From the NCBI RefSeq assembly GCF_000422725.1, contig NZ_KE383909.1, positions 853,178 through 917,177 on the forward strand: DNA of 64,000 nucleotides. Direction: 5' to 3'. The notes below the pieces were generated by a model. It did not search any database and was not told the DNA's origin. It saw nothing but the letters and a program-made list of their open reading frames with translations. Source of the DNA: Flavobacterium subsaxonicum WB 4.1-42 = DSM 21790 (GTDB lineage Bacteria > Bacteroidota > Bacteroidia > Flavobacteriales > Flavobacteriaceae). A program made the position numbers and the translations under genes. Positions 1-64,000 of the stretch are shown one piece after another (within the stretch, counting starts at the first letter, position 1; every line of letters starts with the position of its first letter).

Positions 1-759
1 CATTGGCACCACACAAATAGGGAAATCGCCTGCTATACCACCACCAATCTGGAAGAAACCAACACCATTACTGCTGTTTTTAGGATACCAGTCGGCCAGG
101 TACGCCATGTACTCGATACCCGATTTCATGGTAGACGCCTTAAGCTCGCCTTTAATTACATAGGATGCAAAAATGTTACCCATGGTGCTGTCTTCCCATC
201 CCGGTACAATAATAGGCAGGTTGGCTTCGGCAGCGGCATACATCCAGCTGTCTTTAAGGTCTATTTCGTAATATTCTTCTAAAACACCGCTTAGCAGCAT
301 TTTGTACATAAATTCGTGCGGAAAGTAACGCTCGCCTTTATCATCGGCATCTTTCCATATTTTGTAAATATGCTTTTGAAGGCGACGGAAAGCTTCATGC
401 TCCGGGATACATGTATCGGTAACACGGTTAAGGCCACGCTCCAGCAAATCCCACTCCTGTTGCGGTGTAAGGTCGCGGTAGTTAGGTACCCTTTCGTAAT
501 GAGAATGCGCTACAAGGTTCATAATATCTTCCTCAAGGTTCGCGCCGGTACAAGATATAATCTGTACTTTATCTTTGCGAATCATCTCGGCAAAAATTTT
601 ACCCAGCTCAGCGGTACTCATGGCACCGGCAAGGGTAACCATCATTTTGGCACCGTCCTGCAATTGCTTTTCATAAGCCTTTGCAGCATCTACAAGCGCC
701 GCCGCATTAAAATGCAGGTAGTACTTTTCGATAAACTGGCTAATTGGTCCTTTATTCAT
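1..759 (-). CDS. Deoxyhypusine synthase-like protein (C-terminus beyond window edge)
   Basis: Partial: the first 253 residues are visible, starting at the ATG at 759, and the reading frame runs off the left edge. It belongs to the deoxyhypusine synthase family, NAD-dependent aminobutyl transferases acting on spermidine or putrescine. Visible family features are the NAD-binding segments TGANLEED (near residue 80) and PGWEDSTMGNIF, and a glycine-rich GGGIAG close to the cut. Eukaryotic enzymes have KHH just after that glycine-rich segment; here it reads GDFPICVVP, so the protein belongs to the bacterial DHS-like class. Bacteria lack eIF5A, so the product is probably a polyamine such as homospermidine (inference). 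It lies 45 bp downstream of arginine decarboxylase and is probably co-transcribed with it. The catalytic lysine region lies outside the window. Confidence 0.85.
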   Translation of the reverse strand, partial: MNKGPISQFIEKYYLHFNAAALVDAAKAYEKQLQDGAKMMVTLAGAMSTAELGKIFAEMIRKDKVQIISCTGANLEEDIMNLVAHSHYERVPNYRDLTPQQEWDLLERGLNRVTDTCIPEHEAFRRLQKHIYKIWKDADDKGERYFPHEFMYKMLLSGVLEEYYEIDLKDSWMYAAAEANLPIIVPGWEDSTMGNIFASYVIKGELKASTMKSGIEYMAYLADWYPKNSSNGVGFFQIGGGIAGDFPICVVPM

Positions 760-804
760 CTTAATTCCTTTTTGTGGTGTAATATTCGTTTTTCTTCTTT
801 CTTC

Positions 805-2223
805 TTATTTCGTTTCAACCTTATCCTCGGCATACCCTAAAATCCTAAGTACGTCTTCGGCTTTTTGCTGCTCAGAGAAAACCTCTGTGGCAAGAAAACC
901 ATTCTCGTCGCGGTCTATAAGTATGTGCTTAGGCTGCGGTATAAGGCAGTGGTGCAGGCCACCGTAGCCACCAATGGTTTCCTGGTAGGCGCCCGTGTTA
1001 AAGAACCCAATATACAAAGGCTTATCGCGGTTGTATTTAGGCAGGTAAATGGCATTTAAGTTTTGCTCAGAGTTGTAATAATCGTCGCTGTCGCACGTCA
1101 TTCCGCCCAAAAGCACACGCTCGTACTGGTCGTTCCAGCGGTTAATGGCAAGCATAATAAAACGCTTGTTTATGGCCCATGTATCGGGTAGGGTAGTAAT
1201 GAAAGACGAGTCGATCATGTTCCATTTTTCCCTGTCGTTCTGTTGTTTTTGGTAAAGCACCTGGTAAATGGCACCGGCACTTTCGCCCACGGTAAACGAC
1301 CCGAATTCGGTAAAAATGTTAGGTACATCTACCTCGGCTTCGTCGCACGCAATTTTTATCTGGTTGGTAATTTCGTCTATCATGTACTGATAGTCGTATT
1401 CAAAAGCAAGCGAGTTCTTGATAGGGAAACCGCCGCCAATGTTAAGGCTGTCTAACGATGGGCATTCTTTTTTAAGGTTAACATACACCTTTAAACATTT
1501 AGAAAGCTCGTTCCAGTAGTAAGACGTATCCCTTATCCCGGTATTGATAAAAAAGTGAAGCATTTTTAGCTCTACATTTTTATTTTCGTGTATTTGCTTG
1601 CGGTAAAATGGTAGTATGTTTTTGTAGCCAATGCCAAGGCGCGAGGTATAAAACTCAAACTTAGGCTCTTCCTCAGCCGCAATACGTATACCAATTTTAA
1701 ACTTACCGTTTATTTGCTCCTGCAACAGGTCAAGCTCTTCGTAGTTGTCAATGATCGGAATAGTTTGCTTGTGGCCGTTATTCATTAGCCTTGCAATGTT
1801 TGTAATGTACTGGTCTCTTTTAAAACCGTTGCAAATTACATAGGTATTCTTGTTTATTTTGCCTGATTCTAACAGCTTCTCGACAATATTAACATCGAAA
1901 GCAGCCGAAGTTTCAATATGGATATTGTTTTTAAAAGCCTCATTCATTATATATTCAAAGTGAGAGCTTTTGGTGCAGTAGCAATAGTAGTATTTACCAT
2001 CGTACTTGTTTTTTTCCATCGCATTCCTAAACCAGCTTTTCGCTTTGCGGATGTTAGAAGAGATTTGAGGAAGGTACGTAAACTTAAGTGGCGTACCGTA
2101 CTGCTCTACCAGTTTCATCAAATCGATGTTGTGGAACTGCAGTGTGTTATCTTTACTAAGTGTAAACTCTTCCTGCGGAAAGTAAAACGTTTGGTTTATT
2201 AGGTCGAAATATTTTGTGTTCAT
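805..2223 (-). CDS. speA: Arginine decarboxylase, fold-III PLP type
   Basis: Biosynthetic decarboxylase of the alanine-racemase-fold group, converting arginine to agmatine at the head of polyamine synthesis. The start is the ATG at 2223; an upstream in-frame TTG at 2244 would only add seven residues. Fold-III features are the N-terminal YYYCYCTKSS segment, which should carry the PLP lysine (TKSSH), the LGIGYKN strand, LNIGGGFP for the phosphate loop, and GGMTCDSDDYY, the metal/substrate-proximal CDSxD motif near the C-terminus. About 472 residues. The next gene downstream is DHS-like; agmatinase, often found nearby in relatives, is not between them. A structured leader of about 240 nt with its own ORF precedes it. 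Family assignment is firm. Arginine rather than lysine or diaminopimelate is inferred from flavobacterial homologues. Confidence 0.85.
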   Translation of the reverse strand: MNTKYFDLINQTFYFPQEEFTLSKDNTLQFHNIDLMKLVEQYGTPLKFTYLPQISSNIRKAKSWFRNAMEKNKYDGKYYYCYCTKSSHFEYIMNEAFKNNIHIETSAAFDVNIVEKLLESGKINKNTYVICNGFKRDQYITNIARLMNNGHKQTIPIIDNYEELDLLQEQINGKFKIGIRIAAEEEPKFEFYTSRLGIGYKNILPFYRKQIHENKNVELKMLHFFINTGIRDTSYYWNELSKCLKVYVNLKKECPSLDSLNIGGGFPIKNSLAFEYDYQYMIDEITNQIKIACDEAEVDVPNIFTEFGSFTVGESAGAIYQVLYQKQQNDREKWNMIDSSFITTLPDTWAINKRFIMLAINRWNDQYERVLLGGMTCDSDDYYNSEQNLNAIYLPKYNRDKPLYIGFFNTGAYQETIGGYGGLHHCLIPQPKHILIDRDENGFLATEVFSEQQKAEDVLRILGYAEDKVETK

Positions 2224-2281
2224 TTTATAAGTTTGAGTAAGCAATTAAAAAAATAAGAAATATCCTAAGTTATATTGCATT

Positions 2282-2458
2282 TCAAACCCTTAAAGTGGCA
2301 TACCGTATCTGCAGCTTTTCGCGGCAGTTATTGCCTGTATATAATGCCTCTGCGGCATGTATGTTCCTCAAACACAATGCAGGCAGTAATATTGAGGCCA
2401 ATGCCTCATATTTTCTAACCATCCCAAAGAGGGAAAACATGTCTTGTGTTAATTTCAT
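2282..2458 (-). CDS. Possible 58-residue leader ORF upstream of arginine decarboxylase
   Basis: A short open frame starting with ATG at 2458 and ending with TGA 58 bp before the decarboxylase start. It begins MKLTQDMFSLFGMVRKYEAL and has five arginines, none clustered. A perfect TACATTTG box ends five bases before its ATG, so a transcript would begin at or next to the start codon and could be translated leaderless. The same DNA folds into several hairpins (separate entry), so it may be untranslated RNA that is open by chance. I recognise no homologue. Low confidence as a gene, better as a regulatory leader. Confidence 0.3.
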   Translation of the reverse strand: MKLTQDMFSLFGMVRKYEALASILLPALCLRNIHAAEALYTGNNCREKLQIRYATLRV

Positions 2459-2462
2459 CAGG
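2284..2462 (-). promoter_or_regulatory. Structured 5' leader of arginine decarboxylase
   Basis: On the minus strand this stretch contains a GAGGC-ATTG-GCCTC hairpin, a TGCC-GCAGA-GGCA hairpin, and a 13-base imperfect pairing between TTACTGCCTGCAT and ATACAGGCAATAA with two C-A mismatches. These nest between the promoter box at 2464-2471 and the decarboxylase start at 2223. The density of pairing is unlike the other short flavobacterial 5' regions here. A polyamine- or arginine-responsive element is an inference; I recognise no described motif. Confidence 0.4.
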
Positions 2463-2463
2463 G

Positions 2464-2471
2464 CAAATGTA
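2464..2471 (-). promoter_or_regulatory. -7 promoter box (TACATTTG) for the decarboxylase transcript
   Basis: Exact match to the Bacteroidota -7 consensus TAnnTTTG on the minus strand. The nearest upstream TTTG (complement of 2497-2500) is 25 bases away, longer than the usual spacing of about 19. The predicted transcript starts near 2459. Confidence 0.55.
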
Positions 2472-2515
2472 AAAATAAATAGTTCGTATTTAAAAACAAA
2501 TGTCTTAAAAAAATG

Positions 2516-3583
2516 TTAGTTTTGATAGTCTTCAAACGCTTTGATAATCAGGGAGTTTTCTACAAGTTTATCAATTACTGCGCTACCAATGGTTTCCAGC
2601 AGCACAAATTGCACCTTTCCGGACTCATTTTTTTTATCGTGAATTAACAATTCTATGATGGCTGTAATATCATCTGCCGTAAATTCTACCTTCGGGAAAA
2701 TAGAAAGCACCACCTCTTTAATTTCGATATACTCGCCTTCGGTTAATAATTTATATGCTGCCGAAAAATAGGCTTCCAGTATCATGCCTACCGCAATGGC
2801 TTCGCCGTGCAGCAGCGTGGTTTTATTGGGGTTTTCAAGAAAATACGACTCTACCGCATGCCCTATAGTATGACCAAAGTTAAGTATCTTGCGCAAGTTT
2901 TTCTCGGTAGGGTCCTGCATAACCACCTCGTTTTTTAATTGAACCGACCGGTGAATTAAAGCATCTAAATCGGTTGTAGATAAATCATTTAGGTCTAAAA
3001 AACTATTCCAGTAACCGGCATCGGCAATAAGGCCGTGCTTAAGCATTTCGGCAAGGCCAGAGCGCATTTCTTCGGCAGGCAGGGTTTCTAAAAACTGGCT
3101 GTCTACCAAAACGGCAATGGGGTTGTTTATAACGCCCACCTGGTTTTTAAGTGCACCAAGATCTACACCCGTTTTACCCCCAACCGATGCATCTACCATG
3201 GCCAGTAAAGAGGTAGGCACATTAATAAAATCCATACCACGCTTAAAGGTAGAGGCAGCAAAACCCCCAAGGTCTGTAACCACGCCGCCGCCTACATTAA
3301 TAACAAGGCTTTTGCGGTCTGCACCAAGATCGGTCAGCGCATGCCACACCTGCACGCAGGTTTCTATGGTTTTGTTAACCTCGCCGGCATCAAACTCTAT
3401 AATTTCCATAGGTATCTCTGTAGCCACCATTGATAAAAAAGTGGGCAGGCAGTGCTGCGATGTGTTTTCATCGCTCAATATAAATATGGTGCTGTATGCC
3501 CCCGGCTGTAGTAATTGCTGCAGGTATGTGTAGCAATCATCGTTAAAATAGATGTTGTAGCCGGTGCTTTGTATGTGCTGCAT
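2516..3583 (-). CDS. aroB: 3-dehydroquinate synthase
   Basis: Second step of the shikimate pathway, converting DAHP to 3-dehydroquinate, cytoplasmic, NAD- and metal-dependent. 355 residues, the normal length. The NAD-binding GGGVVTDLGGFAAST segment lies near residue 95, followed by FINVPTSLLAMVDASVGGKTGV, and the metal-binding histidines are in LKHGLIAD, GHTIGHAVE and LLHGEAIAVGM. It starts at the ATG at 3583, reads divergently from proline dehydrogenase across a 90-bp gap, and ends about 290 bp before arginine decarboxylase. The gap on that side holds the decarboxylase promoter, so aroB is probably transcribed alone. Assignment is certain. Confidence 0.97.
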   Translation of the reverse strand: MQHIQSTGYNIYFNDDCYTYLQQLLQPGAYSTIFILSDENTSQHCLPTFLSMVATEIPMEIIEFDAGEVNKTIETCVQVWHALTDLGADRKSLVINVGGGVVTDLGGFAASTFKRGMDFINVPTSLLAMVDASVGGKTGVDLGALKNQVGVINNPIAVLVDSQFLETLPAEEMRSGLAEMLKHGLIADAGYWNSFLDLNDLSTTDLDALIHRSVQLKNEVVMQDPTEKNLRKILNFGHTIGHAVESYFLENPNKTTLLHGEAIAVGMILEAYFSAAYKLLTEGEYIEIKEVVLSIFPKVEFTADDITAIIELLIHDKKNESGKVQFVLLETIGSAVIDKLVENSLIIKAFEDYQN

Positions 3584-3646
3584 GGTATAAGTATTAAAGA
3601 AAAAGCAAAATAAAGTATTTTATGCCATTAATACTTGCACAGTTTT

Positions 3647-3654
3647 TATATTTG
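3647..3654 (+). promoter_or_regulatory. -7 promoter box (TATATTTG) for proline dehydrogenase
   Basis: Exact TAnnTTTG match 19 bases before the ATG at 3674. The predicted transcript starts near 3659. No TTTG at the usual -33 distance. Confidence 0.55.
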
Positions 3655-3673
3655 CACAAATTTTTTTAAAACA

Positions 3674-4846
3674 ATGGAAAAGATTTTCGATAACACGGCC
3701 GATGCCTTTGTGCTTAAAAGCGACACCCAGCTGGACAGGGCTTATTTTTTGTTTAAAATGATAGCCTCTGAGCCTTTGGTTCGTATTGGTACCGCAGTTA
3801 CTAATTTTGCCCTTAAGGCGCACCTGCCTGTAGAGGGGCTTATTCGCGCTACGGTGTTTGACCATTTTTGTGGTGGCACTACCGAAGAAGATTGCCTGCC
3901 GGTGGTAGACAAGATGTTTACCAAAGGGGTATCATCGGTTTTGGATTATTCTGTTGAAGCTAAGGAGGATGAGTCTGAATTTGATAAGGCGTTAGAGAAA
4001 ACCTTAAAGACCATTACGTTTGCTAAAGAAATTAAGGCCATACCTTTTGCGGTTTTTAAGCCTACCGGTTTTGGAAGGTTTGAGCTGCTGCAAAAAATAG
4101 GCGAGGGCAAGGCGTTTACTATTGAGGAGGCTGCGGAGTGGAAACGTGTTACCGACCGCTTTGAAACGGTTTGTAAAGCGGCTTATGATAATGATGTGGC
4201 CCTGCTTATTGATGCCGAGGAAAGCTGGATGCAGGATGCCGCCGATGACCTGGTTGCCGAAATGATGGCTAAATACAACAAACAAAGGGCTATTGTTTTT
4301 AATACCCTGCAAATGTACCGTTGGGACAGGCTGGATTATCTTAAAAAACTGCACGAAAGGGCTAAACAGGAAGGCTTTTTTATTGGTATGAAGATTGTTC
4401 GCGGTGCTTATATGGAAAAGGAGAACAAGCGTGCTGCCGAAATGGGCTATGTATCGCCAATTTGCATTTCTAAAGAGGCTACCGATATTAATTATAACGA
4501 TGCTATAGATTATATGGCAGAGCATATAGACAGTATGGCTATTTTTGCCGGCACCCATAACGAAGACAGCTCGTACAGGCTTATTAAACTTATGGAGCAA
4601 AAAGGCATTGCTAAAAACGACCAAAGGGTTTGGTTTGGCCAGCTGTATGGCATGAGCGATAATATTAGCTTTAACCTGGCCGCACATGGCTACAATGTGG
4701 CTAAATACCTGCCGTTTGGCCCCGTACGCGATGTTATGCCGTACCTTATAAGGCGCGCCGAAGAAAACACATCGGTTGCAGGGCAAACCAGCCGTGAGCT
4801 TAATTTGCTTTCTGCCGAACGTAAAAGGCGTAAACTGGAAGAGTAA
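3674..4846 (+). CDS. Proline dehydrogenase
   Basis: FAD-dependent oxidation of proline to pyrroline-5-carboxylate, the first step of proline catabolism. About 390 residues, the single-domain PRODH type rather than the long PutA fusion. The start is the ATG at 3674; an in-frame TTG at 3635 lies upstream of the promoter box and is excluded. Barrel-strand motifs are LLIDAEESWMQ, FNTLQMYRWDRL, GMKIVRGAYMEKE (the KxVRGAY signature) and the C-terminal YLPFGPVRDVMPYLIRRAEEN with the RRxxEN substrate-carboxylate arginines. It is divergent from aroB and ends in a strong hairpin terminator. Family assignment is firm. Confidence 0.95.
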   Translation: MEKIFDNTADAFVLKSDTQLDRAYFLFKMIASEPLVRIGTAVTNFALKAHLPVEGLIRATVFDHFCGGTTEEDCLPVVDKMFTKGVSSVLDYSVEAKEDESEFDKALEKTLKTITFAKEIKAIPFAVFKPTGFGRFELLQKIGEGKAFTIEEAAEWKRVTDRFETVCKAAYDNDVALLIDAEESWMQDAADDLVAEMMAKYNKQRAIVFNTLQMYRWDRLDYLKKLHERAKQEGFFIGMKIVRGAYMEKENKRAAEMGYVSPICISKEATDINYNDAIDYMAEHIDSMAIFAGTHNEDSSYRLIKLMEQKGIAKNDQRVWFGQLYGMSDNISFNLAAHGYNVAKYLPFGPVRDVMPYLIRRAEENTSVAGQTSRELNLLSAERKRRKLEE

Positions 4847-4868
4847 TCTTGACCGATAGAGATATTAG

Positions 4869-4899
4869 AATTCCGCCTGCAAATGGGGCGGAATTTTTA
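4869..4899 (+). terminator. Rho-independent terminator after proline dehydrogenase
   Basis: Nine-bp perfect stem AATTCCGCC / GGCGGAATT (4869-4877 and 4887-4895) followed by a T run. The T run touches the stop codon of the convergent methyltransferase gene. Confidence 0.8.
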
Positions 4900-5520
4900 T
4901 TTTTGATACACCGTGGCTTCAATAAAAGTACCGTAGTAAAATTGGTGCTGTATTTTTTTATAGTGGTATTTTTTAAAATACGGTGCCATATTAACAAGCT
5001 TGTTGGTTTGTATAATTTTTAAGGTGGTAAAAAATTTATAGGTCAATTTTAAGAGGGCACGTTTCCACCACGAATTTTTTCCGTCTGTATTAAAATCGGT
5101 AAAAAACCAAAGTCCGTCATTTTTTAAAATTGAGTGCAATTTTTGAAAAACCACATCGGCAATTTGCTCTGTAAAATTATCGAACAGAAAAGGGGTGAAA
5201 ATAGCGTGAAAACGAAATCCGAAAGTGAAATATTGAACACTTTTTGTATGAAACTCGATAGTGTTTTGTCCGAAATTTCTGGTTTTGGAAATGGCCGTCA
5301 TTTTAGCCGAAGCCTCCACATAAACAATGTGCAAACCTGTGGGATGTACTTTTGCAATTTCCTCCAAAATCCATCCTGTACCGCCCCCTACAATTAGTAT
5401 GGTGCTGCCAGTAGGTAGGTGCTTAAGTTGCTGTACCTGAGCATTTACCTGCGATTTAAAAAATACAAGCCGACTTAAAAAGTCGTAATGGCGGGCAATT
5501 TTATCGTACTGGTTTTCCAT
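4897..5520 (-). CDS. Class I SAM-dependent methyltransferase
   Basis: Small-molecule-type methyltransferase of 207 residues with unknown substrate. Motif I is ILIVGGGTGWILEEI (residues 41-55), with the post-I acidic residue in VEAS and motif IV near TPFLFDNF. The N-terminal YDKIARHYDFLSRLVF resembles the UbiE-like lipid/quinone methyltransferase group. Three bases separate it from an upstream UbiA-like membrane protein, which suggests a shared lipid substrate (inference). Residues 96-101 (QYFTFG) are encoded by a copy of a short repeat also found in two intergenic regions (5218-5234), so part of this loop may have been acquired from a repeat. Confidence 0.8.
   Translation of the reverse strand: MENQYDKIARHYDFLSRLVFFKSQVNAQVQQLKHLPTGSTILIVGGGTGWILEEIAKVHPTGLHIVYVEASAKMTAISKTRNFGQNTIEFHTKSVQYFTFGFRFHAIFTPFLFDNFTEQIADVVFQKLHSILKNDGLWFFTDFNTDGKNSWWKRALLKLTYKFFTTLKIIQTNKLVNMAPYFKKYHYKKIQHQFYYGTFIEATVYQK
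5218..5265 (-). repeat. Dispersed repeat, copy 1 (inside the methyltransferase gene)
   Basis: On the plus strand 5218-5234 reads TCCGAAAGTGAAATATT, followed directly by an AACACT...AGTGTT inverted repeat (5236-5241 / 5260-5265). The same 16-base head recurs at 34302 and 56277, each time followed by a different inverted repeat. This copy is translated. Confidence 0.6.
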
Positions 5521-5523
5521 TGG

Positions 5524-6435
5524 TTACGTTACAAAGGCGGCGCCAACTATGCCGCAAATGGCTTTAATTAAGACAATTCCGTCGATAATAACCAGATAGT
5601 ACAGTATATTTTGGCGTTTACGCATAGAATAGGCCGCTAACAGGGTTAAAATGAAGGGTATAGCATTCATAATCATGGTATAAGGCCCAAAGCCTTTATA
5701 CAGAGCGAATATAATAAACGAGATGCCGCCCGCTATTAGCAATGGAAACAAAATATAGAAGATGGTACGCCGTAAGCCCAACCTAACTACCACAGTTTGA
5801 AGGTGTTTATTGGCATCGGTAGGGTAGTCTTTTATGTCGAATATGATGGCATTAACGGTACAGAACATCCAGTTCTTTACAAACAGCCATGTCCAGAACA
5901 CTGAATCGTGGTAGCTAACGCCGGTTTCTATCTTTAACATAATCAGCGGCAGCACATTAGCACAGCATGCCCACACAAACCCAATGATAAAGGCCTTTAG
6001 CCAACCGGTATTGCGAAGGTTAAACCTGATGAACGATTTGGGTAGCAGGCCATAATACAAAGCCCCTGCAAGCACAATAATGGCTATAGCGAGCCAATAC
6101 AATGCAGGTAAGCGTAAAAAGTTGCTGTAGTTCAGGTAGATAAGCCTCGTCGCTAACAGTATACAGACGGTAAAAAGCACTGCCTGGCTTTTGGTTATAA
6201 AGCTTTTATTATTGTAATACCACTGATTACGAGGGTTATTGCCCGATGGTTTGGTTACGGCCTTATTGTAGGCGTAGGTGTAATAAATAGTCGGTGCCAA
6301 AAACAGCAACAGGTAATAATTAACCGAATTAAACGGCAGTTTTTGCTGTATGGTAGCTTCCAGCGAAAGCGCAACAGCAAGTAAACCAACAAAGTAGTTG
6401 CCGAAAAATATAAATCGGAGGATTTTTTTACCCAT
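5524..6435 (-). CDS. UbiA-family prenyltransferase-like membrane protein
   Basis: About 303 residues with eight or nine hydrophobic segments. The segment IFDIKDYPTDANKHLQTVVVRLG matches the second aspartate-rich motif of UbiA prenyltransferases (DxxDxxxD followed by T.PVRLG). The first motif (NDxxDxxxD), expected after the second membrane helix, is replaced by YAYNKAVTKPSGNNPRN, which lacks those aspartates, so catalysis is uncertain. The start is the ATG at 6435; the preceding TTG is not needed. A TAAATTTG box lies at 6458-6465. It sits immediately upstream of a methyltransferase, as prenyltransferase and methyltransferase pairs do in quinone or lipid pathways. The substrate is unknown. Confidence 0.65.
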   Translation of the reverse strand: MGKKILRFIFFGNYFVGLLAVALSLEATIQQKLPFNSVNYYLLLFLAPTIYYTYAYNKAVTKPSGNNPRNQWYYNNKSFITKSQAVLFTVCILLATRLIYLNYSNFLRLPALYWLAIAIIVLAGALYYGLLPKSFIRFNLRNTGWLKAFIIGFVWACCANVLPLIMLKIETGVSYHDSVFWTWLFVKNWMFCTVNAIIFDIKDYPTDANKHLQTVVVRLGLRRTIFYILFPLLIAGGISFIIFALYKGFGPYTMIMNAIPFILTLLAAYSMRKRQNILYYLVIIDGIVLIKAICGIVGAAFVT

Positions 6436-6457
6436 CAAAATTTAGCTATGATACCAA

Positions 6458-6465
6458 CAAATTTA
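6458..6465 (-). promoter_or_regulatory. -7 promoter box (TAAATTTG) for the UbiA-like/methyltransferase pair
   Basis: Exact TAnnTTTG on the minus strand, 22 bases before the ATG at 6435, within the 47-bp gap after the phosphatase gene. Confidence 0.5.
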
Positions 6466-6482
6466 CTCAATATTGCGGCATT

Positions 6483-7553
6483 TTAGTAAGTAAGCTTCTT
6501 AATTATAAGTGCCCGCTGCACATCATCTATGCCTAACTGATTTTGTATAAACAGGTCTATACCACCGTATTTGGCATCAATTTCTGTAAAGGCAGCATTA
6601 AGGTAACGTTCATCTACACTCATAAAGTTCTGAATAGCTTGTAGTTCGATGCGCGTTTTAACCAATTTGGCTATTTTTACTTTGCTTATAATTTTTTCAA
6701 GCTTTGCCCTGCGGTAATAGTTAGAGAGCAGGTATTCCTGGGTAATAGTCTCTCTGTCAACCTTTAAAATAGACAGCAGCAGTGCAGTAACAACACCGGT
6801 GCGGTCTTTACCGGCAGAACAATGGTACAGCACGGCATCGTTAGAATCTACAATTTGGTGAATTAGCTTTTTAAGTGATGGTATATTGTCTGAAATGACA
6901 CTCCGGTACAGGTCGAGCATTAAGTTAAGTGACTGTTCGTCTGATACTTCGCCATTTATAACCCTTGCCCGCATTTTAGAAAGCAGGTCTTCGTTATCTT
7001 CAAGGGTTGGGAAGTGAATGTACTCGGTAGCTGTTGGCAGGTTATCCTCCTTACCTTTTATTTCGTGGTTTGTACGCAGGTCGAATACTGTTTTGATATT
7101 CAGGTCATTAAATTTAGAAAATTCAGATGCCTTTAGGTTCGACAGGTTATCAGACCTGAAAATTTTACCCCACTTAACCGTCTTACCCTCAGTAGTTTTA
7201 AGGCCGCCAATATCCCTAAAGTTAACAACCTCTTTAAAATAGATGTGCCTGTTTGCTACCGTAAGGGTATCGGTACCTGAGGTTATTGTAAAATAAGGAC
7301 GGTGTAATTGTTTGGCAAGTAGGGCAGTATTGCCATAGCCATCAGCCGTTGGCTGCCATGTAATAGCATCTGGAACCAACTGTATATGTACTTGTGCATC
7401 AGTTGTATTAGCATTGAAATACAGGCTATAGTTGTTCTTGCTGTTCTCTACATAATTTTCTTCGGTAAGCGATTTTTTATAAAAACTCTGCGGCAGGTTT
7501 GCACCGCAGGATGTTAGCACCGCAAAAGCGGCCAGAAGTAGTAAACATTTCAT
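6483..7553 (-). CDS. Lipoprotein tyrosine-protein phosphatase (Y_phosphatase3 family)
   Basis: Protein tyrosine/lipid phosphatase of the bacterial DSP-like group. The N-terminus MKCLLLLAAFAVLTSCG is a lipoprotein signal with lipobox LTSC, so the mature protein is anchored in an envelope membrane. A domain of about 80 residues precedes the catalytic region, which opens with NFRDIGGLKTTEGKTVKWGKIFRS and carries the P-loop HCSAGKDRTG (the CX5R signature). 356 residues. The next gene upstream ends 71 bp away behind a terminator. Substrate could be phosphotyrosine or a phosphoinositide-like lipid; sequence alone does not decide. Downstream is the UbiA-like gene, which has its own promoter. Confidence 0.9.
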   Translation of the reverse strand: MKCLLLLAAFAVLTSCGANLPQSFYKKSLTEENYVENSKNNYSLYFNANTTDAQVHIQLVPDAITWQPTADGYGNTALLAKQLHRPYFTITSGTDTLTVANRHIYFKEVVNFRDIGGLKTTEGKTVKWGKIFRSDNLSNLKASEFSKFNDLNIKTVFDLRTNHEIKGKEDNLPTATEYIHFPTLEDNEDLLSKMRARVINGEVSDEQSLNLMLDLYRSVISDNIPSLKKLIHQIVDSNDAVLYHCSAGKDRTGVVTALLLSILKVDRETITQEYLLSNYYRRAKLEKIISKVKIAKLVKTRIELQAIQNFMSVDERYLNAAFTEIDAKYGGIDLFIQNQLGIDDVQRALIIKKLTY

Positions 7554-7573
7554 AAGCTAAAGATAGTAATAAT

Positions 7574-7602
7574 ACAAAAACCTCCCTAAAATAAGGAGGT
7601 TT
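7574..7602 (-). terminator. Terminator of the aromatic-degradation operon
   Basis: On the minus strand AAACCTCC / GGAGGTTT (eight bp, nine-base loop) is followed by T residues, 22 bases after the stop of the maleate isomerase-like gene. Confidence 0.75.
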
Positions 7603-7624
7603 CGGTTATAAAATTACGTTACTG

Positions 7625-8377
7625 CTAATATTTACCGCTTAGTAACGCACCACCTATAGGCACTTTGGTATCGAGTCCTAATTTCTTAAGCATCTCATAA
7701 GTAGTGCAAACCGCCGCCGATGTTACCGGAATGCCAATCTCTCTCTCAATAGCGTCAATAGCCTCAAGCGAAGGCATTTGCACACAGGCAGATACCACCA
7801 AAACATCGGCACCTTCTAAATTAAGGCGTTTGTAAATATCCAGCAGGTTCATAGGGTTTTGTGCGGCAACTTCCAGGTTATCAGGAATTTCCAACGCAAT
7901 ATAATCTACAACCTCAAACCCCTGGTGCTGAATGTAATCTACCACCATTTCGGTTAATGGTTTCATATAAGGGGTAATAACCGCTACCTTTTTAGCGCCC
8001 AATACTTTAAGTCCGTTTATAAGCGCACCGGCACTGGTAACAATTGGTGTAGGATACCCGTTCTGGACCGTTTCATCGTGCAGGTTGGTTTCCGATACAC
8101 AATGATAGCCCCGTCCCATGCTCATTATGGCAACAAGGCAGGCGTAGCCCATAACATCTACCTGTGCATCAGATAGTTCCTGCGCACATTTAAGGCTCAT
8201 GGCATCCATAGCTTCGAGCTCTTCTTTGGTAACTTTTTTCATTCGCATACGGCTCGAATGAAAAGTAAAACGTTCTGGTGCAATGGTTTCACGAGAACGC
8301 AGCAACGCCGGAATCTCAGTTTCCATCGTTACGTTAGAACTGGGCACAATTTGCCCAATACGGTAAGTTTTCTTCAT
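7625..8377 (-). CDS. Maleate isomerase-like protein (Asp/Glu racemase superfamily)
   Basis: 250 residues, starting MKKTYRIGQIVPSSNVTMET, typical of maleate cis-trans isomerases and arylmalonate decarboxylase relatives. The two catalytic cysteines of the superfamily fit Cys80 (MGYACLVAIM) and Cys198 (VVSACVQMPSL), the positions and spacing expected for NicE-type maleate isomerase. It is the last gene of the aromatic operon, where conversion of maleate to fumarate would complete ring degradation; that context makes maleate isomerase much likelier than racemase. No cofactor site is visible. The following terminator closes the operon. Confidence 0.82.
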   Translation of the reverse strand: MKKTYRIGQIVPSSNVTMETEIPALLRSRETIAPERFTFHSSRMRMKKVTKEELEAMDAMSLKCAQELSDAQVDVMGYACLVAIMSMGRGYHCVSETNLHDETVQNGYPTPIVTSAGALINGLKVLGAKKVAVITPYMKPLTEMVVDYIQHQGFEVVDYIALEIPDNLEVAAQNPMNLLDIYKRLNLEGADVLVVSACVQMPSLEAIDAIEREIGIPVTSAAVCTTYEMLKKLGLDTKVPIGGALLSGKY

Positions 8378-8462
8378 ATATGATAAATTCCAATTTCCAA
8401 ATCACAATAACAAACCTTGTAGCAGCTCTGTGTTTGGAATTTATAATTTGTTATTTGATGCT
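8378..8462. repeat. Low-complexity inverted-repeat spacer
   Basis: The 85-bp gap between the isomerase and hydrolase genes consists of AATTCC/AAATCACAATAACAAA-like words and their complements: TTCCAAA (8395-8401) with TTTGGAA (8433-8439), and AATAACAAA (8406-8414) with TTTGTTATT (8447-8455). Similar word-like spacers occur at gene ends elsewhere in the window. Confidence 0.45.
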
Positions 8463-9386
8463 TTAATTATTTAATGTTTCCGAATCTACAATGGTATTCC
8501 TCAGTGTACCAATACCTTCTACAGTGGCTTCTACCACATCGCCCGGCCACATAAATTCCTGTGGGCTGCGGCCTGCGCCAACACCGGCGGGGGTACCAGT
8601 AGCTATAATGTCGCCCACATCAAGGGTAAAAACAGTGCTTAGATCGTGTATCAGGTCGTTTATGTTAAAAAGCATGAATTTAGTATTCGAATTCTGCTTC
8701 TCGACACCATTTACTTTAAGCGAAAGATTTAGGTTATGCGGATCTGGAATATCATGCGTTGTAACCAATACCGGGCCCATAGGGGCAAACGTATCCTGCC
8801 CTTTAGAAACAATCCATTGCCCGGCACGGCGGCAGTCGCGCGCACTAATGTCATTAATTACAGTGTAGCCATACACATAATCCATGGCGTTTTCTTTGGG
8901 TACGTTTTTACCTCTTTTACCAATAATAACAGCAAGTTCTACTTCATAATCAAGCTGCTGGGTTATTTTTTGATTATGAATGATATCTGCCTCTGTACCA
9001 ATAACTGCCGAAGGTGGCTTTGAAAAAATTACGGGTTGCTGTGGCAAATCTTTAGAAGTATCGAGCGTTCTGGCCGATTCGGCTACGTGTTCTGTATAGT
9101 TAAGGCCAATACCAAAAATATTCTTACATGGTCTCGGTATCGGGGCCAGTAGCGTAGCATTGGCAAGGGGTATAGAGCATTCTTCCAATTGCTCAGCAGT
9201 TGCCGTATTTATCAGGTTAATGGCATGATTAATACCGTCGATACCTAAATCTATAAAATCCAGCATGTTATCGGGCAGTTGGCTGTCTTTAATCTGCCCC
9301 AGTTTCTCGGCATCGATAATCATATTTTCTTCTACAAAGCCAAGGCGTGCAGCGGTATGATTTATTTTATAAGTAACTAATTTCAT
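8463..9386 (-). CDS. Fumarylacetoacetate hydrolase-family protein (probable maleylpyruvate hydrolase)
   Basis: About 307 residues. The start is MKLVTYK at 9386; the longer frame upstream would run into the dioxygenase gene. The FAH metal motif DYEVELAVIIGKRG with its acidic residues is followed by DYVYGYTVINDISARDCRR and the C-terminal GDIIATGTPAGVG. FAH-family hydrolases cleave the C-C bond of acylpyruvates. Between a gentisate-type dioxygenase and a maleate isomerase the expected reaction is hydrolysis of maleylpyruvate (or its amide) to pyruvate plus maleate (or maleamate). No glutathione-dependent isomerase is present, so direct hydrolysis without isomerisation is implied. The exact substrate is inferred from context. 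Confidence 0.85.
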   Translation of the reverse strand: MKLVTYKINHTAARLGFVEENMIIDAEKLGQIKDSQLPDNMLDFIDLGIDGINHAINLINTATAEQLEECSIPLANATLLAPIPRPCKNIFGIGLNYTEHVAESARTLDTSKDLPQQPVIFSKPPSAVIGTEADIIHNQKITQQLDYEVELAVIIGKRGKNVPKENAMDYVYGYTVINDISARDCRRAGQWIVSKGQDTFAPMGPVLVTTHDIPDPHNLNLSLKVNGVEKQNSNTKFMLFNINDLIHDLSTVFTLDVGDIIATGTPAGVGAGRSPQEFMWPGDVVEATVEGIGTLRNTIVDSETLNN

Positions 9387-9411
9387 GTATGTTAAATAGT
9401 TTGTTGTTGGT

Positions 9412-10515
9412 TTATTTAATTTGCTGATAGCCGTCCGGATGTACTTTTTCCTGATACAATCCAAGCGATGTAATTACCGGCAGATCGTTAAACGAGAAAA
9501 GGCATGCATCCTCGGTATCGCTTAGGTTTACATGCTCGTGGTACGCCCATGACGGTACGCAGAAAATATCGCGCTCTTTCCAGTCGAAACGCTGGCCATC
9601 TATAATAGAGTAGCCTTTGCCCTTGGCACACTGGTACACAAAAGAACCTGTATGCTTATGGGCTTTAGTATGCTGTCCCGGCCTTAGCAGCTGCATGCTG
9701 GCACCCATAGTTTGCATTACATGGCCACCTGTAAGCGGGTTGGTGTAATGCATAAGCACACCATCATATTCTGACCCTTCGTTAACTTTTGCAGCCTCCA
9801 AAAGGGCAGGGTATACCTGTTTCCATGAATATTTAAAGAGAGGCGAGTAGGGTTTATTCCATTCGTTATCAGCGGGAATCAGTCCAGCACCACTATAACT
9901 TAGCGGAGAGTGGTTCAGTGGTTTTATTAAAGGTTGCTTGCCATCGTAAACTGCATAATCGTTAGCTTCCAAAGCATTTACAAGGGGTATATCCAACCCG
10001 TCCTGCCATATACAGGTTTTACCGCCTTCTTCTACACCGTGCTCGTGCCAGGTGCTGTTTGGGGTAATAACAAAATCGTTAACCTCCAGCATTATCTTGT
10101 TGCCATCTACTACAGTATAACCCAGTTCGCCCTCCATAATAAAGCGCAGGGCAGAAGCGCGGTGCCTGTGGGCAGATGTGCTCTCGCCCGGGCGGGTAAC
10201 CTGTATGCCGGTGTATAGCCAGCCCACGGCAGCACTAACATCGCGGCGTTTATCGTTAACAAGATAAACAACGCGCCTGCCGGCCTGCTCGGGTGTAACA
10301 AGGTCTGACGATTTTAGTACTAAACCACGCAGGTCTTCGTACCTCCAGAGCATGGGCACCGATGACGACCGGGGTTCCCAGGGCTCAATGTCGTTGGCTA
10401 CGGTCCATAAAGCGCCTGCACCAAGGTCTTTTAACTCTTTATAGTAAGCTTCCAGTTCTGGAGTGTCCTGAACGCGGGCACGGCCCAGAACGCTGTCATC
10501 ATGTTTTGTATCCAT
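9412..10515 (-). CDS. Gentisate 1,2-dioxygenase-like ring-cleaving bicupin
   Basis: Fe(II)-dependent extradiol-type dioxygenase of the bicupin family, 367 residues, normal length. The iron ligands fit His116 and His118 (SAHRHRASALRFIMEGE) and His157 (WHEHG); a second cupin follows around GQHTKAHKHTG and WAYHEH. Family members cleave gentisate between the carboxyl- and hydroxyl-bearing carbons; close relatives act on 5-nitrosalicylate, 5-aminosalicylate, salicylate or 5-hydroxyanthranilate, so the ring substrate is open. It starts at the ATG at 10515, 17 bp after the nitrilase-family gene, and its stop lies 25 bp before the hydrolase start. Its position after an aryl-CoA 5-hydroxylase and a thioesterase fits a 5-hydroxylated aryl acid as substrate. 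Confidence 0.87.
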   Translation of the reverse strand: MDTKHDDSVLGRARVQDTPELEAYYKELKDLGAGALWTVANDIEPWEPRSSSVPMLWRYEDLRGLVLKSSDLVTPEQAGRRVVYLVNDKRRDVSAAVGWLYTGIQVTRPGESTSAHRHRASALRFIMEGELGYTVVDGNKIMLEVNDFVITPNSTWHEHGVEEGGKTCIWQDGLDIPLVNALEANDYAVYDGKQPLIKPLNHSPLSYSGAGLIPADNEWNKPYSPLFKYSWKQVYPALLEAAKVNEGSEYDGVLMHYTNPLTGGHVMQTMGASMQLLRPGQHTKAHKHTGSFVYQCAKGKGYSIIDGQRFDWKERDIFCVPSWAYHEHVNLSDTEDACLFSFNDLPVITSLGLYQEKVHPDGYQQIK

Positions 10516-10532
10516 AATTGTGGCTATATATT

Positions 10533-11519
10533 TTAAAGTTTAGCAGCAAAATCATCACTGCCATCTGTAAACGTTATATTTTTTCTGGGCGATGTATTAA
10601 CCCTCAGATCAAAAATATCAAAGCGATTGTAATGCCCTAATATATCGTGCATTTGCTTGGGCTGTATGCATTTAGCAAGGTCGATATCGGCATACACTAT
10701 ACCTTCATCATCAATAAGCGGTTCGCCTATTACAGCTCCGTTAGGACCAATAATTCCTGAAAAGGCGCTGTTTTTGCGTGTAAGCAGCTCTTCGGCATTA
10801 GGCACGTCTTCTTTCATAATATCAATAATTTCTTTAGTGATAGTAGAACACGACACTATGGTAAACAGCTTACCCTCAAACGAATGTGCTGCTGCCCTTA
10901 TCTTAATAGCCTCTGCCATATTATAATCGGGTGGGGCAACGGGCAGGGAGATATAGTTGGCAATGTGAATCAGTTCTCCCTGAGAGAGTAACGTAAAACG
11001 CGCCAGTGTGTTAGTATTTTCGCCACAGGCTAAGGTACCTATCGGGCCAACCTCTGTATTATATACTTTTAGCGATGAGCCATCACCACCTGTCCAGGTT
11101 AACTTTTCGGCCCAGGTAGGCACTAATTTACGGTGCTTACCTATCAGGTTGCCCTTATTATCTATAATTAGGTTGGTGTTGTACAACTCGCCAAAACTCT
11201 GTCCGCGCTCGTTAACGCCTATAACTATATGGCAATTGTTTTCGCGGGCTGCCTGGCAGATTTTTTCGGTTTCAGGGCCGGGAACGGTAATCGAATTGCG
11301 ATACAATTTTTCGTACCACGGGCTACCCTGTACGGGTGTCATAATCCAGTTCCAGTAGGGGTAACCGGCAATAAAAACCTCCGGGAAAGCCACTAAAGAT
11401 GCGCCATTTGTAGCTGCTTCGGCAATTATAGCGCAGGCCTTATCTACCGTGGCGTCTACATTTAAAAATACCGGCGATGCTTGTACTGCTGCCGCTTTAA
11501 ATTTTGGTAAATCCAACAT
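10533..11519 (-). CDS. Nitrilase-superfamily carbon-nitrogen hydrolase
   Basis: 328 residues with the complete Glu-Lys-Cys triad: Glu47 (VAFPEVFIAGYP), Lys131 (GKHRKLVPT) and Cys165 (GTLACGENTN). The length and CGENTN context resemble nitrilases that hydrolyse organic nitriles to acids, but amidases share the triad. It sits inside the aromatic operon between thioesterase and dioxygenase. One role is to make the entry aromatic acid from a nitrile. Another, if anthranilate is degraded, is to hydrolyse the amide produced by ring cleavage of 5-hydroxyanthranilate. Sequence alone does not choose. No signal peptide, so cytoplasmic. Confidence 0.85.
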   Translation of the reverse strand: MLDLPKFKAAAVQASPVFLNVDATVDKACAIIAEAATNGASLVAFPEVFIAGYPYWNWIMTPVQGSPWYEKLYRNSITVPGPETEKICQAARENNCHIVIGVNERGQSFGELYNTNLIIDNKGNLIGKHRKLVPTWAEKLTWTGGDGSSLKVYNTEVGPIGTLACGENTNTLARFTLLSQGELIHIANYISLPVAPPDYNMAEAIKIRAAAHSFEGKLFTIVSCSTITKEIIDIMKEDVPNAEELLTRKNSAFSGIIGPNGAVIGEPLIDDEGIVYADIDLAKCIQPKQMHDILGHYNRFDIFDLRVNTSPRKNITFTDGSDDFAAKL

Positions 11520-11605
11520 AGTTAGTTATTTAATGGATCGATTTTTAAATGTACCAATGGAAAGCCTGAGTGGGTAATTAGTACATTAAAAAATTGTTTA
11601 TATTG

Positions 11606-12028
11606 TTATATTACATACTTCTCTAAAATAGTCCGCATTGCAGGCGGAAAGGCACTTGCCTTAATTTCCTTTCTGTCGTTTAAAAAATCAACGCGAACCA
11701 GTGTTACTTCGCCTTCTAGGCAAACAGAACCGTCAGGGTATTCGAATTTAAATCCGCAAACCATCGATGCGCTACCAAGAGTGTTAATCCACAGGTATTT
11801 GGTAAGCTCATCGCCCAGGCGTGCCGCTTTTTTAAATTGTATTTTAAGGTCTACCGTGGGTATACCGCCGGTTTCGTGCAGGTTTTTAAACGGCATGTTC
11901 AGTGCTTCTTCATAAAAATCTTCTACCAGGCAGTTAAGCATTTCCAAAAAACGGGGATAGAAAACTATACCCGCATAGTCTACATGCTGAAAACGTACTT
12001 TTTCTTTTTTTATAAATGCATTCTCCAT
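11606..12028 (-). CDS. Hot-dog acyl-CoA thioesterase (4-hydroxybenzoyl-CoA thioesterase family)
   Basis: 140 residues. The N-terminal HVDYAGIVFYPRFLEML carries the catalytic aspartate (Asp17) of the Pseudomonas-type 4-hydroxybenzoyl-CoA thioesterase. Its start codon overlaps the CoA ligase stop by one base (TAATG arrangement), so the two are translationally coupled. In the pathway it would release a 5-hydroxylated aryl acid (gentisate or 5-hydroxyanthranilate) from CoA before ring cleavage; that step is inferred from order and family. An 86-bp gap separates its stop from the nitrilase-family start. Confidence 0.85.
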   Translation of the reverse strand: MENAFIKKEKVRFQHVDYAGIVFYPRFLEMLNCLVEDFYEEALNMPFKNLHETGGIPTVDLKIQFKKAARLGDELTKYLWINTLGSASMVCGFKFEYPDGSVCLEGEVTLVRVDFLNDRKEIKASAFPPAMRTILEKYVI

Positions 12029-13644
12029 TAGGCTTGTACTATATTTTTTAATTTAAAACGTTGAATTTTACCTGTTTCTGTTTTTGGAAGGGCATCAAGG
12101 TATTTAATTTCGCGAGGGTATTTATAAGGTGCTGCCACCTCTTTAAACCAATCCTGAAGCGATTTGGTAAACTCCGGACAGGCTTTGTTTTTATCTTTTA
12201 ATACCAGGTACGCGCACACCAGCATGCCACGGTTTTCATCAGGCAGGCCTACAACAGCGCACTCGGCAACATCAGTATGGGTCAGTAACACGCTCTCCAC
12301 CTCAATAGCGGCAATATTATAGCCCGATGAAATTATCATATCATCACCACGCGCCACAAACCAAAAGTAGCCATCAGCATCCCTGCGAAAAATATCTCCG
12401 GTAATATTCCAGCCTTGCTGTACGTATTCTTTCTGTTTGTCTTTGCTGTTTAGGTATTTGCAGCCAGTAATGCCCCGAACGGCCAGCCTGCCTGCGGTGC
12501 CATCGGGTACTTCGTTGCCTTTTTTATCTACAATTTTTGCTTCGTAGCCACGTATTGGCAAACCGGTGGCACCTTTACGCATATTATCTTCGGTAGACGA
12601 AATAAATATATGAAGTATTTCGGTCGACCCGATGCCGTCAATTATCTTTAAGCCAGTGGCTTCGTACCAGTCTTCCCAGACCTTTACAGGAAGGGTTTCT
12701 CCGGCTGAAATGCATTTGCGAAGGGAGGATATATCAAACTCATTTACTTTAGTTGTAAGCACCCGCCATGCTGTAGGGGCTGTAAAGCATATACTTATCT
12801 TGTATTCTTCAATTGCCTTAAGCAACAGTTCCGGTGATGGTTTTTCGATCAGGAAAGTGGATGCCCCGTAGTAAAATGGGAACAGCACCATACCGCCTAA
12901 ACCGAAGGTAAAACCGAGTGGCGGACTGCCTGTAAATACATCGTTAGGTGTTGGCTGCAAAGAATATTTTGGGAACGCCTCACATATCAATAAAATATCT
13001 TTATGATAGTGTGCTGTCATTTTAGGCTTACCGGTTGTACCCGATGTAAACCCTATAATAGCAATTGAATTGGCAAGAGTATGATAATTTTTAAACACTT
13101 TTGGCTTGTTGCCCATTAACGTTTCCAATTTAGATACTCCTGATCCTGATCCATCATAAGTTATAACGTGCTTAAGGTAAGGCGACGTAACCAATAGCAT
13201 TTCTTCTTCGAGCCTGTAATCGCAAAAAACATGCGATATTTGGGCGCTTTCTATCATTACGGTCAATTCTTTTTCACGAAGCAGGGGCATGGTAGCCACA
13301 ACAATACCTCCGGCCTTTAAAATGCCGAACCAACATGCTACATACATAGGGTTGTTGGCCGAGCGGATAAGCACCCTGTTGCCGGGCACAAAATCTAAAT
13401 TTTCCACTAAAGTGTGGGCTATTTGGTTGGCTTTTTGGTAAAGGTCGTTAAACGTCCAGGTTTCGGTAAATGTCCTGATAGCAACACTGTCGCCGCGACC
13501 TTCTTTAATATGGTCGTCCAACAATTTATCTACACAATTAAGCGCGCCATCAAACTCAAAATCAGGATGCCCCGTAAAGCATTCAGCCTGTAAAGACGGA
13601 TGTGGTAAATGGTCGTGTGCAAAATTATCGTCGTAATGTTTCAT
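12028..13644 (-). CDS. Aryl-CoA ligase (2-aminobenzoate/benzoate-CoA ligase family)
   Basis: AMP-forming ligase of 538 residues. The phosphate-binding loop FTSGTTGKPK is at residues 199-208, the A5-type motif is IDGIGSTEILHIF, A8 is GDDMIISSGYNI, and the catalytic lysine fits Lys526 in PKTETGKIQRF. The start LPHPSLQAECFTG and the absence of a membrane segment resemble 2-aminobenzoate-CoA ligases and other benzoate-CoA ligase family members. It is followed directly by the thioesterase and preceded by the aryl-CoA hydroxylase, so activation, hydroxylation and release are encoded together. Anthranilate or salicylate is the probable substrate; benzoate itself would not suit the hydroxylase next to it. 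Confidence 0.87.
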   Translation of the reverse strand: MKHYDDNFAHDHLPHPSLQAECFTGHPDFEFDGALNCVDKLLDDHIKEGRGDSVAIRTFTETWTFNDLYQKANQIAHTLVENLDFVPGNRVLIRSANNPMYVACWFGILKAGGIVVATMPLLREKELTVMIESAQISHVFCDYRLEEEMLLVTSPYLKHVITYDGSGSGVSKLETLMGNKPKVFKNYHTLANSIAIIGFTSGTTGKPKMTAHYHKDILLICEAFPKYSLQPTPNDVFTGSPPLGFTFGLGGMVLFPFYYGASTFLIEKPSPELLLKAIEEYKISICFTAPTAWRVLTTKVNEFDISSLRKCISAGETLPVKVWEDWYEATGLKIIDGIGSTEILHIFISSTEDNMRKGATGLPIRGYEAKIVDKKGNEVPDGTAGRLAVRGITGCKYLNSKDKQKEYVQQGWNITGDIFRRDADGYFWFVARGDDMIISSGYNIAAIEVESVLLTHTDVAECAVVGLPDENRGMLVCAYLVLKDKNKACPEFTKSLQDWFKEVAAPYKYPREIKYLDALPKTETGKIQRFKLKNIVQA

Positions 13645-13658
13645 TGCCCTAATGCGTA

Positions 13659-15959
13659 TTACTTTTTATGCGTTACCGGTTTTAATGCTTTTTTCATACC
13701 TTCCATAGCTTTGCGCTGCCCGCCTATGTACGGATACAAGTGTGATACCGCCGATGTGTAGGGTTTTGGTATGCCCAACGAATCAAGATTTTGGGCGTTG
13801 TATTGCTCGTAAGCCTGAGCGTTTCTTACAAACGCAGGGTCTAATAATAAAGTTTTGCCCAAGGCTACCAGATCGGCTCGGCCGTTGAGTAATATGGTAT
13901 TAATCTGGTCGATATCCTGAATGTAGCCTGCCGTTATGGTAGGTATGTGAACGGTATTTCGCACCATATCGCTAAATGGTGTTTGCCACATCCTGCCTAC
14001 ATGGGGTTTTTGATTTTCTACCGTTAACCCTGTAGAAACATTTATAATATCGGCTCCGGCTTGTTTAAAAGCTTCGGCTATGTTAAGTACATCATTGTCG
14101 GTTATGCCATTTTCTGCCCAGTCCGATGCTGATATACGCACACTCATTGGTTTTTCCTGCGGAAATACGCCACGCATGGCTTTAAATACCCTTATGGGGA
14201 ATTTTAGCCTGTTTTTTATGCTTCCGCCAAATTCATCTGTACGGATGTTGGTAAGCGGGGAGAGGAACGATGCCAGTAAAAATCCATGGTGCGCCTGTAA
14301 TTCAATCATATCAAATCCGGCATCGTGGGCATTTTTAGTGGCTTTTTCAAATTGCGATGTTATCATATCCATATCTTCCAAAGTCATTTCTTTGGGAATA
14401 CCCATTTTAGAATTGAACGGGAGGGGAGATGCCGACAGCAGCGGCCAGGCATTTTCTATAGGGGTATTGCTGCTTTGCCAGGGCAATTGTACAGCACCCT
14501 TTCGGCCGGAATGCCCTATCTGCAATCCTATTTTTGAAGTGCTGTTTGCATGTATAAATTCAGTTATTCGTTTCCAGGCAATAACCTGATCTTTAGACCA
14601 TATACCCGGGCAGCCTAAAGTTATTCTGCCTGTAGGCGATATAGCGGTGGCTTCGGTTAAAATTAACCCGATGCCGTTTGTAGCACGAGAGCCATAATGC
14701 ATAAGGTGCCAATCGGTAACCACAGCATCCTGAGCCGAATATTGCTCCATGGGGCTCATAACTATGCGGTTATCAACGGTCATTTCCCGTAAGGTAAACG
14801 GTGTAAATGCCGGTGACGTTGTGGTGCCAATCTGATTAAATCCTGCAACTACTTTTTTGGTAAACGATGGGTCGCGAAGGGCAAGGTTCTCTAACGTTAC
14901 TTTTTTAGAACGCGTCATTACACTAAAAGCAAACGCCATAAAATCGTGCTGAATATGCCTATCCATGTGCTCAAACCATTCGCGTGATACATTGGCGGCG
15001 TGTTGTATCATTTCTACGCGGTTGCGGCGCAGTTTTTCGTAATTGTCAAAAACAGCTTTAGTGTCAGTTTGGTATTTTATAACCGAATCGGCCAGTGCAA
15101 TAGCACATTCCATAGCCAATTTTGTACCCGAACCGATGGAGTAGTGGGCGGTAGCCTTGGCATCGCCTAACAATACTATATTATCTTTATGCCAGGTTTT
15201 ATTGGTTATGGTAGGAAACTGCCTCCAGTGCGAACGGTTAGAAATCAGGCCATGTCCATCAAGCTCCTCTTTAAAAATTTCAGATAATTTTTGGATGGTA
15301 TCCTGCTCATCAGTAGTGCTAAATCCTGCTTTATGCCAGGTCTCATCGGTAGTTTCAAATATCCAGGTACTCATGCCTTTTTCGTACTGATAGCTATGTG
15401 CTACGAAAGTTCCAAAAGGGGTAGTCCTGAAAAAGTAGGTAAACGAATCCAACGGCCTGGTAGACCCCAACCATACAAAGCGGTTGCTTTGCAGTTGTAT
15501 ATTTGTACCAAAATCTGATGCGAATTTATCGCGCATGCTGCTGTTTATACCGTCGGCAGCCACTATAATATCTGAGTCGCTAAACTGGCTCAGATCGCCT
15601 ACATTGGCTTCAAAATTAAGTTCGACACCTTCTTCGCGACAGCGCTGTTGTAGTAACTGTAGCAATGTTTTTCTGGAACAACCACAAAATCCGTTGCCTG
15701 AAATCCGGACAACTTCTCCATCCCGCGCCACATCCAGTTCATCCCAATAGGCAAACTTGGTCCTTATTAAATCATAAGATTCAGGGTCGCGACTTAAAAA
15801 TTCCGATAAGGTTTCATCAGAAAAAACCACTCCAAAACCAAAGGAGTCATCGGCTTTATTGCGCTCGTAAACTGCTACATTACAATCAGGCATTGCCTTT
15901 TTTAAAAGGATGGAGAAATACAAACCTCCCGGGCCGCCGCCTATTACTGTTACTTTCAT
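13659..15959 (-). CDS. Bifunctional aryl-CoA 5-hydroxylase / old-yellow-enzyme oxidoreductase
   Basis: 766-residue fusion. Residues 1-380 form a class A FAD monooxygenase: GGGPGGLYF at 7-15, and the second FAD motif GDAKATAHYSIGSGTKLAME near 270. Residues from about 390 to the end form an old-yellow-enzyme barrel: FTPFTLREMTVDNRIVMSPM, then QAHHGFLLASFLSPLTN with the HH substrate-binding pair, and GRADLVALGKTLLLDP at the FMN phosphate site. The same architecture and length are known for 2-aminobenzoyl-CoA monooxygenase/reductase and for proteins named salicylyl-CoA 5-hydroxylase. Both halves look intact. Which substrate is used, and whether the second half reduces the ring here, is unresolved. 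Fourteen bp separate it from the ligase gene. Confidence 0.88.
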   Translation of the reverse strand: MKVTVIGGGPGGLYFSILLKKAMPDCNVAVYERNKADDSFGFGVVFSDETLSEFLSRDPESYDLIRTKFAYWDELDVARDGEVVRISGNGFCGCSRKTLLQLLQQRCREEGVELNFEANVGDLSQFSDSDIIVAADGINSSMRDKFASDFGTNIQLQSNRFVWLGSTRPLDSFTYFFRTTPFGTFVAHSYQYEKGMSTWIFETTDETWHKAGFSTTDEQDTIQKLSEIFKEELDGHGLISNRSHWRQFPTITNKTWHKDNIVLLGDAKATAHYSIGSGTKLAMECAIALADSVIKYQTDTKAVFDNYEKLRRNRVEMIQHAANVSREWFEHMDRHIQHDFMAFAFSVMTRSKKVTLENLALRDPSFTKKVVAGFNQIGTTTSPAFTPFTLREMTVDNRIVMSPMEQYSAQDAVVTDWHLMHYGSRATNGIGLILTEATAISPTGRITLGCPGIWSKDQVIAWKRITEFIHANSTSKIGLQIGHSGRKGAVQLPWQSSNTPIENAWPLLSASPLPFNSKMGIPKEMTLEDMDMITSQFEKATKNAHDAGFDMIELQAHHGFLLASFLSPLTNIRTDEFGGSIKNRLKFPIRVFKAMRGVFPQEKPMSVRISASDWAENGITDNDVLNIAEAFKQAGADIINVSTGLTVENQKPHVGRMWQTPFSDMVRNTVHIPTITAGYIQDIDQINTILLNGRADLVALGKTLLLDPAFVRNAQAYEQYNAQNLDSLGIPKPYTSAVSHLYPYIGGQRKAMEGMKKALKPVTHKK

Positions 15960-15964
15960 TTATA

Positions 15965-16576
15965 TTATATAAAAGGTCTTTTGATTGAAAAAATTTCTCC
16001 CAATTTGGCGTAGTTATTACCCGCCAAACGTGCCATAGGCTTATAGGTTTTAAGATTTATGTAGCTATTATCCAGCAATATATCATCGCTTAAATGGAAC
16101 ATAACGATCCTGCCAATAATTATGGTAGCGCCGCCATCTTTATGATCTTCAAGGTTGTAATGATGTACCATTTCGCATTCAAAATGTACAGGACTTTCTT
16201 TTACCCTGAAGGGCTTAACTAAAACAGATAGTATTGCCGTAAGCCCGGCATAGTCAAATTCATTACCGTCAGGAGGGAGGTTTACTGATGTTGCATTCAT
16301 AGCATCAACCAGTTCCTCAGTAGCAAGATTAACCACAAACTGCCCATTTGCCAATACATTATTTAAGGTGTCTTTATTTTTGTTGCCCGTTCTTACAGTA
16401 GAGAACATTACATGGGGCGGGTCTTCGCCAACTGCATTAAAAAAAGAGAATGGGGCCAGGTTTGGCACACCGGTATTGCTGATAGTAGATATCCAGCCAA
16501 TAGGCCGTGGTATAACCGTACCGGTTAAAATTTTGTAAATATCTTTCTGGCTGGTAACCTTTGGGTCAATTTGCAT
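15965..16576 (-). CDS. Flavin reductase-domain protein, first gene of the aromatic operon
   Basis: 203 residues of the FMN-binding split-barrel flavin reductase family: GTVIPRPIGWISTISNTG near residue 22, then NLAPFSFFNAVGEDPPHVMFS and the flavin-contacting KDTLNNVLANGQFVVNLA. Five bp before the bifunctional hydroxylase, so co-transcribed. The hydroxylase half of that protein should use NAD(P)H itself, so a separate flavin reductase is unexpected; it may instead be an FMN-containing enzyme of unknown role. The start is the ATG at 16576. Upstream lies a 365-bp AT-rich gap without a regulator gene and without an exact TAnnTTTG on this strand close to the start. Confidence 0.82.
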   Translation of the reverse strand: MQIDPKVTSQKDIYKILTGTVIPRPIGWISTISNTGVPNLAPFSFFNAVGEDPPHVMFSTVRTGNKNKDTLNNVLANGQFVVNLATEELVDAMNATSVNLPPDGNEFDYAGLTAILSVLVKPFRVKESPVHFECEMVHHYNLEDHKDGGATIIIGRIVMFHLSDDILLDNSYINLKTYKPMARLAGNNYAKLGEIFSIKRPFI

Positions 16577-16941
16577 ATAGCAATAATATATCTTACAAAT
16601 AAATGAAAAATAATGATAGAATTGTTAGTTAATCAACATTAAAAAAAAGTTTACACTATAATTTTAATGTTATAAATATCAATAATAAATCTATTCTATT
16701 AAACATTCAATAATTATATAAGTATTAATTACTCGAAAAATATGAATAATTATTATCAAATTAATAATTAAAACCATTTATTTTTAAAAGTTGCTTTCTA
16801 CTAAAATTATAGACGGTTTTTGAAATACTATCTATAATGCGAATATATATAATCAATTTTATCTAAGAATTTTGCTACAAAATTGATTTTAAAATAATTA
16901 AGAATTATCTTATATTTACATTTTAAATAATTAAACTAAAA
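16577..16941. promoter_or_regulatory. AT-rich divergent control region with two long-armed inverted repeats
   Basis: 365 bp without a gene between the aromatic operon and a divergent secreted-protein gene. It carries AACATTAAAA / TTTTAATGTT (16635-16644 and 16662-16671) and AATCAATTTT / AAAATTGATT (16851-16860 and 16879-16888), each with a loop of 17 to 18 bases. These could be operators; no exact promoter box is clear and no regulator is encoded nearby. Confidence 0.4.
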
Positions 16942-17352
16942 ATGAAAAAATTACTACTTGGTGCTTTACTGGCAATCAGTTTTTCTATTACCGCTCAAAC
17001 TACAGAAAAAGAAGTTCATATCCCGTTAGCTAAATATGATATCTTTAAGCAGATAAAATCTATCAATTCATTTAAGGATTTTAATGACATAACCGAGAAT
17101 GTTACTGAAGTTTATATGGGTGAAACTTTATTGTATACACGCGCAGAAACCCCGCAGTACATTTTAAAGATAATGGCCGATGGCGAATGGCAATTTGTTT
17201 TTAAATCTGAAAAGCGCGAATTTTATTTTAGGTTTCCAAACGGTATGCTTGTTGGTTACGAATTTGTTTACGAAAAAGATGGCTCTATAAAAATGCACAT
17301 GTTTAAAAATACAAGATTGGTGCACGAAGATCTTGCTAAGCCGGCTAAATAG
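16942..17352 (+). CDS. Secreted hypothetical protein
   Basis: 136 residues starting MKKLLLGALLAISFSITAQT, a classical signal peptide with cleavage probably after the ITA segment, giving a periplasmic or outer-surface protein of about 117 residues. I recognise no domain. The mature part has alternating aromatic-rich strands (YILKIMADGEWQFVFKS, REFYFRFPNGMLVGYEFVYE), suggesting a small beta-sheet protein. It is monocistronic: a 365-bp AT-rich region precedes it and a hairpin terminator follows. It reads away from the aromatic operon, so shared regulation is possible but not shown. Confidence 0.75.
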   Translation: MKKLLLGALLAISFSITAQTTEKEVHIPLAKYDIFKQIKSINSFKDFNDITENVTEVYMGETLLYTRAETPQYILKIMADGEWQFVFKSEKREFYFRFPNGMLVGYEFVYEKDGSIKMHMFKNTRLVHEDLAKPAK

Positions 17353-17362
17353 CTATAATTAG

Positions 17363-17398
17363 ATAAACTGCATTTAATTCGATGCAGTTTATTTATAT
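17363..17398 (+). terminator. Terminator after the secreted hypothetical gene
   Basis: Eleven-bp perfect stem ATAAACTGCAT / ATGCAGTTTAT (17363-17373, 17382-17392), eight-base loop, AT-rich tail. Confidence 0.7.
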
Positions 17399-17544
17399 CT
17401 ACAATTGAACTATAATATATATTATGTAAAATAGATTGTATTATTTCGGAGGTATATATTTTACTACCTCTTATAATTGTTTAATGAAAAATGGTAATTA
17501 GATTCTTATATAACATTACCTTGAAACTTATCAAGACCAATAAA

Positions 17545-17574
17545 CAAAAAAAGCACACTGCTAAACAATGTGCT
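17545..17574 (-). terminator. Terminator after dsbD
   Basis: On the minus strand AGCACA / TGTGCT with an 11-base loop is followed by seven T residues, 23 bases past the dsbD stop. Confidence 0.7.
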
Positions 17575-17597
17575 ACTATATAATTTATTCTGAAATA

Positions 17598-19688
17598 CTA
17601 TTTAAAATTAGCAACGCCATCCTGAAGCCATTTTAGGTACTCCTTAATATCTGGTGTATATGCTACAGGATCGTTCAGGTTTTTTTCGTCTAAGCCCATT
17701 AATACATAATATGGCCTGGCGTTAGAGTTATATTTGCCTAACTGGAAATCGCTCCATTTTTTACCTACAGTTGTAATTTTTCTACCGGAATATTTAGAAA
17801 TAAACTGCTCGTTTTCAGGCAAGTCTATTTGCTCATCTCCATATAGTGAAATTAAAACAACATCATTTTTAAGTATTGTTAATACCTCCGGATCTATCCA
17901 AACGCCTTCTTCCATTTTACGGCAATTAACGCAGGCACGGCCTGTAAAATCAAGCAATACAGGTTTATTAACCGTTTTTGCATAAGCCAAACCTTTATCG
18001 TAATCTTCAAAGGCTATTATGCCATGCACAGCTACTTCTGCGCCATCAGGTAGTTTTTCAGTAGATGCTACCGGTGCACCGCCCGATCCTCCAAAACCAA
18101 ATGGCGACTCGCTATAGTTTAACGGTGGTGTAATTCCGCTTAATAATTTTAATGGAGCACCCCATAATCCGGGAACTAAGTATACTGTAAAAGCAAATGC
18201 CAATACGCCAAGCAGCATCCTTCCTACTGATAAAAACGGCACAGGCGAATCGTGAGGCATAGAGAATTTACCAAATAAATACAAAGCCAGTACTGCAAAA
18301 ATAGCGATCCAGATACCTAAAAATACTTCTCTTTCAAGATAATGCAGTTGCAAAACTAAGTCGGCGTTCGATAAAAATTTGAAAGCCAGGGCTAATTCTA
18401 TAAAACCAAATACAACCTTAACCGTGTTTAACCACCCACCCGATTTTGGCAGGTTAGCCATTAAACTTGGGAATAATGCAAATACCATAAATGGCATTGC
18501 AAGGCCTAAACCAAAGCCAAACATGGCAAGGCTAACCAAAGTTGCTCCACCGTCTGACGATAATACGGTACCAAACACTAACCCTAAAGCCGGGCCTGTA
18601 CAAGAAAATGATACAATTATAAGCGTAAGCGCCATAAAAAATATACCCGCTAAACCACCAAGATTTGAAGCATTATCGGCTTTATTAGCAAGGCTGCTTG
18701 GTATCGTGATTTCGAAAGCACCAAAGAATGATACAGCAAATATTACAAACACTAAAAAGAAAAAGACATTTAGATAAACATTGGTAGATATATCGGCAAA
18801 AATATTACCATCTACCCCCTCAAAAATATGGAATGGCAGCGATAACAATACATATATAGCAATGATACAGATACCGTAGAATACAGCGTTAAATTTACCC
18901 TTAGCTTTACTTGTGTTCTGTTTGATAAAGAAACTAACAGTCATGGGTATCATAGGGAACACACATGGTGTAAACGTAACAAAAATACCGGCTAATAATG
19001 TACCTAAAAATATGTTAAATGGGCTGGTTTCACTTTCATCATCTTTATCGCTTTTAGCAGATTTTGTAGTGGTATCAGCTACTTTAGTAGTATCGGCAGA
19101 TTGTGTAGGTAATTCGGTTGCTTGTTCTGTAGCTTGTACAGTAACAGTATCGCTTACTGCCGGAACAGCACTCACAGCATCTTTTTTAGGAGCTGCGGCA
19201 ACAGCCACAGCTTCAAAATTTTTAACCTCTTTAGATTTAAGGGTTTTAGTGTTGAATTCGAACAGGTTACTGCCCTGTATACAAACCTCTTTACAAACCT
19301 GGTAGGCTAATTCGACCTGAATAACCTCGTTAGCGGCATTGGTTATTTTTATAGTTTGCCTTAACTGCGCGTTGTGGCTCCAAAAGGTTTCGGTAACGCC
19401 AAATGTATCGTTAAAAGCTTTCTCGGTCTTGCTTTCGGCAGCTTTACCTACCGGTGTATAATTGCCTTTATTGTTATTGAAAATAACTTCTAGAGGTATG
19501 GCACCGTTCTCATCGCTAAATTGCGAATACATGTGCCAGTTATCTTCTATGGTTGCATTAAAAACCAGTATATATTCGGTGGCCGATTTCTTTTCTATTT
19601 TAGATGTCCATTTTACAGGTTCTTTAACCTGTGCCTGGGCAACAAAAAAAGCGAATAGTAAAAAGAATAGTGTGCTAAGCTTTTTCAT
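17598..19688 (-). CDS. dsbD: Thiol:disulfide interchange protein DsbD
   Basis: Membrane reductant conduit that passes electrons from cytoplasmic thioredoxin to periplasmic thiols. 696 residues: signal peptide (1-20), N-terminal DsbD-alpha-like domain with a cysteine pair in VCKEVCIQ, a Thr/Ala-rich linker (about 165-215), an eight-helix CcdA-type core with redox cysteines in TFTPCVFPMIP and FSCTGPALG, and a C-terminal thioredoxin domain with CVNC near residue 590. All three cysteine pairs are present, so it is intact. Its first 14 bases overlap the end of tilS, implying coupled translation. No separate promoter is seen. Confidence 0.93.
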   Translation of the reverse strand: MKKLSTLFFLLFAFFVAQAQVKEPVKWTSKIEKKSATEYILVFNATIEDNWHMYSQFSDENGAIPLEVIFNNNKGNYTPVGKAAESKTEKAFNDTFGVTETFWSHNAQLRQTIKITNAANEVIQVELAYQVCKEVCIQGSNLFEFNTKTLKSKEVKNFEAVAVAAAPKKDAVSAVPAVSDTVTVQATEQATELPTQSADTTKVADTTTKSAKSDKDDESETSPFNIFLGTLLAGIFVTFTPCVFPMIPMTVSFFIKQNTSKAKGKFNAVFYGICIIAIYVLLSLPFHIFEGVDGNIFADISTNVYLNVFFFLVFVIFAVSFFGAFEITIPSSLANKADNASNLGGLAGIFFMALTLIIVSFSCTGPALGLVFGTVLSSDGGATLVSLAMFGFGLGLAMPFMVFALFPSLMANLPKSGGWLNTVKVVFGFIELALAFKFLSNADLVLQLHYLEREVFLGIWIAIFAVLALYLFGKFSMPHDSPVPFLSVGRMLLGVLAFAFTVYLVPGLWGAPLKLLSGITPPLNYSESPFGFGGSGGAPVASTEKLPDGAEVAVHGIIAFEDYDKGLAYAKTVNKPVLLDFTGRACVNCRKMEEGVWIDPEVLTILKNDVVLISLYGDEQIDLPENEQFISKYSGRKITTVGKKWSDFQLGKYNSNARPYYVLMGLDEKNLNDPVAYTPDIKEYLKWLQDGVANFK

Positions 19689-21000
19689 TGTTATAAAACT
19701 CTATTTTTAAAATTTGTGTTGTGTTTTCGTTGGTTTTAAAACGATTATCAGCCCTGCGGCCAATAACCCAAATAATTTGATTTTCCGAACATAAAAGCCA
19801 GGTATTTTCTTTTTCGCTTAACGACATTTTCTCGTCTTTAAAGTACTTTGAAACCTTTTTTTTAAGCCCGTTCATTCCAAGGGGGTAAAAATAATCACCT
19901 TCCTGCCATTTACGAACAAATAACGGAAATTTTATTAACTCATTATTAACAAAAATTACATTTTTTGTTGAAATTTCGTCAATTGCTTCAACTATTTGTA
20001 ACTTTAACCCTATCGGATTAGTAGTTTGTTGCATATTTTGTGCAATTTCGTAAACTTCCTTGTTACCCTTAAAAAGTGGTTCCAGTATTAGCACTTCCCT
20101 ATCTTTCAGCAACCTGAAACCTGCGGAAAGCACATATTTACCCGGCTGTGCTTCTGTAAGGTTGTAAATATCATCCCAGGCTGTAAATCCAAACGGACTT
20201 AGCCACTGATACAAATATGCTTTGTAATTGGGTAACCTTTTTAACTGGGCAATGTTGATGTGCTTCTGCCCTTCCCTTTCTGCTACCACTTCTTTGTAAA
20301 CCAGTATTGCAGCATCCTGAATCAAAGACTGTGCCTGTTGCAGGTAATTTATAGTTTGAGTAAAAGAATCGGTAAAAGCCGGGTTAAGCGATTTTAAAAT
20401 GGGCACTACATCATGGCGCAGTTTGTTGCGCAGGTATTTATCTGATGCATTGCTGCTGTCTTCGCGCCAGGTTATGTTATTTTCTTTGGCGTATGCTTCA
20501 ATCTCGTTGCGTGTAAAAGGCAGTAGCGGGCGCACTACCTTATCGTTTTGTTGTGGTATACCGGTTAGGCCTTCCAGCCCTGTACCCCGTGTAAAATTAA
20601 TAAGGAAAGTTTCTATAGAATCATCTAAATGATGTGCCGTTAATAGGTAATCTAATTGGTTTTGCTCAAGTAGCTCATTAAACCAAAGGTAGCGTAATTG
20701 CCTTGCTGCTATTTGAATGGATACTTTATTATCAGTAGCAAAAGCCTTTGTATTAAAGTTAGTTACAAAAATATGGATATTGTTTTTCTTAGCAAAATCC
20801 CTTATAAAGGCTTCATCGCCATCACTCTCTTCTCCCCTTAAATTAAAGTTGCAGTGAGCTATATAAATATCAAGCTGAAGCTGCTTTAACAAGTAGACTA
20901 AAACCACACTATCTATGCCTCCGCTTACTGCAAGCAGTAGCTTTTTATCTTTTAAAAGAGCAAGGTTTTGAGATAAATGATTTTGTAATTTCGAAAGCAT
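19675..21000 (-). CDS. tilS: tRNA(Ile)-lysidine synthase
   Basis: ATP-dependent attachment of lysine to C34 of tRNA-Ile(CAU), changing AUA decoding. About 441 residues with the PP-loop SGGIDSVVL near residue 29, AHHLDDSIETFLINFTRGTGLEGL, and a C-terminal TilS substrate-binding domain ending in WVIGRRADNRFK. The start is the ATG at 21000; the TTG two codons upstream falls inside the promoter box and is rejected. The box TACCTTTG (21004-21011) ends three bases before the ATG, so the transcript is probably leaderless. Its 3' end overlaps dsbD. Assignment is firm. Confidence 0.95.
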   Translation of the reverse strand: MLSKLQNHLSQNLALLKDKKLLLAVSGGIDSVVLVYLLKQLQLDIYIAHCNFNLRGEESDGDEAFIRDFAKKNNIHIFVTNFNTKAFATDNKVSIQIAARQLRYLWFNELLEQNQLDYLLTAHHLDDSIETFLINFTRGTGLEGLTGIPQQNDKVVRPLLPFTRNEIEAYAKENNITWREDSSNASDKYLRNKLRHDVVPILKSLNPAFTDSFTQTINYLQQAQSLIQDAAILVYKEVVAEREGQKHINIAQLKRLPNYKAYLYQWLSPFGFTAWDDIYNLTEAQPGKYVLSAGFRLLKDREVLILEPLFKGNKEVYEIAQNMQQTTNPIGLKLQIVEAIDEISTKNVIFVNNELIKFPLFVRKWQEGDYFYPLGMNGLKKKVSKYFKDEKMSLSEKENTWLLCSENQIIWVIGRRADNRFKTNENTTQILKIEFYNNEKA

Positions 21001-21003
21001 TTG

Positions 21004-21011
21004 CAAAGGTA
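21004..21011 (-). promoter_or_regulatory. -7 promoter box (TACCTTTG) abutting the tilS start codon
   Basis: Exact TAnnTTTG on the minus strand with only three bases before the ATG at 21000, lying in the 28-bp gap after pabB. It predicts transcription starting at the start codon itself. Confidence 0.5.
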
Positions 21012-21028
21012 AGAATTTTTAAGATACG

Positions 21029-22333
21029 TTACCCCTCCAATACGCTGCGCATGGCGCGTGCTTTTAGCAGGCATTCGTCATATTCTTTTTCCGGGATTGC
21101 CTGCGCGGTTATGGCACTGCCCACAGAAAAAGACACATAATTTTTATCCTGATTGTAAAGTATACTGCGAATAACAACATTAAAGTCGAAATCGCCATCA
21201 GGGGTAAAATAACCTACTGCCCCACTGTAAAGGCCACGGCGGGTTTCTTCCAGATTTTCGATAATTTGCATAGCCGATATTTTTGGCGCGCCCGTCATGC
21301 TCCCCATCGGGAAGGTTGTCCTGATAATATCAACAGGGCTATATTCTGGATTTACAGTAGATACAACTGTTGAAATCAAATGATGTACCTGCTTAAAGCT
21401 ATAAGCCGCACAAAGTTCGTCTACGTGAACCGAATTCTTTTCAGCAGTACGCGATAAATCGTTACGTACAAGGTCTACAATCATTATATTTTCAGATCGT
21501 TCTTTGTCGTTGACTAATAACTCTTGCTTTAGAGCCAGGTCTTCCGCCTCGTCGGCACTGCGTCTTGCTGTACCTTTAATAGGCTGCGATATAACTTTGC
21601 TTCCCTCCTTTTTTAAATAACGCTCTGGCGAAGCCGACAATAAATACTGCTTGTTATTTTTTAAATAAGTAGCAAAAGGAGGCTCAGATATGGCATTCAG
21701 CTTTTCGAATTTTTCAAGCGGGTCTATAGCAGCATCCTCAGCATAAAATTCCATGCAAAAATTGGCTTCATAAATATCGCCGCGATAAATATGCTCCAGC
21801 ATTTTACCGGCTTTTTCTAAATAGCTTTCTTTAGAGATTCTTTGCTGTATGGTTACTGGTTGCTGGTTGCTGGTTATTGGTTGATGGTTATTGGTTGCTG
21901 GTTGTTGGTTGATTTCGATAAAGTCTGAATCTAACTCGTCATCGCACATATTTAAATAGCGCAATTCAAGCTGATTATCTTTAAGGAAAAAAATCTTTTT
22001 TGGCTGAAAGAAAAACAAATCAGGAAAGCCCAAACCATCAAAATTAGATGACTGAATGGCTTCGGTATCGTTTTTTAGATCGTAAGATAAATACCCAAAC
22101 AACCAGTCTTTAGTAGTTTGCTGATAGGTATTAAGCTCATCAAAAGCGTTGTGATAATCTGTTTGGATAGATGTTAGCGCATCTACAGCCAGTACAGCAT
22201 CGTACGACGTGTAATTTTGATGGTAGTTATTGCTGTCTAAAAATACCACCTCTCTAAACTGTTGCGCCCATTGCAGCAACTGGCGTTTAAATTGAGCGGG
22301 ATCTTGTATTGTATGAATTGCAGAAGTTCTCAA
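21029..22333 (-). CDS. pabB: Aminodeoxychorismate synthase component I
   Basis: Chorismate-using enzyme of folate synthesis (chorismate plus ammonia to aminodeoxychorismate). 434 residues. The C-terminal chorismate-binding domain has PIKGTARRS, the SENIMIVDLVRNDLSR motif and TTFPMGSMTGAPK. Anthranilate synthase component I is the alternative, but the short length and lone position fit PabB. The start is TTG at 22333; no ATG lies nearby and a TATTTTTG box is 20 bases upstream, which supports it. Residues 141-165 are a Gln/Asn/Pro/Thr-rich insert encoded by a degenerate AACCARYAACCA repeat (21839-21913) between the N-terminal and catalytic parts. Confidence 0.9.
   Translation of the reverse strand: MRTSAIHTIQDPAQFKRQLLQWAQQFREVVFLDSNNYHQNYTSYDAVLAVDALTSIQTDYHNAFDELNTYQQTTKDWLFGYLSYDLKNDTEAIQSSNFDGLGFPDLFFFQPKKIFFLKDNQLELRYLNMCDDELDSDFIEINQQPATNNHQPITSNQQPVTIQQRISKESYLEKAGKMLEHIYRGDIYEANFCMEFYAEDAAIDPLEKFEKLNAISEPPFATYLKNNKQYLLSASPERYLKKEGSKVISQPIKGTARRSADEAEDLALKQELLVNDKERSENIMIVDLVRNDLSRTAEKNSVHVDELCAAYSFKQVHHLISTVVSTVNPEYSPVDIIRTTFPMGSMTGAPKISAMQIIENLEETRRGLYSGAVGYFTPDGDFDFNVVIRSILYNQDKNYVSFSVGSAITAQAIPEKEYDECLLKARAMRSVLEG
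21839..21913 (-). repeat. Degenerate AACCA-type tandem repeat inside pabB
   Basis: About 75 bp made of AACCAGC, AACCAAT, AACCATC and AACCAGT words on the minus strand. In frame it encodes NQQPATNNHQPITSNQQPVT. Relatives of the protein need no such segment for the fold, so it looks like an expanded or inserted low-complexity linker. Confidence 0.7.
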
Positions 22334-22352
22334 GCAAAATAATTTGAAAGAC

Positions 22353-22360
22353 CAAAAATA
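22353..22360 (-). promoter_or_regulatory. -7 promoter box (TATTTTTG) for pabB
   Basis: Exact TAnnTTTG on the minus strand, 19 bases before the TTG start at 22333; it supports both that start and separate transcription from the small gene upstream. Confidence 0.5.
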
Positions 22361-22387
22361 CTAAGAATATAGTGTCTTTAAAACAAT

Positions 22388-22546
22388 TTACTTTTCCTTT
22401 TTAGGGGTGTCTTCGGTTTTTTTATCTAAAGCAGCTTTTTCGCTTTCTGCTTTATTTACATATTTTTTCAACGTATCATAAAATCCCTGGTCGGCATTAG
22501 AATTTCCAAAATCAGGAAATTCATTCTTTGTGTCAGAAATACTCAT
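22388..22546 (-). CDS. Small acidic/basic hypothetical protein (52 residues)
   Basis: A 52-residue frame with ATG at 22546 and TAA at 22388, starting MSISDTKNEFPDFGNSNADQ and ending in a charged DKKTEDTPKKEK tail. Codon use looks coding (third-base variety, no rare runs), and a perfect TATATTTG box lies 20 bases upstream of the ATG. No membrane segment or signal. The first half is aspartate/asparagine-rich and the second is lysine-rich and probably helical. I do not recognise the family, though its compactness and promoter make it a likely real gene. It lies between the lpd terminator and the pabB promoter, so it may be its own unit. Confidence 0.65.
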   Translation of the reverse strand: MSISDTKNEFPDFGNSNADQGFYDTLKKYVNKAESEKAALDKKTEDTPKKEK

Positions 22547-22566
22547 AGTTAATTTTGTGTTTATCA

Positions 22567-22574
22567 CAAATATA
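22567..22574 (-). promoter_or_regulatory. -7 promoter box (TATATTTG) for the 52-residue gene
   Basis: Exact TAnnTTTG on the minus strand, 20 bases before the ATG at 22546, downstream of the lpd terminator. Confidence 0.55.
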
Positions 22575-22649
22575 GGTATTATATAGCGGCATTACTGATT
22601 TTATTGCTTCAAAATGAATAATTAATAAACTATACCGTTGTAATACAAC

Positions 22650-22677
22650 AAAACCCACTCTTTTCAGAATGGGTTTT
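22650..22677 (-). terminator. Terminator after lpd
   Basis: Perfect AAAACCCA / TGGGTTTT stem (22650-22657, 22670-22677) extended by an inner TCT/AGA pairing; located 28 bases past the lpd stop. Symmetric, so it could act in both directions. Confidence 0.7.
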
Positions 22678-22704
22678 GCCTGTATGTGGATAACAAATAT
22701 TCTA

Positions 22705-24111
22705 TTAAATATGTATCGACCTGTTTTCGGTAGCGGCAAGGGCAGCTTCTTTAACAGCCTCGGCATAGGTTGGGTGTGCGTGAGACGATCTTGCAATATC
22801 TTCGGCGCTGGCTTTAAATTCCATTGCAATAACAGCCTCAGCAATAAGGTCGGCAGTACGGGCACCAATCATGTGGATACCTAAAACCTCGTCGGTCTTG
22901 GCATCGGCAAGAATTTTCACAAAACCATCGGTATCCATACTTGCACGGCTACGGCCAAGCGCTTTGAAAGGAAAGCTACCGGTTTTATACTCAACACCCG
23001 CTTCTTTAAGCTGCTCCTCTGTTTTACCAACAGCAGCAACCTCAGGCCATGTATAAACAACACCCGGTATAAGGTTGTAATCTATATGTGGTTTTTGACC
23101 TGCAATAGTTTCGGCAGCAAAAACACCTTCTTCTTCAGCTTTGTGGGCAAGCATAGCACCACGAACCACATCGCCGATAGCGTAAATGTTTGGAACGCTT
23201 GTTTGTAAATGCTCGTTAACCTCAATAATACCTCTTTCAGATATTTTAACGCCGGCTTTATCAGCATTAAGGCCTTCGGTAAATGGCCTGCGCCCTACCG
23301 ATACCAATGCATAATCGCCATCAAGCGTAATAGTTTCGCCTTTAGCGTTTTCTGCCTGCACCTGAACATCGGCACCATTACGCTCAACCGATTTTACTTT
23401 GTGAGACGTGTAGAATTTCATGCCCTGTTTTTTAAGAACTTTGGTAAGCTCTTTACTAAGGCCTGCATCCATACCCGGAATAATACGGTCTAAGTACTCA
23501 ACCACAGATACCTGTGCACCAAGGCGAAGGTAAACCTGGCCCAACTCTAAGCCTATTACACCACCACCAATAACTATAAGGTGCTTAGGAACTTCTTTAA
23601 GTTTAAGCGCCTCTGTAGAAGTGATTATTTTTTCTTTGTCTATTTTTATAAAAGGCAGCGACGATGGTTTAGAACCTGTTGCTATAATGGTATTTTTAGC
23701 TTCTATGGTTTCGGTAGTACCATCATTTTTTGTAACCACAATATGGGTAGCATCTTCAAATGAGCCAACACCTTCAAAAACAGTAATTTTGTTTTTGTCC
23801 ATAAGGTATTTAATACCGCTAACATTTTGGTCTACCACACCTTGTTTGCGGGCAATCATTTGCTCAAAATTTAATTTGATCTCGCCTTCAATATCAATAC
23901 CGTGTGTTTTAAAGTTTGAGTGGGCATCATGGTAATGGTGAGACGAATCCAGCAATGCTTTACTTGGTATACAGCCTACGTTAAGGCAGGTACCGCCAAG
24001 GGTTGGATATTTTTCTATAATTGCGGTGTTAAAACCCAATTGCGACGCCCTGATGGCTGCCACATATCCGCCCGGGCCAGAACCTATAACGACTACGTCA
24101 AATGAACTCAT
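22705..24111 (-). CDS. lpd: Dihydrolipoyl dehydrogenase
   Basis: FAD-dependent E3 of 2-oxoacid dehydrogenase complexes and the glycine cleavage system, reoxidising dihydrolipoamide with NAD. 468 residues from the ATG at 24111; the extra 18 residues upstream in frame overlap the promoter. Visible are the FAD site VIGSGPGGYVAA, redox pair GGTCLNVGCIPSK, NAD site VIGGGVIGLELG, second FAD motif YAIGDV, and the C-terminal HAHPTYAEAVKEAA with the His-Glu catalytic pair. No E1 or E2 gene is adjacent, so it serves complexes encoded elsewhere. Bounded by its own promoter and terminator. Confidence 0.96.
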   Translation of the reverse strand: MSSFDVVVIGSGPGGYVAAIRASQLGFNTAIIEKYPTLGGTCLNVGCIPSKALLDSSHHYHDAHSNFKTHGIDIEGEIKLNFEQMIARKQGVVDQNVSGIKYLMDKNKITVFEGVGSFEDATHIVVTKNDGTTETIEAKNTIIATGSKPSSLPFIKIDKEKIITSTEALKLKEVPKHLIVIGGGVIGLELGQVYLRLGAQVSVVEYLDRIIPGMDAGLSKELTKVLKKQGMKFYTSHKVKSVERNGADVQVQAENAKGETITLDGDYALVSVGRRPFTEGLNADKAGVKISERGIIEVNEHLQTSVPNIYAIGDVVRGAMLAHKAEEEGVFAAETIAGQKPHIDYNLIPGVVYTWPEVAAVGKTEEQLKEAGVEYKTGSFPFKALGRSRASMDTDGFVKILADAKTDEVLGIHMIGARTADLIAEAVIAMEFKASAEDIARSSHAHPTYAEAVKEAALAATENRSIHI

Positions 24112-24146
24112 AGTATTTGTATTTGTATGGTTTAAATTTTGTAACG

Positions 24147-24154
24147 CAAATTTA
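24147..24154 (-). promoter_or_regulatory. -7 promoter box (TAAATTTG) for lpd
   Basis: Exact TAnnTTTG on the minus strand, 35 bases before the ATG at 24111; a TTTG (complement of 24177-24180) lies 22 bases further upstream. Confidence 0.55.
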
Positions 24155-24252
24155 GGCAATATCATTTATATGAAGCCAAATTAAAAGAGTTTTTTGTAGC
24201 AGTATTCAGTCACTCTTACCGCAAAGAGTATCACGGTTTTTATAAAATAAAA

Positions 24253-24313
24253 TGCCACGAATTATACAATTTACACCAATCTAAATTTTGTGCAAATTGT
24301 ATAATTCGTGGCA
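24253..24313. repeat. Long perfect inverted repeat between esterase and lpd genes
   Basis: Twenty-bp perfect arms (24253-24272 and 24294-24313), each ending in the word TGCCACGAATT or its complement, with a 21-base loop. It lies 15 bases past the esterase stop on the minus strand and is followed there by a T-rich stretch, so it can act as a terminator. The CCACGAATTAYAC wording resembles palindromic repeats I remember from other Bacteroidota intergenic regions (not checked). Confidence 0.7.
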
Positions 24314-24328
24314 ATAAAAACAGCTAAT

Positions 24329-25966
24329 TTATTTTTTAGCCATATAGATCTTATCTAAAAACAAATAACGTGCCCTGTACTGCTCTTTTGCCGCTTTGCT
24401 TTGCACGTTGATATCCATAACAGTCATATCGCCATCTGCTTTGCTTACCGGCCAGTCAGGCAGTTTTTTACCATTAGGGTTGCCGGTTTTTATAAAGTTG
24501 GCAAAATAATCTTCGTTAAGTTCAGATACCTTATAATCATCAGCCGTCCAACCAAAAGCAGTGTTGCTTGCAAGGTTGCCCAAAGCATACTCAATGTCCG
24601 ATGCGTGCGATGCCCCTGTTAGAGCCTCCGGCATAGCATTTTCGTCTTTCTTAGCACCATCGCCTTTAACAATACCGCCGGCAAGGCCCGGTTTGGCATC
24701 GCCCATTTCGCTTTTCATAGCCGGCCTTGCCCTTGAAAACTGATACACATAAACAGGCTGTTTGGCTGTTTTACGGTATAAATCAACCCATTTCCAGGTG
24801 CTGTACACTATAAAATTATCGCTGGCTAAGGCTGTGGCCGATTTTATAACTTCATCCTGCGTAGTGCCCGGATATAACTTTAAAACTTCATCGGCTTTAT
24901 CATTATACGTTTCTTTTACACGCTTGGCGTAATTTTCCGGACTTGGAAACTGCCCATGCATAAATGCCTGGTACGGAATTTCGGTCGACGTCCACCCCGC
25001 CAGTAGCGGCACTTTAGCCTGCTCGCCTGCCGCAAAAGTTTCTGACGGAAGTTTAGTTAAAAAGTAGCCATCTACCACCGCTTTTGTGTTAAAAGCTCCC
25101 GGTTTGGCGGCTTCTTCCAACAACTGTTCTGCAGGAATGGCTCGCAATGCCGCCAGCGATCCTGCTTTTACTTTTTCGGTAAAGGCCGCACCCTGTTTTT
25201 CGTTTTCCGCAAGCGGAATTGCATCTAATGTTGGGTTTATCATAGCACCACTCTCGCCAATGGCACCTGCAATTAAATTTTTAGACAATGGCGATGCCAT
25301 CTGTGCCGATACCGATATAGATCCGGCCGACTCTCCGGCTATGGTAATCTTATCTGGGTCGCCGCCAAAGGCAGCAATATTTTTCTTAACCCAAAGCAGG
25401 GCGGCATACTGGTCTAACAAACCATAATTGCCCGATGCATGGTTGGGAGACTCTTTGGTAAGCTCCGGGTGCGAAAAGAACCCAAAAATGCCTAACCTAT
25501 AGTTTAGCGTAACAGTTACAATGCCTTTTTCGGCAAGGCTTTCGCCATCATAACGGCGCTCGCTGCCATCTCCGGCAACATAGCCTCCTCCATAAAAATA
25601 GACCAGTACCGGCAGTTTTTCTGAAGGTTTTTTAGCGGGTGTCCATACATTAAGGTACAGGCAGTCTTCGCTCATTTTTGGCGAACGAAACATCATATCG
25701 CCAAACACCGGCTTTTGCATACCGTTATTGCCAAAAGAAGTTGCCTTGCGCACACCTGTCCAGTTTTTGGGTGGTTGCGGGGCAGTCCATCGTAACTCCC
25801 CTACCGGTGGCTGTGCAAACGGAATGCCTTTAAAACTTTGCACCCCTGATTTTTCGGCAGTACCTTCTAACGTTCCCTGCTCCACTTTTATTTGCGGGGC
25901 TTTTTGTGCCGGTACCGGCAGTGCTAATTGCAGCAGTAATGCCAGCACTAAATATTTTTTAGTCAT
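24329..25966 (-). CDS. Secreted type B carboxylesterase
   Basis: Serine hydrolase of the alpha/beta fold that cleaves esters, outside the cytoplasm. 545 residues from the ATG MTKKYLVLALLLQLALPVPAQ at 25966 (signal peptide 1-21); nine extra residues upstream overlap the promoter. Family marks are FKGIPFAQPPVGELRW, the EDCLYLNVWTP segment, the nucleophile GESAGS, and a catalytic histidine in TGASHASDIEYALGN. Terminated by the long inverted repeat at 24253-24313. Natural substrate is unknown; xenobiotic, para-nitrobenzyl or acyl-sugar esters are all possible within the family. Confidence 0.9.
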   Translation of the reverse strand: MTKKYLVLALLLQLALPVPAQKAPQIKVEQGTLEGTAEKSGVQSFKGIPFAQPPVGELRWTAPQPPKNWTGVRKATSFGNNGMQKPVFGDMMFRSPKMSEDCLYLNVWTPAKKPSEKLPVLVYFYGGGYVAGDGSERRYDGESLAEKGIVTVTLNYRLGIFGFFSHPELTKESPNHASGNYGLLDQYAALLWVKKNIAAFGGDPDKITIAGESAGSISVSAQMASPLSKNLIAGAIGESGAMINPTLDAIPLAENEKQGAAFTEKVKAGSLAALRAIPAEQLLEEAAKPGAFNTKAVVDGYFLTKLPSETFAAGEQAKVPLLAGWTSTEIPYQAFMHGQFPSPENYAKRVKETYNDKADEVLKLYPGTTQDEVIKSATALASDNFIVYSTWKWVDLYRKTAKQPVYVYQFSRARPAMKSEMGDAKPGLAGGIVKGDGAKKDENAMPEALTGASHASDIEYALGNLASNTAFGWTADDYKVSELNEDYFANFIKTGNPNGKKLPDWPVSKADGDMTVMDINVQSKAAKEQYRARYLFLDKIYMAKK

Positions 25967-25990
25967 ACTATATCGTTTTTTAGATTGTAT

Positions 25991-25998
25991 CAAATATA
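25991..25998 (-). promoter_or_regulatory. -7 promoter box (TATATTTG) for the carboxylesterase
   Basis: Exact TAnnTTTG on the minus strand, 24 bases before the ATG at 25966, in the short gap after the Lrp/AsnC gene. Confidence 0.5.
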
Positions 25999-26026
25999 AG
26001 AAAGAAAAACATTTCTCATTGCTTAA

Positions 26027-26485
26027 TTACAGTACAATGATGTTGGTGTTTTTAACCTCGCCAATCATAAAGGTACTGTGCGTACTGCCAATATGTTGCA
26101 ACGTAGTAAGCTTGGTTACCATAAATTCGCGGTACTCTTCCATATTGGCTACATATATTTTTAAGATATAATCGTAATCGCCGCTTACGTGGTAGCACTC
26201 TAAAACCTCGTCGAGCTTTACAACCTGTTGCTCAAATTTGGTAAGGTATTCTTTAGTATGCTGAATAAGCTTTAGGTGGCAAAACACCACAAAGCCCTTA
26301 TTTACTTTATTGCGGTCTACCAGGGCAACATACTTGCTCACTATGCCTTCGCGTTCCAGTTTTTTAACGCGCTCGTACACGGCCGTAACCGAAAGGTTAA
26401 GTTTTACCGAAAGTTCTTTAGTGGTCCTGGTGCTGTCTTCCTGTAAAAGATAAAGCAGTTTTCTGTCGGTTATATCGGGTATCAT
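26027..26485 (-). CDS. Lrp/AsnC-family transcriptional regulator
   Basis: 152 residues: an N-terminal winged helix (residues 1-60, with DSTRTTKELSVKLNLSVTAVYERVKKLEREGIV) and a C-terminal RAM ligand-binding domain containing LECYHVSGDYDYILKIYV. Members respond to amino acids and usually control the neighbouring gene. It is divergent from a trans-sulfuration-type PLP enzyme 162 bp away, so the probable target is that gene plus itself, and the effector a sulfur or branched amino acid. A 10-bp inverted repeat (26532-26541 / 26558-26567) brackets its own -7 box, fitting autoregulation. Effector and target are inferred. Confidence 0.92.
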   Translation of the reverse strand: MIPDITDRKLLYLLQEDSTRTTKELSVKLNLSVTAVYERVKKLEREGIVSKYVALVDRNKVNKGFVVFCHLKLIQHTKEYLTKFEQQVVKLDEVLECYHVSGDYDYILKIYVANMEEYREFMVTKLTTLQHIGSTHSTFMIGEVKNTNIIVL

Positions 26486-26531
26486 CTGAAAAATTTTCTT
26501 TTATCGTAAAATTTAGAGGTTAGTTTTAAAA

Positions 26532-26567
26532 TTTAAATCTACCATAATTCAAATTTATAGATTTAAA
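26532..26567. promoter_or_regulatory. Inverted-repeat operator candidate around the lrp -7 box
   Basis: Perfect arms TTTAAATCTA (26532-26541) and TAGATTTAAA (26558-26567) enclose a TAAATTTG box on the minus strand (26550-26557) belonging to the regulator gene. Location between the divergent regulator and PLP-enzyme genes suggests a binding site for the regulator. Confidence 0.5.
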
Positions 26568-26647
26568 ATCTTAATAATTAGTTTATGCTTGATTTTTTAT
26601 TTAGTAAACCGTCAATTTGACTTGTAATTAATCACACAACAAACTAT

Positions 26648-27871
26648 ATGAAAATTTTTAACCCTGCCGATAATATACAAGACCTGCAATATTTTGGCGA
26701 ATTTGGAGGTGTAAATCCGTCAATATCCGATTCGTCTACTTATACCTTTCTTTCTGCCAAAACAATGTTCGATACTTTTGAGGGCAATGCCGAAGGCTGC
26801 TATTTGTATTCGCGCCATTCGTCGCCCAGTAACTTATACCTTAGCCAGGCACTTGCCGCTATGGAAGGTACCGAGGCTGCCAACGTGGCGGCATCGGGTA
26901 TGGGGGCTATTACCACTACCCTTTTACAATTGTGTAAGGCAGGCGACCATATAGTATCGAGCAGAACGATTTACGGAGGAACTTATGCTTTTATGAAGAA
27001 CTTTTTGCCCAACCTTGGCATCACCACTTCTTTTATAGACAGCACCAAACACGAACTGATTAAGGCCGCCATTACCCCCAATACCAAAGTACTATATTGC
27101 GAAACAGTTAGTAATCCGTTGTTAGAGGTGACCGATATTGCCGCGCTTGCTAAAATTGCTAAAAAACATAACCTGAAGCTGGTGGTAGATAATACGTTCT
27201 CTCCGCTGTCTGTCGCGCCGGCAAAACTGGGTGCCGATGTGGTTATACACAGCTTAACCAAATATATTAACGGCAGCAGCGATACCGTTGGCGGTGTTAC
27301 CTGCAGTACGCGCGAGTTTATAGATGCTACTAAAAATGTAAATAATGGTGCCGCTATGCTATTGGGCCCTACTATGGATAGCCTTCGCGCGGCCAGCGTT
27401 ATGAAAAACCTGCGTACGCTGCATATTCGTATGAAACAGCACAGTGCCAACGCGTTGTATCTGGCAGAACGTTTTGAAAGGGACGGACTTATAACGGTTT
27501 ACCCCGGGCTTGCAAGCCACCCAAGCCATGAATTGTATAAAAATATGATAAACCCAGAATATGGTTTTGGCGGAATGATGACTATTGATGTGGGCAGCCT
27601 TGATAAAGCTAATGAGCTAATGGAATTAATGCAGCACCGCAATTTGGGTTACCTGGCCGTGAGCCTTGGTTTTTATAAAACACTGTTTAGTGCCCCGGGA
27701 ACATCAACATCGAGTGAGATACCTTTAGATGAACAAAAGGCAATGGGCCTTACTGATGGACTGATACGTTTTTCTATAGGTTTGGATAATGATATAGAGC
27801 GTACTTACCAGATGATGAAAGCCTGCATGACAGAACTGGGAATTTTTAAGGAAGTAATGTCTGAGTTTTAG
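26648..27871 (+). CDS. Trans-sulfuration-type PLP enzyme (methionine gamma-lyase/cystathionine lyase family)
   Basis: 407 residues of the Cys/Met-metabolism PLP family. The Schiff-base lysine fits Lys205 in HSLTKYINGSSD, with YSRHSSPSNLYLSQALAAMEGTEAA for the neighbouring-subunit phosphate contacts and ASGMGAI near residue 82. The segment equivalent to the methionine gamma-lyase YGCT motif reads YGGTYAF: the catalysis-modulating cysteine is glycine, so the substrate may differ (cystathionine, homocysteine, O-acyl-homoserine or methionine). Divergent from an Lrp/AsnC regulator, a typical arrangement for catabolic control by amino acids. Followed by a strong terminator. The name is deliberately broad. 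Confidence 0.85.
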   Translation: MKIFNPADNIQDLQYFGEFGGVNPSISDSSTYTFLSAKTMFDTFEGNAEGCYLYSRHSSPSNLYLSQALAAMEGTEAANVAASGMGAITTTLLQLCKAGDHIVSSRTIYGGTYAFMKNFLPNLGITTSFIDSTKHELIKAAITPNTKVLYCETVSNPLLEVTDIAALAKIAKKHNLKLVVDNTFSPLSVAPAKLGADVVIHSLTKYINGSSDTVGGVTCSTREFIDATKNVNNGAAMLLGPTMDSLRAASVMKNLRTLHIRMKQHSANALYLAERFERDGLITVYPGLASHPSHELYKNMINPEYGFGGMMTIDVGSLDKANELMELMQHRNLGYLAVSLGFYKTLFSAPGTSTSSEIPLDEQKAMGLTDGLIRFSIGLDNDIERTYQMMKACMTELGIFKEVMSEF

Positions 27872-27888
27872 AATTTGATTATATGTTG

Positions 27889-27927
27889 AAATCCGCTCTA
27901 AGCATTAGCCATGAGCGGATTTTTTTA
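27889..27927 (+). terminator. Terminator after the PLP enzyme
   Basis: Ten-bp perfect stem AAATCCGCTC / GAGCGGATTT (27889-27898, 27913-27922), 14-base loop, then a T run. Confidence 0.8.
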
Positions 27928-27935
27928 TTTTCTGA

Positions 27936-27960
27936 AAAACTGCGACTGCGACTAAAACTA
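27936..27960 (-). repeat. CAGTCGCAGT-type repeat, copy 1 (after the transglutaminase stop)
   Basis: On the minus strand the last codon and stop (CAG TAG) run into TTTTAGTCGCAGTCGCAG. Related CAGT-rich sequence follows the stop codons of parE (43624-43664) and serC (54437-54468). Confidence 0.5.
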
Positions 27961-28926
27961 CTGCTGCTGCTGCTGTTGTTGCATATCCAGAAACCTTTGG
28001 TAGGAGTTTAAAGGAGTTGTAACCTCTGTGGGGGCTTCGGCAACATAGGCAGGCTCAATGGGTTCGGCATCTTCAAAAACACCTTTTTCGTTGCTTATGG
28101 TTACCGATACCGTTAACTTATGGTTGGATGTGCCTTTATACGTACCCTTTACCGGAGTACAATCGGAAAAATTACGGCCGTACGCAATTTTAATATGGCG
28201 GTCGCTAACCCAGCAATTATTGGTTGGGTCTATGCCAAACCACCCATAATCAGGGATAAAAGCCTCTACCCAGGCATGGGTAGCGCCTTCGCCGCGCAGC
28301 TCGTGGTTAACCGGGCAAATGTAGCCGCTAATGTAGCGCGACGGTACGTTAACCGTGCGGAGCATTTCTAACAACAGGTGGGCAAAATCCTGGCAAACAC
28401 CGGCTTTAAGTTCCCAAACCTCGTCAATTTTAGTTTCTACGTTAGTAACCCCTTGTTTATAGGTAAAATTGGTGTAAATATATTCGGCTAATTTAGATAC
28501 GGTTTCAAAAACCGATGCATCTGCCGCTACTGCTTTAACAGCCGCTTCAACCTCGTTACGGTACTTATAATTATCGGGTTTAGAGAAATCAAGGTACTCA
28601 AAGGTATCTTTAATATCGTTTATAACCTGCCATTCTTCGGCAGGAAAAGCCGTAGGCTGCGGAAAGTTTACCGGGTGCGTTACCACCTCCAGTTCGGCCA
28701 CGATTTCGAGCTCGCTGTGGGGTTCTACAATAGTAAAAACACCCGTGGCATTGCCCAGGTAATCTGTAAAATAATCTATGGGTACATTAGGATTAATAGT
28801 AATCTTAATATCGCGTATTTCTTGGTATTCAGAGCTTTCCGGTTTAAGGACGATCTGGTTCGCGCTGTCGGTAACAGGCGTAGGATACTGGTAGCGGGTA
28901 ACGTGTTTTACGTGATATAACGGCAT
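27958..28926 (-). CDS. Cytoplasmic transglutaminase-like protein with polyglutamine C-terminus
   Basis: 322 residues from the ATG MPLYHVKHVTRYQYP at 28926; an N-terminal bacterial transglutaminase-like beta domain (residues 1-120) followed by the papain-fold core. The catalytic triad fits Cys in AGVCQDFAHLLLEML, His in ATHAWVEAFIP and Asp in FGIDPTNN. No signal peptide. The C-terminus is RFLDMQQQQQQQ, encoded by CAA and CAG codons at 27961-27981. It is the last gene of the ATP-grasp/alpha-E/transglutaminase operon, a set conserved in many bacteria and proposed to make or break peptide or amide bonds; the actual reaction is unknown to me. Confidence 0.9.
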   Translation of the reverse strand: MPLYHVKHVTRYQYPTPVTDSANQIVLKPESSEYQEIRDIKITINPNVPIDYFTDYLGNATGVFTIVEPHSELEIVAELEVVTHPVNFPQPTAFPAEEWQVINDIKDTFEYLDFSKPDNYKYRNEVEAAVKAVAADASVFETVSKLAEYIYTNFTYKQGVTNVETKIDEVWELKAGVCQDFAHLLLEMLRTVNVPSRYISGYICPVNHELRGEGATHAWVEAFIPDYGWFGIDPTNNCWVSDRHIKIAYGRNFSDCTPVKGTYKGTSNHKLTVSVTISNEKGVFEDAEPIEPAYVAEAPTEVTTPLNSYQRFLDMQQQQQQQ

Positions 28927-28997
28927 GTTATCTATTAGTTTTATGCGGGTCAAATATCATACTTTTACGGCTCATAATTACTTTATTTGATAACAAT

Positions 28998-29924
28998 TTA
29001 ATAAGCTACCTTAAAATAATGGCGGTCAAAAGCCTGTACAATTTCGTGTATGCCGCTTTCCAGCTGGGTTAAGAATTCTAAACGCGAATTGGTATCGGGT
29101 TCCGGCTTGTTGTATTTTAAATAAGCAATTGTTTTGCCCAGCAAAAATTCAATACTGTCTTTTTGCTCTTCCAGATTGCTCTTTTTTAAGCTTTTTGTAA
29201 ACGATGCCGTCTGGTACAATGAGTAAGCCACCGAGTTAGGAAAATGGTCTTCGTACAAAATCTGGTTGTACATAGACTCTACGTTAAAAGAACCGGCATT
29301 AGCCCGAAGGTAATACTCATAGCCGCTAAGCGAAATAAGCAGGTACCGCCAGCTAACCGGGTCGGCCTGCTCAGGGCGCGAAATGTCAGATATCATCAAC
29401 TGCCTTTTAAGCAGCAAAATACATTGCAGGGCACGCTCTATAAAGCCGCCAATGCGCAAAAAGTAAAAACCCTCGCCCCTAAACATAGAATTGTCTACCG
29501 TGCCGTAGTAGTGCATGCACTGCTTTATAAACTGGTCAAAAACCGTTATGGGGTCGTGGTTGGCAATCTGTGCCTTAAGCGCCGGGTTGCGCATTTGGTG
29601 GTAAAAGTCGTTAAGCGACTGCCACAGCTCTTTGGTAATATGGTCTTGCGCGCTACGGGCATTTTCGCGGGCACGCAAAATATTATTGCTAAGCGAATAT
29701 TCTAAATTATTATCAAAAAATATGTTTTGCAGTATCTCGCTGTCGCCGGTACATGCCGCCGACTTTTGCCCCGGGTTGTACTCTTTATAAATAGTTTCCC
29801 AGCTAATAACGGGCACGCCATCCTGCGAGGCTATGTACAGGGTTTGTAAATTCCGGAGGTGGATGTTGGTGCGCTCCATATAACGGCTCATCCAAAAAAT
29901 ATTCTCGGCTACTCTACTCAGCAT
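28998..29924 (-). CDS. Alpha-E domain protein
   Basis: 308 residues of the all-helical alpha-E (DUF403) family. It starts MLSRVAENIFWMSRYMERT, the highly conserved N-terminus of that family, and continues with long helices; a second conserved patch is RGEGFYFLRIGGFIERALQCILLL. The family is found almost only next to circularly permuted ATP-grasp proteins and transglutaminases, as here (20 bp after the ATP-grasp gene, 71 bp before the transglutaminase). Partner function inferred from that linkage: substrate presentation or regulation of an ATP-dependent ligase. No catalytic site is visible. Confidence 0.92.
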   Translation of the reverse strand: MLSRVAENIFWMSRYMERTNIHLRNLQTLYIASQDGVPVISWETIYKEYNPGQKSAACTGDSEILQNIFFDNNLEYSLSNNILRARENARSAQDHITKELWQSLNDFYHQMRNPALKAQIANHDPITVFDQFIKQCMHYYGTVDNSMFRGEGFYFLRIGGFIERALQCILLLKRQLMISDISRPEQADPVSWRYLLISLSGYEYYLRANAGSFNVESMYNQILYEDHFPNSVAYSLYQTASFTKSLKKSNLEEQKDSIEFLLGKTIAYLKYNKPEPDTNSRLEFLTQLESGIHEIVQAFDRHYFKVAY

Positions 29925-29944
29925 TTAGTTTAGTGTGTTTGGTA

Positions 29945-31390
29945 TTAATCTATAATCCAGGTGTCTTTACTGCCCCCACCCTGCGATGAGTTTACTACAA
30001 TAGAGCCTTCTTTAAGGGCCACGCGTGTAAGTCCGCCCGGTACAATATCTATCCCATCAGGGCCATAGAGCGCATACGGGCGGAGGTCGACCCGGCGGGG
30101 TTGCAGCTTGCCATCTATATAACAAGGTGCAGTAGAAAGCTTAATAATAGGCTGTGCAATAAACTGGCGCGGCTCTTTATTAATCTCGTCTATAAAAGTG
30201 GCAATTTCTTCGTCGGTAGCGCAATCGCCAATAAGCATGCCGTAGCCGCCGCTCTCGTTGGTACGCTTAATAACCATATCGCGAATATTTTCTATAGCAT
30301 ATTTGCGCTCGTCCTGGTTTTCCATTTTATAGGTAGGCACGCTTTTAAGAATAGGCTCTTCGTTAAGGTAATAGCGAATCATATCGGGCACATAAGAATA
30401 CACCGCCTTATCATCGGCCACGCCATTGCCCATTGCGTTTACAATGGCCACGTTGCCTTTGCGGTACGCATGATAAATTCCGGGTACACCCAAAACACTA
30501 TCGGGCCTAAACACAAGCGGGTCTATAAATTCGTCATCCACCCTTCTGTATATAACGTCTACCTTTTTAAGGCCTTTGGTGGTTTTCATGTACACTTTAT
30601 GGTTTTGCACCACAAGGTCCCTGCCCTCTACCAGCTCAATACCCATAAGGCGGGCCAGTGTAGTATGCTCAAAATAAGCGGAGTTGTATATGCCGGGGGT
30701 AAGCAGGACCACGGTTGGGCGGCTGCTCTTTTCGTTACCCAGGGCTAACAGGTTCTTAACAAGCAGTTCGGGATACTCTTTAACCTGGCGTACCTTATTT
30801 TCCGGCAGTATGTTAGGGAAGATACGATAGCTCATGTTCCTGTTTTCGAGCATATAGCTTACGCCCGATGGAGTGCGAAGGTTGTCTTCCAACACATAAT
30901 ACGAACCATCGTGATCGCGAATAAGGTCGATACCGCTAATATGCGAGTAAATATCAAAAGGCACATCTACATTAACCATTTCGCGCAAATAGTTGGGGCA
31001 CGAGTAAATTAACGATGCCGGTATAATACCGTCTTTAATAATAAATTGCTGGTGGTACACATCTTTTAAAAAGATATTAAGGGCTTTAAGGCGCTGCTTG
31101 ATGCCTTTTTCGATATAATCCCATTCGGATGCCTCAATAATACGCGGAATCATATCAAACGGAAATATCTTCTCGATACCCTCGCCGCTGCTGTAAACGG
31201 TAAAGGTAATACCTTGTGTCATAAACAGTTTTTGGGCCAGTTCGTTCTTAGAGTCCACTTCGGCATCTTTAAGCCCGGTAAACGACGAGATAAACTTGGC
31301 ATAGTGGTCGCGTACTTTGCCGGGAGCCATCATCTCATCAAAAACTCCCTGTAACATATTATAATCGCCTAAAATGGATTTTTGTTTCAT
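29945..31390 (-). CDS. Circularly permuted type 2 ATP-grasp protein
   Basis: 481 residues starting MKQKSILGDYNMLQGVFDEM. Diagnostic segments are GIDLIRDHDGSYYVLEDNLRTPSGVSYMLENR, the DVIYRRVDDEFIDPL segment, NAMGNGVADDKAVYSYVPDMI, and the C-terminal GGLTRVALKEG...SSQGGGSKDTW. The fold makes carboxylate-amine bonds using ATP. The operon with alpha-E and transglutaminase proteins was described in comparative-genomic work on amidoligases as a probable peptide-synthesis or peptide-tagging system, with no agreed substrate. First gene of the operon; the 154 bp upstream separates it from a divergent peptidase gene. Confidence 0.93.
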   Translation of the reverse strand: MKQKSILGDYNMLQGVFDEMMAPGKVRDHYAKFISSFTGLKDAEVDSKNELAQKLFMTQGITFTVYSSGEGIEKIFPFDMIPRIIEASEWDYIEKGIKQRLKALNIFLKDVYHQQFIIKDGIIPASLIYSCPNYLREMVNVDVPFDIYSHISGIDLIRDHDGSYYVLEDNLRTPSGVSYMLENRNMSYRIFPNILPENKVRQVKEYPELLVKNLLALGNEKSSRPTVVLLTPGIYNSAYFEHTTLARLMGIELVEGRDLVVQNHKVYMKTTKGLKKVDVIYRRVDDEFIDPLVFRPDSVLGVPGIYHAYRKGNVAIVNAMGNGVADDKAVYSYVPDMIRYYLNEEPILKSVPTYKMENQDERKYAIENIRDMVIKRTNESGGYGMLIGDCATDEEIATFIDEINKEPRQFIAQPIIKLSTAPCYIDGKLQPRRVDLRPYALYGPDGIDIVPGGLTRVALKEGSIVVNSSQGGGSKDTWIID

Positions 31391-31544
31391 ATACTGAGGC
31401 TAATTAACATTTGTGTTGTGCTATTTTTGTAAATATAGGGTTTTACTTAAATATATTAATGTGTTTTACATTAAAAAGCTATTATTTTTTAAACGGTTTA
31501 CTTTCAATACTTTTAATTAAATTCGCCCTTTAAACAAACACATA

Positions 31545-33719
31545 ATGAGAAAACTTTTATGGCTGTTCCTCTTAACCGGGGCGGCTGCAACGGCACAAAA
31601 AAACCTTACAATACAAGAAGCTACCTTTGGACAGTACCAAAATTTTGCTGTAAAAAGCCTTGCCGCACCACAATGGAGGCCAGATACCCACGTCTTAACC
31701 TATCTTGACGCTACCTACCAAAATCTTATGGCGCGCAGTGAAGATGGGCAGTGGGCAGAATCGGTATTACTCACTAAAGAAGAACTGGCATCGGCTTTAA
31801 AAAGCAAATTTTCGGGCGATACCTTTGCCCTTAGAATGTTCCCTGCAGGTTATTCGTGGAAAGATAAAAACACCTTATTGTTAGAAGTTGCGGGTGCTAA
31901 TGGTACTTATCTTGTTGAATTTGATGCCGCTACTAAAACTGTAAAAAGTGCCGTAAAAATAAGCGCGGATGCTGCTAACCAAGTGCTTTCGGCTAACGGA
32001 AATGCAGCTGCATGGCTTAAGGAAAACAACATTGTTATTTCTAAAGATGGTAAAGACACTAATGTTACAACCGATACCGATAAAGGTATTGTAAACGGCA
32101 GCGATTACACCCACCGCCAGGAGTTTGGTATTGATAAAGGTATGTGGTGGAGCCCTAACAGCGATAAACTGCTTTACTACCGTAAAGATGAGACTATGGT
32201 GGCCGATTTTCCGCTTATACAGTGGGGAGAGCGCATTGCTGCCGCCAAAGATATTAAGTACCCAATGGCCGGTATGAAAAGCGAAGAGGTTACGCTTTTG
32301 GTGTATGATGTGGCTACCGGCAATAAAACAACCTTAAAAACCGATGGCCCTAAAGAGCAGTTTTTAACCTGCGTTACATGGTCGCCCGATGGTAAGCAAA
32401 TTTATGTTGGTGTGCTTAACCGAGAGCAGAACCATTTAAAACTAAACAAGTATGATGCTGCTACGGGCAGCCTTATAAAGACGTTGTTTGAAGAGAAAGC
32501 CGCGACCTATGTAGAGCCGCTGCATGTATTAACTTTTATTCCGGGTAACAACAGCCAGTTTTTATACCGTACCGAAAAAGAGGGTTACGAGCAGCTATAC
32601 CTTTATAATACCGATGGTAAAGAGCTTAAAAAACTGGGTTTTAAAGATGTGGTTGTAACCGAATTGCTTGGTTTTGATACTGCCGCTAAAAATGTGTTTT
32701 ATATGGGTACGGCCAACAATGGTCTGGACCGACAGTTGTATAAAACCGACCTGAAATCGGGTAAAACGGTGCAGGTAACAACAACATCGGGCACGCATAA
32801 CGCTGTTGTTAGTACCGATGGTGCTTTGGTTTTAGATAGCTTTAGCAATACTTCAACGCCTAATGATGTAAATATTATTAACCTGAAGAACAATAAGGCC
32901 ACTAACCTTTTTAAGGCAGAAAACCCATACACCGGTAAAACAGACCTGCCTAAAATGGAGCTGGTTACCCTTACAAGTGCCGATGGCAAAACCCCGCTTA
33001 ACGGCAGGATTATCTATCCGGCTAACTTTGATGCTGCAAAGAAATATCCTGTAATTGTGTATGTATATGGAGGTCCGCATGCACAGTTAGTTACTAATAA
33101 ATGGCTGGGCGGTGCCAATTTGTTCGATTATTACCTGGCACAACAGGGCTATGTGGTATATACGATGGATAACCGCGGCAGCGATGCCCGTGGACGCGAT
33201 TTTGAACACGTAATACACCGCAACCTGGGCGTTAACGAAATGGCCGACCAGATGAAGGGTGTCGAGTTCCTGAAAGCTAAACCTTTTGTAGATGCTAATA
33301 AAATTGGTGTAAGCGGCTGGAGCTTTGGTGGTTTTATGGCAACATCGTTAATGTTAGACCAGGCCGATACTTTTAAAGTTGGCGTTGCCGGCGGCCCGGT
33401 ATGCGACTGGAAATACTACGAAGTTATGTATGGCGAACGCTATATGGATACCCCGCAGGAAAACCCTGAAGGCTATGATAAGAACAATGTTATTAAAAAG
33501 GCAGCTAAATTACAGGGCAGGCTTTTAGTAATACATGGTGCGCAGGATAACGTGGTAGTGCAACAGCACAGTATGGAGTTTATTAACTCATGCATTACAG
33601 CCGGCAAGCAGGTAGACTACTTTTTATACCCTACGCACGAGCACAACGTGAGAGGTAAAGACAGGATTCACCTGAACCAAAAAATTGCCGAATATTTTGA
33701 TACCTATTTAAAGAAATAA
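31545..33719 (+). CDS. S9 family dipeptidyl peptidase (DPP IV-type)
   Basis: Secreted serine peptidase removing N-terminal dipeptides, usually X-Pro. 724 residues: signal peptide MRKLLWLFLLTGAAATAQ, an eight-bladed beta-propeller (about 40-470) containing MWWSPNSDKLLYYRKDE, then an alpha/beta hydrolase domain. The nucleophile is in GWSFGGFMA, the acid in GAQDNVVVQ and the histidine in YPTHEHNVRGKD. Length and motifs fit the DPP IV/prolyl tripeptidyl group of Bacteroidota. Monocistronic or first of an operon: its hairpin terminator ends 12 bp before the next start codon. Confidence 0.93.
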   Translation: MRKLLWLFLLTGAAATAQKNLTIQEATFGQYQNFAVKSLAAPQWRPDTHVLTYLDATYQNLMARSEDGQWAESVLLTKEELASALKSKFSGDTFALRMFPAGYSWKDKNTLLLEVAGANGTYLVEFDAATKTVKSAVKISADAANQVLSANGNAAAWLKENNIVISKDGKDTNVTTDTDKGIVNGSDYTHRQEFGIDKGMWWSPNSDKLLYYRKDETMVADFPLIQWGERIAAAKDIKYPMAGMKSEEVTLLVYDVATGNKTTLKTDGPKEQFLTCVTWSPDGKQIYVGVLNREQNHLKLNKYDAATGSLIKTLFEEKAATYVEPLHVLTFIPGNNSQFLYRTEKEGYEQLYLYNTDGKELKKLGFKDVVVTELLGFDTAAKNVFYMGTANNGLDRQLYKTDLKSGKTVQVTTTSGTHNAVVSTDGALVLDSFSNTSTPNDVNIINLKNNKATNLFKAENPYTGKTDLPKMELVTLTSADGKTPLNGRIIYPANFDAAKKYPVIVYVYGGPHAQLVTNKWLGGANLFDYYLAQQGYVVYTMDNRGSDARGRDFEHVIHRNLGVNEMADQMKGVEFLKAKPFVDANKIGVSGWSFGGFMATSLMLDQADTFKVGVAGGPVCDWKYYEVMYGERYMDTPQENPEGYDKNNVIKKAAKLQGRLLVIHGAQDNVVVQQHSMEFINSCITAGKQVDYFLYPTHEHNVRGKDRIHLNQKIAEYFDTYLKK

Positions 33720-33728
33720 TACATTTGT

Positions 33729-33754
33729 AACAGCGCCTCAGGGCGCTGTTTTTA
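33729..33754 (+). terminator. Terminator after the DPP IV gene
   Basis: Nine-bp perfect stem AACAGCGCC / GGCGCTGTT with a four-base loop and T tail (33729-33737, 33742-33750). Confidence 0.85.
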
Positions 33755-33765
33755 TAAACATACCA

Positions 33766-34287
33766 TTGGATACAATAACTAAAAAAGAAGCGAAAAACTT
33801 AAAAAAACGCACAGTAGCTTTAAGCAAAAGGCTGAACCTGTATATGTATATTGCAATTGTGCTGTATGTTTGTAACTACCTGATTTACATAAAACATCCG
33901 CACCTTTTTGCTAATTACAATACAGCTATTGGAGGCATTTTATTTTTATGTTTATATATAGATTACAGGCTACTGCAAATAAATAACTTGTACCTGCAAA
34001 GTTTACTTATGTCGGTTGCTATTCTTGCACAGGCTTTTTTGTTGCACACTAAATTTAACAATCCAGGCAATTTTGCATCGTTGCTATTTGGTGCCAGCGT
34101 ACCTTTCTTATTCCTTGTGCTTCAAAAAATATTAAGGTCTGTATTTATACTGCTACTAAAAAGAGAACCTTTTATTGAAAAGCGTACGCGTTTTCAGGAT
34201 AAGATCTATCAGATAATTTTACTTTTGGGGCCTTTTATTTTAGCAATAGTATTTGCAGCCTACGCAAGCCGTTATTACTTCAAATAA
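33766..34287 (+). CDS. Four-helix membrane protein, function unknown
   Basis: 173 residues, starting at TTG 33766 because no in-frame ATG precedes the first membrane segment. A basic N-terminal tail (TKKEAKNLKKRTVALSKRLN) is followed by four hydrophobic segments, near residues 27-45, 52-70, 78-95 and 105-125, with a last one at 148-168, so four or five helices. I recognise no family. The start lies 12 bp after the DPP IV terminator, so expression depends on read-through or an internal promoter not visible here. The start is therefore uncertain. Confidence 0.65.
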   Translation: MDTITKKEAKNLKKRTVALSKRLNLYMYIAIVLYVCNYLIYIKHPHLFANYNTAIGGILFLCLYIDYRLLQINNLYLQSLLMSVAILAQAFLLHTKFNNPGNFASLLFGASVPFLFLVLQKILRSVFILLLKREPFIEKRTRFQDKIYQIILLLGPFILAIVFAAYASRYYFK

Positions 34288-34301
34288 CATTGAAACCAAA
34301 G

Positions 34302-34353
34302 TCCGAAAGTGAAATATTAAGGTGTTTTTGCGTCAATTTACAGCACAAAACAC
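34302..34353 (+). repeat. Dispersed repeat, copy 2 (intergenic)
   Basis: TCCGAAAGTGAAATATT at 34302-34318 followed by a GTGTTTT / AAAACAC inverted repeat (34322-34328, 34347-34353), in the 138-bp gap between two membrane-protein genes. Confidence 0.6.
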
Positions 34354-34398
34354 GTTATGGGTTAGTTAAGGTTTGAGCATCCTACCCTATTTTTTTAT

Positions 34399-34406
34399 TA
34401 CATTTG
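34399..34406 (+). promoter_or_regulatory. -7 promoter box (TACATTTG) for the 136-residue membrane protein
   Basis: Exact TAnnTTTG 19 bases before the ATG at 34426, with a TTTG at 34372-34375 (spacing 23, somewhat long). Confidence 0.55.
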
Positions 34407-34425
34407 ATGCAATAAATCTGCATAC

Positions 34426-34836
34426 ATGGCCTACCTGCTCCTGATACTCTTATTTGCCCTGCCCCTGTTATTGTTCCTTAAAACTCAGGGCGCTTTTAGT
34501 GGCTTTACATTGCTTAAATTTATTAAGGCAATAAACAGGGCTACAGTAGTTTACCTGTTTTTTGCACTGGGTTTTGCATTTTTAATAGCCTACCTGGAAA
34601 CCTACGTATACCTTGAGGCTAAAGAAACCGCAATGACCGATACCGCAATGACGTTAAGCACTGATTTTATGACAGTTCTGCTATTGGGTGTGCTTCCGCT
34701 GGTAGTATTGTTTGCTATTGTAAGGGTTTTGTTTGGTAAAAAGCTTCGCCCAAAACCGGTACCCGAAAGCAAAATTAGCTCAGAACCCCTTGATATTGAG
34801 AAAAATACAGGGCATAAAAAATCGGATAAGATCTAA
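34426..34836 (+). CDS. Three-helix membrane protein, function unknown
   Basis: 136 residues: hydrophobic segments at about 2-18, 40-62 and 83-102, then a basic, hydrophilic C-terminal tail (FGKKLRPKPVPESK...NTGHKKSDKI) likely in the cytoplasm. A short acidic stretch (YLEAKETAMTDTAM) lies between helices two and three. I recognise no family. It has its own -7 box and converges on a minus-strand pair; the short hairpin-poor gap (34837-34867) holds no clear terminator. Confidence 0.65.
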   Translation: MAYLLLILLFALPLLLFLKTQGAFSGFTLLKFIKAINRATVVYLFFALGFAFLIAYLETYVYLEAKETAMTDTAMTLSTDFMTVLLLGVLPLVVLFAIVRVLFGKKLRPKPVPESKISSEPLDIEKNTGHKKSDKI

Positions 34837-34867
34837 ACCTTACCCGATCAATTTTATTTGAAATATG

Positions 34868-35101
34868 TTATTTTATCTCTCTGGGGCCTTTAATAAAAAG
34901 CCATTTCATAAATATTTTTTCTTCGCCTAAATACTTAGCTGCCTGAAATTTAGGTGCTAATATAGTTGTGGCTACTGCTGCGGTAACGGGTATCCACCAG
35001 CCGGTAAGGTTAGTAAATTTGCCTATTAAAAAATACAGCAACAGGTATATTGGTGCAAAACCAAGAAAATTATATAATAATGCTTTAGTAGACTTGCTCA
35101 T
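34868..35101 (-). CDS. Small two-helix membrane protein
   Basis: 77 residues from the ATG MSKSTKALLYNFLGFAP at 35101; the longer frame upstream overlaps the rRNA methyltransferase coding sequence in another frame and is rejected. Two hydrophobic segments (about 14-30 and 38-58) are followed by a basic tail FMKWLFIKGPREIK. Ten bp downstream of the RlmL-like gene, so co-transcribed with it. The family is not named here; the arrangement resembles small conserved flavobacterial membrane proteins. No function can be assigned. Confidence 0.7.
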   Translation of the reverse strand: MSKSTKALLYNFLGFAPIYLLLYFLIGKFTNLTGWWIPVTAAVATTILAPKFQAAKYLGEEKIFMKWLFIKGPREIK

Positions 35102-35111
35102 TTTGTGATAC

Positions 35112-36305
35112 TTAGTAATTATCCGGGTATTTATCAGGGTCTCCCTCTCCCGTCTGAAATTTAGTACGTTTACTGCCTTCATACATTTCGTACTTAACCA
35201 AACGTGCCTCCAGCTTACCGTTAAACAACTTTATTTTACGCGATGGCTTTAAGCCAACATACTTTAACGCATCTAAATTAGCCGTTATAAACCAGGCGTT
35301 TGTACCCGGGTAGCCTTGTTTAAGGGTGTCGCCAATTTCGCGGTAAAAGCGCTCTAAATCAACATCTAACCTTTCGCCGTATGGCGGGTTAAATACCATG
35401 TGCAGTGGGCCGCGGGTTTCCTTCTCGGTAGTAAAAAAGTCTTCCTGCTGTATGGTTACGTACTCGTCCAGATTGGCGTTTTTAATATTGTCTTTAGCCT
35501 TCATTACAGCCGATGGCGCTTTGTCATACCCTTTTATGGTGTAATGAAACTCACGCACCTTTTTAAGCAGCGACTCCATTATGGTGTCAAACAGGTCGTT
35601 ATCCCAGTCGTTCCACTTTTCAAAAGCAAACTCCTTACGGTTAAGGTTGGCGGGTATGTTGCAGGCAATCATGGCAGCTTCGGCCACAATGGTACCACTA
35701 CCACACATTGGGTCCAGGAAATCGCCCTGGCCATCCCAGCCCGATAATAATAGCATACCGGCAGCAAGCACCTCGTTAATAGGCGCTATATTGGTAGCCG
35801 TTTTATAACCACGCTGGTGCAGCGAGTTACCCGACGTATCGAGCGCTACAGACACCTGGTCATCATAAATATGTATGTTTACCCTAAGATCCGGAAAATC
35901 TTTATCCACATCAGGGCGTTTGCCAAAACGGTCGCGAAACTGGTCTACAATAGCATCCTTAGTTTTTAGCGCCACAAACTGCGAGTGGTTAAAATAGTCT
36001 GAGTGCAGGGTAACATCTACCACAAAACTCTGGTTAGAATTTAAGTACTGGCTCCAGTCTATACCCATAATGCCTTTGTACAGGGCGTTGTCGTTAGCGG
36101 CCCTAAACCCATAAATTGGCTTAAGTATCTTAAGGGCAGTACGCAGGGCAAGATTGGCTTTGTACATAAAACCCTTATCGCCTTTAAAGCTAACCATCCT
36201 TACGCCTTGTTCAACATCCTGTGCACCCAGCATTTGCAGCTCTTTGGCCAGTATCTCTTCAAAACCAAAAAAGGTTTTGGCAATCATTTTAAAATTATTT
36301 TCCAT
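35112..36305 (-). CDS. THUMP-domain 23S rRNA guanine-N2 methyltransferase (RlmL N-terminal-type)
   Basis: SAM-dependent methylation of rRNA guanine; 397 residues from the ATG at 36305. A THUMP domain (about 50-160) precedes a Rossmann methyltransferase: motif I is DPMCGSGTIVAEAAMIA and the catalytic NPPY motif is MVFNPPYGERL. It corresponds to the N-terminal half of the fused E. coli RlmKL; the RlmK half is absent, so only the G2445-type activity is expected. Promoter box TATTTTTG at 36327-36334. Divergent from another methyltransferase gene. Confidence 0.88.
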   Translation of the reverse strand: MENNFKMIAKTFFGFEEILAKELQMLGAQDVEQGVRMVSFKGDKGFMYKANLALRTALKILKPIYGFRAANDNALYKGIMGIDWSQYLNSNQSFVVDVTLHSDYFNHSQFVALKTKDAIVDQFRDRFGKRPDVDKDFPDLRVNIHIYDDQVSVALDTSGNSLHQRGYKTATNIAPINEVLAAGMLLLSGWDGQGDFLDPMCGSGTIVAEAAMIACNIPANLNRKEFAFEKWNDWDNDLFDTIMESLLKKVREFHYTIKGYDKAPSAVMKAKDNIKNANLDEYVTIQQEDFFTTEKETRGPLHMVFNPPYGERLDVDLERFYREIGDTLKQGYPGTNAWFITANLDALKYVGLKPSRKIKLFNGKLEARLVKYEMYEGSKRTKFQTGEGDPDKYPDNY

Positions 36306-36326
36306 CAATCGGTTTCAATTTCACGG

Positions 36327-36334
36327 CAAAAATA
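36327..36334 (-). promoter_or_regulatory. -7 promoter box (TATTTTTG) for the RlmL-like gene
   Basis: Exact TAnnTTTG on the minus strand, 21 bases before the ATG at 36305, back to back with a plus-strand box at 36338. Confidence 0.5.
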
Positions 36335-36337
36335 AGC

Positions 36338-36345
36338 TAAATTTG
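36338..36345 (+). promoter_or_regulatory. -7 promoter box (TAAATTTG) for the methyltransferase/ZIP run
   Basis: Exact TAnnTTTG, 12 bases before the ATG at 36358 and 18 before that at 36364. Three bases separate it from the divergent minus-strand box. Confidence 0.55.
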
Positions 36346-36363
36346 CGGGTACATTCTATGAAT

Positions 36364-37095
36364 ATGCAAAAAGAAACAAATAACTGGTTTGCATCCTGGT
36401 TCGACACTCCGTATTACCATATACTTTACAAGGACCGCGACTACGAGGAAGCCCAGCTTTTTATGGATAATCTAACCAATTATCTAAACCTGCCCGAAGA
36501 TGCCAAAATATTAGACCTTGCCTGTGGCAAAGGCCGCCATTCTATCTATCTTAACCAGCTTGGTTATGATGTTACGGGCGCCGACCTCTCTGAAAACAGT
36601 ATTGCCGCAGCCTCTAAGCACGCTAACGACACCCTGCATTTTGAAGTGCACGACATGCGCGTGCCTTTTGAGCAAAAGTTTGATGCTATTTTTAACCTGT
36701 TTACCAGCTTTGGCTATTTTGAACAGGATTCTGATAATGTGGTAACCCTAAAAGCTATCTGCGAAAGCCTTAGCGAATATGGTTTTGGTGTTATCGATTT
36801 TATGAATGTTAAGCACACCATAGATAACCTTGTTCCGCACGAGGTTAAAACGGTAGATGGTATCGACTTTCATATAAAAAGGTTTTATATTGATGATCAT
36901 ATAATTAAGGAAATAGATTTTGAAGATAAAGGCGAAAAATACCACTTTGTAGAAAAGGTAAAAGCCCTTACGCTTCAGGATTTTGAGGTAATGATGGAAG
37001 AAGCCAGCATTTATTTGCTGGATACTTTTGGCGATTACAAGCTTAGAAAATTTTATAAAAACGAGTCGGAGCGTTTAATAATGATCTTTAAATAG
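36364..37095 (+). CDS. Class I SAM-dependent methyltransferase
   Basis: About 243 residues. The start is the ATG at 36364 (MQKETNNWFASWFDTPYYHILYK); the ATG at 36358 is also possible, two codons earlier, but would leave only about seven bases of leader. The long upstream extension in this frame overlaps the divergent RlmL-like gene and is rejected. Motif I is ILDLACGKGRHSIYL, followed by VTGADLS and FDAIFNLFTSFGYF. The WFDTPYYHILYKDRD N-terminus is typical of a small flavobacterial methyltransferase family; substrate unknown. One base separates its stop from the ZIP transporter start, so they are co-transcribed. Confidence 0.85.
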   Translation: MQKETNNWFASWFDTPYYHILYKDRDYEEAQLFMDNLTNYLNLPEDAKILDLACGKGRHSIYLNQLGYDVTGADLSENSIAAASKHANDTLHFEVHDMRVPFEQKFDAIFNLFTSFGYFEQDSDNVVTLKAICESLSEYGFGVIDFMNVKHTIDNLVPHEVKTVDGIDFHIKRFYIDDHIIKEIDFEDKGEKYHFVEKVKALTLQDFEVMMEEASIYLLDTFGDYKLRKFYKNESERLIMIFK

Positions 37096-37096
37096 T

Positions 37097-37819
37097 ATGA
37101 TATATTTAATACCCTTACTATCGGTTATTTTTGGCTATGTTATGGCGCTTATATTAAAGCCAACCAACAAAAAAAACCTTAAATTATTACTTGCATTTAG
37201 CGGATCTTTTTTATTATCGCTTACGGTTTTACATTTATTACCCGAAGTTTATGCCGGCAGCGCCGGTGCCGAACATGACCACGATCATGAAGGCCATGCG
37301 CACGGTGCAAATGCAGCTATAGGTATCTTTATAATGGCGGGTATTATTTTCCAGATCATACTCGAATATTTTTCTAAAGGTGCCGAGCACGGCCACGTAC
37401 ACGCCCATAGCGATGAACACGCCCACAGCATGCCCTGGCTACTATTTATAAGCCTTTGCATACATGCATTATTAGAAGGTATGCCGGTTAGCCAGCACCA
37501 CGATATGGCATGGGGCATTGCAATACACCACTTTCCCATCGCTATCATCTTAACGGCATTTTTCATCAATTCAGGGTTAAATAAAATGGCAATTATGCTG
37601 TTTATGCTGGCTTTTGCAGCCATGACACCACTGGGCACATTACTATCGGGCCAGTTAGAGTGTGTAGCAAATTATCATACGCAAATATCTGCGGTTGTGG
37701 TAGGTATCTTATTCCACATATCGTCTACCATTATATTTGAGAGTGGCGAAAATCACAAATTTAACCTTGCCAAACTTTTGGTTATTATACTTGGGGTTAT
37801 AATGGCCTATTTTCTATAA
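37097..37819 (+). CDS. ZIP-family metal transporter
   Basis: 240 residues, eight predicted helices, with histidine-rich loops HDHDHEGHAHG (about 57-70) and HGHVHAHSDEHAHS. The helix IV motif SLCIHALLEGMPVS and helix V IAIHHFPIAI carry the His/Glu/Asn-type metal ligands typical of ZIP importers; this branch has HxxxEG in both orders. Substrate is probably zinc or another divalent metal. In the same run as an upstream methyltransferase and the downstream murQ. Confidence 0.87.
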   Translation: MIYLIPLLSVIFGYVMALILKPTNKKNLKLLLAFSGSFLLSLTVLHLLPEVYAGSAGAEHDHDHEGHAHGANAAIGIFIMAGIIFQIILEYFSKGAEHGHVHAHSDEHAHSMPWLLFISLCIHALLEGMPVSQHHDMAWGIAIHHFPIAIILTAFFINSGLNKMAIMLFMLAFAAMTPLGTLLSGQLECVANYHTQISAVVVGILFHISSTIIFESGENHKFNLAKLLVIILGVIMAYFL

Positions 37820-37840
37820 CTTTACTTAAAAGCTATACTA

Positions 37841-38656
37841 ATGTCTTTTACACGAACTACAGAGCAATCTTCTAAATACGAACACCTGGAACAGATGTCG
37901 GTTGCGCAATTGCTTGAAAACATAAATAACGAAGATAAATCGGTACCTTTTGCTGTCGAAAGGGCGCTTCCGCAGATAGAAGCACTGGTAACTAAAATTG
38001 TGGGGCGATTGAAGGAAGGTGGCCGCCTGTTTTACATTGGCGCAGGCACCAGCGGGCGTTTGGGCGTGGTTGATGCATCAGAGTGCCCCCCTACTTTTGG
38101 AGTACCTTTTGACCTCGTTATTGGCCTTATTGCCGGTGGCGATGCTGCCATTAGACGTGCCGTAGAGTTTGCCGAAGACGACCGCGAACAGGCCTGGAAA
38201 GACCTATCTGAATATACTATTAACGATAAAGACGTGGTTATTGGCATTGCGGCATCGGGCACTACGCCTTATGTTATTGGCGGTTTAGAGCAGTGTAATG
38301 CTAACAACATAATCACAGGCTGCATTACCTGCAACCAGGGCAGTCCGCTTGCGGCTACAGCGCAATACCCTATAGAAGTTGTGGTTGGGCCGGAATTTGT
38401 TACCGGCAGCTCTCGTATGAAAGCCGGTACCGCCCAAAAATTGGTACTTAACATGATATCTACCGCAGCAATGATTCAGCTTGGACATGTAAAAGGTAAC
38501 AAGATGGTGGATATGCAATTGAGCAATCATAAACTTGTTGGCCGTGGTGTACAAATGATTGTTGATGAATTAAGCATACCTCAGGACGAAGCTGCTGCCC
38601 TTTTAGAAGAACATAAAAACGTACGTAAAGCAATACAAGCTTATGGCAACCGATAA
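37841..38656 (+). CDS. murQ: N-acetylmuramic acid 6-phosphate etherase
   Basis: Cleaves the lactyl ether of MurNAc-6-phosphate in peptidoglycan recycling. 271 residues of the SIS-domain family. Diagnostic are GAGTSGRLGVVDASECPPTFG (residues 67-87), IAGGDAAIRRAVEFAEDD, and VTGSSRMKAGTAQKLVLNMIST. No PTS transporter or AnmK kinase gene is next to it, so MurNAc-6-P must come from elsewhere. Its last 14 bases overlap the next small gene. Confidence 0.96.
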   Translation: MSFTRTTEQSSKYEHLEQMSVAQLLENINNEDKSVPFAVERALPQIEALVTKIVGRLKEGGRLFYIGAGTSGRLGVVDASECPPTFGVPFDLVIGLIAGGDAAIRRAVEFAEDDREQAWKDLSEYTINDKDVVIGIAASGTTPYVIGGLEQCNANNIITGCITCNQGSPLAATAQYPIEVVVGPEFVTGSSRMKAGTAQKLVLNMISTAAMIQLGHVKGNKMVDMQLSNHKLVGRGVQMIVDELSIPQDEAAALLEEHKNVRKAIQAYGNR

Positions 38657-38858
38657 GAAAATTTTAATGAAGGGGCTTAAATACCTTAGCGGCGCCCTGC
38701 CCTTGTTTTTTATTGGGCCGGTTGTTATACACAGCTCTTTTAAAAACCAGAACCACCCGTTTTTTATACCGGTGTTGGGCGTGGGTATTATTTTATGCAT
38801 TGCTGCTATAGCCCTTGTGTTTTTTGGGTTGCGCACCATAATGAAAAGCCTTACTTAA
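38643..38858 (+). CDS. DUF6095-type two-helix membrane protein
   Basis: 71 residues with two hydrophobic segments (about 11-31 and 42-65) joined by a short loop with a conserved NxxHPFFIPVLG. Sequence and position after murQ match the flavobacterial DUF6095 family as I remember it; function unknown. The start ATG lies inside the last codons of murQ (14-bp overlap), so expression is translationally coupled. Confidence 0.8.
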   Translation: MATDKKILMKGLKYLSGALPLFFIGPVVIHSSFKNQNHPFFIPVLGVGIILCIAAIALVFFGLRTIMKSLT

Positions 38859-38910
38859 TTAATCAAATTATATTTGATTTACAGAGGCATATCTCAATCA
38901 ACTTAAACTA

Positions 38911-39285
38911 ATGAAGAAACTACTTTATATAATTTTGCCCGCATTTTTATTAGTTGCCTGCTATAGCCAGGAACGCAATTGCGCCGACTTTAAAACCGGT
39001 AAATTTAGATTTGAGACAACCATTGATGGCAAAACCCAGATAACCGAACTTACCCGTACCGATAGCCTGCAAACCGAAACCTATAATGGTAAAACCACGC
39101 AGGCTTCTGTAAGATGGCTAAACGATTGTGAATTTGTGCTTAAAGATCTTGAGGCTACAAGTAAAGAGGAAAAGGAATCGATACACATGAAAATCCTAAC
39201 CACTAAAGATAATGCCGCTACGGTAGAATACTCGATAGTTGGCGATACCCACAAGCAAAAAGGAACCGTAACCAAACTTAATTAA
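38911..39285 (+). CDS. Small lipoprotein, often mislabelled DNA topoisomerase IV
   Basis: 124 residues: signal peptide MKKLLYIILPAFLLVAC with lipobox LVAC, then a 105-residue mature domain with NCADFKTGKFRF near the start and a pattern of short beta strands. In many flavobacterial annotations the homologue carries the name DNA topoisomerase IV, which does not fit: it has no topoisomerase motif and the real parC/parE are at 40.8-45.5 kb. Probably an envelope lipoprotein of unknown role. Thirteen bp before terC. Confidence 0.75.
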   Translation: MKKLLYIILPAFLLVACYSQERNCADFKTGKFRFETTIDGKTQITELTRTDSLQTETYNGKTTQASVRWLNDCEFVLKDLEATSKEEKESIHMKILTTKDNAATVEYSIVGDTHKQKGTVTKLN

Positions 39286-39298
39286 ATACATAACCCTG

Positions 39299-40078
39299 AT
39301 GGATCTTAGTTTTTTATCTAACCCTGATGCCTGGATTGCCCTGCTAACCCTTACCTTTTTGGAAATTGTACTGGGTATAGACAATATCATCTTTATCTCT
39401 ATTGTTACAGGCAAACTGCCACCTGAAGACCGTAAAAAAGCCACGCGTATTGGTTTGTTTCTGGCTATGTTTTTACGTATAGGCTTACTGTTTGGTATTA
39501 CGCTGCTTACGCGAATGAAGAAGCCTTTCTTCTCATTAGATTTTGGCTGGTTTAGTGCCGATTTTACGGGTCAGGCGCTTATTTTATTCGCCGGTGGACT
39601 TTTCTTAATTTATAAGAGTACGAAAGAGATACATGAAAAAGTAGATGTTAAAGGCGAACATGAATCCAACCTCGGCAAGGGCCCTAAGAAATCGTTTGCC
39701 GGCACTATCGCCCAGATCTTGTTAATCGACCTTATATTTTCTATCGACTCTATACTTACCGCGGTAGGTATGACAAACGGTCTTGAGGGCGCGTTATATG
39801 TTATGATTACTGCTGTAGTAATATCGGTGGGTATTATGATGCTGTTCGCCGTGCCTGTTGGTAATTTTGTAAACTCCAACCCATCGATACAGATACTTGG
39901 CCTTGCATTTTTAATACTTATTGGCTTTATGCTGATAACCGAAAGCATGCACTTATCAGGCGCTCAGCTTGCCGGGCAGCACGTTGGTGCCGTACCAAAA
40001 GGCTACCTGTATTTTGCTATAGCCTTCTCGTTAGCTGTAGAATTTTTAAACATGAAAATGAGGAAAGCTAAAGAATAG
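39299..40078 (+). CDS. TerC-family membrane protein
   Basis: 259 residues with about seven helices. The family signature acidic residues in the membrane are in FLEIVLGIDNIIFISI (residues 20-35) and ILLIDLIFSIDSILTAVGMT. TerC/Alx-type proteins are linked to metal (manganese) export or membrane-protein metallation; tellurite resistance is only a historical name. No other tellurite gene is nearby. Terminated by a strong hairpin. Confidence 0.9.
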   Translation: MDLSFLSNPDAWIALLTLTFLEIVLGIDNIIFISIVTGKLPPEDRKKATRIGLFLAMFLRIGLLFGITLLTRMKKPFFSLDFGWFSADFTGQALILFAGGLFLIYKSTKEIHEKVDVKGEHESNLGKGPKKSFAGTIAQILLIDLIFSIDSILTAVGMTNGLEGALYVMITAVVISVGIMMLFAVPVGNFVNSNPSIQILGLAFLILIGFMLITESMHLSGAQLAGQHVGAVPKGYLYFAIAFSLAVEFLNMKMRKAKE

Positions 40079-40094
40079 ACTTACAATATATTAC

Positions 40095-40130
40095 AATAAT
40101 AAGGACAGCTTTAGGGCTGTCTTTATTATT
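40095..40130 (+). terminator. Terminator after terC
   Basis: Fourteen-bp stem AATAATAAGGACAG / CTGTCTTTATTATT (40095-40108, 40117-40130) with one G-T wobble. Confidence 0.75.
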
Positions 40131-40138
40131 TATATTTG
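40131..40138 (+). promoter_or_regulatory. -7 promoter box (TATATTTG) for the 210-residue gene
   Basis: Exact TAnnTTTG starting directly after the terC terminator, 22 bases before the ATG at 40161. Confidence 0.55.
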
Positions 40139-40160
40139 AAGGTATATATAAAGGTAAATA

Positions 40161-40793
40161 ATGGATATAATATTTAAAGATAAAGGTAAGAACATTATAA
40201 GTGAAGAACATGCTATTGGCATAAACGAATATTATAAGGCATTTTACAAAAATGACGTTTTAATACTTGAAGAGTATTATTATAATACGAGATTAGCCGG
40301 CATGGACTACTATAACTTTGACAACCAGGACCACAAAAGCATTCTTGATACTTATTTACAAGACTATAAAGATGTTGGTATTGTAGAATATACGCCATAT
40401 ACTAATGGTTATAAGCTTACAACCACTTTTGGATATAACGAAGATGGACTGTATGTTACTAATCTTGATCTTTATAATCCGGAAGGCGAACTTATAGGGC
40501 ATCAGTCTTTATATGATGGCGTGCCTGATTATTACCACACACGTAAGTATTATTATAATAGGGAAGAAAACCCCGAAAAATATTTGTTTGAATGTACGTA
40601 CCGCGAAGAAACCGGCGAACTTTGGGAGCTTGACTGGAACAATGAACATATTAATAACAGCGGCCAGGATTCGTTTGTGCTAACTAATACCCCGAAAGAT
40701 ATTGAGGCCTTGCTGGCTCTTACAGGCATGTCTCGTGAGTTGGCCGATTACTATATGAACAGCAATGTAGTACCTGATTTTGCAAAAAAATAA
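40161..40793 (+). CDS. Cytoplasmic hypothetical protein, tyrosine-rich
   Basis: 210 residues, no signal peptide or membrane segment. Very rich in Tyr, Asp and Asn (for example EEYYYNTRLAGMDYYNFD and YYHTRKYYYNREENPEKY). Blocks such as FGYNEDGLYVTNLDLYNPEGEL and GQDSFVLTNTPKDIEALLALTG suggest a beta-rich core similar in character to small immunity-like or SUKH-like proteins, but I do not recognise a family and no toxin gene adjoins it. Own promoter box and bidirectional terminator make it a single-gene unit. Confidence 0.65.
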   Translation: MDIIFKDKGKNIISEEHAIGINEYYKAFYKNDVLILEEYYYNTRLAGMDYYNFDNQDHKSILDTYLQDYKDVGIVEYTPYTNGYKLTTTFGYNEDGLYVTNLDLYNPEGELIGHQSLYDGVPDYYHTRKYYYNREENPEKYLFECTYREETGELWELDWNNEHINNSGQDSFVLTNTPKDIEALLALTGMSRELADYYMNSNVVPDFAKK

Positions 40794-40813
40794 AGGCTGC
40801 CTAAGCAGCCTTT
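40792..40813. terminator. Bidirectional terminator between convergent genes
   Basis: Nine-bp perfect stem AAAGGCTGC / GCAGCCTTT, four-base loop, starting in the stop codon of the plus-strand gene and 22 bases past the parC stop on the other strand. Confidence 0.8.
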
Positions 40814-40834
40814 AAAATTCTATATGTGTATTAT

Positions 40835-43474
40835 TTACTCTAAACTAAGTGTTATCTGCCCATCATCATCAAGGCTGATGTTAGAATCGTCGATTATATC
40901 TTCGCCTCTTACCTCTATCTCTTCCGGAATTTCTTCTACAGGAGGGTCATAAGGCAATGGCTCCAAAAGGCTTATCTGTTTTAGTTTATCGGCAGTTAAT
41001 ACATTACCTATGGCTTTAATGCCTTTTACAGCAATAAAATTTTCCAGGTCTACCGTAAGTGTTTCTTTCTGAATGCCTTTTACCTTAGCAAATACAACTT
41101 CGGCTACCGGACGGTAATCAGTCGAAACTATTTCCAGTTGCGATTTGGCGTGTTCGCTAATAAATATCTCCTCTTTATTTTCATTCTCCACCAAAAAGCG
41201 CTTAACAAAATAACGTTCTTTTTCGCCATCAAAATAAATAGCCGACACCGGTTTTTTAGGCACCCATTTTTCCAGCACTATCATGCCTTCATCAAAATGC
41301 GTGGTAAGTTCGGGTATAATGGTTTTAAGCCTGCCATTCTGGTTAATAATAAGCAATCGGTCGTTAGGCCTGAATTCGCCCAACAGCTCTCCCCTGCCAT
41401 CTACATTAAGGCGGTGCACGGTATCGTCAAACCAAATCCTGCGCGGTTTAAGCGTAGAGATACCTTTTTCTTTAAGGTCGATTTTTTTGATAGGATATTT
41501 ACTAACCGTATTACCCCTGGAGGCACGCCCCTTAATGGCAATACTCGAAAAATCAAGGTCGAATTTAAGTTTCTTAACGCTGCCCACCTGGCGCAACAGT
41601 ACCGTAACTACTTCGGCCTCTCCATTAGGGTTATCCGAAAAATACAGCACCATAGAGTTGGCTGTACCTGCAGAAAGGTCGTACACTTTATCGCGGGTTA
41701 CCCCCGATACATTAAATCGTTTAACGTATGATGGCCCCGATTTGCCATCACGGTAAATCATGTTATAAATAGTACGCTTATCGTTCTTATCAAAAACAGC
41801 AACGTGTATAATGTCTTTACCCACAAAGGTTTTTACGTCTACCTTGGTAATCATCATGCTGCCGTTGCGAAGAAACACAATAACATCATCAATATCGCTA
41901 CAGTCGGCTACATACTCGTCTTTTTTAAGTCCGGTACCCACAAAGCCTTCTTCTTTATTTACGTAGAGCTTGGTGTTACGAAGCACCACCTTAGTAGCCT
42001 CGATGGTGTCGAAACTTCTAAGTTCAGTCTTACGTTCGCGGCCTTTGCCGTAACGGTCTTTAAGCCCCTGAAAATAAGCAACAGCAAAGTCGATTATGTG
42101 TTCCAGGTGGTGTTTAACCTGCTCGATTTCGCCTTCCAGCGCTTCGATCTTTTCCTGTGCTTTATCAATGTCAAATTTAGAGATACGCTTAATACGTATT
42201 TCGGTAAGGCGAACAATATCGTCTTCGGTAACCGCCCTTTTTAAGTGGCCTGTAAAAGGCTTAAGGCCCAGGTCTATAGCCTTAATTACACCTTCCCAGG
42301 TTTCTTCCTCCTCAATGGCGCGGTAAACACGGTTTTCTATAAATATACGCTCAAGCGACTGGAAATGCCAGCTTTCTTCAAGCTCATCCAACTGGATTTC
42401 AAGCTCACGCTTAAGCAAATCAACCGTGCGGTGGGTAGAGATATTCAGCATGTGCGATACCCCTACAAACAGCGGCTTATGATCTTCGATAACGCAGCCT
42501 AAAGGGGCTACGGATGTTTCGCAGGCCGTAAAGGCAAACAACGCATCTATGGTTTTATCTGGCGATACCCCCGGCGGCAGGTGAATTAATATTTCAACCT
42601 CGGCAGCGGTATTATCTTCAATTTTTTTAACCTTAATCTTACCCTTTTCATTCGCCTTAAGTATACTATCTATAAGCGTAGTAGTGTTGGTACTAAATGG
42701 TATTTGCGTTATTACAAGCGTACTTTTATCCAGTTGTGCAATTTTGGCACGCACACGTACACGCCCACCACGGGCACCATCGTTATAATTACTAACATCG
42801 GCAATACCGGCAGTAGGAAAATCAGGGTAAATGGTAAACGGCTTGCCTTTTAATATTTTTATGGAAGCATCTATAAGCTCGTTAAAGTTATGCGGAAGCA
42901 CCTTGGTAGAAAGCCCCACCGCAATACCCTCGGCTCCCTGCGCTAACAATAGCGGGAACTTTACCGGCAGGTTTATAGGCTCGTTTCTACGGCCATCGTA
43001 AGACGATTGCCACGGTGTAATTTTGGGGCTGTAAAGCACCTCTAACGCAAATTTAGAAAGGCGTGCCTCTATATAACGCGAAGCCGCAGCGCCATCGCCG
43101 GTAAGTATGTTACCCCAGTTACCCTGGGTATCTATAAGTAGTTCTTTCTGCCCAATTTGCACCATAGCATCGCCAATACTGGCATCACCGTGGGGGTGGT
43201 ACTGCATGGTATGCCCTACTACGTTGGCTACCTTGTTGTAACGGCCATCATCCAACTCTTTAAGTGCGTGCATAATCCTGCGCTGTACGGGTTTAAACCC
43301 ATCTTCTATAGCGGGTACGGCACGCTCCAGGATAACGTAAGATGCGTAATCCAAAAACCATTCTTTGTACATACCGGTAACCTTGGTAATAACATCTCCT
43401 GACTCTGAATTAGTATCGGCTTTGTTGTAAAAATGTTCGCCTTCTTTTAAAGGCTCTAAATTATCTTCGCTCAT
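40835..43474 (-). CDS. parC: DNA topoisomerase IV subunit A
   Basis: Breakage-reunion subunit of the type IIA topoisomerase that decatenates chromosomes. 879 residues. The active-site tyrosine is in AASRYIEARLSKFA (about residue 131), preceded by the winged-helix PVQRRIMHALKELDDGRYNKVANVVGHTMQYHPHGDASIGDAMVQIGQ; a C-terminal beta-pinwheel region follows from about 500, and an acidic tail ends the protein. GyrA is the alternative, but flavobacterial ParC proteins have this start and the neighbour is ParE. parE lies upstream with a repeat-filled 193-bp gap between. Confidence 0.93.
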   Translation of the reverse strand: MSEDNLEPLKEGEHFYNKADTNSESGDVITKVTGMYKEWFLDYASYVILERAVPAIEDGFKPVQRRIMHALKELDDGRYNKVANVVGHTMQYHPHGDASIGDAMVQIGQKELLIDTQGNWGNILTGDGAAASRYIEARLSKFALEVLYSPKITPWQSSYDGRRNEPINLPVKFPLLLAQGAEGIAVGLSTKVLPHNFNELIDASIKILKGKPFTIYPDFPTAGIADVSNYNDGARGGRVRVRAKIAQLDKSTLVITQIPFSTNTTTLIDSILKANEKGKIKVKKIEDNTAAEVEILIHLPPGVSPDKTIDALFAFTACETSVAPLGCVIEDHKPLFVGVSHMLNISTHRTVDLLKRELEIQLDELEESWHFQSLERIFIENRVYRAIEEEETWEGVIKAIDLGLKPFTGHLKRAVTEDDIVRLTEIRIKRISKFDIDKAQEKIEALEGEIEQVKHHLEHIIDFAVAYFQGLKDRYGKGRERKTELRSFDTIEATKVVLRNTKLYVNKEEGFVGTGLKKDEYVADCSDIDDVIVFLRNGSMMITKVDVKTFVGKDIIHVAVFDKNDKRTIYNMIYRDGKSGPSYVKRFNVSGVTRDKVYDLSAGTANSMVLYFSDNPNGEAEVVTVLLRQVGSVKKLKFDLDFSSIAIKGRASRGNTVSKYPIKKIDLKEKGISTLKPRRIWFDDTVHRLNVDGRGELLGEFRPNDRLLIINQNGRLKTIIPELTTHFDEGMIVLEKWVPKKPVSAIYFDGEKERYFVKRFLVENENKEEIFISEHAKSQLEIVSTDYRPVAEVVFAKVKGIQKETLTVDLENFIAVKGIKAIGNVLTADKLKQISLLEPLPYDPPVEEIPEEIEVRGEDIIDDSNISLDDDGQITLSLE

Positions 43475-43667
43475 TTATATTCTTTCAAACGATAGTTGAA
43501 ATATTTTATTCTTTTGATATAGATTCTTCGACTCCGCTGCGCTGCGCTCAGAATGACATACTGTTGCTGTCATTTCGACGATTGGAGAGATCTCTCATAA
43601 TTTTAGACGCATTCAATACGTGTCTACTGCCCACTGCGACTGAAAACTGAATACTGCTCACTGTGCT
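43475..43667. repeat. Repeat-filled gap between parE and parC
   Basis: No gene in 193 bp. Around 43523-43599 lies a composite of CTTCGACTCCGCTGCGCTG and a CAGAATGACA ... TGTCATTTCGACG inverted pair (AATGACA 43552-43558 / TGTCATT 43568-43574) ending in GAGAGATCTCTC. Such GTCATTCTGAG/TGTCATTTCGAC words recur in Bacteroidota intergenic DNA as I remember it. Next to it (43624-43664) lies the CAGT repeat described separately. parC must be read through this or from an unseen promoter. Confidence 0.55.
43624..43664 (-). repeat. CAGTCGCAGT-type repeat, copy 2 (after the parE stop)
   Basis: Minus strand: AGCAGTATTCAGTTTTCAGT then CGCAGTGGGCAGTAGAC, beginning a few bases after the parE stop. The copy after serC shares a 22-base core with four differences. 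Confidence 0.5.
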
Positions 43668-45521
43668 CTACTCGCCCACCACATCAAGCTCTACTTTAAG
43701 GTTGTTAATGATAAATTCCTGCCTGTCGGGTGTGTTTTTGCCCATATAAAACTCTAATAGGGTCTGGATGGATGTGGCATTATCCAGCAACACCGGGTCC
43801 AGGCGGATATCCTGGCCTATAAAGTGCTTAAACTCATCGGGGCTAATTTCTCCCAAACCTTTAAATCGGGTTATCTCGGGTTTGCCTTTTAGTTTTTCTA
43901 TGGCATTACGGCGCTCTTCGTCGCTATAACAGTAAATGGTTTCTTTTTTATTGCGGACACGGAAAAGCGGTGTCTGCAGGATGTACAGGTGGTTTTCTTT
44001 TATCAGCTCCGGAAAGAACTGCAAAAAGAAGGTAATCAACAGCAGGCGAATGTGCATACCATCAACGTCGGCATCGGTAGCTATTACAATGTTGTTGTAG
44101 CGCAGGTTTTCCATCTCCTCTTCAATATCCAATGCTGCCTGCAGGAGGTTAAACTCCTCGTTTTCGTACACTATCTTTTTGGTCATACCGTACGAGTTTA
44201 GTGGTTTACCCCTTAAACTGAATACCGCCTGTGTGTTAACATCTCGGGATTTGGTAATGGACCCGGAAGCCGAATCTCCCTCGGTAATAAACATGGTACT
44301 CTCTAAACTGCGCGGATTTTTAGAGTCGGTTAAGTGCACACGGCAATCGCGCAGCTTTTTATTGTGCAGGCTGGCTTTCTTGGCCCTGTCTTTAGCCAGT
44401 TTTCTAATGCCGCTAAGCTCTTTACGCTCGCGTTCGGCCTGTAATATTTTTTTAAGCAGTGCATCGGCAACCTCGGGGTTGCGGTGCAAAAAGTTATCGA
44501 GCTTGTTCTTTACAAAATCATTTACAAAGGTACGTACCGATGGCGCTTCGGGACCCATATCGGTAGAGCCCAGCTTGGTTTTAGTCTGCGACTCAAACAC
44601 CGGCTCTTCTACCTTAACGCTAATGGCACTCACTATAGATTTACGAATGTCTGATGCCTCAAAACTCTTGTTGTAAAACTCTTTAATGGTGCGCACAATG
44701 GCCTCTCTAAAAGCACCTAAGTGCGTACCACCCTGTGTGGTGTTTTGCCCGTTTACAAACGAATAATATTCTTCGCTGTACTGGGTCTTACTGTGCGTCA
44801 TGGCAATTTCAATATCATCATCCTTAAGGTGAATAATATCATAAATACGGTCGTCTTCGGCAATGGTTTCGCCAAGAAGGTCTTTTAGCCCGTTTTCGCT
44901 AAAATATTTTTCGCCGTTATAAAGTATTGTCAGCCCCGTATTGAGGTAACAATAATTTTTCAGCATTTTTATAATGTACTCGTTACGGTACTTGTAGTTT
45001 TTAAAAATGGTTTCATCGGCAGTAAAGGTAACTTTGGTACCCTTGCGCTTGGTAGTTTCTACAACGGCTTCCTCTATGGTAAGGTTACCGGCAGAAAATT
45101 CGGCCGCCTTAAGCTGGTTATCTCTAACCGACTCTACCCTGAAATAGTTAGACAAGGCATTAACCGCCTTGGTACCTACACCGTTTAGGCCTACTGATTT
45201 TTTAAATGCCTTAGAGTCGTATTTACCACCCGTATTCATTTTAGAAACCACATCGATAACTTTGCCCAGCGGAATACCACGGCCAAAATCGCGTACACTA
45301 ACGGTTTTATCTTTAAGCGTAACCTCTATTGTTTTACCGGTGCCCATAACAAACTCATCTATAGAGTTGTCTATCACCTCTTTAATTAGAATGTATATAC
45401 CGTCGTCCGGAGAAGACCCATCGCCCAGCTTACCAATGTACATACCGGGGCGCATACGTATATGTTCCTTCCAGTCGAGTGAACGTATGTTGTCTTCGGT
45501 ATACTGATTTTCCTCGGCCAT
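43668..45521 (-). CDS. parE: DNA topoisomerase IV subunit B
   Basis: ATPase subunit of topoisomerase IV. 617 residues: GHKL ATPase ([32 protein letters not shown] for the Mg-binding Asn, [22 protein letters not shown]), transducer domain, then the [14 protein letters not shown] and [13 protein letters not shown] motifs. The order parE then parC on the minus strand supports topoisomerase IV rather than gyrase. Start ATG at 45521; the short 116-bp gap upstream has no evident promoter box. Confidence 0.94.
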
Positions 45522-45637
45522 AAAATATTGTGGATTTTCTGCTAATATAGCGCAATTGCAGAAAAAATGAAAGCCGGAAGCAAGAAAACTTTTTAAGTTT
45601 ATCTTAACATCCGGCCAAACATTTTAAATAAGAACAG

Positions 45638-46609
45638 TTACCTGTTTACCTTATACCCCGCAACCGATTTCTGGTTGATGTAAATGGTTAACGTACCTAC
45701 AGAATTGGCGTTTAGCGGAACTTCAAACTCGGCTACATCGCCATTTTTGGTATAGGTCACTTCTTCAATTTTACGGGTTTTACTAAAAGCATAATGCACA
45801 GTATCGCCTGCTTTAAGGTTTTTAATTTTGAACGGAACCACAGCGCCAGCCTTGTTTGTAAACGTACCAAAACCGGGACTTATAAAATTGTAGCCTTCCA
45901 TTAAATAATTACCGTAATACAGCGGTAAATTGGCAAAATCGGCCTCAGTTTTAGTGGTAAGCAGCCATTTTTTATCATCCGGAAAGTGGTTAAGGAAAAA
46001 CACATCCGGTTCGGCAAAAAAGTAGCCATCGTTAAACTTAAAGGCAAAAGCAGGTTTGTCGCCTGTAACCACACCGGCAGCCCAGGTAGCATCTAAAAGT
46101 TTCCATTCGCCATCAACCTTAACGGCATTCCACGCGTGGTCATTAGCGCCCGGGGCTTTGCCAATATGCATAGGATGCGATTTAGATGTGCCGGGAACCA
46201 CAACAGCCTCCAGCCCTACCTTATCTGCCACAACGGCAAATAATGTTGCATAGCCCTCGCAAACGCCTTTTTTAGATTTAAGGGTTTTGGTAGCAAGCTC
46301 CTCGCGAAACTTTTTTTGTTGTGCAAGCTTTTCTTCCTGAGTTGTAAAGCTGTATGCCACCGGACGCTGGTTAACGCCATAAGCCGCAAGATCGTACCTT
46401 ACGTTTAAGGCTATCCAGGTAAAAATGGCGCGCGCTTTATCGGCATCCGTTTTAAAGTCGGCTTTAACCTGATTAGCGAATTTATTGGTATCAGAAAATG
46501 CTTTAGGGTATGCTTTAACCGTGTTGTCTACCTTTGCAAAATCCTGGGCATTTACAATACCCGTAACAAGCAAAAGCACTATATAAAAGAGTTTTGATAT
46601 GTTTTTCAT
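45638..46609 (-). CDS. Secreted transglutaminase-like protein
   Basis: 323 residues from the ATG MKNISKLFYIVLLLVTGIVNAQ at 46609 (signal peptide, cleavage near Ala21-Gln22); the GTG two codons earlier is rejected. The papain-like triad fits Cys in KSKKGVCEGYATLFAVV, His in ANDHAWNAVKVDGEW and Asp in LLDATWAAG. The C-terminal third (about 210-323) is a beta-rich domain. Such proteins may act on cell-wall or secreted peptides; no substrate can be given. It is unrelated in sequence to the cytoplasmic transglutaminase at 28 kb. A 47-bp gap separates it from an upstream membrane-protein gene. Confidence 0.85.
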   Translation of the reverse strand: MKNISKLFYIVLLLVTGIVNAQDFAKVDNTVKAYPKAFSDTNKFANQVKADFKTDADKARAIFTWIALNVRYDLAAYGVNQRPVAYSFTTQEEKLAQQKKFREELATKTLKSKKGVCEGYATLFAVVADKVGLEAVVVPGTSKSHPMHIGKAPGANDHAWNAVKVDGEWKLLDATWAAGVVTGDKPAFAFKFNDGYFFAEPDVFFLNHFPDDKKWLLTTKTEADFANLPLYYGNYLMEGYNFISPGFGTFTNKAGAVVPFKIKNLKAGDTVHYAFSKTRKIEEVTYTKNGDVAEFEVPLNANSVGTLTIYINQKSVAGYKVNR

Positions 46610-46656
46610 GCTCACAGATATTCAATAATAATGCCATTAATTGTTAATAGAATTTA

Positions 46657-46965
46657 CTACCAATTACATATTCTAAAAATAATATATAAAATTGGAGAAC
46701 AACTTAATAGCAAAACATATGGGAAATATTTATTTAACGCATGTAGTTTTTTAATAACGTTTATTGAATTGATAATTGAATATACCACCGATGATGCCTC
46801 TGCCCCAAGTGCCAACATACTAAAGATTACAAATAGAAAATGATATTCAGGAATAAATCTGAAAAAATTTCTGGCTTTAATCAATATAATAGCAACAACA
46901 AATAACAGCGGAGCAATAGCGCTACTAATAATTTGTGACTTCAAAAAATTTTTGCTGTAAATCAT
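46657..46965 (-). CDS. Three-helix membrane protein, function unknown
   Basis: 102 residues with hydrophobic segments near 13-29, 38-66 and 80-97. Its start codon overlaps the TIGR02117 stop (ATGA overlap), so the pair is translationally coupled. It is AT-richer and lower in common-codon use than its neighbours. I recognise no family. Real because of coupling and the membrane pattern, but without homology support. Confidence 0.5.
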   Translation of the reverse strand: MIYSKNFLKSQIISSAIAPLLFVVAIILIKARNFFRFIPEYHFLFVIFSMLALGAEASSVVYSIINSINVIKKLHALNKYFPYVLLLSCSPILYIIFRICNW

Positions 46966-47645
46966 TTATAATGCGTAAATATTCCCCCCTCATAGGGTGT
47001 CCATAATGCAGCCCTTTGGTGTGCCGCTTTAAGAGCATTGTTGGCCCAGGTGTTGCAGGTGTAGAACAGGCTGTATTTGCGGTTGGCTTCGTAAAAAGCA
47101 TCGTATTTGCCATAGCTTTGGTCGGCAATCCAAAGCACTTTCTTACCCTCATCATACTGAAAGCTTTCGCTAATGTATTTTACAAGGTCCTGATAGTCTT
47201 TTTGGGTGATCATGATCTTAACGCACTCATTATCTTCTTTAACCGACTTATAAAATTTTGTATGCATAGCCGATGTACCCAGGTAAAACGCCGCTTTAAA
47301 CGCCGTGCTTGCCTTTAAGTCGCTCCACTCGGGCGTATCGAGGTAAAAGCCTTTATCGCCCCAGCCAAACGCCATGTACGTGGCTACGCTGTCCTGCGCT
47401 TTAGTTTGGGTGTACAGTATGTCTTTAGTCCAGTCTTTTACATCGTTTTTAATAGGCACTAAAATATCGGTATGTACGCCGTTGGAGTTAATGTAAATGG
47501 CTACATCTCCGCCTTTTTCGGGTTCAGAATTTACGGTAATGTGCGATAGTATAACTACCATTAATAAATACACCGCAATAAACGCTATGATGGCCAGTAC
47601 AAACCGGCCAACAAATTTGAAAGCACTCTTAAGCTTTTTGCCCAT
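46962..47645 (-). CDS. TIGR02117/DUF2459-family protein
   Basis: 227 residues from the ATG at 47645. One N-terminal membrane anchor (residues 14-36), then a periplasmic domain with family segments NGVHTDILVPI, FGWGDKGFYLDTPEWSDL and YTCNTWANNALKAA, which include the conserved His and Cys. The family is sometimes linked with urease loci by name only; no urease genes are here. The Cys/His pattern is reminiscent of papain-like folds, so a peptidase or amidase role is possible but unproved. It overlaps the upstream FMN reductase gene by 17 bp. Confidence 0.8.
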   Translation of the reverse strand: MGKKLKSAFKFVGRFVLAIIAFIAVYLLMVVILSHITVNSEPEKGGDVAIYINSNGVHTDILVPIKNDVKDWTKDILYTQTKAQDSVATYMAFGWGDKGFYLDTPEWSDLKASTAFKAAFYLGTSAMHTKFYKSVKEDNECVKIMITQKDYQDLVKYISESFQYDEGKKVLWIADQSYGKYDAFYEANRKYSLFYTCNTWANNALKAAHQRAALWTPYEGGIFTHYK

Positions 47646-48168
47646 AATCAAAGTTTGCTATTATTTGCTTTAACGCATCATCATACTCTTTATTGGATAT
47701 TTTACCGGCAGTTTTATCAAAATTTTCTTCGAAGCCTGGAAGCGAAAATGTGGCACGTATGTTACCGCCATACCACGCAAGGCTAATTTTAGCAGCTTCG
47801 AGTGCATTTTTGCCACCATGCTTACCGGGAGAAGTAGACATAAGCAGCAACGGCTTATTATCGTACACCAACTTTTTTTGGCGCGATGCCCAATCGTAAA
47901 TATTTTTAAAGGCACTGGTTAGTCCGGCATTATGCTCTGCAACAGATATTACCAAAATATCGGCCCCTTCTATCTTGTCTAAGAACGTTCTGGCAACAGG
48001 CGGCTGGCCAATAAGTTTTTCTCTGTCTACGCTAAAAAGCGGAAGCTCGAAATCGTTAAGGTCGATAATTTCGGTTTCTACGTTTTCAAAAAGGCTTGCG
48101 GCATAGGTTGCCAGTTGCTTATTTATAGAGTGCTTGCTGCTGCTTGCACCAAAGGCTAATAGTTTCAT
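47629..48168 (-). CDS. NADPH-dependent FMN reductase
   Basis: 179 residues of the flavodoxin-fold NAD(P)H:FMN/quinone oxidoreductase family. The FMN phosphate loop is GASSSKHSINKQLATYAASL at residues 7-26, followed by EHNAGLTSAFKNIYDW and MSTSPGKHGGKNALEAAK. Probable role: reducing quinones, azo compounds or flavin in oxidative stress. Start ATG at 48168. It heads a coupled run with the TIGR02117 and membrane-protein genes. Confidence 0.88.
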   Translation of the reverse strand: MKLLAFGASSSKHSINKQLATYAASLFENVETEIIDLNDFELPLFSVDREKLIGQPPVARTFLDKIEGADILVISVAEHNAGLTSAFKNIYDWASRQKKLVYDNKPLLLMSTSPGKHGGKNALEAAKISLAWYGGNIRATFSLPGFEENFDKTAGKISNKEYDDALKQIIANFDYGQKA

Positions 48169-48295
48169 GAAATGTTGGTTTTTATATTGGGACTAATGTA
48201 AGAAAAAGCGAGTAATTACAGCAAATAACTTTACTTAGTAGTAAATGTTAAATTTATTATCTTCGTGAAGCTTATAATCTTAAGAAGGAAAAGAT

Positions 48296-48742
48296 ATGAT
48301 AATTCGCGAAGCGCAGATAAGCGACATAAAACAAATACAGAAAGTGCGAAATTCTGTTACAGAAAACGTGCTCTCAAATCCTGATCTTGTAACGGATAAA
48401 GATTGTGAGGAGTTTATCTTAATAAGGGGAAAAGGCTGGGTTTGCGATATCGACGGGCAAATTGTCGGGTTTTCTATTGCAGACCTTAAAGAGAACAACA
48501 TCTGGGCACTGTTTGTACAGCCCGGATTTGATAAGCAGGGCATTGGCCGCAAATTGCACGATGTAATGTTAAACTGGTATTTTGCCCAAACAAAAGAGAA
48601 GGTCTGGCTTGGAACATCGCCCAATACAAGAGCCGAACTTTTTTACAGAAAATCGGGCTGGAAAGAGATAGGCACACACGGCAAAGGCGAAACAAAGTTT
48701 GAAATGACCTTTGACAATTGGATAAATAGTTCAATGCTGTAA
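48296..48742 (+). CDS. GNAT-family N-acetyltransferase
   Basis: 148 residues. The acetyl-CoA-binding signature is QPGFDKQGIGRKLHDVML (near residue 75-92), preceded by VGFSIADLKENNIWALFV as the beta4-beta5 strands. The start ATG at 48296 is preceded by AGAAGGAAAAGAT, one of the few clear Shine-Dalgarno sequences in this window. Acceptor substrate unknown. No terminator is obvious before the MNT/HEPN genes, but those have their own promoter. Confidence 0.87.
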   Translation: MIIREAQISDIKQIQKVRNSVTENVLSNPDLVTDKDCEEFILIRGKGWVCDIDGQIVGFSIADLKENNIWALFVQPGFDKQGIGRKLHDVMLNWYFAQTKEKVWLGTSPNTRAELFYRKSGWKEIGTHGKGETKFEMTFDNWINSSML

Positions 48743-48760
48743 GAATAATTATAAAATATA

Positions 48761-48790
48761 TTTGATATTCGGCTAAACTTTATAAATTTG
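48761..48790 (+). promoter_or_regulatory. Full Bacteroidota promoter (-33 TTTG, -7 TAAATTTG) for the MNT/HEPN unit
   Basis: TTTG at 48761-48764 and exact TAnnTTTG at 48783-48790, spacing 18, the best-formed promoter in the window. Only four bases lie between the -7 box and the MNT ATG at 48795, so the transcript should be leaderless. Confidence 0.65.
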
Positions 48791-48794
48791 AAGA

Positions 48795-49118
48795 ATGGCA
48801 TTACCAATAGAAATAGAGAGTAACAGATATAAACTTACTGAGCTTTGTGAAAAATACAAAGTAATCAGGCTGTTTGTATTTGGCTCTTTGTCTAACGGTA
48901 ATTTTAATCCGGAGAAAAGCGATGTGGATATTTTGGCGGAATTAGACGAAGAAAATCCGGTAAAAAAGGGAGAAAATATCATGATGCTATGGGCAGATCT
49001 GGAAAAATTATTTTCCAGGAAGGTCGATTTACTTACGTCTTCTAAAATGCATAATCCATATCTGCAAAAACAAATTGACACTACTAAACAACTTATTTAT
49101 GACAGAACGAGCTCGTAA
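48795..49118 (+). CDS. MNT-domain nucleotidyltransferase antitoxin
   Basis: 107 residues. Motif FGSLSNG (Gly30-Ser31) followed by DVD at 43-45 and a third acidic residue Asp78 in KVDLL, the minimal nucleotidyltransferase layout; the spacing between GS and DxD is 11 residues rather than the usual 10. Members AMPylate a tyrosine of the partner HEPN toxin and so neutralise it. Overlaps the HEPN gene by 20 bp, starts right after a strong promoter box. Confidence 0.9.
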   Translation: MALPIEIESNRYKLTELCEKYKVIRLFVFGSLSNGNFNPEKSDVDILAELDEENPVKKGENIMMLWADLEKLFSRKVDLLTSSKMHNPYLQKQIDTTKQLIYDRTSS

Positions 49119-49437
49119 ATATTTGTTTGATATATTATTTGCAATAGAGATGGTAGAAAATTTTCTTGAATCTACCCCAACTTTTTTTTTATACGAAAAT
49201 GATCTCAAAACTAAAAGCGCTGTAGAACGACAATTAGGCATAATTGGTGAAGCTGTAAATAAGTTTGAGAAAGAACAAACAGGCTATCCGCTATCATATT
49301 CCAGAGAAATAGTTAATTTTAGAAACAGGCTGATACACGCCTACGATAGTATAGATGATTCTGTTGTGTGGGCTATTAAAACAAATCATTTGCCATTACT
49401 TAAAGCCGAGATCGAGAAAATCTCTAAACTAAACTAA
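49099..49437 (+). CDS. HEPN-domain RNase toxin (DUF86 type)
   Basis: 112 residues from the ATG MTERARKYLFDILFAIEMVE at 49099; eight extra residues in frame upstream are inside the antitoxin gene. The RNase motif R-x4-H-x-Y is present as Arg75, His80 and Tyr82 (RNRLIHAY). The tyrosine is the residue modified by MNT partners in described HEPN/MNT pairs (type VII systems). The antitoxin gene overlaps by 20 bp. A membrane-protein gene follows after two bases, which is unusual for these pairs. Confidence 0.92.
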   Translation: MTERARKYLFDILFAIEMVENFLESTPTFFLYENDLKTKSAVERQLGIIGEAVNKFEKEQTGYPLSYSREIVNFRNRLIHAYDSIDDSVVWAIKTNHLPLLKAEIEKISKLN

Positions 49438-49439
49438 AT

Positions 49440-49724
49440 ATGAGCAAAACAGTAATTAAACAAAAAGGCAGGACTAAAGTAACTGTACTACAAACCCTTG
49501 CAGTGATATTTTTAGTTTTTCAGTTAATAGGCTATGTAAATAGTATGACTGTAGTAGAAACTTATATGAGCTCCAGCGAAAGAATTGGTTACTATATTGG
49601 TTTTAATTTTTCTTTATATATAGCTATCGGATTCTATATATGGTCTCGTAGTGTTAAGAAAGAAATGAAAAATAATCAAAAAGCACAGCTTATTGAAGCT
49701 ATAGGTAAAGATGATGAAGCCTAA
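49440..49724 (+). CDS. Small membrane protein linked to the HEPN/MNT pair
   Basis: 94 residues: basic start MSKTVIKQKGRTK, a hydrophobic segment (14-32), a second (48-69), then a charged tail KKEMKNNQKAQLIEAIGKDDEA. Two bp after the HEPN stop, no intervening promoter or terminator, so the three genes share a transcript. No family recognised. It may be an accessory to the toxin-antitoxin module or a passenger. Confidence 0.7.
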   Translation: MSKTVIKQKGRTKVTVLQTLAVIFLVFQLIGYVNSMTVVETYMSSSERIGYYIGFNFSLYIAIGFYIWSRSVKKEMKNNQKAQLIEAIGKDDEA

Positions 49725-49730
49725 CTTAAC

Positions 49731-49762
49731 AAAAAAGCCTGCCGGATATTCTCCAACAGGCT
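49731..49762 (-). terminator. Terminator after ychF
   Basis: On the minus strand AGCCTG / CAGGCT with a 15-base loop followed by six T residues; 36 bases past the ychF stop. Confidence 0.7.
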
Positions 49763-49797
49763 AATCTCAATACTAAAATATTAGTAATTAATACTAA

Positions 49798-50892
49798 TTA
49801 CACGTTAAACCTAAAGTGCATAACATCACCATCTTTAACAATGTACTCTTTACCTTCAACTTTAAGTTTACCGGCTTCTTTAACTTTAGCTTCGGTACCG
49901 TAAGTAACGTAGTCTTCATACGCTATAACTTCGGCACGGATAAAGCCTTTTTCAAAATCGGTATGGATAACACCAGCAGCCTGCGGCCCGGTATCGCCAA
50001 TATTTATAGTCCACGCCCTTACCTCTTTAACACCCGCGGTAAAGTACGTTTGTAAGTTTAATAGTTTGTAGGCCGCACGAATAAGGGCAGATGATCCCGG
50101 CTCTTTAAGGCCAAGGTCTTCTAAAAACATCTGGCGCTCCTCATAGGTTTCTAACTCAGTAATATCAGCTTCTGTACCAACAGCCAGGAACATTACCTCT
50201 GCATTTTCATCCTTAACCAGTTCGCGTACCTGCTCTACATATGCGTTGCCGGTTGCAGCAGCACCTTCATCTACATTACATACATAAAGAACCGGTTTGG
50301 TGGTTATAAGCTGAAAGCTCTCCAACAGCTCCACTTCGTCAGCATTTTGAGGTATAACCGTACGTGCCGATTTTGCCTGTAGCAATGTTTCGCGAATCCT
50401 GTCAAGCAGGGCTTCTTCGGCCTGGGCCTCTTTATTGCCTGTTTTAGCAGCGCGGCGCACTTTTTCAAGGCGTTTTTCTACGGTTTCAAGGTCTTTTAGC
50501 TGAAGCTCAATATCTATAGTTTCTTTATCGCGTATTGGGTTTACATTACCATCTACGTGAATAATATTATCGTTATCAAAACAACGCAGCACGTGTATTA
50601 TAGCGTTACACTCTCTAATATTGCCCAAAAACTGGTTACCAAGGCCCTCGCCTTTGCTGGCACCTTTTACAAGGCCGGCAATATCTACAATATCTACGGT
50701 TGCAGGCTGTACACGCTCCGGGTTTACAAGCTCTTCCAGTTTTTCTAACCTTGGGTCAGGCACGTTTACAACACCTATATTAGGCTCTATGGTACAAAAC
50801 GGAAAGTTGGCACTCTGCGCCTTAGCATTAGACAAACAATTAAAAAGTGTCGATTTACCCACGTTAGGCAATCCTACTATACCTGCTTTCAT
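49798..50892 (-). CDS. ychF: Redox-regulated ATPase YchF
   Basis: OBG-family P-loop NTPase that prefers ATP and binds ribosomes. 364 residues: P-loop GLPNVGKSTLFNCLS (residues 6-20), switch II DIAGLVKGASKGEGLGNQFL, the NVDE-type base motif YVCNVDEGAA, a helical arm, and a C-terminal TGS domain. Start ATG at 50892 with TATATTTG at 50915-50922. Single-gene unit with terminator. Confidence 0.96.
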   Translation of the reverse strand: MKAGIVGLPNVGKSTLFNCLSNAKAQSANFPFCTIEPNIGVVNVPDPRLEKLEELVNPERVQPATVDIVDIAGLVKGASKGEGLGNQFLGNIRECNAIIHVLRCFDNDNIIHVDGNVNPIRDKETIDIELQLKDLETVEKRLEKVRRAAKTGNKEAQAEEALLDRIRETLLQAKSARTVIPQNADEVELLESFQLITTKPVLYVCNVDEGAAATGNAYVEQVRELVKDENAEVMFLAVGTEADITELETYEERQMFLEDLGLKEPGSSALIRAAYKLLNLQTYFTAGVKEVRAWTINIGDTGPQAAGVIHTDFEKGFIRAEVIAYEDYVTYGTEAKVKEAGKLKVEGKEYIVKDGDVMHFRFNV

Positions 50893-50914
50893 TATATACT
50901 GTTTTTTGAGGGTG

Positions 50915-50922
50915 CAAATATA
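50915..50922 (-). promoter_or_regulatory. -7 promoter box (TATATTTG) for ychF
   Basis: Exact TAnnTTTG on the minus strand, 22 bases before the ATG at 50892. Confidence 0.55.
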
Positions 50923-50928
50923 GTAATT

Positions 50929-51057
50929 AAGTCGGTAAAGTCATAAAGTTTGTAAAGTCGTAAGGTCTTAAAGTCAAATGTAATGTAGTCAACAGTCACA
51001 ATGTCAAATATCGTTGCAAATTAACATGCGGTACTTTGACTTTCTACTTTAAGACCT
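50929..51057. repeat. AAAGTC-word repeat with long-range inverted pairs
   Basis: The plus strand runs through GTCATAAAG, GTAAAGTCG, GTCTTAAAGTC and similar words. AGGTCTTAAAGT (50963-50974) pairs perfectly with ACTTTAAGACCT (51046-51057), and AAAGTCAAA (50970-50978) with TTTGACTTT (51035-51043). No gene inside. It sits between the divergent ychF and secreted-protein promoters. Confidence 0.5.
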
Positions 51058-51129
51058 GACAGACTTTCGACAATAAATACTTTACCATTACTTTATGTTT
51101 TTGTAAGAAGTTATTTAACATTGTGCGGC

Positions 51130-51137
51130 TACCTTTG
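51130..51137 (+). promoter_or_regulatory. -7 promoter box (TACCTTTG) for the secreted protein
   Basis: Exact TAnnTTTG 27 bases before the ATG at 51165. Confidence 0.55.
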
Positions 51138-51164
51138 CAGTATAAATGTTTAAATAACAACACA

Positions 51165-51701
51165 ATGAAAAATTTCGCAATCACTATATTGTTGGCTGTA
51201 GGCCTATCGGCTTCGGCACAGGTTAACCAGAATGTTACTAAAGAGTCTACCACTACTACAGTAACGGTTAACGATGGTACAGGCACTCCAAAAAAATTGG
51301 TTAAGACAAAAAATACCGAGGCTACCAGCGAATTAGAACTTAAAGACGCTAATTCTAAAAAGCTGAATAAAGAGGCTTACGAAACTGCCCCTCAGGTAAC
51401 ATCGTCTACTTCGGTAGTGCGTGATGAGGGTTTTAATGCAAGAATCGGGCAGATATCTAACTACCAGATGGGTGGAAAAGATTATGTTTTTGTTACCGAT
51501 AAAGGTGGCTACAGAATTACTACCCCTGATAATGTTGAATACGGTAAATTAAGAAGGACCTCTAACGGCCAGTATATTTACAGAACAAAAACAGGCACCT
51601 CTGTAGGGCATTTTGATGCTGCCGGAAATTTTACGGTAGAAACCTATGATGATAAAGCCGACGGTGTTACAGTAGAAACCTACACCAAGGTTATAAAATA
51701 A
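51165..51701 (+). CDS. Secreted hypothetical protein
   Basis: 178 residues from the ATG MKNFAITILLAVGLSASAQ at 51165 (signal peptide). The mature N-terminal third is Thr/Lys/Glu-rich and probably unstructured (VTKESTTTTVTVNDGTGTPKK). The rest has repeated Gly/Tyr beta-hairpins, for example DYVFVTDKGGYRI and YGKLRRTSNGQYIYRTKTGTSVGHFDAAGN. I recognise no family. It has its own promoter and a strong bidirectional terminator. Confidence 0.75.
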   Translation: MKNFAITILLAVGLSASAQVNQNVTKESTTTTVTVNDGTGTPKKLVKTKNTEATSELELKDANSKKLNKEAYETAPQVTSSTSVVRDEGFNARIGQISNYQMGGKDYVFVTDKGGYRITTPDNVEYGKLRRTSNGQYIYRTKTGTSVGHFDAAGNFTVETYDDKADGVTVETYTKVIK

Positions 51702-51730
51702 ATTTGAGTTAATTAGTTAAGTTCACTACT

Positions 51731-51766
51731 AAAAAATCCTGAAGCGTATTGCTTCAGGATTTTTTT
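51731..51766. terminator. Bidirectional terminator between secreted protein and ferredoxin genes
   Basis: Fifteen-bp perfect stem AAAAAATCCTGAAGC / GCTTCAGGATTTTTT with a five-base loop; A-run and T-run on either side serve both strands. Confidence 0.85.
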
Positions 51767-51807
51767 ATGTTCTTTAAATTTTTAAATTTTAAATCTTTAA
51801 ATAAACA

Positions 51808-52161
51808 TTACTCATCCCCGTGCAAAAATGCCTGGCGGTTAAGTAGCGTTTCGTCGCTTTCTACATGGCTGTCATCGGGCACACAGCAGTCTACCGGGCA
51901 AACGGCAGCGCATTGCGGCTCATCATGAAAACCTTTACATTCGGTACACTTATCGGGTACTATGTAGTATATATCGTCAGATATCGGGTTAAAAGGAGCA
52001 TCGGCATCTACTTCTTCGCCGCTTGGCAAAACAATTTTTCCGCGCAGTTTAGTACCATCTTTATACCTCCAGTCATCTGCACCTTCGTATATAGCGGTGT
52101 TAGGGCACTCCGGTTCGCAGGCCCCACAGTTTATACATTCGTCTGTTATAATGATTGCCAT
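51808..52161 (-). CDS. 2[4Fe-4S] ferredoxin (Allochromatium type)
   Basis: 117 residues. The first cluster motif is [12 protein letters not shown] (Cys at 9, 12, 15, 19), the second [18 protein letters not shown] with an eight-residue insertion between the second and third cysteines, the pattern of Alvin-type low-potential ferredoxins. About 45 residues separate the motifs, longer than the classical form. Cytoplasmic electron carrier. Divergent from an acyl-CoA reductase gene 71 bp away, so it may be its electron source, although the reductase family uses NADPH. Confidence 0.9.
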
Positions 52162-52185
52162 GGCTAATTTTAGTATTTAATAACG

Positions 52186-52193
52186 TAAATTTG
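52186..52193 (+). promoter_or_regulatory. -7 promoter box (TAAATTTG) for the acyl-CoA reductase
   Basis: Exact TAnnTTTG in the 71-bp divergent gap, 39 bases before the ATG at 52233. Confidence 0.55.
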
Positions 52194-52232
52194 CAGCAAA
52201 ATTACGTCCAAATCCATTCATAAGCAAACATA

Positions 52233-53291
52233 ATGACGTTAACAGAAACAAAAAAAGCGTTAATAACGCTTGGCCAATTTCTTTCGCAATTTTCTTTAGA
52301 CAATAACACTAAAGATAACAGCGTACTGCACAACGAAACGTTTTATAACGATTTTATAGAATTAATACAATTATGCCAGTCGCACAACGGCTGGTTTACG
52401 CCAGAGCAGGTACACCACGCCATAACACAATGGGCACAGGCACTAACCCCACAAAACTTAGATAACTGGCTAAGCCAGTACAATCTGGAAGCTACAGAGC
52501 CCAAAACGGTAGCTCTTATTTTGGCGGGCAATATACCGCTGGTGGGTTTCCACGATTTTTTATCGGTACTGGTAACAGGTCATAAAGCGCTGGTTAAATT
52601 GTCGTCTAACGATAAGTACCTCCTGCCCTTTTTAGCCAAATACCTTATTGCCGTAGAGCCCGGGTTTGCCGGCAGGATTACTTTTACCGAAGAAAAACTG
52701 GAAGCTTTTGATGCCGTTATTGCCACAGGCAGCAACAACACCGCCCGTTATTTTGAATATTACTTTAAAAACAAGCCCCATATAATACGTAAAAACCGAA
52801 ACTCTGTAGCGGTGCTTACCGGTAACGAAACCCATGAAGAGCTGGTGGGCCTTGGCGAAGACATCTTTAGGTACTTTGGCCTTGGATGCCGCAATGTATC
52901 TAAACTGTTTGTGCCTGCCGGTTACGACTTTAAAGCCTTTTTTGAGGCCATGTACACCTATAAAGATGTTATTTTTTACGAAAAATACGCCAACAACTAC
53001 GACTATAACAAAGCCGTATTTTTAATGAGCGATTTTAAACTGCTGGATAACGAGTTTCTTACCATTAAAGAAGATAAAAGCTACGCCTCGCCTATTTCGA
53101 GCGTGTTTTATGAATATTATGATAGCCTGGAGGTTTTAGACGAACGTTTGGACGCCGAACGTGAACAAATTCAGTGCATTGTAGGTGGCAAAGCTATTAA
53201 CAACAGCATACCCTTTGGTATAACACAGCAGCCGGGTTTGTTAGATTATGCAGATAATGTGGATACAATTTCCTTTTTATCAAAAATTTAG
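52233..53291 (+). CDS. LuxC-like acyl-CoA reductase
   Basis: 352 residues of the LuxC/aldehyde-dehydrogenase-like family. It has ALILAGNIPLVGFHDFLSVLVTGHKALVKLSS (residues 94-125), the nucleotide-binding-type VIATGSNNTARYFEYYF, and the nucleophile Cys219 in YFGLGCRNVSKLFVP. Family members reduce acyl-CoA or acyl-protein to aldehydes with NADPH. No luxABDE or fatty aldehyde user is present, so bioluminescence is not implied; lipid or secondary-metabolite synthesis is possible. Divergent from ferredoxin, and 83 bp before serC. Confidence 0.87.
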   Translation: MTLTETKKALITLGQFLSQFSLDNNTKDNSVLHNETFYNDFIELIQLCQSHNGWFTPEQVHHAITQWAQALTPQNLDNWLSQYNLEATEPKTVALILAGNIPLVGFHDFLSVLVTGHKALVKLSSNDKYLLPFLAKYLIAVEPGFAGRITFTEEKLEAFDAVIATGSNNTARYFEYYFKNKPHIIRKNRNSVAVLTGNETHEELVGLGEDIFRYFGLGCRNVSKLFVPAGYDFKAFFEAMYTYKDVIFYEKYANNYDYNKAVFLMSDFKLLDNEFLTIKEDKSYASPISSVFYEYYDSLEVLDERLDAEREQIQCIVGGKAINNSIPFGITQQPGLLDYADNVDTISFLSKI

Positions 53292-53374
53292 TCGATTTTT
53301 TTATAAAATAAATTGCGGTTATTCGTTCTATAATTTAGAAATTTGCGTCACTTTTTAAGCAACAACACAACACA

Positions 53375-54448
53375 ATGAAAAAACATAACTTTAGTGCAGG
53401 CCCATCTATCCTGCCACAGGAAGTATTCGAAAAATCTGCCCAGGCAATTTTAGACTTTAACGGTTCGGGACTTTCAATTTTGGAAATTTCGCACCGCAGT
53501 AAAGATTTTGTTGCCGTAATGGACGAAGCCAGGGCTCTTGTACTGGAGCTTATGGGCTTAACCGGCAAAGGCTACCACGCTATATTTTTGGGTGGCGGTG
53601 CAAGCCTTGAGTTTGCAAGAGTGCCGTACAATTTATTAAAAGAAGGCGGTAAAGCCGCTTACCTTGATACCGGTACGTGGGCAGCAGCGGCTATTAAAGA
53701 AGCTAAATTTTTCGGCCAGACCGAAGTTATAGCCTCTTCTAAAGCCGATAACTACTCGTACATTCCTAAAGGTTATACCATTCCTGCCGATGCTGATTAT
53801 TTTCACTACACCAGCAACAACACCATATTTGGTACACAAATGCAACAGTTTCCTGATACAGATGTGCCTTTGGTTTGCGATATGAGCTCTGATATTTTTT
53901 CGCGCCAGTTAGATTTCTCAAAATTCGGGATCATTTATGCCGGTGCTCAAAAAAACATGGGCCCTGCAGGTGCTACCCTTCTTGTAATTAAAGAAGAGCT
54001 GCTTGGCAAAACAGGCAGGGCTATACCGTCTATGCTGGATTACAAACAGCACATAGATAAAGAGAGCATGTACAACACACCGCCGGTTTTTGCGGTCTAT
54101 ACATCATACCTTACCCTGCAATGGCTTAAAAACAATGGTGGTATTGCTGCTGCCGAGGCTAAAAACAATGCTAAGGCCGAATTGCTTTATAACGAAATTG
54201 ACCGTAACCCATTGTTTGTGGGTACTGCCAAAACCGAAGACCGCTCTAAAATGAATGTGTGCTTTTTACTTAAAGACGAAGCCCACACTGAGCAATTTGA
54301 TAAATTGTGGAAAGCAGCCGGAATAAGCGGCCTGCCGGGCCACCGTTCTGTTGGCGGATACCGTGCCTCTATTTACAACGCCATGCCTATAGAGAGCGTG
54401 CAGGTGCTTGTAGATGCTATGCAGGAGTTGGAGAAAAGTATTCAGTAA
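53375..54448 (+). CDS. serC: Phosphoserine aminotransferase
   Basis: PLP enzyme of serine synthesis (3-phosphohydroxypyruvate to phosphoserine) and of pyridoxal phosphate synthesis. 357 residues starting [16 protein letters not shown], with the family HRSKDF and ALELMGL-type helix near residue 40-60 and PLP lysine in [10 protein letters not shown]. The C-terminal [16 protein letters not shown] carries the substrate-binding Arg/His pair. Its end overlaps a CAGT repeat, and 111 bp separate it from serA. No serB is nearby. Confidence 0.97.
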
Positions 54449-54468
54449 GCAGTCGCAGTAGCCAGTTT
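54437..54468 (+). repeat. CAGTCGCAGT-type repeat, copy 3 (serC stop)
   Basis: AGTATTCAGTAAGCAGTCGC then AGTAGCCAGTTT; the first bases are the last two serC codons and its stop (CAG TAA). Copies follow parE and the cytoplasmic transglutaminase. Confidence 0.5.
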
Positions 54469-54559
54469 AAAAATTTGTTTCAAGTTTAAGGTTTCAGGTT
54501 CTTAGCCGCAGAGGCAAAATTTTAAATCTTTCAATTATTAAATCTTTAAATAATAAAGA

Positions 54560-55522
54560 ATGAAAATATTAGCAAACGATGGTATCTCTAAAAGTGGGGT
54601 TATTGCCCTGGAAGATGCCGGTTTTGAAGTTATTACAACAAAAGTAGCCCAGGAACAGGTGGCTAACTATATAAATACAAACAATGTTGCCGTTATTTTG
54701 GTGCGTAGTGCCACCAAAGTGCGCAAAGATATTATAGATGCCTGCCCGGGCCTTAAAATTATTGGCCGTGGCGGTGTGGGTATGGATAATATTGATGTGG
54801 AGTATGCCCGCGAAAAAGGCATTCACGTTATAAACACCCCTGCTTCGTCATCAGATTCTGTTGCAGAGCTGGTATTTGCACATTTATTTAGCGGTGTGCG
54901 TTTTCTATACGACTCTAACCGTAATATGCCCCTTGAAGGCGATACTAACTTTGAAGGCCTTAAAAAGGCGTATGCTAACGGTATTGAACTTAGAGGCAAG
55001 ACCCTTGGTATTATTGGCTTTGGCCGAATTGGCCGCTCTGTGGCCCGTGTTGCCTTAGGTTTGGGCATGCGCGTTATTGCTGCCGATAAATTTGTGGGCA
55101 ATGCCGAAATTCGTGTTGATTTTTATAACGGCCAGTTTATTAATGTAGACATTGTTACTGAGCCTCTTGAAGATATTTTTAAACATTCTGATTTTATTAC
55201 CCTGCACGTGCCGGCACAAGATGGCGGTTATGTAATTGGTAAAGAACAGCTTGAGGCACTTAAAGACGGTGTGGGCATAGTTAATGCATCGCGTGGTGGT
55301 GTTATAGACGAGGTTGCCCTTATAGAGGCACTGGACTCTGGCAAGGTTGCCTTTGCAGGCCTTGACGTATTTGAAGAAGAGCCTAAACCGGCCATACAGG
55401 TACTTATGCACCCAAAAATTTCGCTTACGCCCCACATTGGTGCTGCCACCCTTGAGGCGCAGGACCGTATTGGTACAGAGCTTGCAGAGCAGATTTCGAG
55501 TTTGCTTAAAACTGAAAAATAA
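54560..55522 (+). CDS. serA: D-3-phosphoglycerate dehydrogenase (short type)
   Basis: First step of serine synthesis. 320 residues: D-2-hydroxyacid dehydrogenase fold with NAD site GIIGFGRIGRSVARVALGLG (residues 150-169), VNASRGGVIDE with the substrate Arg, DVFEEEP with the catalytic Glu, and TPHIGAATLEAQDR with the catalytic His. It lacks the C-terminal ACT domain of the E. coli enzyme, so serine feedback through ACT is not expected. Other hydroxyacid substrates are possible for the fold, but serC next to it makes SerA the best call. Confidence 0.93.
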   Translation: MKILANDGISKSGVIALEDAGFEVITTKVAQEQVANYINTNNVAVILVRSATKVRKDIIDACPGLKIIGRGGVGMDNIDVEYAREKGIHVINTPASSSDSVAELVFAHLFSGVRFLYDSNRNMPLEGDTNFEGLKKAYANGIELRGKTLGIIGFGRIGRSVARVALGLGMRVIAADKFVGNAEIRVDFYNGQFINVDIVTEPLEDIFKHSDFITLHVPAQDGGYVIGKEQLEALKDGVGIVNASRGGVIDEVALIEALDSGKVAFAGLDVFEEEPKPAIQVLMHPKISLTPHIGAATLEAQDRIGTELAEQISSLLKTEK

Positions 55523-55526
55523 AATA

Positions 55527-55549
55527 AACTGCCGGCTTGTCTGGCAGTT
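55527..55549 (+). terminator. Terminator after serA
   Basis: Seven-bp perfect stem AACTGCC / GGCAGTT with a nine-base loop and an AT-rich tail. Confidence 0.6.
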
Positions 55550-55583
55550 ATTATTTATATTAGTGATTTAATTATTCGCAATT

Positions 55584-56126
55584 ATGTGTAGAATTCTATT
55601 GATTTTATTATTTATAACAGGTTGTGGTTTTGCACAGAATAAGTTAGTCAATACATCATCTGCAGATACTCTTAAGATAAGTAGCCACAAAGAATTTGGA
55701 TATTCAATTAAACCACCTGTTTGGTTTAAAGAAAAAATATCACAGGATAATATTTACGGAGGAACGTTTCCCGCTATAGATCAGATAGAAAATGCTGTAA
55801 TCATTACCGGTTTCAAAAAAACCGACTTTACCTCGTTTGAAGATTTTACAAGAATTTATATTACCGGTAATACTTTTGGAAAGCCAGCATTATTTAGTAA
55901 AGAGCATATTTGGTACGGTAGAAATGAGTATGATTTAAAAAAAATACCACATGGCGTATCATCAAGGGTATTTACTTTTTACAAGAACAAAATCTATCAT
56001 AACCAGTTTGTGTTGCTGGAAACATCTAATGCATTTTTATTTATAAACTTTTGTGCAACCCCCGAAACCTATGACAAAAACTTTACAAAATTCACTGAGT
56101 TTTTAGAAAGCATCATTACAGAGTAA
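55584..56126 (+). CDS. Lipoprotein-like secreted hypothetical protein
   Basis: 180 residues: N-terminus MCRILLILLFITGCGFAQ with a possible lipobox ITGC, so lipoprotein is likelier than a cleaved soluble signal. The mature part is a beta-rich domain with SHKEFGYSIKPPVWFKEK and several Phe/Lys-rich strands. This style resembles small PsbP-like or DUF-type periplasmic proteins, but I cannot name a family. Terminated by a strong hairpin. Confidence 0.7.
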   Translation: MCRILLILLFITGCGFAQNKLVNTSSADTLKISSHKEFGYSIKPPVWFKEKISQDNIYGGTFPAIDQIENAVIITGFKKTDFTSFEDFTRIYITGNTFGKPALFSKEHIWYGRNEYDLKKIPHGVSSRVFTFYKNKIYHNQFVLLETSNAFLFINFCATPETYDKNFTKFTEFLESIITE

Positions 56127-56182
56127 TTAGTACTGGCCAAAATAAAACTCGAATTCTGATTCAAGAATTTTATTTATAAATG

Positions 56183-56213
56183 AAAAGGCATCCAAAAAAA
56201 TTGGATGCCTTTT
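56183..56213 (+). terminator. Terminator after the lipoprotein-like gene
   Basis: Thirteen-bp stem AAAAGGCATCCAA / TTGGATGCCTTTT with a five-base loop, followed by T residues. Confidence 0.85.
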
Positions 56214-56262
56214 TTTATGCATTTTATTTTTTGTTCAGAATAACGAATTTAAGCCGATTTTA

Positions 56263-56317
56263 AGCGAATCTCAATGTCCGAAAGTGAAATATCACTGTTA
56301 AAATTCGCTATTCAGTG
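56263..56317 (+). repeat. Dispersed repeat, copy 3 (intergenic)
   Basis: TCCGAAAGTGAAATAT at 56277-56292, followed by CACTG / CAGTG (56293-56297, 56313-56317) and flanked by AGCGAAT / ATTCGCT (56263-56269, 56303-56309). It lies between convergent genes. Confidence 0.6.
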
Positions 56318-56335
56318 TAAGAAAATACAGTAAAA

Positions 56336-56956
56336 TTAAAAAATATCAGGGTCTCCTTTACCCTCCCTAACTACAACCGGTTCATCTCCCGAAAGGTCGA
56401 TAATGGTCGATGCCACGTTGTCGCCATAGCCACCATCAATCACGGCATCTACAAGATGTTGCCATTTTTCGAAGATCAATTCCGGGTCGGTTGAGTACTC
56501 AACTACCTGATCATCATCATATATAGAGGTAGAAACTATGGGGTTGCCCAGCAGTTTTACAATTTCTATGGCTATATTGTTGTCGGGCACACGTATACCC
56601 ACGGTAGTCTTGTTTTTAAAGGCCTTTGGCAGGTTGTTGTTACCGGGCAAAATAAAGGTATAAGGCCCCGGTAACGACCGTTTAAGTATCTTAAAGGTCG
56701 CAGTATCAATCTGTTTCACGTAGTCAGACAGGTTGCTCAAATCGCTGCAAACAAAAGAGAAGTTAGCCTTTTCCAGCTTAATACCTTTAATGCGGGCAAT
56801 GCGTTCGAGCGCTTTATTGTTGGTAATATCGCAGCCAAGACCGTACACAGTATCAGTAGGATAAATAATTATACCGCCATCCTGAAGTATCTTAACCACG
56901 CGCGCAACTTCCTTATCGTTAGGGTTTTGCGGGTATATTTTTATAAATTGGGCCAT
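56336..56956 (-). CDS. L-threonylcarbamoyladenylate synthase (Sua5/YrdC family)
   Basis: Makes threonylcarbamoyl-AMP for the t6A modification of ANN-decoding tRNAs. 206 residues with GGIIIYPTDTVYGLGCD (residues 28-44), the RIARIKGIKLEKANFSFVC segment containing the KxR-like basic residues, and LPGPYTFILPG. Length is that of the single-domain YrdC/YciO type. YciO-like paralogues are an alternative. Start ATG at 56956. Confidence 0.88.
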   Translation of the reverse strand: MAQFIKIYPQNPNDKEVARVVKILQDGGIIIYPTDTVYGLGCDITNNKALERIARIKGIKLEKANFSFVCSDLSNLSDYVKQIDTATFKILKRSLPGPYTFILPGNNNLPKAFKNKTTVGIRVPDNNIAIEIVKLLGNPIVSTSIYDDDQVVEYSTDPELIFEKWQHLVDAVIDGGYGDNVASTIIDLSGDEPVVVREGKGDPDIF

Positions 56957-57085
56957 TTGTTTGGGGTTTAGAGTTCCAGGTTCCGTAGCCTGAAAGGGTT
57001 AGCAATGCTTATTATTTTTGGGAAGCATAAAGTTACAGCTTAATAAGCAGGTACGAAAAGTATTAACAAATTTTAATACAGCAGG

Positions 57086-57598
57086 TTACTCAAAATTATC
57101 ATAAATGCGCTCAAACTCCTTCATATTCTCCCAGTTTTGACGGAATGCCTCGTTTTGTACCGTAGCAATGCGCTCTTTAAAATTGGGCGACATACCGTTA
57201 GCCACCACGTAATCAACCACTTGTTTATACGAGTTAAGCATGCTCTTGTAAAAGGAGCCATAACGCATTTCGCGCTTAGCGGAGTATTTTTGGGCGGTTT
57301 CTATATTAAACAGCATAACATCGGCCAAAACATAGGGGTCTACCCCCAATGAGAGAAAATGCTTAACATATTTTTGCGCCACAGACCGGCGCAGCTTGGG
57401 CCGTTTGCCCTTTATTGGGAAATACTCGTTGGCAATTTTAACCTTGGCCTCCTGTTCCAGCTTGTCTTCCTTTGGGTTAAACACAAAGTTGTAGTAGGCC
57501 TTAACATCGGCAAATTTTTCATAAAGGGCCAGCAGCTGCTCTTCAAGCTCATCTTTAGGCAAAGAGGCCAGGTATTTTTTTAGGTCGCGTTTACTCAT
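57086..57598 (-). CDS. DUF6155-family protein
   Basis: 170 residues, soluble and helical, starting MSKRDLKKYLASLPKDELEEQL; a basic block GKRPKLRRSVAQKYVKHF near residue 63-80. The start LKKYLASLPKDELEEQLLAL is what I remember as the DUF6155 family; function unknown. Exact TAATTTTG box at 57606-57613 only seven bases upstream of the ATG at 57598, with a TTG at the correct -33 distance. Divergent from the 122-residue gene. Confidence 0.8.
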   Translation of the reverse strand: MSKRDLKKYLASLPKDELEEQLLALYEKFADVKAYYNFVFNPKEDKLEQEAKVKIANEYFPIKGKRPKLRRSVAQKYVKHFLSLGVDPYVLADVMLFNIETAQKYSAKREMRYGSFYKSMLNSYKQVVDYVVANGMSPNFKERIATVQNEAFRQNWENMKEFERIYDNFE

Positions 57599-57605
57599 AC
57601 AAGCC

Positions 57606-57635
57606 CAAAATTACGGGTTAATTTTAGTGTTGCAA
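57606..57635 (-). promoter_or_regulatory. Promoter (-33 TTG, -7 TAATTTTG) for the DUF6155 gene
   Basis: On the minus strand TTG (complement of 57633-57635), 19-base spacer, exact TAnnTTTG (57606-57613). The transcript would start within a few bases of the ATG at 57598. Confidence 0.6.
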
Positions 57636-57653
57636 TAAATTATAAAAAAAGAT

Positions 57654-57683
57654 ATTGAAAAATTATATAAAATACTATTTTTG
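57654..57683 (+). promoter_or_regulatory. Promoter (-33 TTG, -7 TATTTTTG) for the 122-residue gene
   Basis: TTG at 57654-57656, 19-base spacer, exact TAnnTTTG at 57676-57683; start codon 45 bases on. Confidence 0.6.
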
Positions 57684-57727
57684 CATTTCCTTAAATCAAA
57701 GTCCAAAAAACTAAACTACTTTTTACT

Positions 57728-58096
57728 GTGGAAAATCCGAGTGCACAAAAACTGATCAATAAAATACAGCTTGACCTGTTTAAAAAAGGTTTTGATGCGG
57801 AAGTATTGATAGCCGACCTTAAAAAATTACGCGAATATTCTCTGGAAGAACAAAATCCGGTGTTAACCAAAGCCATTCGCTTAACGTATGAGCACCTGGA
57901 AGCAAACGGAGCGTTACTTATCCCTATTCCTGATGATGAGCCTTTAGAAGAAGGAGAAGAGGCTACTGCAAGCGCGCCAGCTACAGAGAACGATCTTGAT
58001 AGCCTTGAGTATTTAATTTCGCTGTTTAGCGATCTTAGCCACAAAAACAACCTGTTAGACCTTAAAGAATACAACAAAGCGTTTTTAGCTTTTTAG
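57728..58096 (+). CDS. Conserved-looking acidic cytoplasmic protein
   Basis: 122 residues from GTG at 57728 (MENPSAQKLINKIQLDLFKKGF). Two helical blocks (1-65 and 95-120) flank a Glu/Ala/Pro-rich acidic linker IPDDEPLEEGEEATASAPATE. No signal or membrane segment. Promoter and terminator frame it as a single gene. The composition suggests an adaptor, but I cannot name a family. Confidence 0.72.
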   Translation: MENPSAQKLINKIQLDLFKKGFDAEVLIADLKKLREYSLEEQNPVLTKAIRLTYEHLEANGALLIPIPDDEPLEEGEEATASAPATENDLDSLEYLISLFSDLSHKNNLLDLKEYNKAFLAF

Positions 58097-58121
58097 TACT
58101 TTCTAAGTTTTAGATATAGTT

Positions 58122-58150
58122 AGCCGCCTGTTTGTCAGGCGGCTTTTTTA
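58122..58150 (+). terminator. Terminator after the acidic-protein gene
   Basis: Nine-bp perfect stem AGCCGCCTG / CAGGCGGCT with a five-base loop and six T residues. Confidence 0.88.
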
Positions 58151-58197
58151 TTTAGGTAATTTCCTGCTTTTAGCTATTTTAAAAAGCGCCTCTTTGC

Positions 58198-58205
58198 TAC
58201 CTTTG
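58198..58205 (+). promoter_or_regulatory. -7 promoter box (TACCTTTG) for the DUF3817/MscS pair
   Basis: Exact TAnnTTTG 22 bases before the ATG at 58228. Confidence 0.55.
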
Positions 58206-58227
58206 CAAAAATTTATAATCAAATATT

Positions 58228-58515
58228 ATGGTTCGTATCTTTAAAATAGTTGCTACCCTGGAGGGTTTATCTTTACTGGCTTTGTTTTTTATTGCCATGC
58301 CGCTAAAATATTATTTTGAAACCCCGGAATATGTTCGCCCTGTTGGTATGGCGCATGGTATATTGTTTATAGCCTATGTTGTGCTGGCTTTTATGCTAAA
58401 AATGGAACAAAACTGGCCTGTTAAAAAATTATTGCTTGTGCTGGTAGCATCAATTATTCCGTTTGGTACTTTTTACATTGAGTACAAATACTTTAGCAAA
58501 CAGCAACAAAGCTAA
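58228..58515 (+). CDS. DUF3817-family membrane protein
   Basis: 95 residues, three hydrophobic segments (about 6-26, 42-60, 68-86). The VATLEGLSLLALFFIAMPLKY start with an acidic residue in the first helix, and RPVGMAHGILFIAYV with the conserved Gly-x-x-His, are typical of DUF3817. Function unknown. The MscS gene follows with no gap (stop codon directly followed by ATG), so the two are coupled. Confidence 0.88.
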   Translation: MVRIFKIVATLEGLSLLALFFIAMPLKYYFETPEYVRPVGMAHGILFIAYVVLAFMLKMEQNWPVKKLLLVLVASIIPFGTFYIEYKYFSKQQQS

Positions 58516-59766
58516 ATGAAGGATAAAGAATATAACTGGGCATACGATGTGCTTAGAGACCTGCACTTTAGCCGTACAACCGCATTGTATGGCAATCTTG
58601 TAGTCAATCTTATTATAATTGCTGTAATTGCTTTTATAATAGACAGGATTGCGACTAAAGTGCTGGTTTTTGTAATGAATATTATTGCCAAGCGCACCAA
58701 AACATCGTTTGATGATTTTGTGGTTCAAAACAAAACGCCACAATATATTGCCCATTTAATTCCGGTGCTATACATCTACAAAGTTGTGCCGGTAGCCTTA
58801 ACTTCTTTTACCTATTGGGAATATCTCTTTTCTAAGGGCATTACAGCCTTTATTATCTTACTGAGCCTCTGGATCATCCGAAGTATATTTAACTCGATTA
58901 AAGACTACTTAAAATTACAACCGGACTATAACGACAAGCCAATTGACAGCTACGTACAGGTAGTTATGATAATGCTCTGGATATTTGCCATTACCGGCAT
59001 TGTACTGGAGTTGTTTAATACATCTGTAAAGGTGCTCCTTAGTACTTTTGGTGCTATATCGGCCCTTGTTATATTGATCTTTAAAGATACCATACTGGGG
59101 CTTGTGGCCAGCATTCAGGTTACTATTAATGATATTGTGCGTATTGGCGACTGGATTACCATCGAAAAATTTGGTGCCGATGGCGATGTTATCGAAATTA
59201 ACCTGGCAACCGTTAAGGTGCGTAATTTTGATAATACCACTACTACCGTACCCACCTACAGCTTAATATCCGACTCATTTAAAAACTGGCGGGGTATGCT
59301 TAATTCCGGCGGAAGGCGTATTAAAAGGCATATTTTAATAAAAGCCAATAGTGTAAGGTTTGTACACGAAAATGAACTGGAAGAACTAAAAAAAATACAG
59401 CTTATAGCCTCCTATCTTGATGGCCGTAAGTTAGATATTGATAAGTATAACGAGCAGAATAATATAGATAAATCGCTGTCTATAAACGGACGTAACCTTA
59501 CTAATCTGGGTATTTTCAGGAAGTACATAAACAGTTATATAGAAACGCATCCGGGAGTTAACAAGGATATGACTATTATGTGCCGCCATCTTCAGCCAAC
59601 GGAAAAAGGCATCCCTATAGAAATTTATGTATTTACATCTGACAAGCGCTGGATAAACCACGAGTATATTATGGCCGATATTTTTGACCATATTATTGCC
59701 TCTGTTGCTTATTTTGATCTTGAGATATTCGAATTGCCTACAGGCAAGGGCTATATAGATGCTTAG
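58516..59766 (+). CDS. Mechanosensitive ion channel of the MscS family
   Basis: Pressure-relief channel of the inner membrane. 416 residues: four to five N-terminal helices (about 25-170), a pore-lining helix with TFGAISALVILIFKDTILGLVASIQV, then the beta domain VRIGDWITIEKFGADGDVIEINLATVKVRNFDN typical of MscS. The cytoplasmic cage is longer than in E. coli MscS, with an inserted region around 270-340. Coupled to DUF3817. Its last four bases overlap the convergent thioesterase gene. Confidence 0.92.
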   Translation: MKDKEYNWAYDVLRDLHFSRTTALYGNLVVNLIIIAVIAFIIDRIATKVLVFVMNIIAKRTKTSFDDFVVQNKTPQYIAHLIPVLYIYKVVPVALTSFTYWEYLFSKGITAFIILLSLWIIRSIFNSIKDYLKLQPDYNDKPIDSYVQVVMIMLWIFAITGIVLELFNTSVKVLLSTFGAISALVILIFKDTILGLVASIQVTINDIVRIGDWITIEKFGADGDVIEINLATVKVRNFDNTTTTVPTYSLISDSFKNWRGMLNSGGRRIKRHILIKANSVRFVHENELEELKKIQLIASYLDGRKLDIDKYNEQNNIDKSLSINGRNLTNLGIFRKYINSYIETHPGVNKDMTIMCRHLQPTEKGIPIEIYVFTSDKRWINHEYIMADIFDHIIASVAYFDLEIFELPTGKGYIDA

Positions 59767-60155
59767 GCTTTAAGAATCCTGTCTTTTACATACTCAATTT
59801 TGGTTTTGCCATGCGGCAGTGGCTTGCCGAAACCATCCAGGTTTACCATTGTAATATTATCTACGGTAATAATTTTTTCCTGGGTCATTTTATTGCGGAC
59901 TTCTGATTTTAAGACAATTGATGTAATGCCGAATTTTACAACATCGATGCCAATCTCAATAATATCGCCCTGTTTGGCAGATGACATAAAATTTATCTCG
60001 CTCATGTGCTTGGTAACCACTCGCTGGTTTTCTATCTGAATAATGGCATATAATGCAGCCTCTTCGTCTATCCAAGCCAGTAATTTTCCTCCAAACAAAG
60101 TGCCATTGGGGTTCAGGTCTTCAGGCTTAACCCATTTTCGGGTATGAAATCTCAT
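59763..60155 (-). CDS. Hot-dog acyl-CoA thioesterase (YciA-like)
   Basis: 130 residues. The N-terminus RFHTRKWVKPEDLNPNGTLFGGKLLAWIDEEAA has the catalytic Asp-containing LxWxDE motif of the acyl-CoA hydrolase (BFIT/YciA) family and ends with a conserved-type GFGKPLPHG. Hydrolyses acyl-CoA; substrates are probably fatty or short acyl-CoA. It starts inside the NUDIX stop (ATGA overlap), the third gene of a holA-NUDIX-thioesterase operon. Not related to the operon thioesterase at 11.6 kb beyond the fold. Confidence 0.9.
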   Translation of the reverse strand: MRFHTRKWVKPEDLNPNGTLFGGKLLAWIDEEAALYAIIQIENQRVVTKHMSEINFMSSAKQGDIIEIGIDVVKFGITSIVLKSEVRNKMTQEKIITVDNITMVNLDGFGKPLPHGKTKIEYVKDRILKA

Positions 60156-60571
60156 AAGTTGTGCTTTTGTAGCCCTAAAGTTACAATATCTAAATGGTCA
60201 AAAGCCAGTTGTGGTAAGACTTTAACCGAAAACCATTGCGCTTCGGCAGCATCATCGGCCGCCACGGCAACAGCATTTTCATCGGCAAAACCGATATATG
60301 CAACAGATACAGTATGCTGCCTTGGGTCGCGTCCCGGTGTGCCAAAAGCACCAAGTTGTTGCAAATCTTTAACATGCAATCCGGTTTCTTCTAAAAGTTC
60401 ACGAGCGGCGGCAACAGGCAGGTCTTCACCTTCATCTACAAAACCACCGGGCAAAGCCCACTGGCCCTTAAACGGTTCGTTTTTGCGCTGTATAAGCAGT
60501 ATCTCATACGCTTCTTTTACCTTCCTGAAAACAACAGCATCAACCGTAACAAATATTTTAGAAGTCCTCAT
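60152..60571 (-). CDS. NUDIX hydrolase
   Basis: 139 residues from the ATG at 60571. The NUDIX box GxxxxxExxxxxAxRELxEExG is complete as GGFVDEGEDLPVAAARELLEETG (residues 42-64 approx.), followed by GTPGRDPRQHTVSVAYIGF, which resembles the ADP-ribose-pyrophosphatase/NrtR-type group. No DNA-binding domain follows, so it is an enzyme. Six bp downstream of holA and overlapping the thioesterase. Confidence 0.92.
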   Translation of the reverse strand: MRTSKIFVTVDAVVFRKVKEAYEILLIQRKNEPFKGQWALPGGFVDEGEDLPVAAARELLEETGLHVKDLQQLGAFGTPGRDPRQHTVSVAYIGFADENAVAVAADDAAEAQWFSVKVLPQLAFDHLDIVTLGLQKHNL

Positions 60572-60577
60572 AAACAA

Positions 60578-61582
60578 TTAATTAAAAATTTTAACCAGCA
60601 TTTCTTTCATCAGGTCGCCTTGCGGTATAGCATTGGCCCCTACCCCTTTGCTTTTAACATCAATATCTCTTAGTGTGCCTACAATAGCACTTACTTTTTT
60701 CATGGGGTAGTTGCGCAACGCAATATCATAATCCTTCACAAAATACGGATTAACCTTTAGCATCTTAGCCACATTGCTGGGGTTTTTATCTTTAAGGCCG
60801 TGGTACTGCAAGAGCTGCGAGAAAAAACCAAATACAAGACCTACCGTCATAACCAACGGATTATCTTTAGGGTTGTTAGCAAAATAATCGGCAATTTTAT
60901 AAGCTTTAAGCTGATTTTTTTCGCCAATAGCCTTGCGCAGCTCAAACACATTATAATCCTTGCTTATGCCAATGTTGTCTTCAATAAGTTTTGGGGTAAT
61001 AGTGCTGCCTTCCGGCAGAATAATAGCCAATTTATCCAGCTCGTTGCTAATTTTGCCCAGGTCGTTACCTAAAAATTCTACCAGCATGGCCGTAGCTTTA
61101 GGCTCTATACCATAATTTTTACCGGCAAGCACACGTTTAATCCAGTCGCCTACCTGGTTGTCGTACATTTTTTTGCTTTCAAAAACAACGCCTGCCTTAT
61201 CTAAAATCTTAGTGATTTTTTTACGCTTATCCAGTGTTTTATATTTGTAAGCAAAAACTAATACGGTAGTAGGCTGCGGATTTTCGGCATAACTCTCCAG
61301 TTTTTCTATGGTGCGCGACAGTTCCTGGGCCTCTTTAACAATAACCACCTGCCTGTCGGCCATCATAGGGTAGCGTTTGGCGTTAGATATAACATCTTCT
61401 ATAGTTACATCTTTTCCGTACAACACCATCTGGTTAAAGCCCTTTTCTTCTTCGGTTAAAATATTGTGCTCTATATAATCAGTAAGCTTATCTATATAAT
61501 AAGGCTCCTCGCCCATTAAAAAATAAATAGGCTTAATGTTGCCCTGCTTTATCTCGTTAACAATTTTTACAACTTCGTCCAC
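60578..61582 (-). CDS. holA: DNA polymerase III subunit delta
   Basis: Clamp-loader subunit that opens the sliding clamp. 334 residues from GTG at 61582. The N-terminal domain has YFLMGEEPYYIDKLTDYIEHN and the RYPMMADRQVVIVKEAQEL stretch (residues 66-85), followed by a helical collar. Exact TATTTTTG box at 61601-61608, 18 bases before the GTG, supports that start. First gene of the holA-NUDIX-thioesterase operon. Confidence 0.94.
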   Translation of the reverse strand: MDEVVKIVNEIKQGNIKPIYFLMGEEPYYIDKLTDYIEHNILTEEEKGFNQMVLYGKDVTIEDVISNAKRYPMMADRQVVIVKEAQELSRTIEKLESYAENPQPTTVLVFAYKYKTLDKRKKITKILDKAGVVFESKKMYDNQVGDWIKRVLAGKNYGIEPKATAMLVEFLGNDLGKISNELDKLAIILPEGSTITPKLIEDNIGISKDYNVFELRKAIGEKNQLKAYKIADYFANNPKDNPLVMTVGLVFGFFSQLLQYHGLKDKNPSNVAKMLKVNPYFVKDYDIALRNYPMKKVSAIVGTLRDIDVKSKGVGANAIPQGDLMKEMLVKIFN

Positions 61583-61600
61583 AACTCTTTATTTATACTT

Positions 61601-61608
61601 CAAAAATA
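61601..61608 (-). promoter_or_regulatory. -7 promoter box (TATTTTTG) for the holA operon
   Basis: Exact TAnnTTTG on the minus strand, 18 bases before the GTG at 61582. Confidence 0.55.
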
Positions 61609-61718
61609 ACACATTTGCATGTCAATCTTAAAAGAAATAAGCCCTAATTAATCCTGAATTTTTAGATACCTGCCCTTCAGCATTTGACATATACCTTTAT
61701 AATTTGTTTCTTTGCCGC

Positions 61719-62171
61719 ATGCAAAAGCTTAATTTTCCCGATTACAAATTCCGCTTTAAAAATAGCGATAATAAAATCTCGGTTTTTGATGAGATACGCC
61801 GGAAATTTATCCTGCTAACACCCGAAGAATGGGTACGCCAACACGTAGTGCATTTTCTTTTAGAAGAAAAAAACTTCCCAAAATCGCACTTAAATGTAGA
61901 GAAAATTGTAAAGATAAATGGTTTAAATAAACGCTACGATATAGTTGTATTTCAGCCTGATGGGAAAATATTTTTAATTGTAGAATGCAAAGCGCCCGAG
62001 GTTAAAATATCGCAGGGTACGTTCGATCAGATTGCACGTTATAATATGACATTAAATTCGGTACACCTTATGGTTACTAACGGGCTTAATCATTATTTTT
62101 GCCAGATGGACCACGAGGCAGAACAATATGTTTTTCTGCCCGATGTACCCCCTTACACCCCCGCTTTATGA
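61719..62171 (+). CDS. Type I restriction HsdR_N-domain protein (PD-(D/E)xK nuclease fold)
   Basis: 150 residues from the ATG at 61719 (MQKLNFPDYKFRFKN). The nuclease-like core reads RYDIVVFQPDGKIFLIVECKAP, with Asp, Glu and Lys in the D-x(n)-ExK arrangement of HSDR_N. There is no helicase, methylase or specificity gene nearby, so it is a stand-alone domain, common in Bacteroidota and not a restriction system on present evidence. It ends in an ATGA overlap with the glycosyltransferase gene. Confidence 0.85.
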   Translation: MQKLNFPDYKFRFKNSDNKISVFDEIRRKFILLTPEEWVRQHVVHFLLEEKNFPKSHLNVEKIVKINGLNKRYDIVVFQPDGKIFLIVECKAPEVKISQGTFDQIARYNMTLNSVHLMVTNGLNHYFCQMDHEAEQYVFLPDVPPYTPAL

Positions 62172-63175
62172 AAAGTGTTGCCGTAGTTATTTTAAACTGG
62201 AATGGTAAAAAGCTGCTCGAACAGTTTTTACCCTCTGTTGTTGCCCATTCTCCTGAAGCTGAAATATATGTAGCAGACAATGCCTCTACCGATGATTCTA
62301 TTGCGTTTGTACAGCAGGCCTATCCTGAGATAAAAATAATAAAGAATAATGGCAACTATGGCTTTGCAAAGGGATATAATGAGGCCTTACAGAATGTTGA
62401 AGAGGATATTTACGCCCTTGTAAACAGCGATGTAGAAGTTACCGAAGGCTGGCTGCAACCCGTAATAGATATTTTTGAAGCCGATTTAGAGACTGCCATC
62501 ATTCAGCCAAAAATACTGGACTATAAAAATAAGACCCATTTTGAGTATGCCGGTGCCGCAGGTGGCTATATAGATAAGTATGGCTTTGCTTTTTGCCGTG
62601 GCCGTATTTTTGACACCATAGAAGAAGATAAAGGCCAATATGATACCGATGCTCAACTTTTTTGGGCATCTGGCGCTTGTTTTTTTATTAGGAAAGAAGT
62701 ATACCGCGAATTAAAAGGTTTTGATGAAGACTTTTTTGCCCATCAGGAGGAGATCGATTTATGCTGGAGAGCATTTAACAAGAATTATAAAGTACGGTTT
62801 TGTGCTCAATCAGTCATCTATCATGTTGGCGGAGCTACACTTAGCGCCAGTAATCCGCATAAAACATTTTTAAACTTTAGGAATTCGTTGTGGATGCTGC
62901 TTAAAAATGTACCTACAGGCCAGTTATTGCCGGTATTGTTCATCAGGCTGCTCATGGACGGTTTGGCAGGTATGCGATTTTTATTACACCGCCAACCGGC
63001 AAATTTTTGGGCAGTAGTAAGAGCACACTTTTATTTTTTTGTTAAAATTAGATACTTCTTAAACAAAAGAGAATCAAAACAATACAGTAATTACTACAAA
63101 ATAAATAGCATTACTTACAAATATTTTGTTAAAAGCGGCAAGGTGTTTGATTTACATTTTAACAATAGTTTATAG
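62168..63175 (+). CDS. Family 2 glycosyltransferase
   Basis: 335 residues from the ATG at 62168 (MKSVAVVILNWNGKK). GT-A features: ILNWNGKKLLEQFLPSV, ADNASTDDSIAFV with the nucleotide-sugar Asp, the VNSDVEV metal motif, and GASGxCFF-like FWASGACFFIRKEVYRELKGFDEDFFAHQEEIDLCWR (about 180-215). Rhamnosyltransferase-like family. Coupled to the HSDR_N gene by ATGA overlap. Acceptor unknown; cell-surface polysaccharide or glycolipid likely. Confidence 0.92.
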   Translation: MKSVAVVILNWNGKKLLEQFLPSVVAHSPEAEIYVADNASTDDSIAFVQQAYPEIKIIKNNGNYGFAKGYNEALQNVEEDIYALVNSDVEVTEGWLQPVIDIFEADLETAIIQPKILDYKNKTHFEYAGAAGGYIDKYGFAFCRGRIFDTIEEDKGQYDTDAQLFWASGACFFIRKEVYRELKGFDEDFFAHQEEIDLCWRAFNKNYKVRFCAQSVIYHVGGATLSASNPHKTFLNFRNSLWMLLKNVPTGQLLPVLFIRLLMDGLAGMRFLLHRQPANFWAVVRAHFYFFVKIRYFLNKRESKQYSNYYKINSITYKYFVKSGKVFDLHFNNSL

Positions 63176-63188
63176 ATAAACGCGTTAG

Positions 63189-63214
63189 TAATTTTGTGAT
63201 TAATAGTAATTTTG
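63189..63214 (+). promoter_or_regulatory. Tandem -7 boxes (two TAATTTTG copies) for the OmpA-family gene
   Basis: Two exact TAnnTTTG boxes at 63189-63196 and 63207-63214, 18 bases apart, inside a repeated AGTAATTTTGT word; the second lies 23 bases before the ATG at 63238. Confidence 0.5.
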
Positions 63215-63237
63215 TTAAAATTTTAAATCAGTAACTT

Positions 63238-64000
63238 ATGAGAAGAAGCATTTTAATACTTTCGTTAGCGATGATAACGCTGACATCGACAACGTCGTGC
63301 GGGTCTAAGAAAAAGATAGCCGAGCTGGAAGCTAAAAACAAAGAGATTCAGGATCTTTTAAATTCTGCAACAATTAAGCTTAATACTTGCTTGGCAGAAA
63401 AAGATGGAATGGCCAACCGCATTGAAGATCTTAAGAAAAATAACTCTGACCTTATCAATACAAGAGATCAGATTACAACATTATCATCTAAAGGTGCAGC
63501 CAACTTAGAAAAATCGTTAGAAAGCCTTAAAGAAAAAGATCTTAAGATCAACAGGCTTCAGGATGCATTAACCCGTAAAGACTCTGTAACTATTGCACTT
63601 GTAAGCAGCATTAAGAGAGCTGTTGGCGTAAACGACCCGGATATCGAGGTTAACGTAGAAAAAGGTGTGGTTTACATATCTATTGCCGATAAACTTTTAT
63701 TTAAAAGCGGTAGCTATGATGTGACTGACAGGGCTAAAGAAATTTTAGGTAAAGTTGCTAAGATCGTTCAGGATAAGCCAGACTTTGAATGCATGGTAGA
63801 AGGCCACACAGATAATGTGCCTATTAAAAATGCTGTACTTGTAGACAACTGGGATTTGAGCGTTAAACGTGCTACATCTATTGTAAGGATACTTCAAAAA
63901 GATTTTGGTATCGATCCTAAGCGTTTAGTAGCATCGGGCCGTGGCGAGTACATTCCGTTAGACAGCAATACTTCTCCTGAAGGTAGGGCTAAAAACAGAA
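63238..64000 (+). CDS. OmpA/MotB-domain lipoprotein (C-terminus beyond window edge)
   Basis: Open from the ATG at 63238 to the right edge, 254 residues visible. The signal MRRSILILSLAMITLTSTTSC has a lipobox ending TTSC. Residues 25-115 form a coiled coil (KKKIAELEAKNKEIQDLL and further heptads). The OmpA domain starts near 150 with VVYISIADKLLFKSGSYDV and contains VEGHTDNVPIKNAVLVDNWDLSVKRA and ASGRGEYIPL, the peptidoglycan-binding Asp and Arg. It should tether the outer membrane or an envelope machine to peptidoglycan. Very few residues remain beyond the edge. Confidence 0.9.
   Translation, partial: MRRSILILSLAMITLTSTTSCGSKKKIAELEAKNKEIQDLLNSATIKLNTCLAEKDGMANRIEDLKKNNSDLINTRDQITTLSSKGAANLEKSLESLKEKDLKINRLQDALTRKDSVTIALVSSIKRAVGVNDPDIEVNVEKGVVYISIADKLLFKSGSYDVTDRAKEILGKVAKIVQDKPDFECMVEGHTDNVPIKNAVLVDNWDLSVKRATSIVRILQKDFGIDPKRLVASGRGEYIPLDSNTSPEGRAKNR

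Follow-up and report, generated by a model that had tools for sequence, protein, structure and literature searches.

The operon and its products

The window analysed here, a stretch of 64,000 nucleotides from Flavobacterium subsaxonicum, holds eight tightly packed genes on one strand in the order FLR-HYD-LIG-THIO-NIT-GDO-FAH-MALI (Table 1), with intergenic distances of -53 to 86 bp. The fifth gene, NIT, encodes 328 residues from an ATG start codon and was found at exactly the coordinates given in the initial annotation, which also placed it within an operon and adjoining the dioxygenase; indeed it lies 86 bp past the thioesterase gene and 17 bp ahead of GDO.

Table 1. Genes and residues of the operon, with positions in the window
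Feature	Position	Strand	Description
FLR	15965-16576	minus	Resembles flavin reductases (PF01613, 84.9 bits); opens the operon
HYD	13659-15959	minus	Fusion of a flavin monooxygenase with an OYE domain; proposed 2-aminobenzoyl-CoA 5-hydroxylase
HYD Gln555 codon	14295-14297	minus	Gln at the position of the first HxxH His; proposed switch stopping ring reduction
LIG	12028-13644	minus	Aryl-CoA ligase; proposed anthranilate-CoA ligase
THIO	11606-12028	minus	Acyl-CoA thioesterase of the hotdog fold; proposed to release 5-hydroxyanthranilate
NIT	10533-11519	minus	Member of the nitrilase superfamily; proposed amidase for maleamate (or maleamylpyruvate); Glu47, Lys131, Glu138, Cys165
GDO	9412-10515	minus	Bicupin dioxygenase that cleaves the ring, of the GDOsp type (PDB 3bu7); proposed 5-hydroxyanthranilate 1,2-dioxygenase
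FAH	8463-9464	minus	Fumarylacetoacetate-hydrolase-family C-C hydrolase; likelier start is the ATG at 9386
MALI	7625-8377	minus	Maleate cis-trans isomerase; best PDB match 4fq7 (344 bits); Cys80 and Cys198

Pfam scans of the eight products bear out the earlier claim that NIT is the only operon enzyme with a C-N hydrolase site, since no such match was obtained for the remaining seven, and no deaminase was recognised among the eight in profile scans. Maleate isomerases employ two catalytic cysteines, and Cys80 and Cys198 of MALI both align to 4fq7. HYD combines PF01494 with PF00724 and thereby has the monooxygenase-OYE fusion of 2-aminobenzoyl-CoA monooxygenase/reductase. GDO carries metal motifs in both cupin halves (AHRH 115/HEH 157 and AHKH 285/HEH 326, aligned to 3bu7), as expected of the GDOsp type, for which the available text of PMC10306065 describes two iron centres.

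The initial annotation had likened the ligase and the hydroxylase to 2-aminobenzoyl-CoA enzymes, and both likenesses were recovered. The best PDB match of LIG is the anthranilate-CoA ligase 4wv3 (297 bits, against 233 for the best benzoate-CoA ligase), and LIG furthermore shares 46-49% identity with three ligases encoded close to HYDs that have beta-oxidation neighbours, of which the Thalassospira ligase (49%) adjoins kynU and kynA; in Ensifer, kynU is found about 5 kb from HYD. The nearest model to HYD is PRK08255 (964 bits, below its cut-off of 1078), named by NCBI 'bifunctional salicylyl-CoA 5-hydroxylase/oxidoreductase'. We provisionally take the operon substrate to be ANTHRANILATE, not salicylate. 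The genome of the window encodes a kynureninase and a 3-hydroxyanthranilate dioxygenase above the respective cut-offs, and its match to tryptophan 2,3-dioxygenase is far below (105.6 against 390.7 bits). Kynureninase was also tried as a phylogenetic profile and set aside, since 130 of the 149 family genomes have a match to it and it is thus non-discriminating, showing only that anthranilate can be made.

The nitrilase-superfamily protein

The sole Pfam domain of NIT is PF00795 (146.3 bits against a cut-off of 23.2), which places it in the nitrilase superfamily, and the residues named in the initial annotation, Glu47, Lys131 and Cys165, which we take to be the Glu-Lys-Cys triad of that superfamily, are all present and unchanged in all 36 aligned homologues from Flavobacterium, as is Glu138. 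The maleamate amidase of Pseudomonas putida S16 is presumably an isochorismatase-family enzyme, whereas NIT is a nitrilase-superfamily protein, and PF00795 alone was found where a NicF-type maleamate amidase would have an isochorismatase-family fold. A structure prediction from 36 Flavobacterium rows was set aside, as it reached a mean pLDDT of 63.5, with low confidence directly past Cys165.

The closest relatives of NIT speak for a different function, namely that of a true nitrilase at the entrance of the pathway, which would convert an aromatic nitrile to anthranilate or a related acid and leave the rest as a salicylate- or anthranilate-type pathway. Among 18 PDB sequences of solved structures, the best 13 matches to NIT are those of nitrilases, cyanide (di)hydratases or NIT4, as expected of a branch-1 nitrilase and counting against an amidase. 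In addition, its best NCBIfam match is the Nit6803 nitrilase model TIGR04048, which describes one subfamily, although at 245 bits the match stays below the cut-off of 502.6. Relatives of NIT likewise occur outside cassettes of the kind described below, in Polaromonas (56%) and Salinigranum (51%), which also counts against an amidase. The signature CGENTN was considered as a marker of cassette membership and dropped, since it is also present in the proteins of Polaromonas and Salinigranum, which belong to no cassette.

Conservation and co-occurrence

A scan of genome contigs returned at least 566 relatives, from which 80 loci were kept, nearly all titled Flavobacterium or its family. The order of those genes that are present is identical in 80 of 80, and all eight are visible in 66. 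In the remaining 14 the operon is truncated by contig ends, with the exception of L082 from F. piscinae, where other genes follow NIT (9923 onward) and GDO, FAH and MALI are absent from the following 10 kb; this locus counts against an amidase function.

Since the 80 loci were picked via NIT, the reverse comparison, in which HYD, NIT and GDO are counted across genomes, matters. Among 199 Flavobacterium genomes NIT is found in 88, GDO in 87, HYD in 89 and all three in 84, and among the 167 that are at least 90% complete and at most 5% contaminated the three genes occur all-or-none, each in 72. The mismatches (G233, G248, G251, G263, G284, G303, G307 and G343) are all in genomes less than 90% complete. 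In a sample of the family (149 genomes, 148 genera) a NIT orthologue and GDO are found in the same two genomes, and nine further genomes encode a nitrilase of 35-45% identity without GDO. In a sample of the phylum (345 genomes) NIT is found in six and HYD in seven, the seventh HYD genome (G673) having beta-oxidation-type neighbours and a His residue in the OYE domain. An optional entry enzyme would be expected to be lost at times, and the fact that every one of the 72 good genomes that have HYD and GDO has kept NIT is thus in poor agreement with a nitrilase acting on an entrance nitrile.

Two genes inserted in Flavobacterium operons were scanned, one with a glutamate-synthase domain and one encoding an AHSA1-type protein. 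The glutamate-synthase-domain gene forms a cluster of 22 loci (including L014, L016 and L018, with PF01645 in L018), mostly inserted between LIG and THIO, and visual inspection of the listed cluster representatives of these insertions revealed no kynurenine-pathway gene. It should also be mentioned that a Flavobacterium-like operon is found in metagenome bins titled Bifidobacterium breve, Spirosoma fluviale and Sphingobacterium thalpophilum (L015, L023 and L068), the titles or binning of which are probably wrong.

The cassette on plasmids and its entry modules

Plasmid-borne NIT proteins of 64-69% identity accompanied by GDO, FAH and MALI were found in nine records. Ruegeria, Sulfitobacter, Sagittula, Embleya, two Leisingera plasmids and one of two Shinella replicons share the order NIT-GDO-FAH-MALI. 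The second Shinella replicon (L085) has GDO-FAH-NIT-MALI, and Caballeronia has HYD-GDO-FAH-NIT-MALI. In five loci (L083, L084, L089, L091 and L092) genes resembling the alpha and beta subunits of indolepyruvate-ferredoxin oxidoreductase (IorAB), together with a thioesterase gene, are located beside the cassette. Such genes are labelled IadA/IadB in known auxin-degradation (iad) loci (PMC9613470), and iad pathways with such genes are reported, in the available text of these papers, to reach anthranilic acid (PMC9613470, PMC12633357). IorAB would here convert isatinate to 2-aminobenzoyl-CoA, which would then be hydroxylated by HYD. HYD and IorA are found together in L084 and L110. The anthranilate-type LIG and the loci with HYD and IorA suggest that the entry modules carry nitrogen; in our reading the ring nitrogen would still be present in the IorAB loci, in which no ring-cleavage gene other than NIT encodes a C-N hydrolase.

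L110, from another genus of the family of the window (G135), combines HYD with IorA and a cyclase-family gene in the neighbourhood of FLR-MALI-FAH-GDO-NIT, and is possibly an isatinate or auxin degradation locus in Bacteroidota. L083, L089, L091 and L092 have no HYD on the fetched stretch beside NIT-GDO-FAH-MALI, IorAB and thioesterase. Near L083 and L089 an aminotransferase and an aldehyde dehydrogenase hint at 5-hydroxyindole or amine substrates. One guess, which these two genes would fit, is that some NIT cassettes without a Gln-type HYD begin from already hydroxylated 5-hydroxyindoles. A flavin-reductase-like gene recurs beside GDO-FAH in L094-L099, of which L094-L096 are without HYD on the fetched stretch.

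A Gln-type HYD was found on none of five replicons searched (Ruegeria, Shinella, Embleya, Sulfitobacter and Sagittula). One Ruegeria and one Shinella replicon have as their only HYD one of the His type, far from the cassette, and no HYD of any kind was found on three further replicons searched, both of which count against an amidase. A nitrilase of the entrance is made rather improbable by the facts that NIT remains with GDO, FAH and MALI while the entry module switches from LIG to IorAB, and that it is placed between FAH and MALI in Caballeronia and in Shinella L085.

Replacement by a second nitrilase

A plasmid search started from GDO gave 17 records with a GDOsp-type enzyme (at least 57% identity), of which 16 were examined and one (H72) was left out. 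Nine of the 16 cassettes contain NIT, five a second nitrilase (CN2) and two none. CN2, which is 33-36% identical to NIT, is carried by Aminobacter, Tistrella and three Novosphingobium, lying in Tistrella about 6 kb off, beyond a transporter. The two CN2 proteins scanned have the Nit6803 model as their best match as well, again below the cut-off, and this is in favour of an entrance nitrilase and counts against an amidase. The two cassettes without a nitrilase likewise count against it: Sulfitobacter alexandrii has GDO-FAH-FLR with no nitrilase within 21 kb, and Cupriavidus has THIO-HYD-GDO-FAH near IS elements with no nitrilase.

For comparison, five ordinary GDO loci (37-42% identical) were picked by us from 40 listed rows. 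In four of the five no nitrilase was found within 13 kb of GDO, and in the fifth, Sagittula P11, one is located about 4 kb away on the opposite strand, adjoining genes of a Nit1C-like cluster. By distance alone (6 kb for the ordinary loci), a nitrilase is near GDO in 14 of 16 GDOsp-type loci against one of five ordinary loci (Fisher p 0.011).

These loci also bear on a gentisate route, in which the nitrogen would be lost ahead of ring cleavage (or the substrate would be salicylate), GDO would cut gentisate and NIT would be otherwise employed. Such a route draws on the NCBI name of the HYD model, on the report that Nocardia opaca turns 5-hydroxyanthranilate into gentisate (in the available text of PMC4539516), on the 62% identity of GDO to its R. 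pomeroyi counterpart, and on the best solved relative of GDO, 3bu7, which was deposited as a gentisate 1,2-dioxygenase, the latter counting against an amidase function of NIT. We nonetheless find it unlikely, since the operon has no recognised deaminase and an anthranilate-type LIG, since NIT is as conserved as GDO and would be without a role, and since none of the five ordinary GDO loci has a nitrilase in its own operon. The GDOsp-type dioxygenase gene of the R. pomeroyi plasmid (L083, 13045-14169), the product of which is probably the protein of 3bu7, itself sits in a NIT cassette, and the natural substrate of that enzyme may thus not be gentisate.

A His/Gln change in the OYE half of the hydroxylase

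In YqjM-type OYEs the two histidines of an HxxH motif bind the substrate. The pair is not intact in HYD, where Gln555 replaces the first His. Among 87 HYDs classed from fetched loci, Gln is found in all 78 with GDO at the same locus, 71 of which are from the 80 loci of the NIT scan. Two more Gln-type HYDs are without GDO on the locus, that of L082 and that of L113, the genome of which has GDO on another contig. The remaining seven all have His and all lack GDO; enoyl-CoA hydratase and acyl-CoA dehydrogenase genes are both present in five of these loci, L117 has the hydratase only, and L101 has neither on the fetched stretch. With the two His-type HYDs of the Ruegeria and Shinella replicons, which are distant from the NIT cassette and beside tryptophan dioxygenase or beta-oxidation genes, His is found in nine of nine HYDs without a linked GDO. 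The loci named for the Gln/His pattern are the window, L084, L093, L097-L099, L110 and L114. A tree of 20 HYDs calls for three Gln/His changes, of which well-supported branches force at least two.

The pairing of the Gln with linkage to GDO suggests that ring reduction is switched off and 5-hydroxyanthranilate is made, and the substitution may keep the product of HYD aromatic for THIO and GDO. The classical enzyme is itself reported, in the available text of PMC3534580, to give 5-hydroxyanthraniloyl-CoA under limiting NADH.

Proposed route

From the enzyme families and the catalytic residues we infer the following route, in which each substrate is a prediction. Anthranilate, probably derived from tryptophan via kynureninase, would be converted to anthraniloyl-CoA by LIG and hydroxylated at C5 by the monooxygenase half of HYD, the OYE half of which, with Gln555 for His, would leave the ring unreduced and the product aromatic. 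THIO would release free 5-hydroxyanthranilate, in which GDO would cleave the C1-C2 bond such that the amino-bearing carbon becomes a carboxamide (maleamylpyruvate). FAH would split this into pyruvate and maleamate, NIT would hydrolyse the maleamate amide by means of Cys165, Lys131, Glu47 and Glu138, giving ammonia and maleate, and MALI would convert maleate to fumarate. The closest solved relative of MALI is the maleate isomerase of P. putida S16, which according to the available text of PMC3812094 acts after a maleamate amidase, and this argues for an amidase here too.

We consider it fairly probable that NIT is the amidase of such an operon, leading from anthranilate via 5-hydroxyanthranilate and maleamate to fumarate. 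This function, first put forward in the initial annotation, gains support at the level of sequence from the co-occurrence of the genes, the cassette behind different entry modules, the replacement by another nitrilase and the OYE change, all of which a nitrile entry would leave without explanation.

The amidase may alternatively precede FAH and act on maleamylpyruvate, or on a lactam derived from it, to give maleylpyruvate. In the Flavobacterium operon NIT is placed ahead of GDO and FAH, and no sequence evidence excludes this order, but we find it doubtful, since GDO-FAH-NIT-MALI in Caballeronia and Shinella L085 and GDO-FAH-CN2 in Aminobacter fit a step after FAH, gene order being weak evidence. 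The first two cassettes slightly favour FAH acting before NIT, which is plausible and which we hold to be somewhat the likelier order.

More broadly, a true-nitrilase lineage may have become an amidase, with a second lineage recruited elsewhere and the loss of the OYE His as the switch, serving the breakdown of tryptophan, auxin and perhaps 5-hydroxyindoles (serotonin-type) in Bacteroidota, Proteobacteria and Actinomycetota, and to this wider picture we would give even chances.

Comparison with known systems

The enzyme families and the single reactions are known, and their combination, an amidase role of NIT and the Gln/His marker were not found among the open-access papers listed in literature searches, nor was a description of a nitrilase-type maleamate amidase or of an operon from FLR to MALI. 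To our knowledge the 5-hydroxyanthranilate route is known only from old enzymology. If the proposal is true, it supplies genes for this route, reveals steps below anthranilate in some auxin-degradation loci, extends the functions of true nitrilases to hydrolysing an amide within a carbon pathway, and provides a single-residue marker that separates ring-reducing from ring-cleavage versions of the hydroxylase.

NIT has its family, the Glu-Lys-Cys residues and its overall length in common with branch-1 nitrilases (PDB 6zby, 8uxu and 3wuy), but differs from these in operon context, and the residue after the Cys is Gly166 in NIT, whereas it is Trp in 14 of 16 comparison nitrilases. GDOsp (3bu7) of Silicibacter (Ruegeria) pomeroyi and GDO of the window share the metal motifs of both cupin halves, and the plasmid copy in R. 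pomeroyi is 62% identical to GDO, but GDOsp was deposited as a gentisate dioxygenase, whereas the substrate proposed for GDO is 5-hydroxyanthranilate. The 2-aminobenzoyl-CoA monooxygenase/reductase route of Azoarcus evansii, as far as the available text of PMC4539516 describes it, likewise has a CoA ligase and a monooxygenase-OYE fusion of the same family, but there the ring is reduced and beta-oxidation follows, whereas the window has Gln for the OYE His together with GDO, FAH, NIT and MALI. The degradation of indole-3-acetic acid by iad loci (PMC9613470, PMC12633357) is linked to the present cassette by the IorA/IorB-like genes that adjoin NIT-GDO-FAH-MALI in the five plasmid loci; the iad papers searched contain neither the word 'nitrilase' nor the word 'gentisate', and the pathway is followed in the available text as far as anthranilic acid, whereas the NIT cassette would act below anthranilate. 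Finally, the nicotine degradation of P. putida S16 (ami and iso; available text of PMC3812094) proceeds from maleamate via maleate to fumarate just as proposed here, with an isomerase to which MALI is close.
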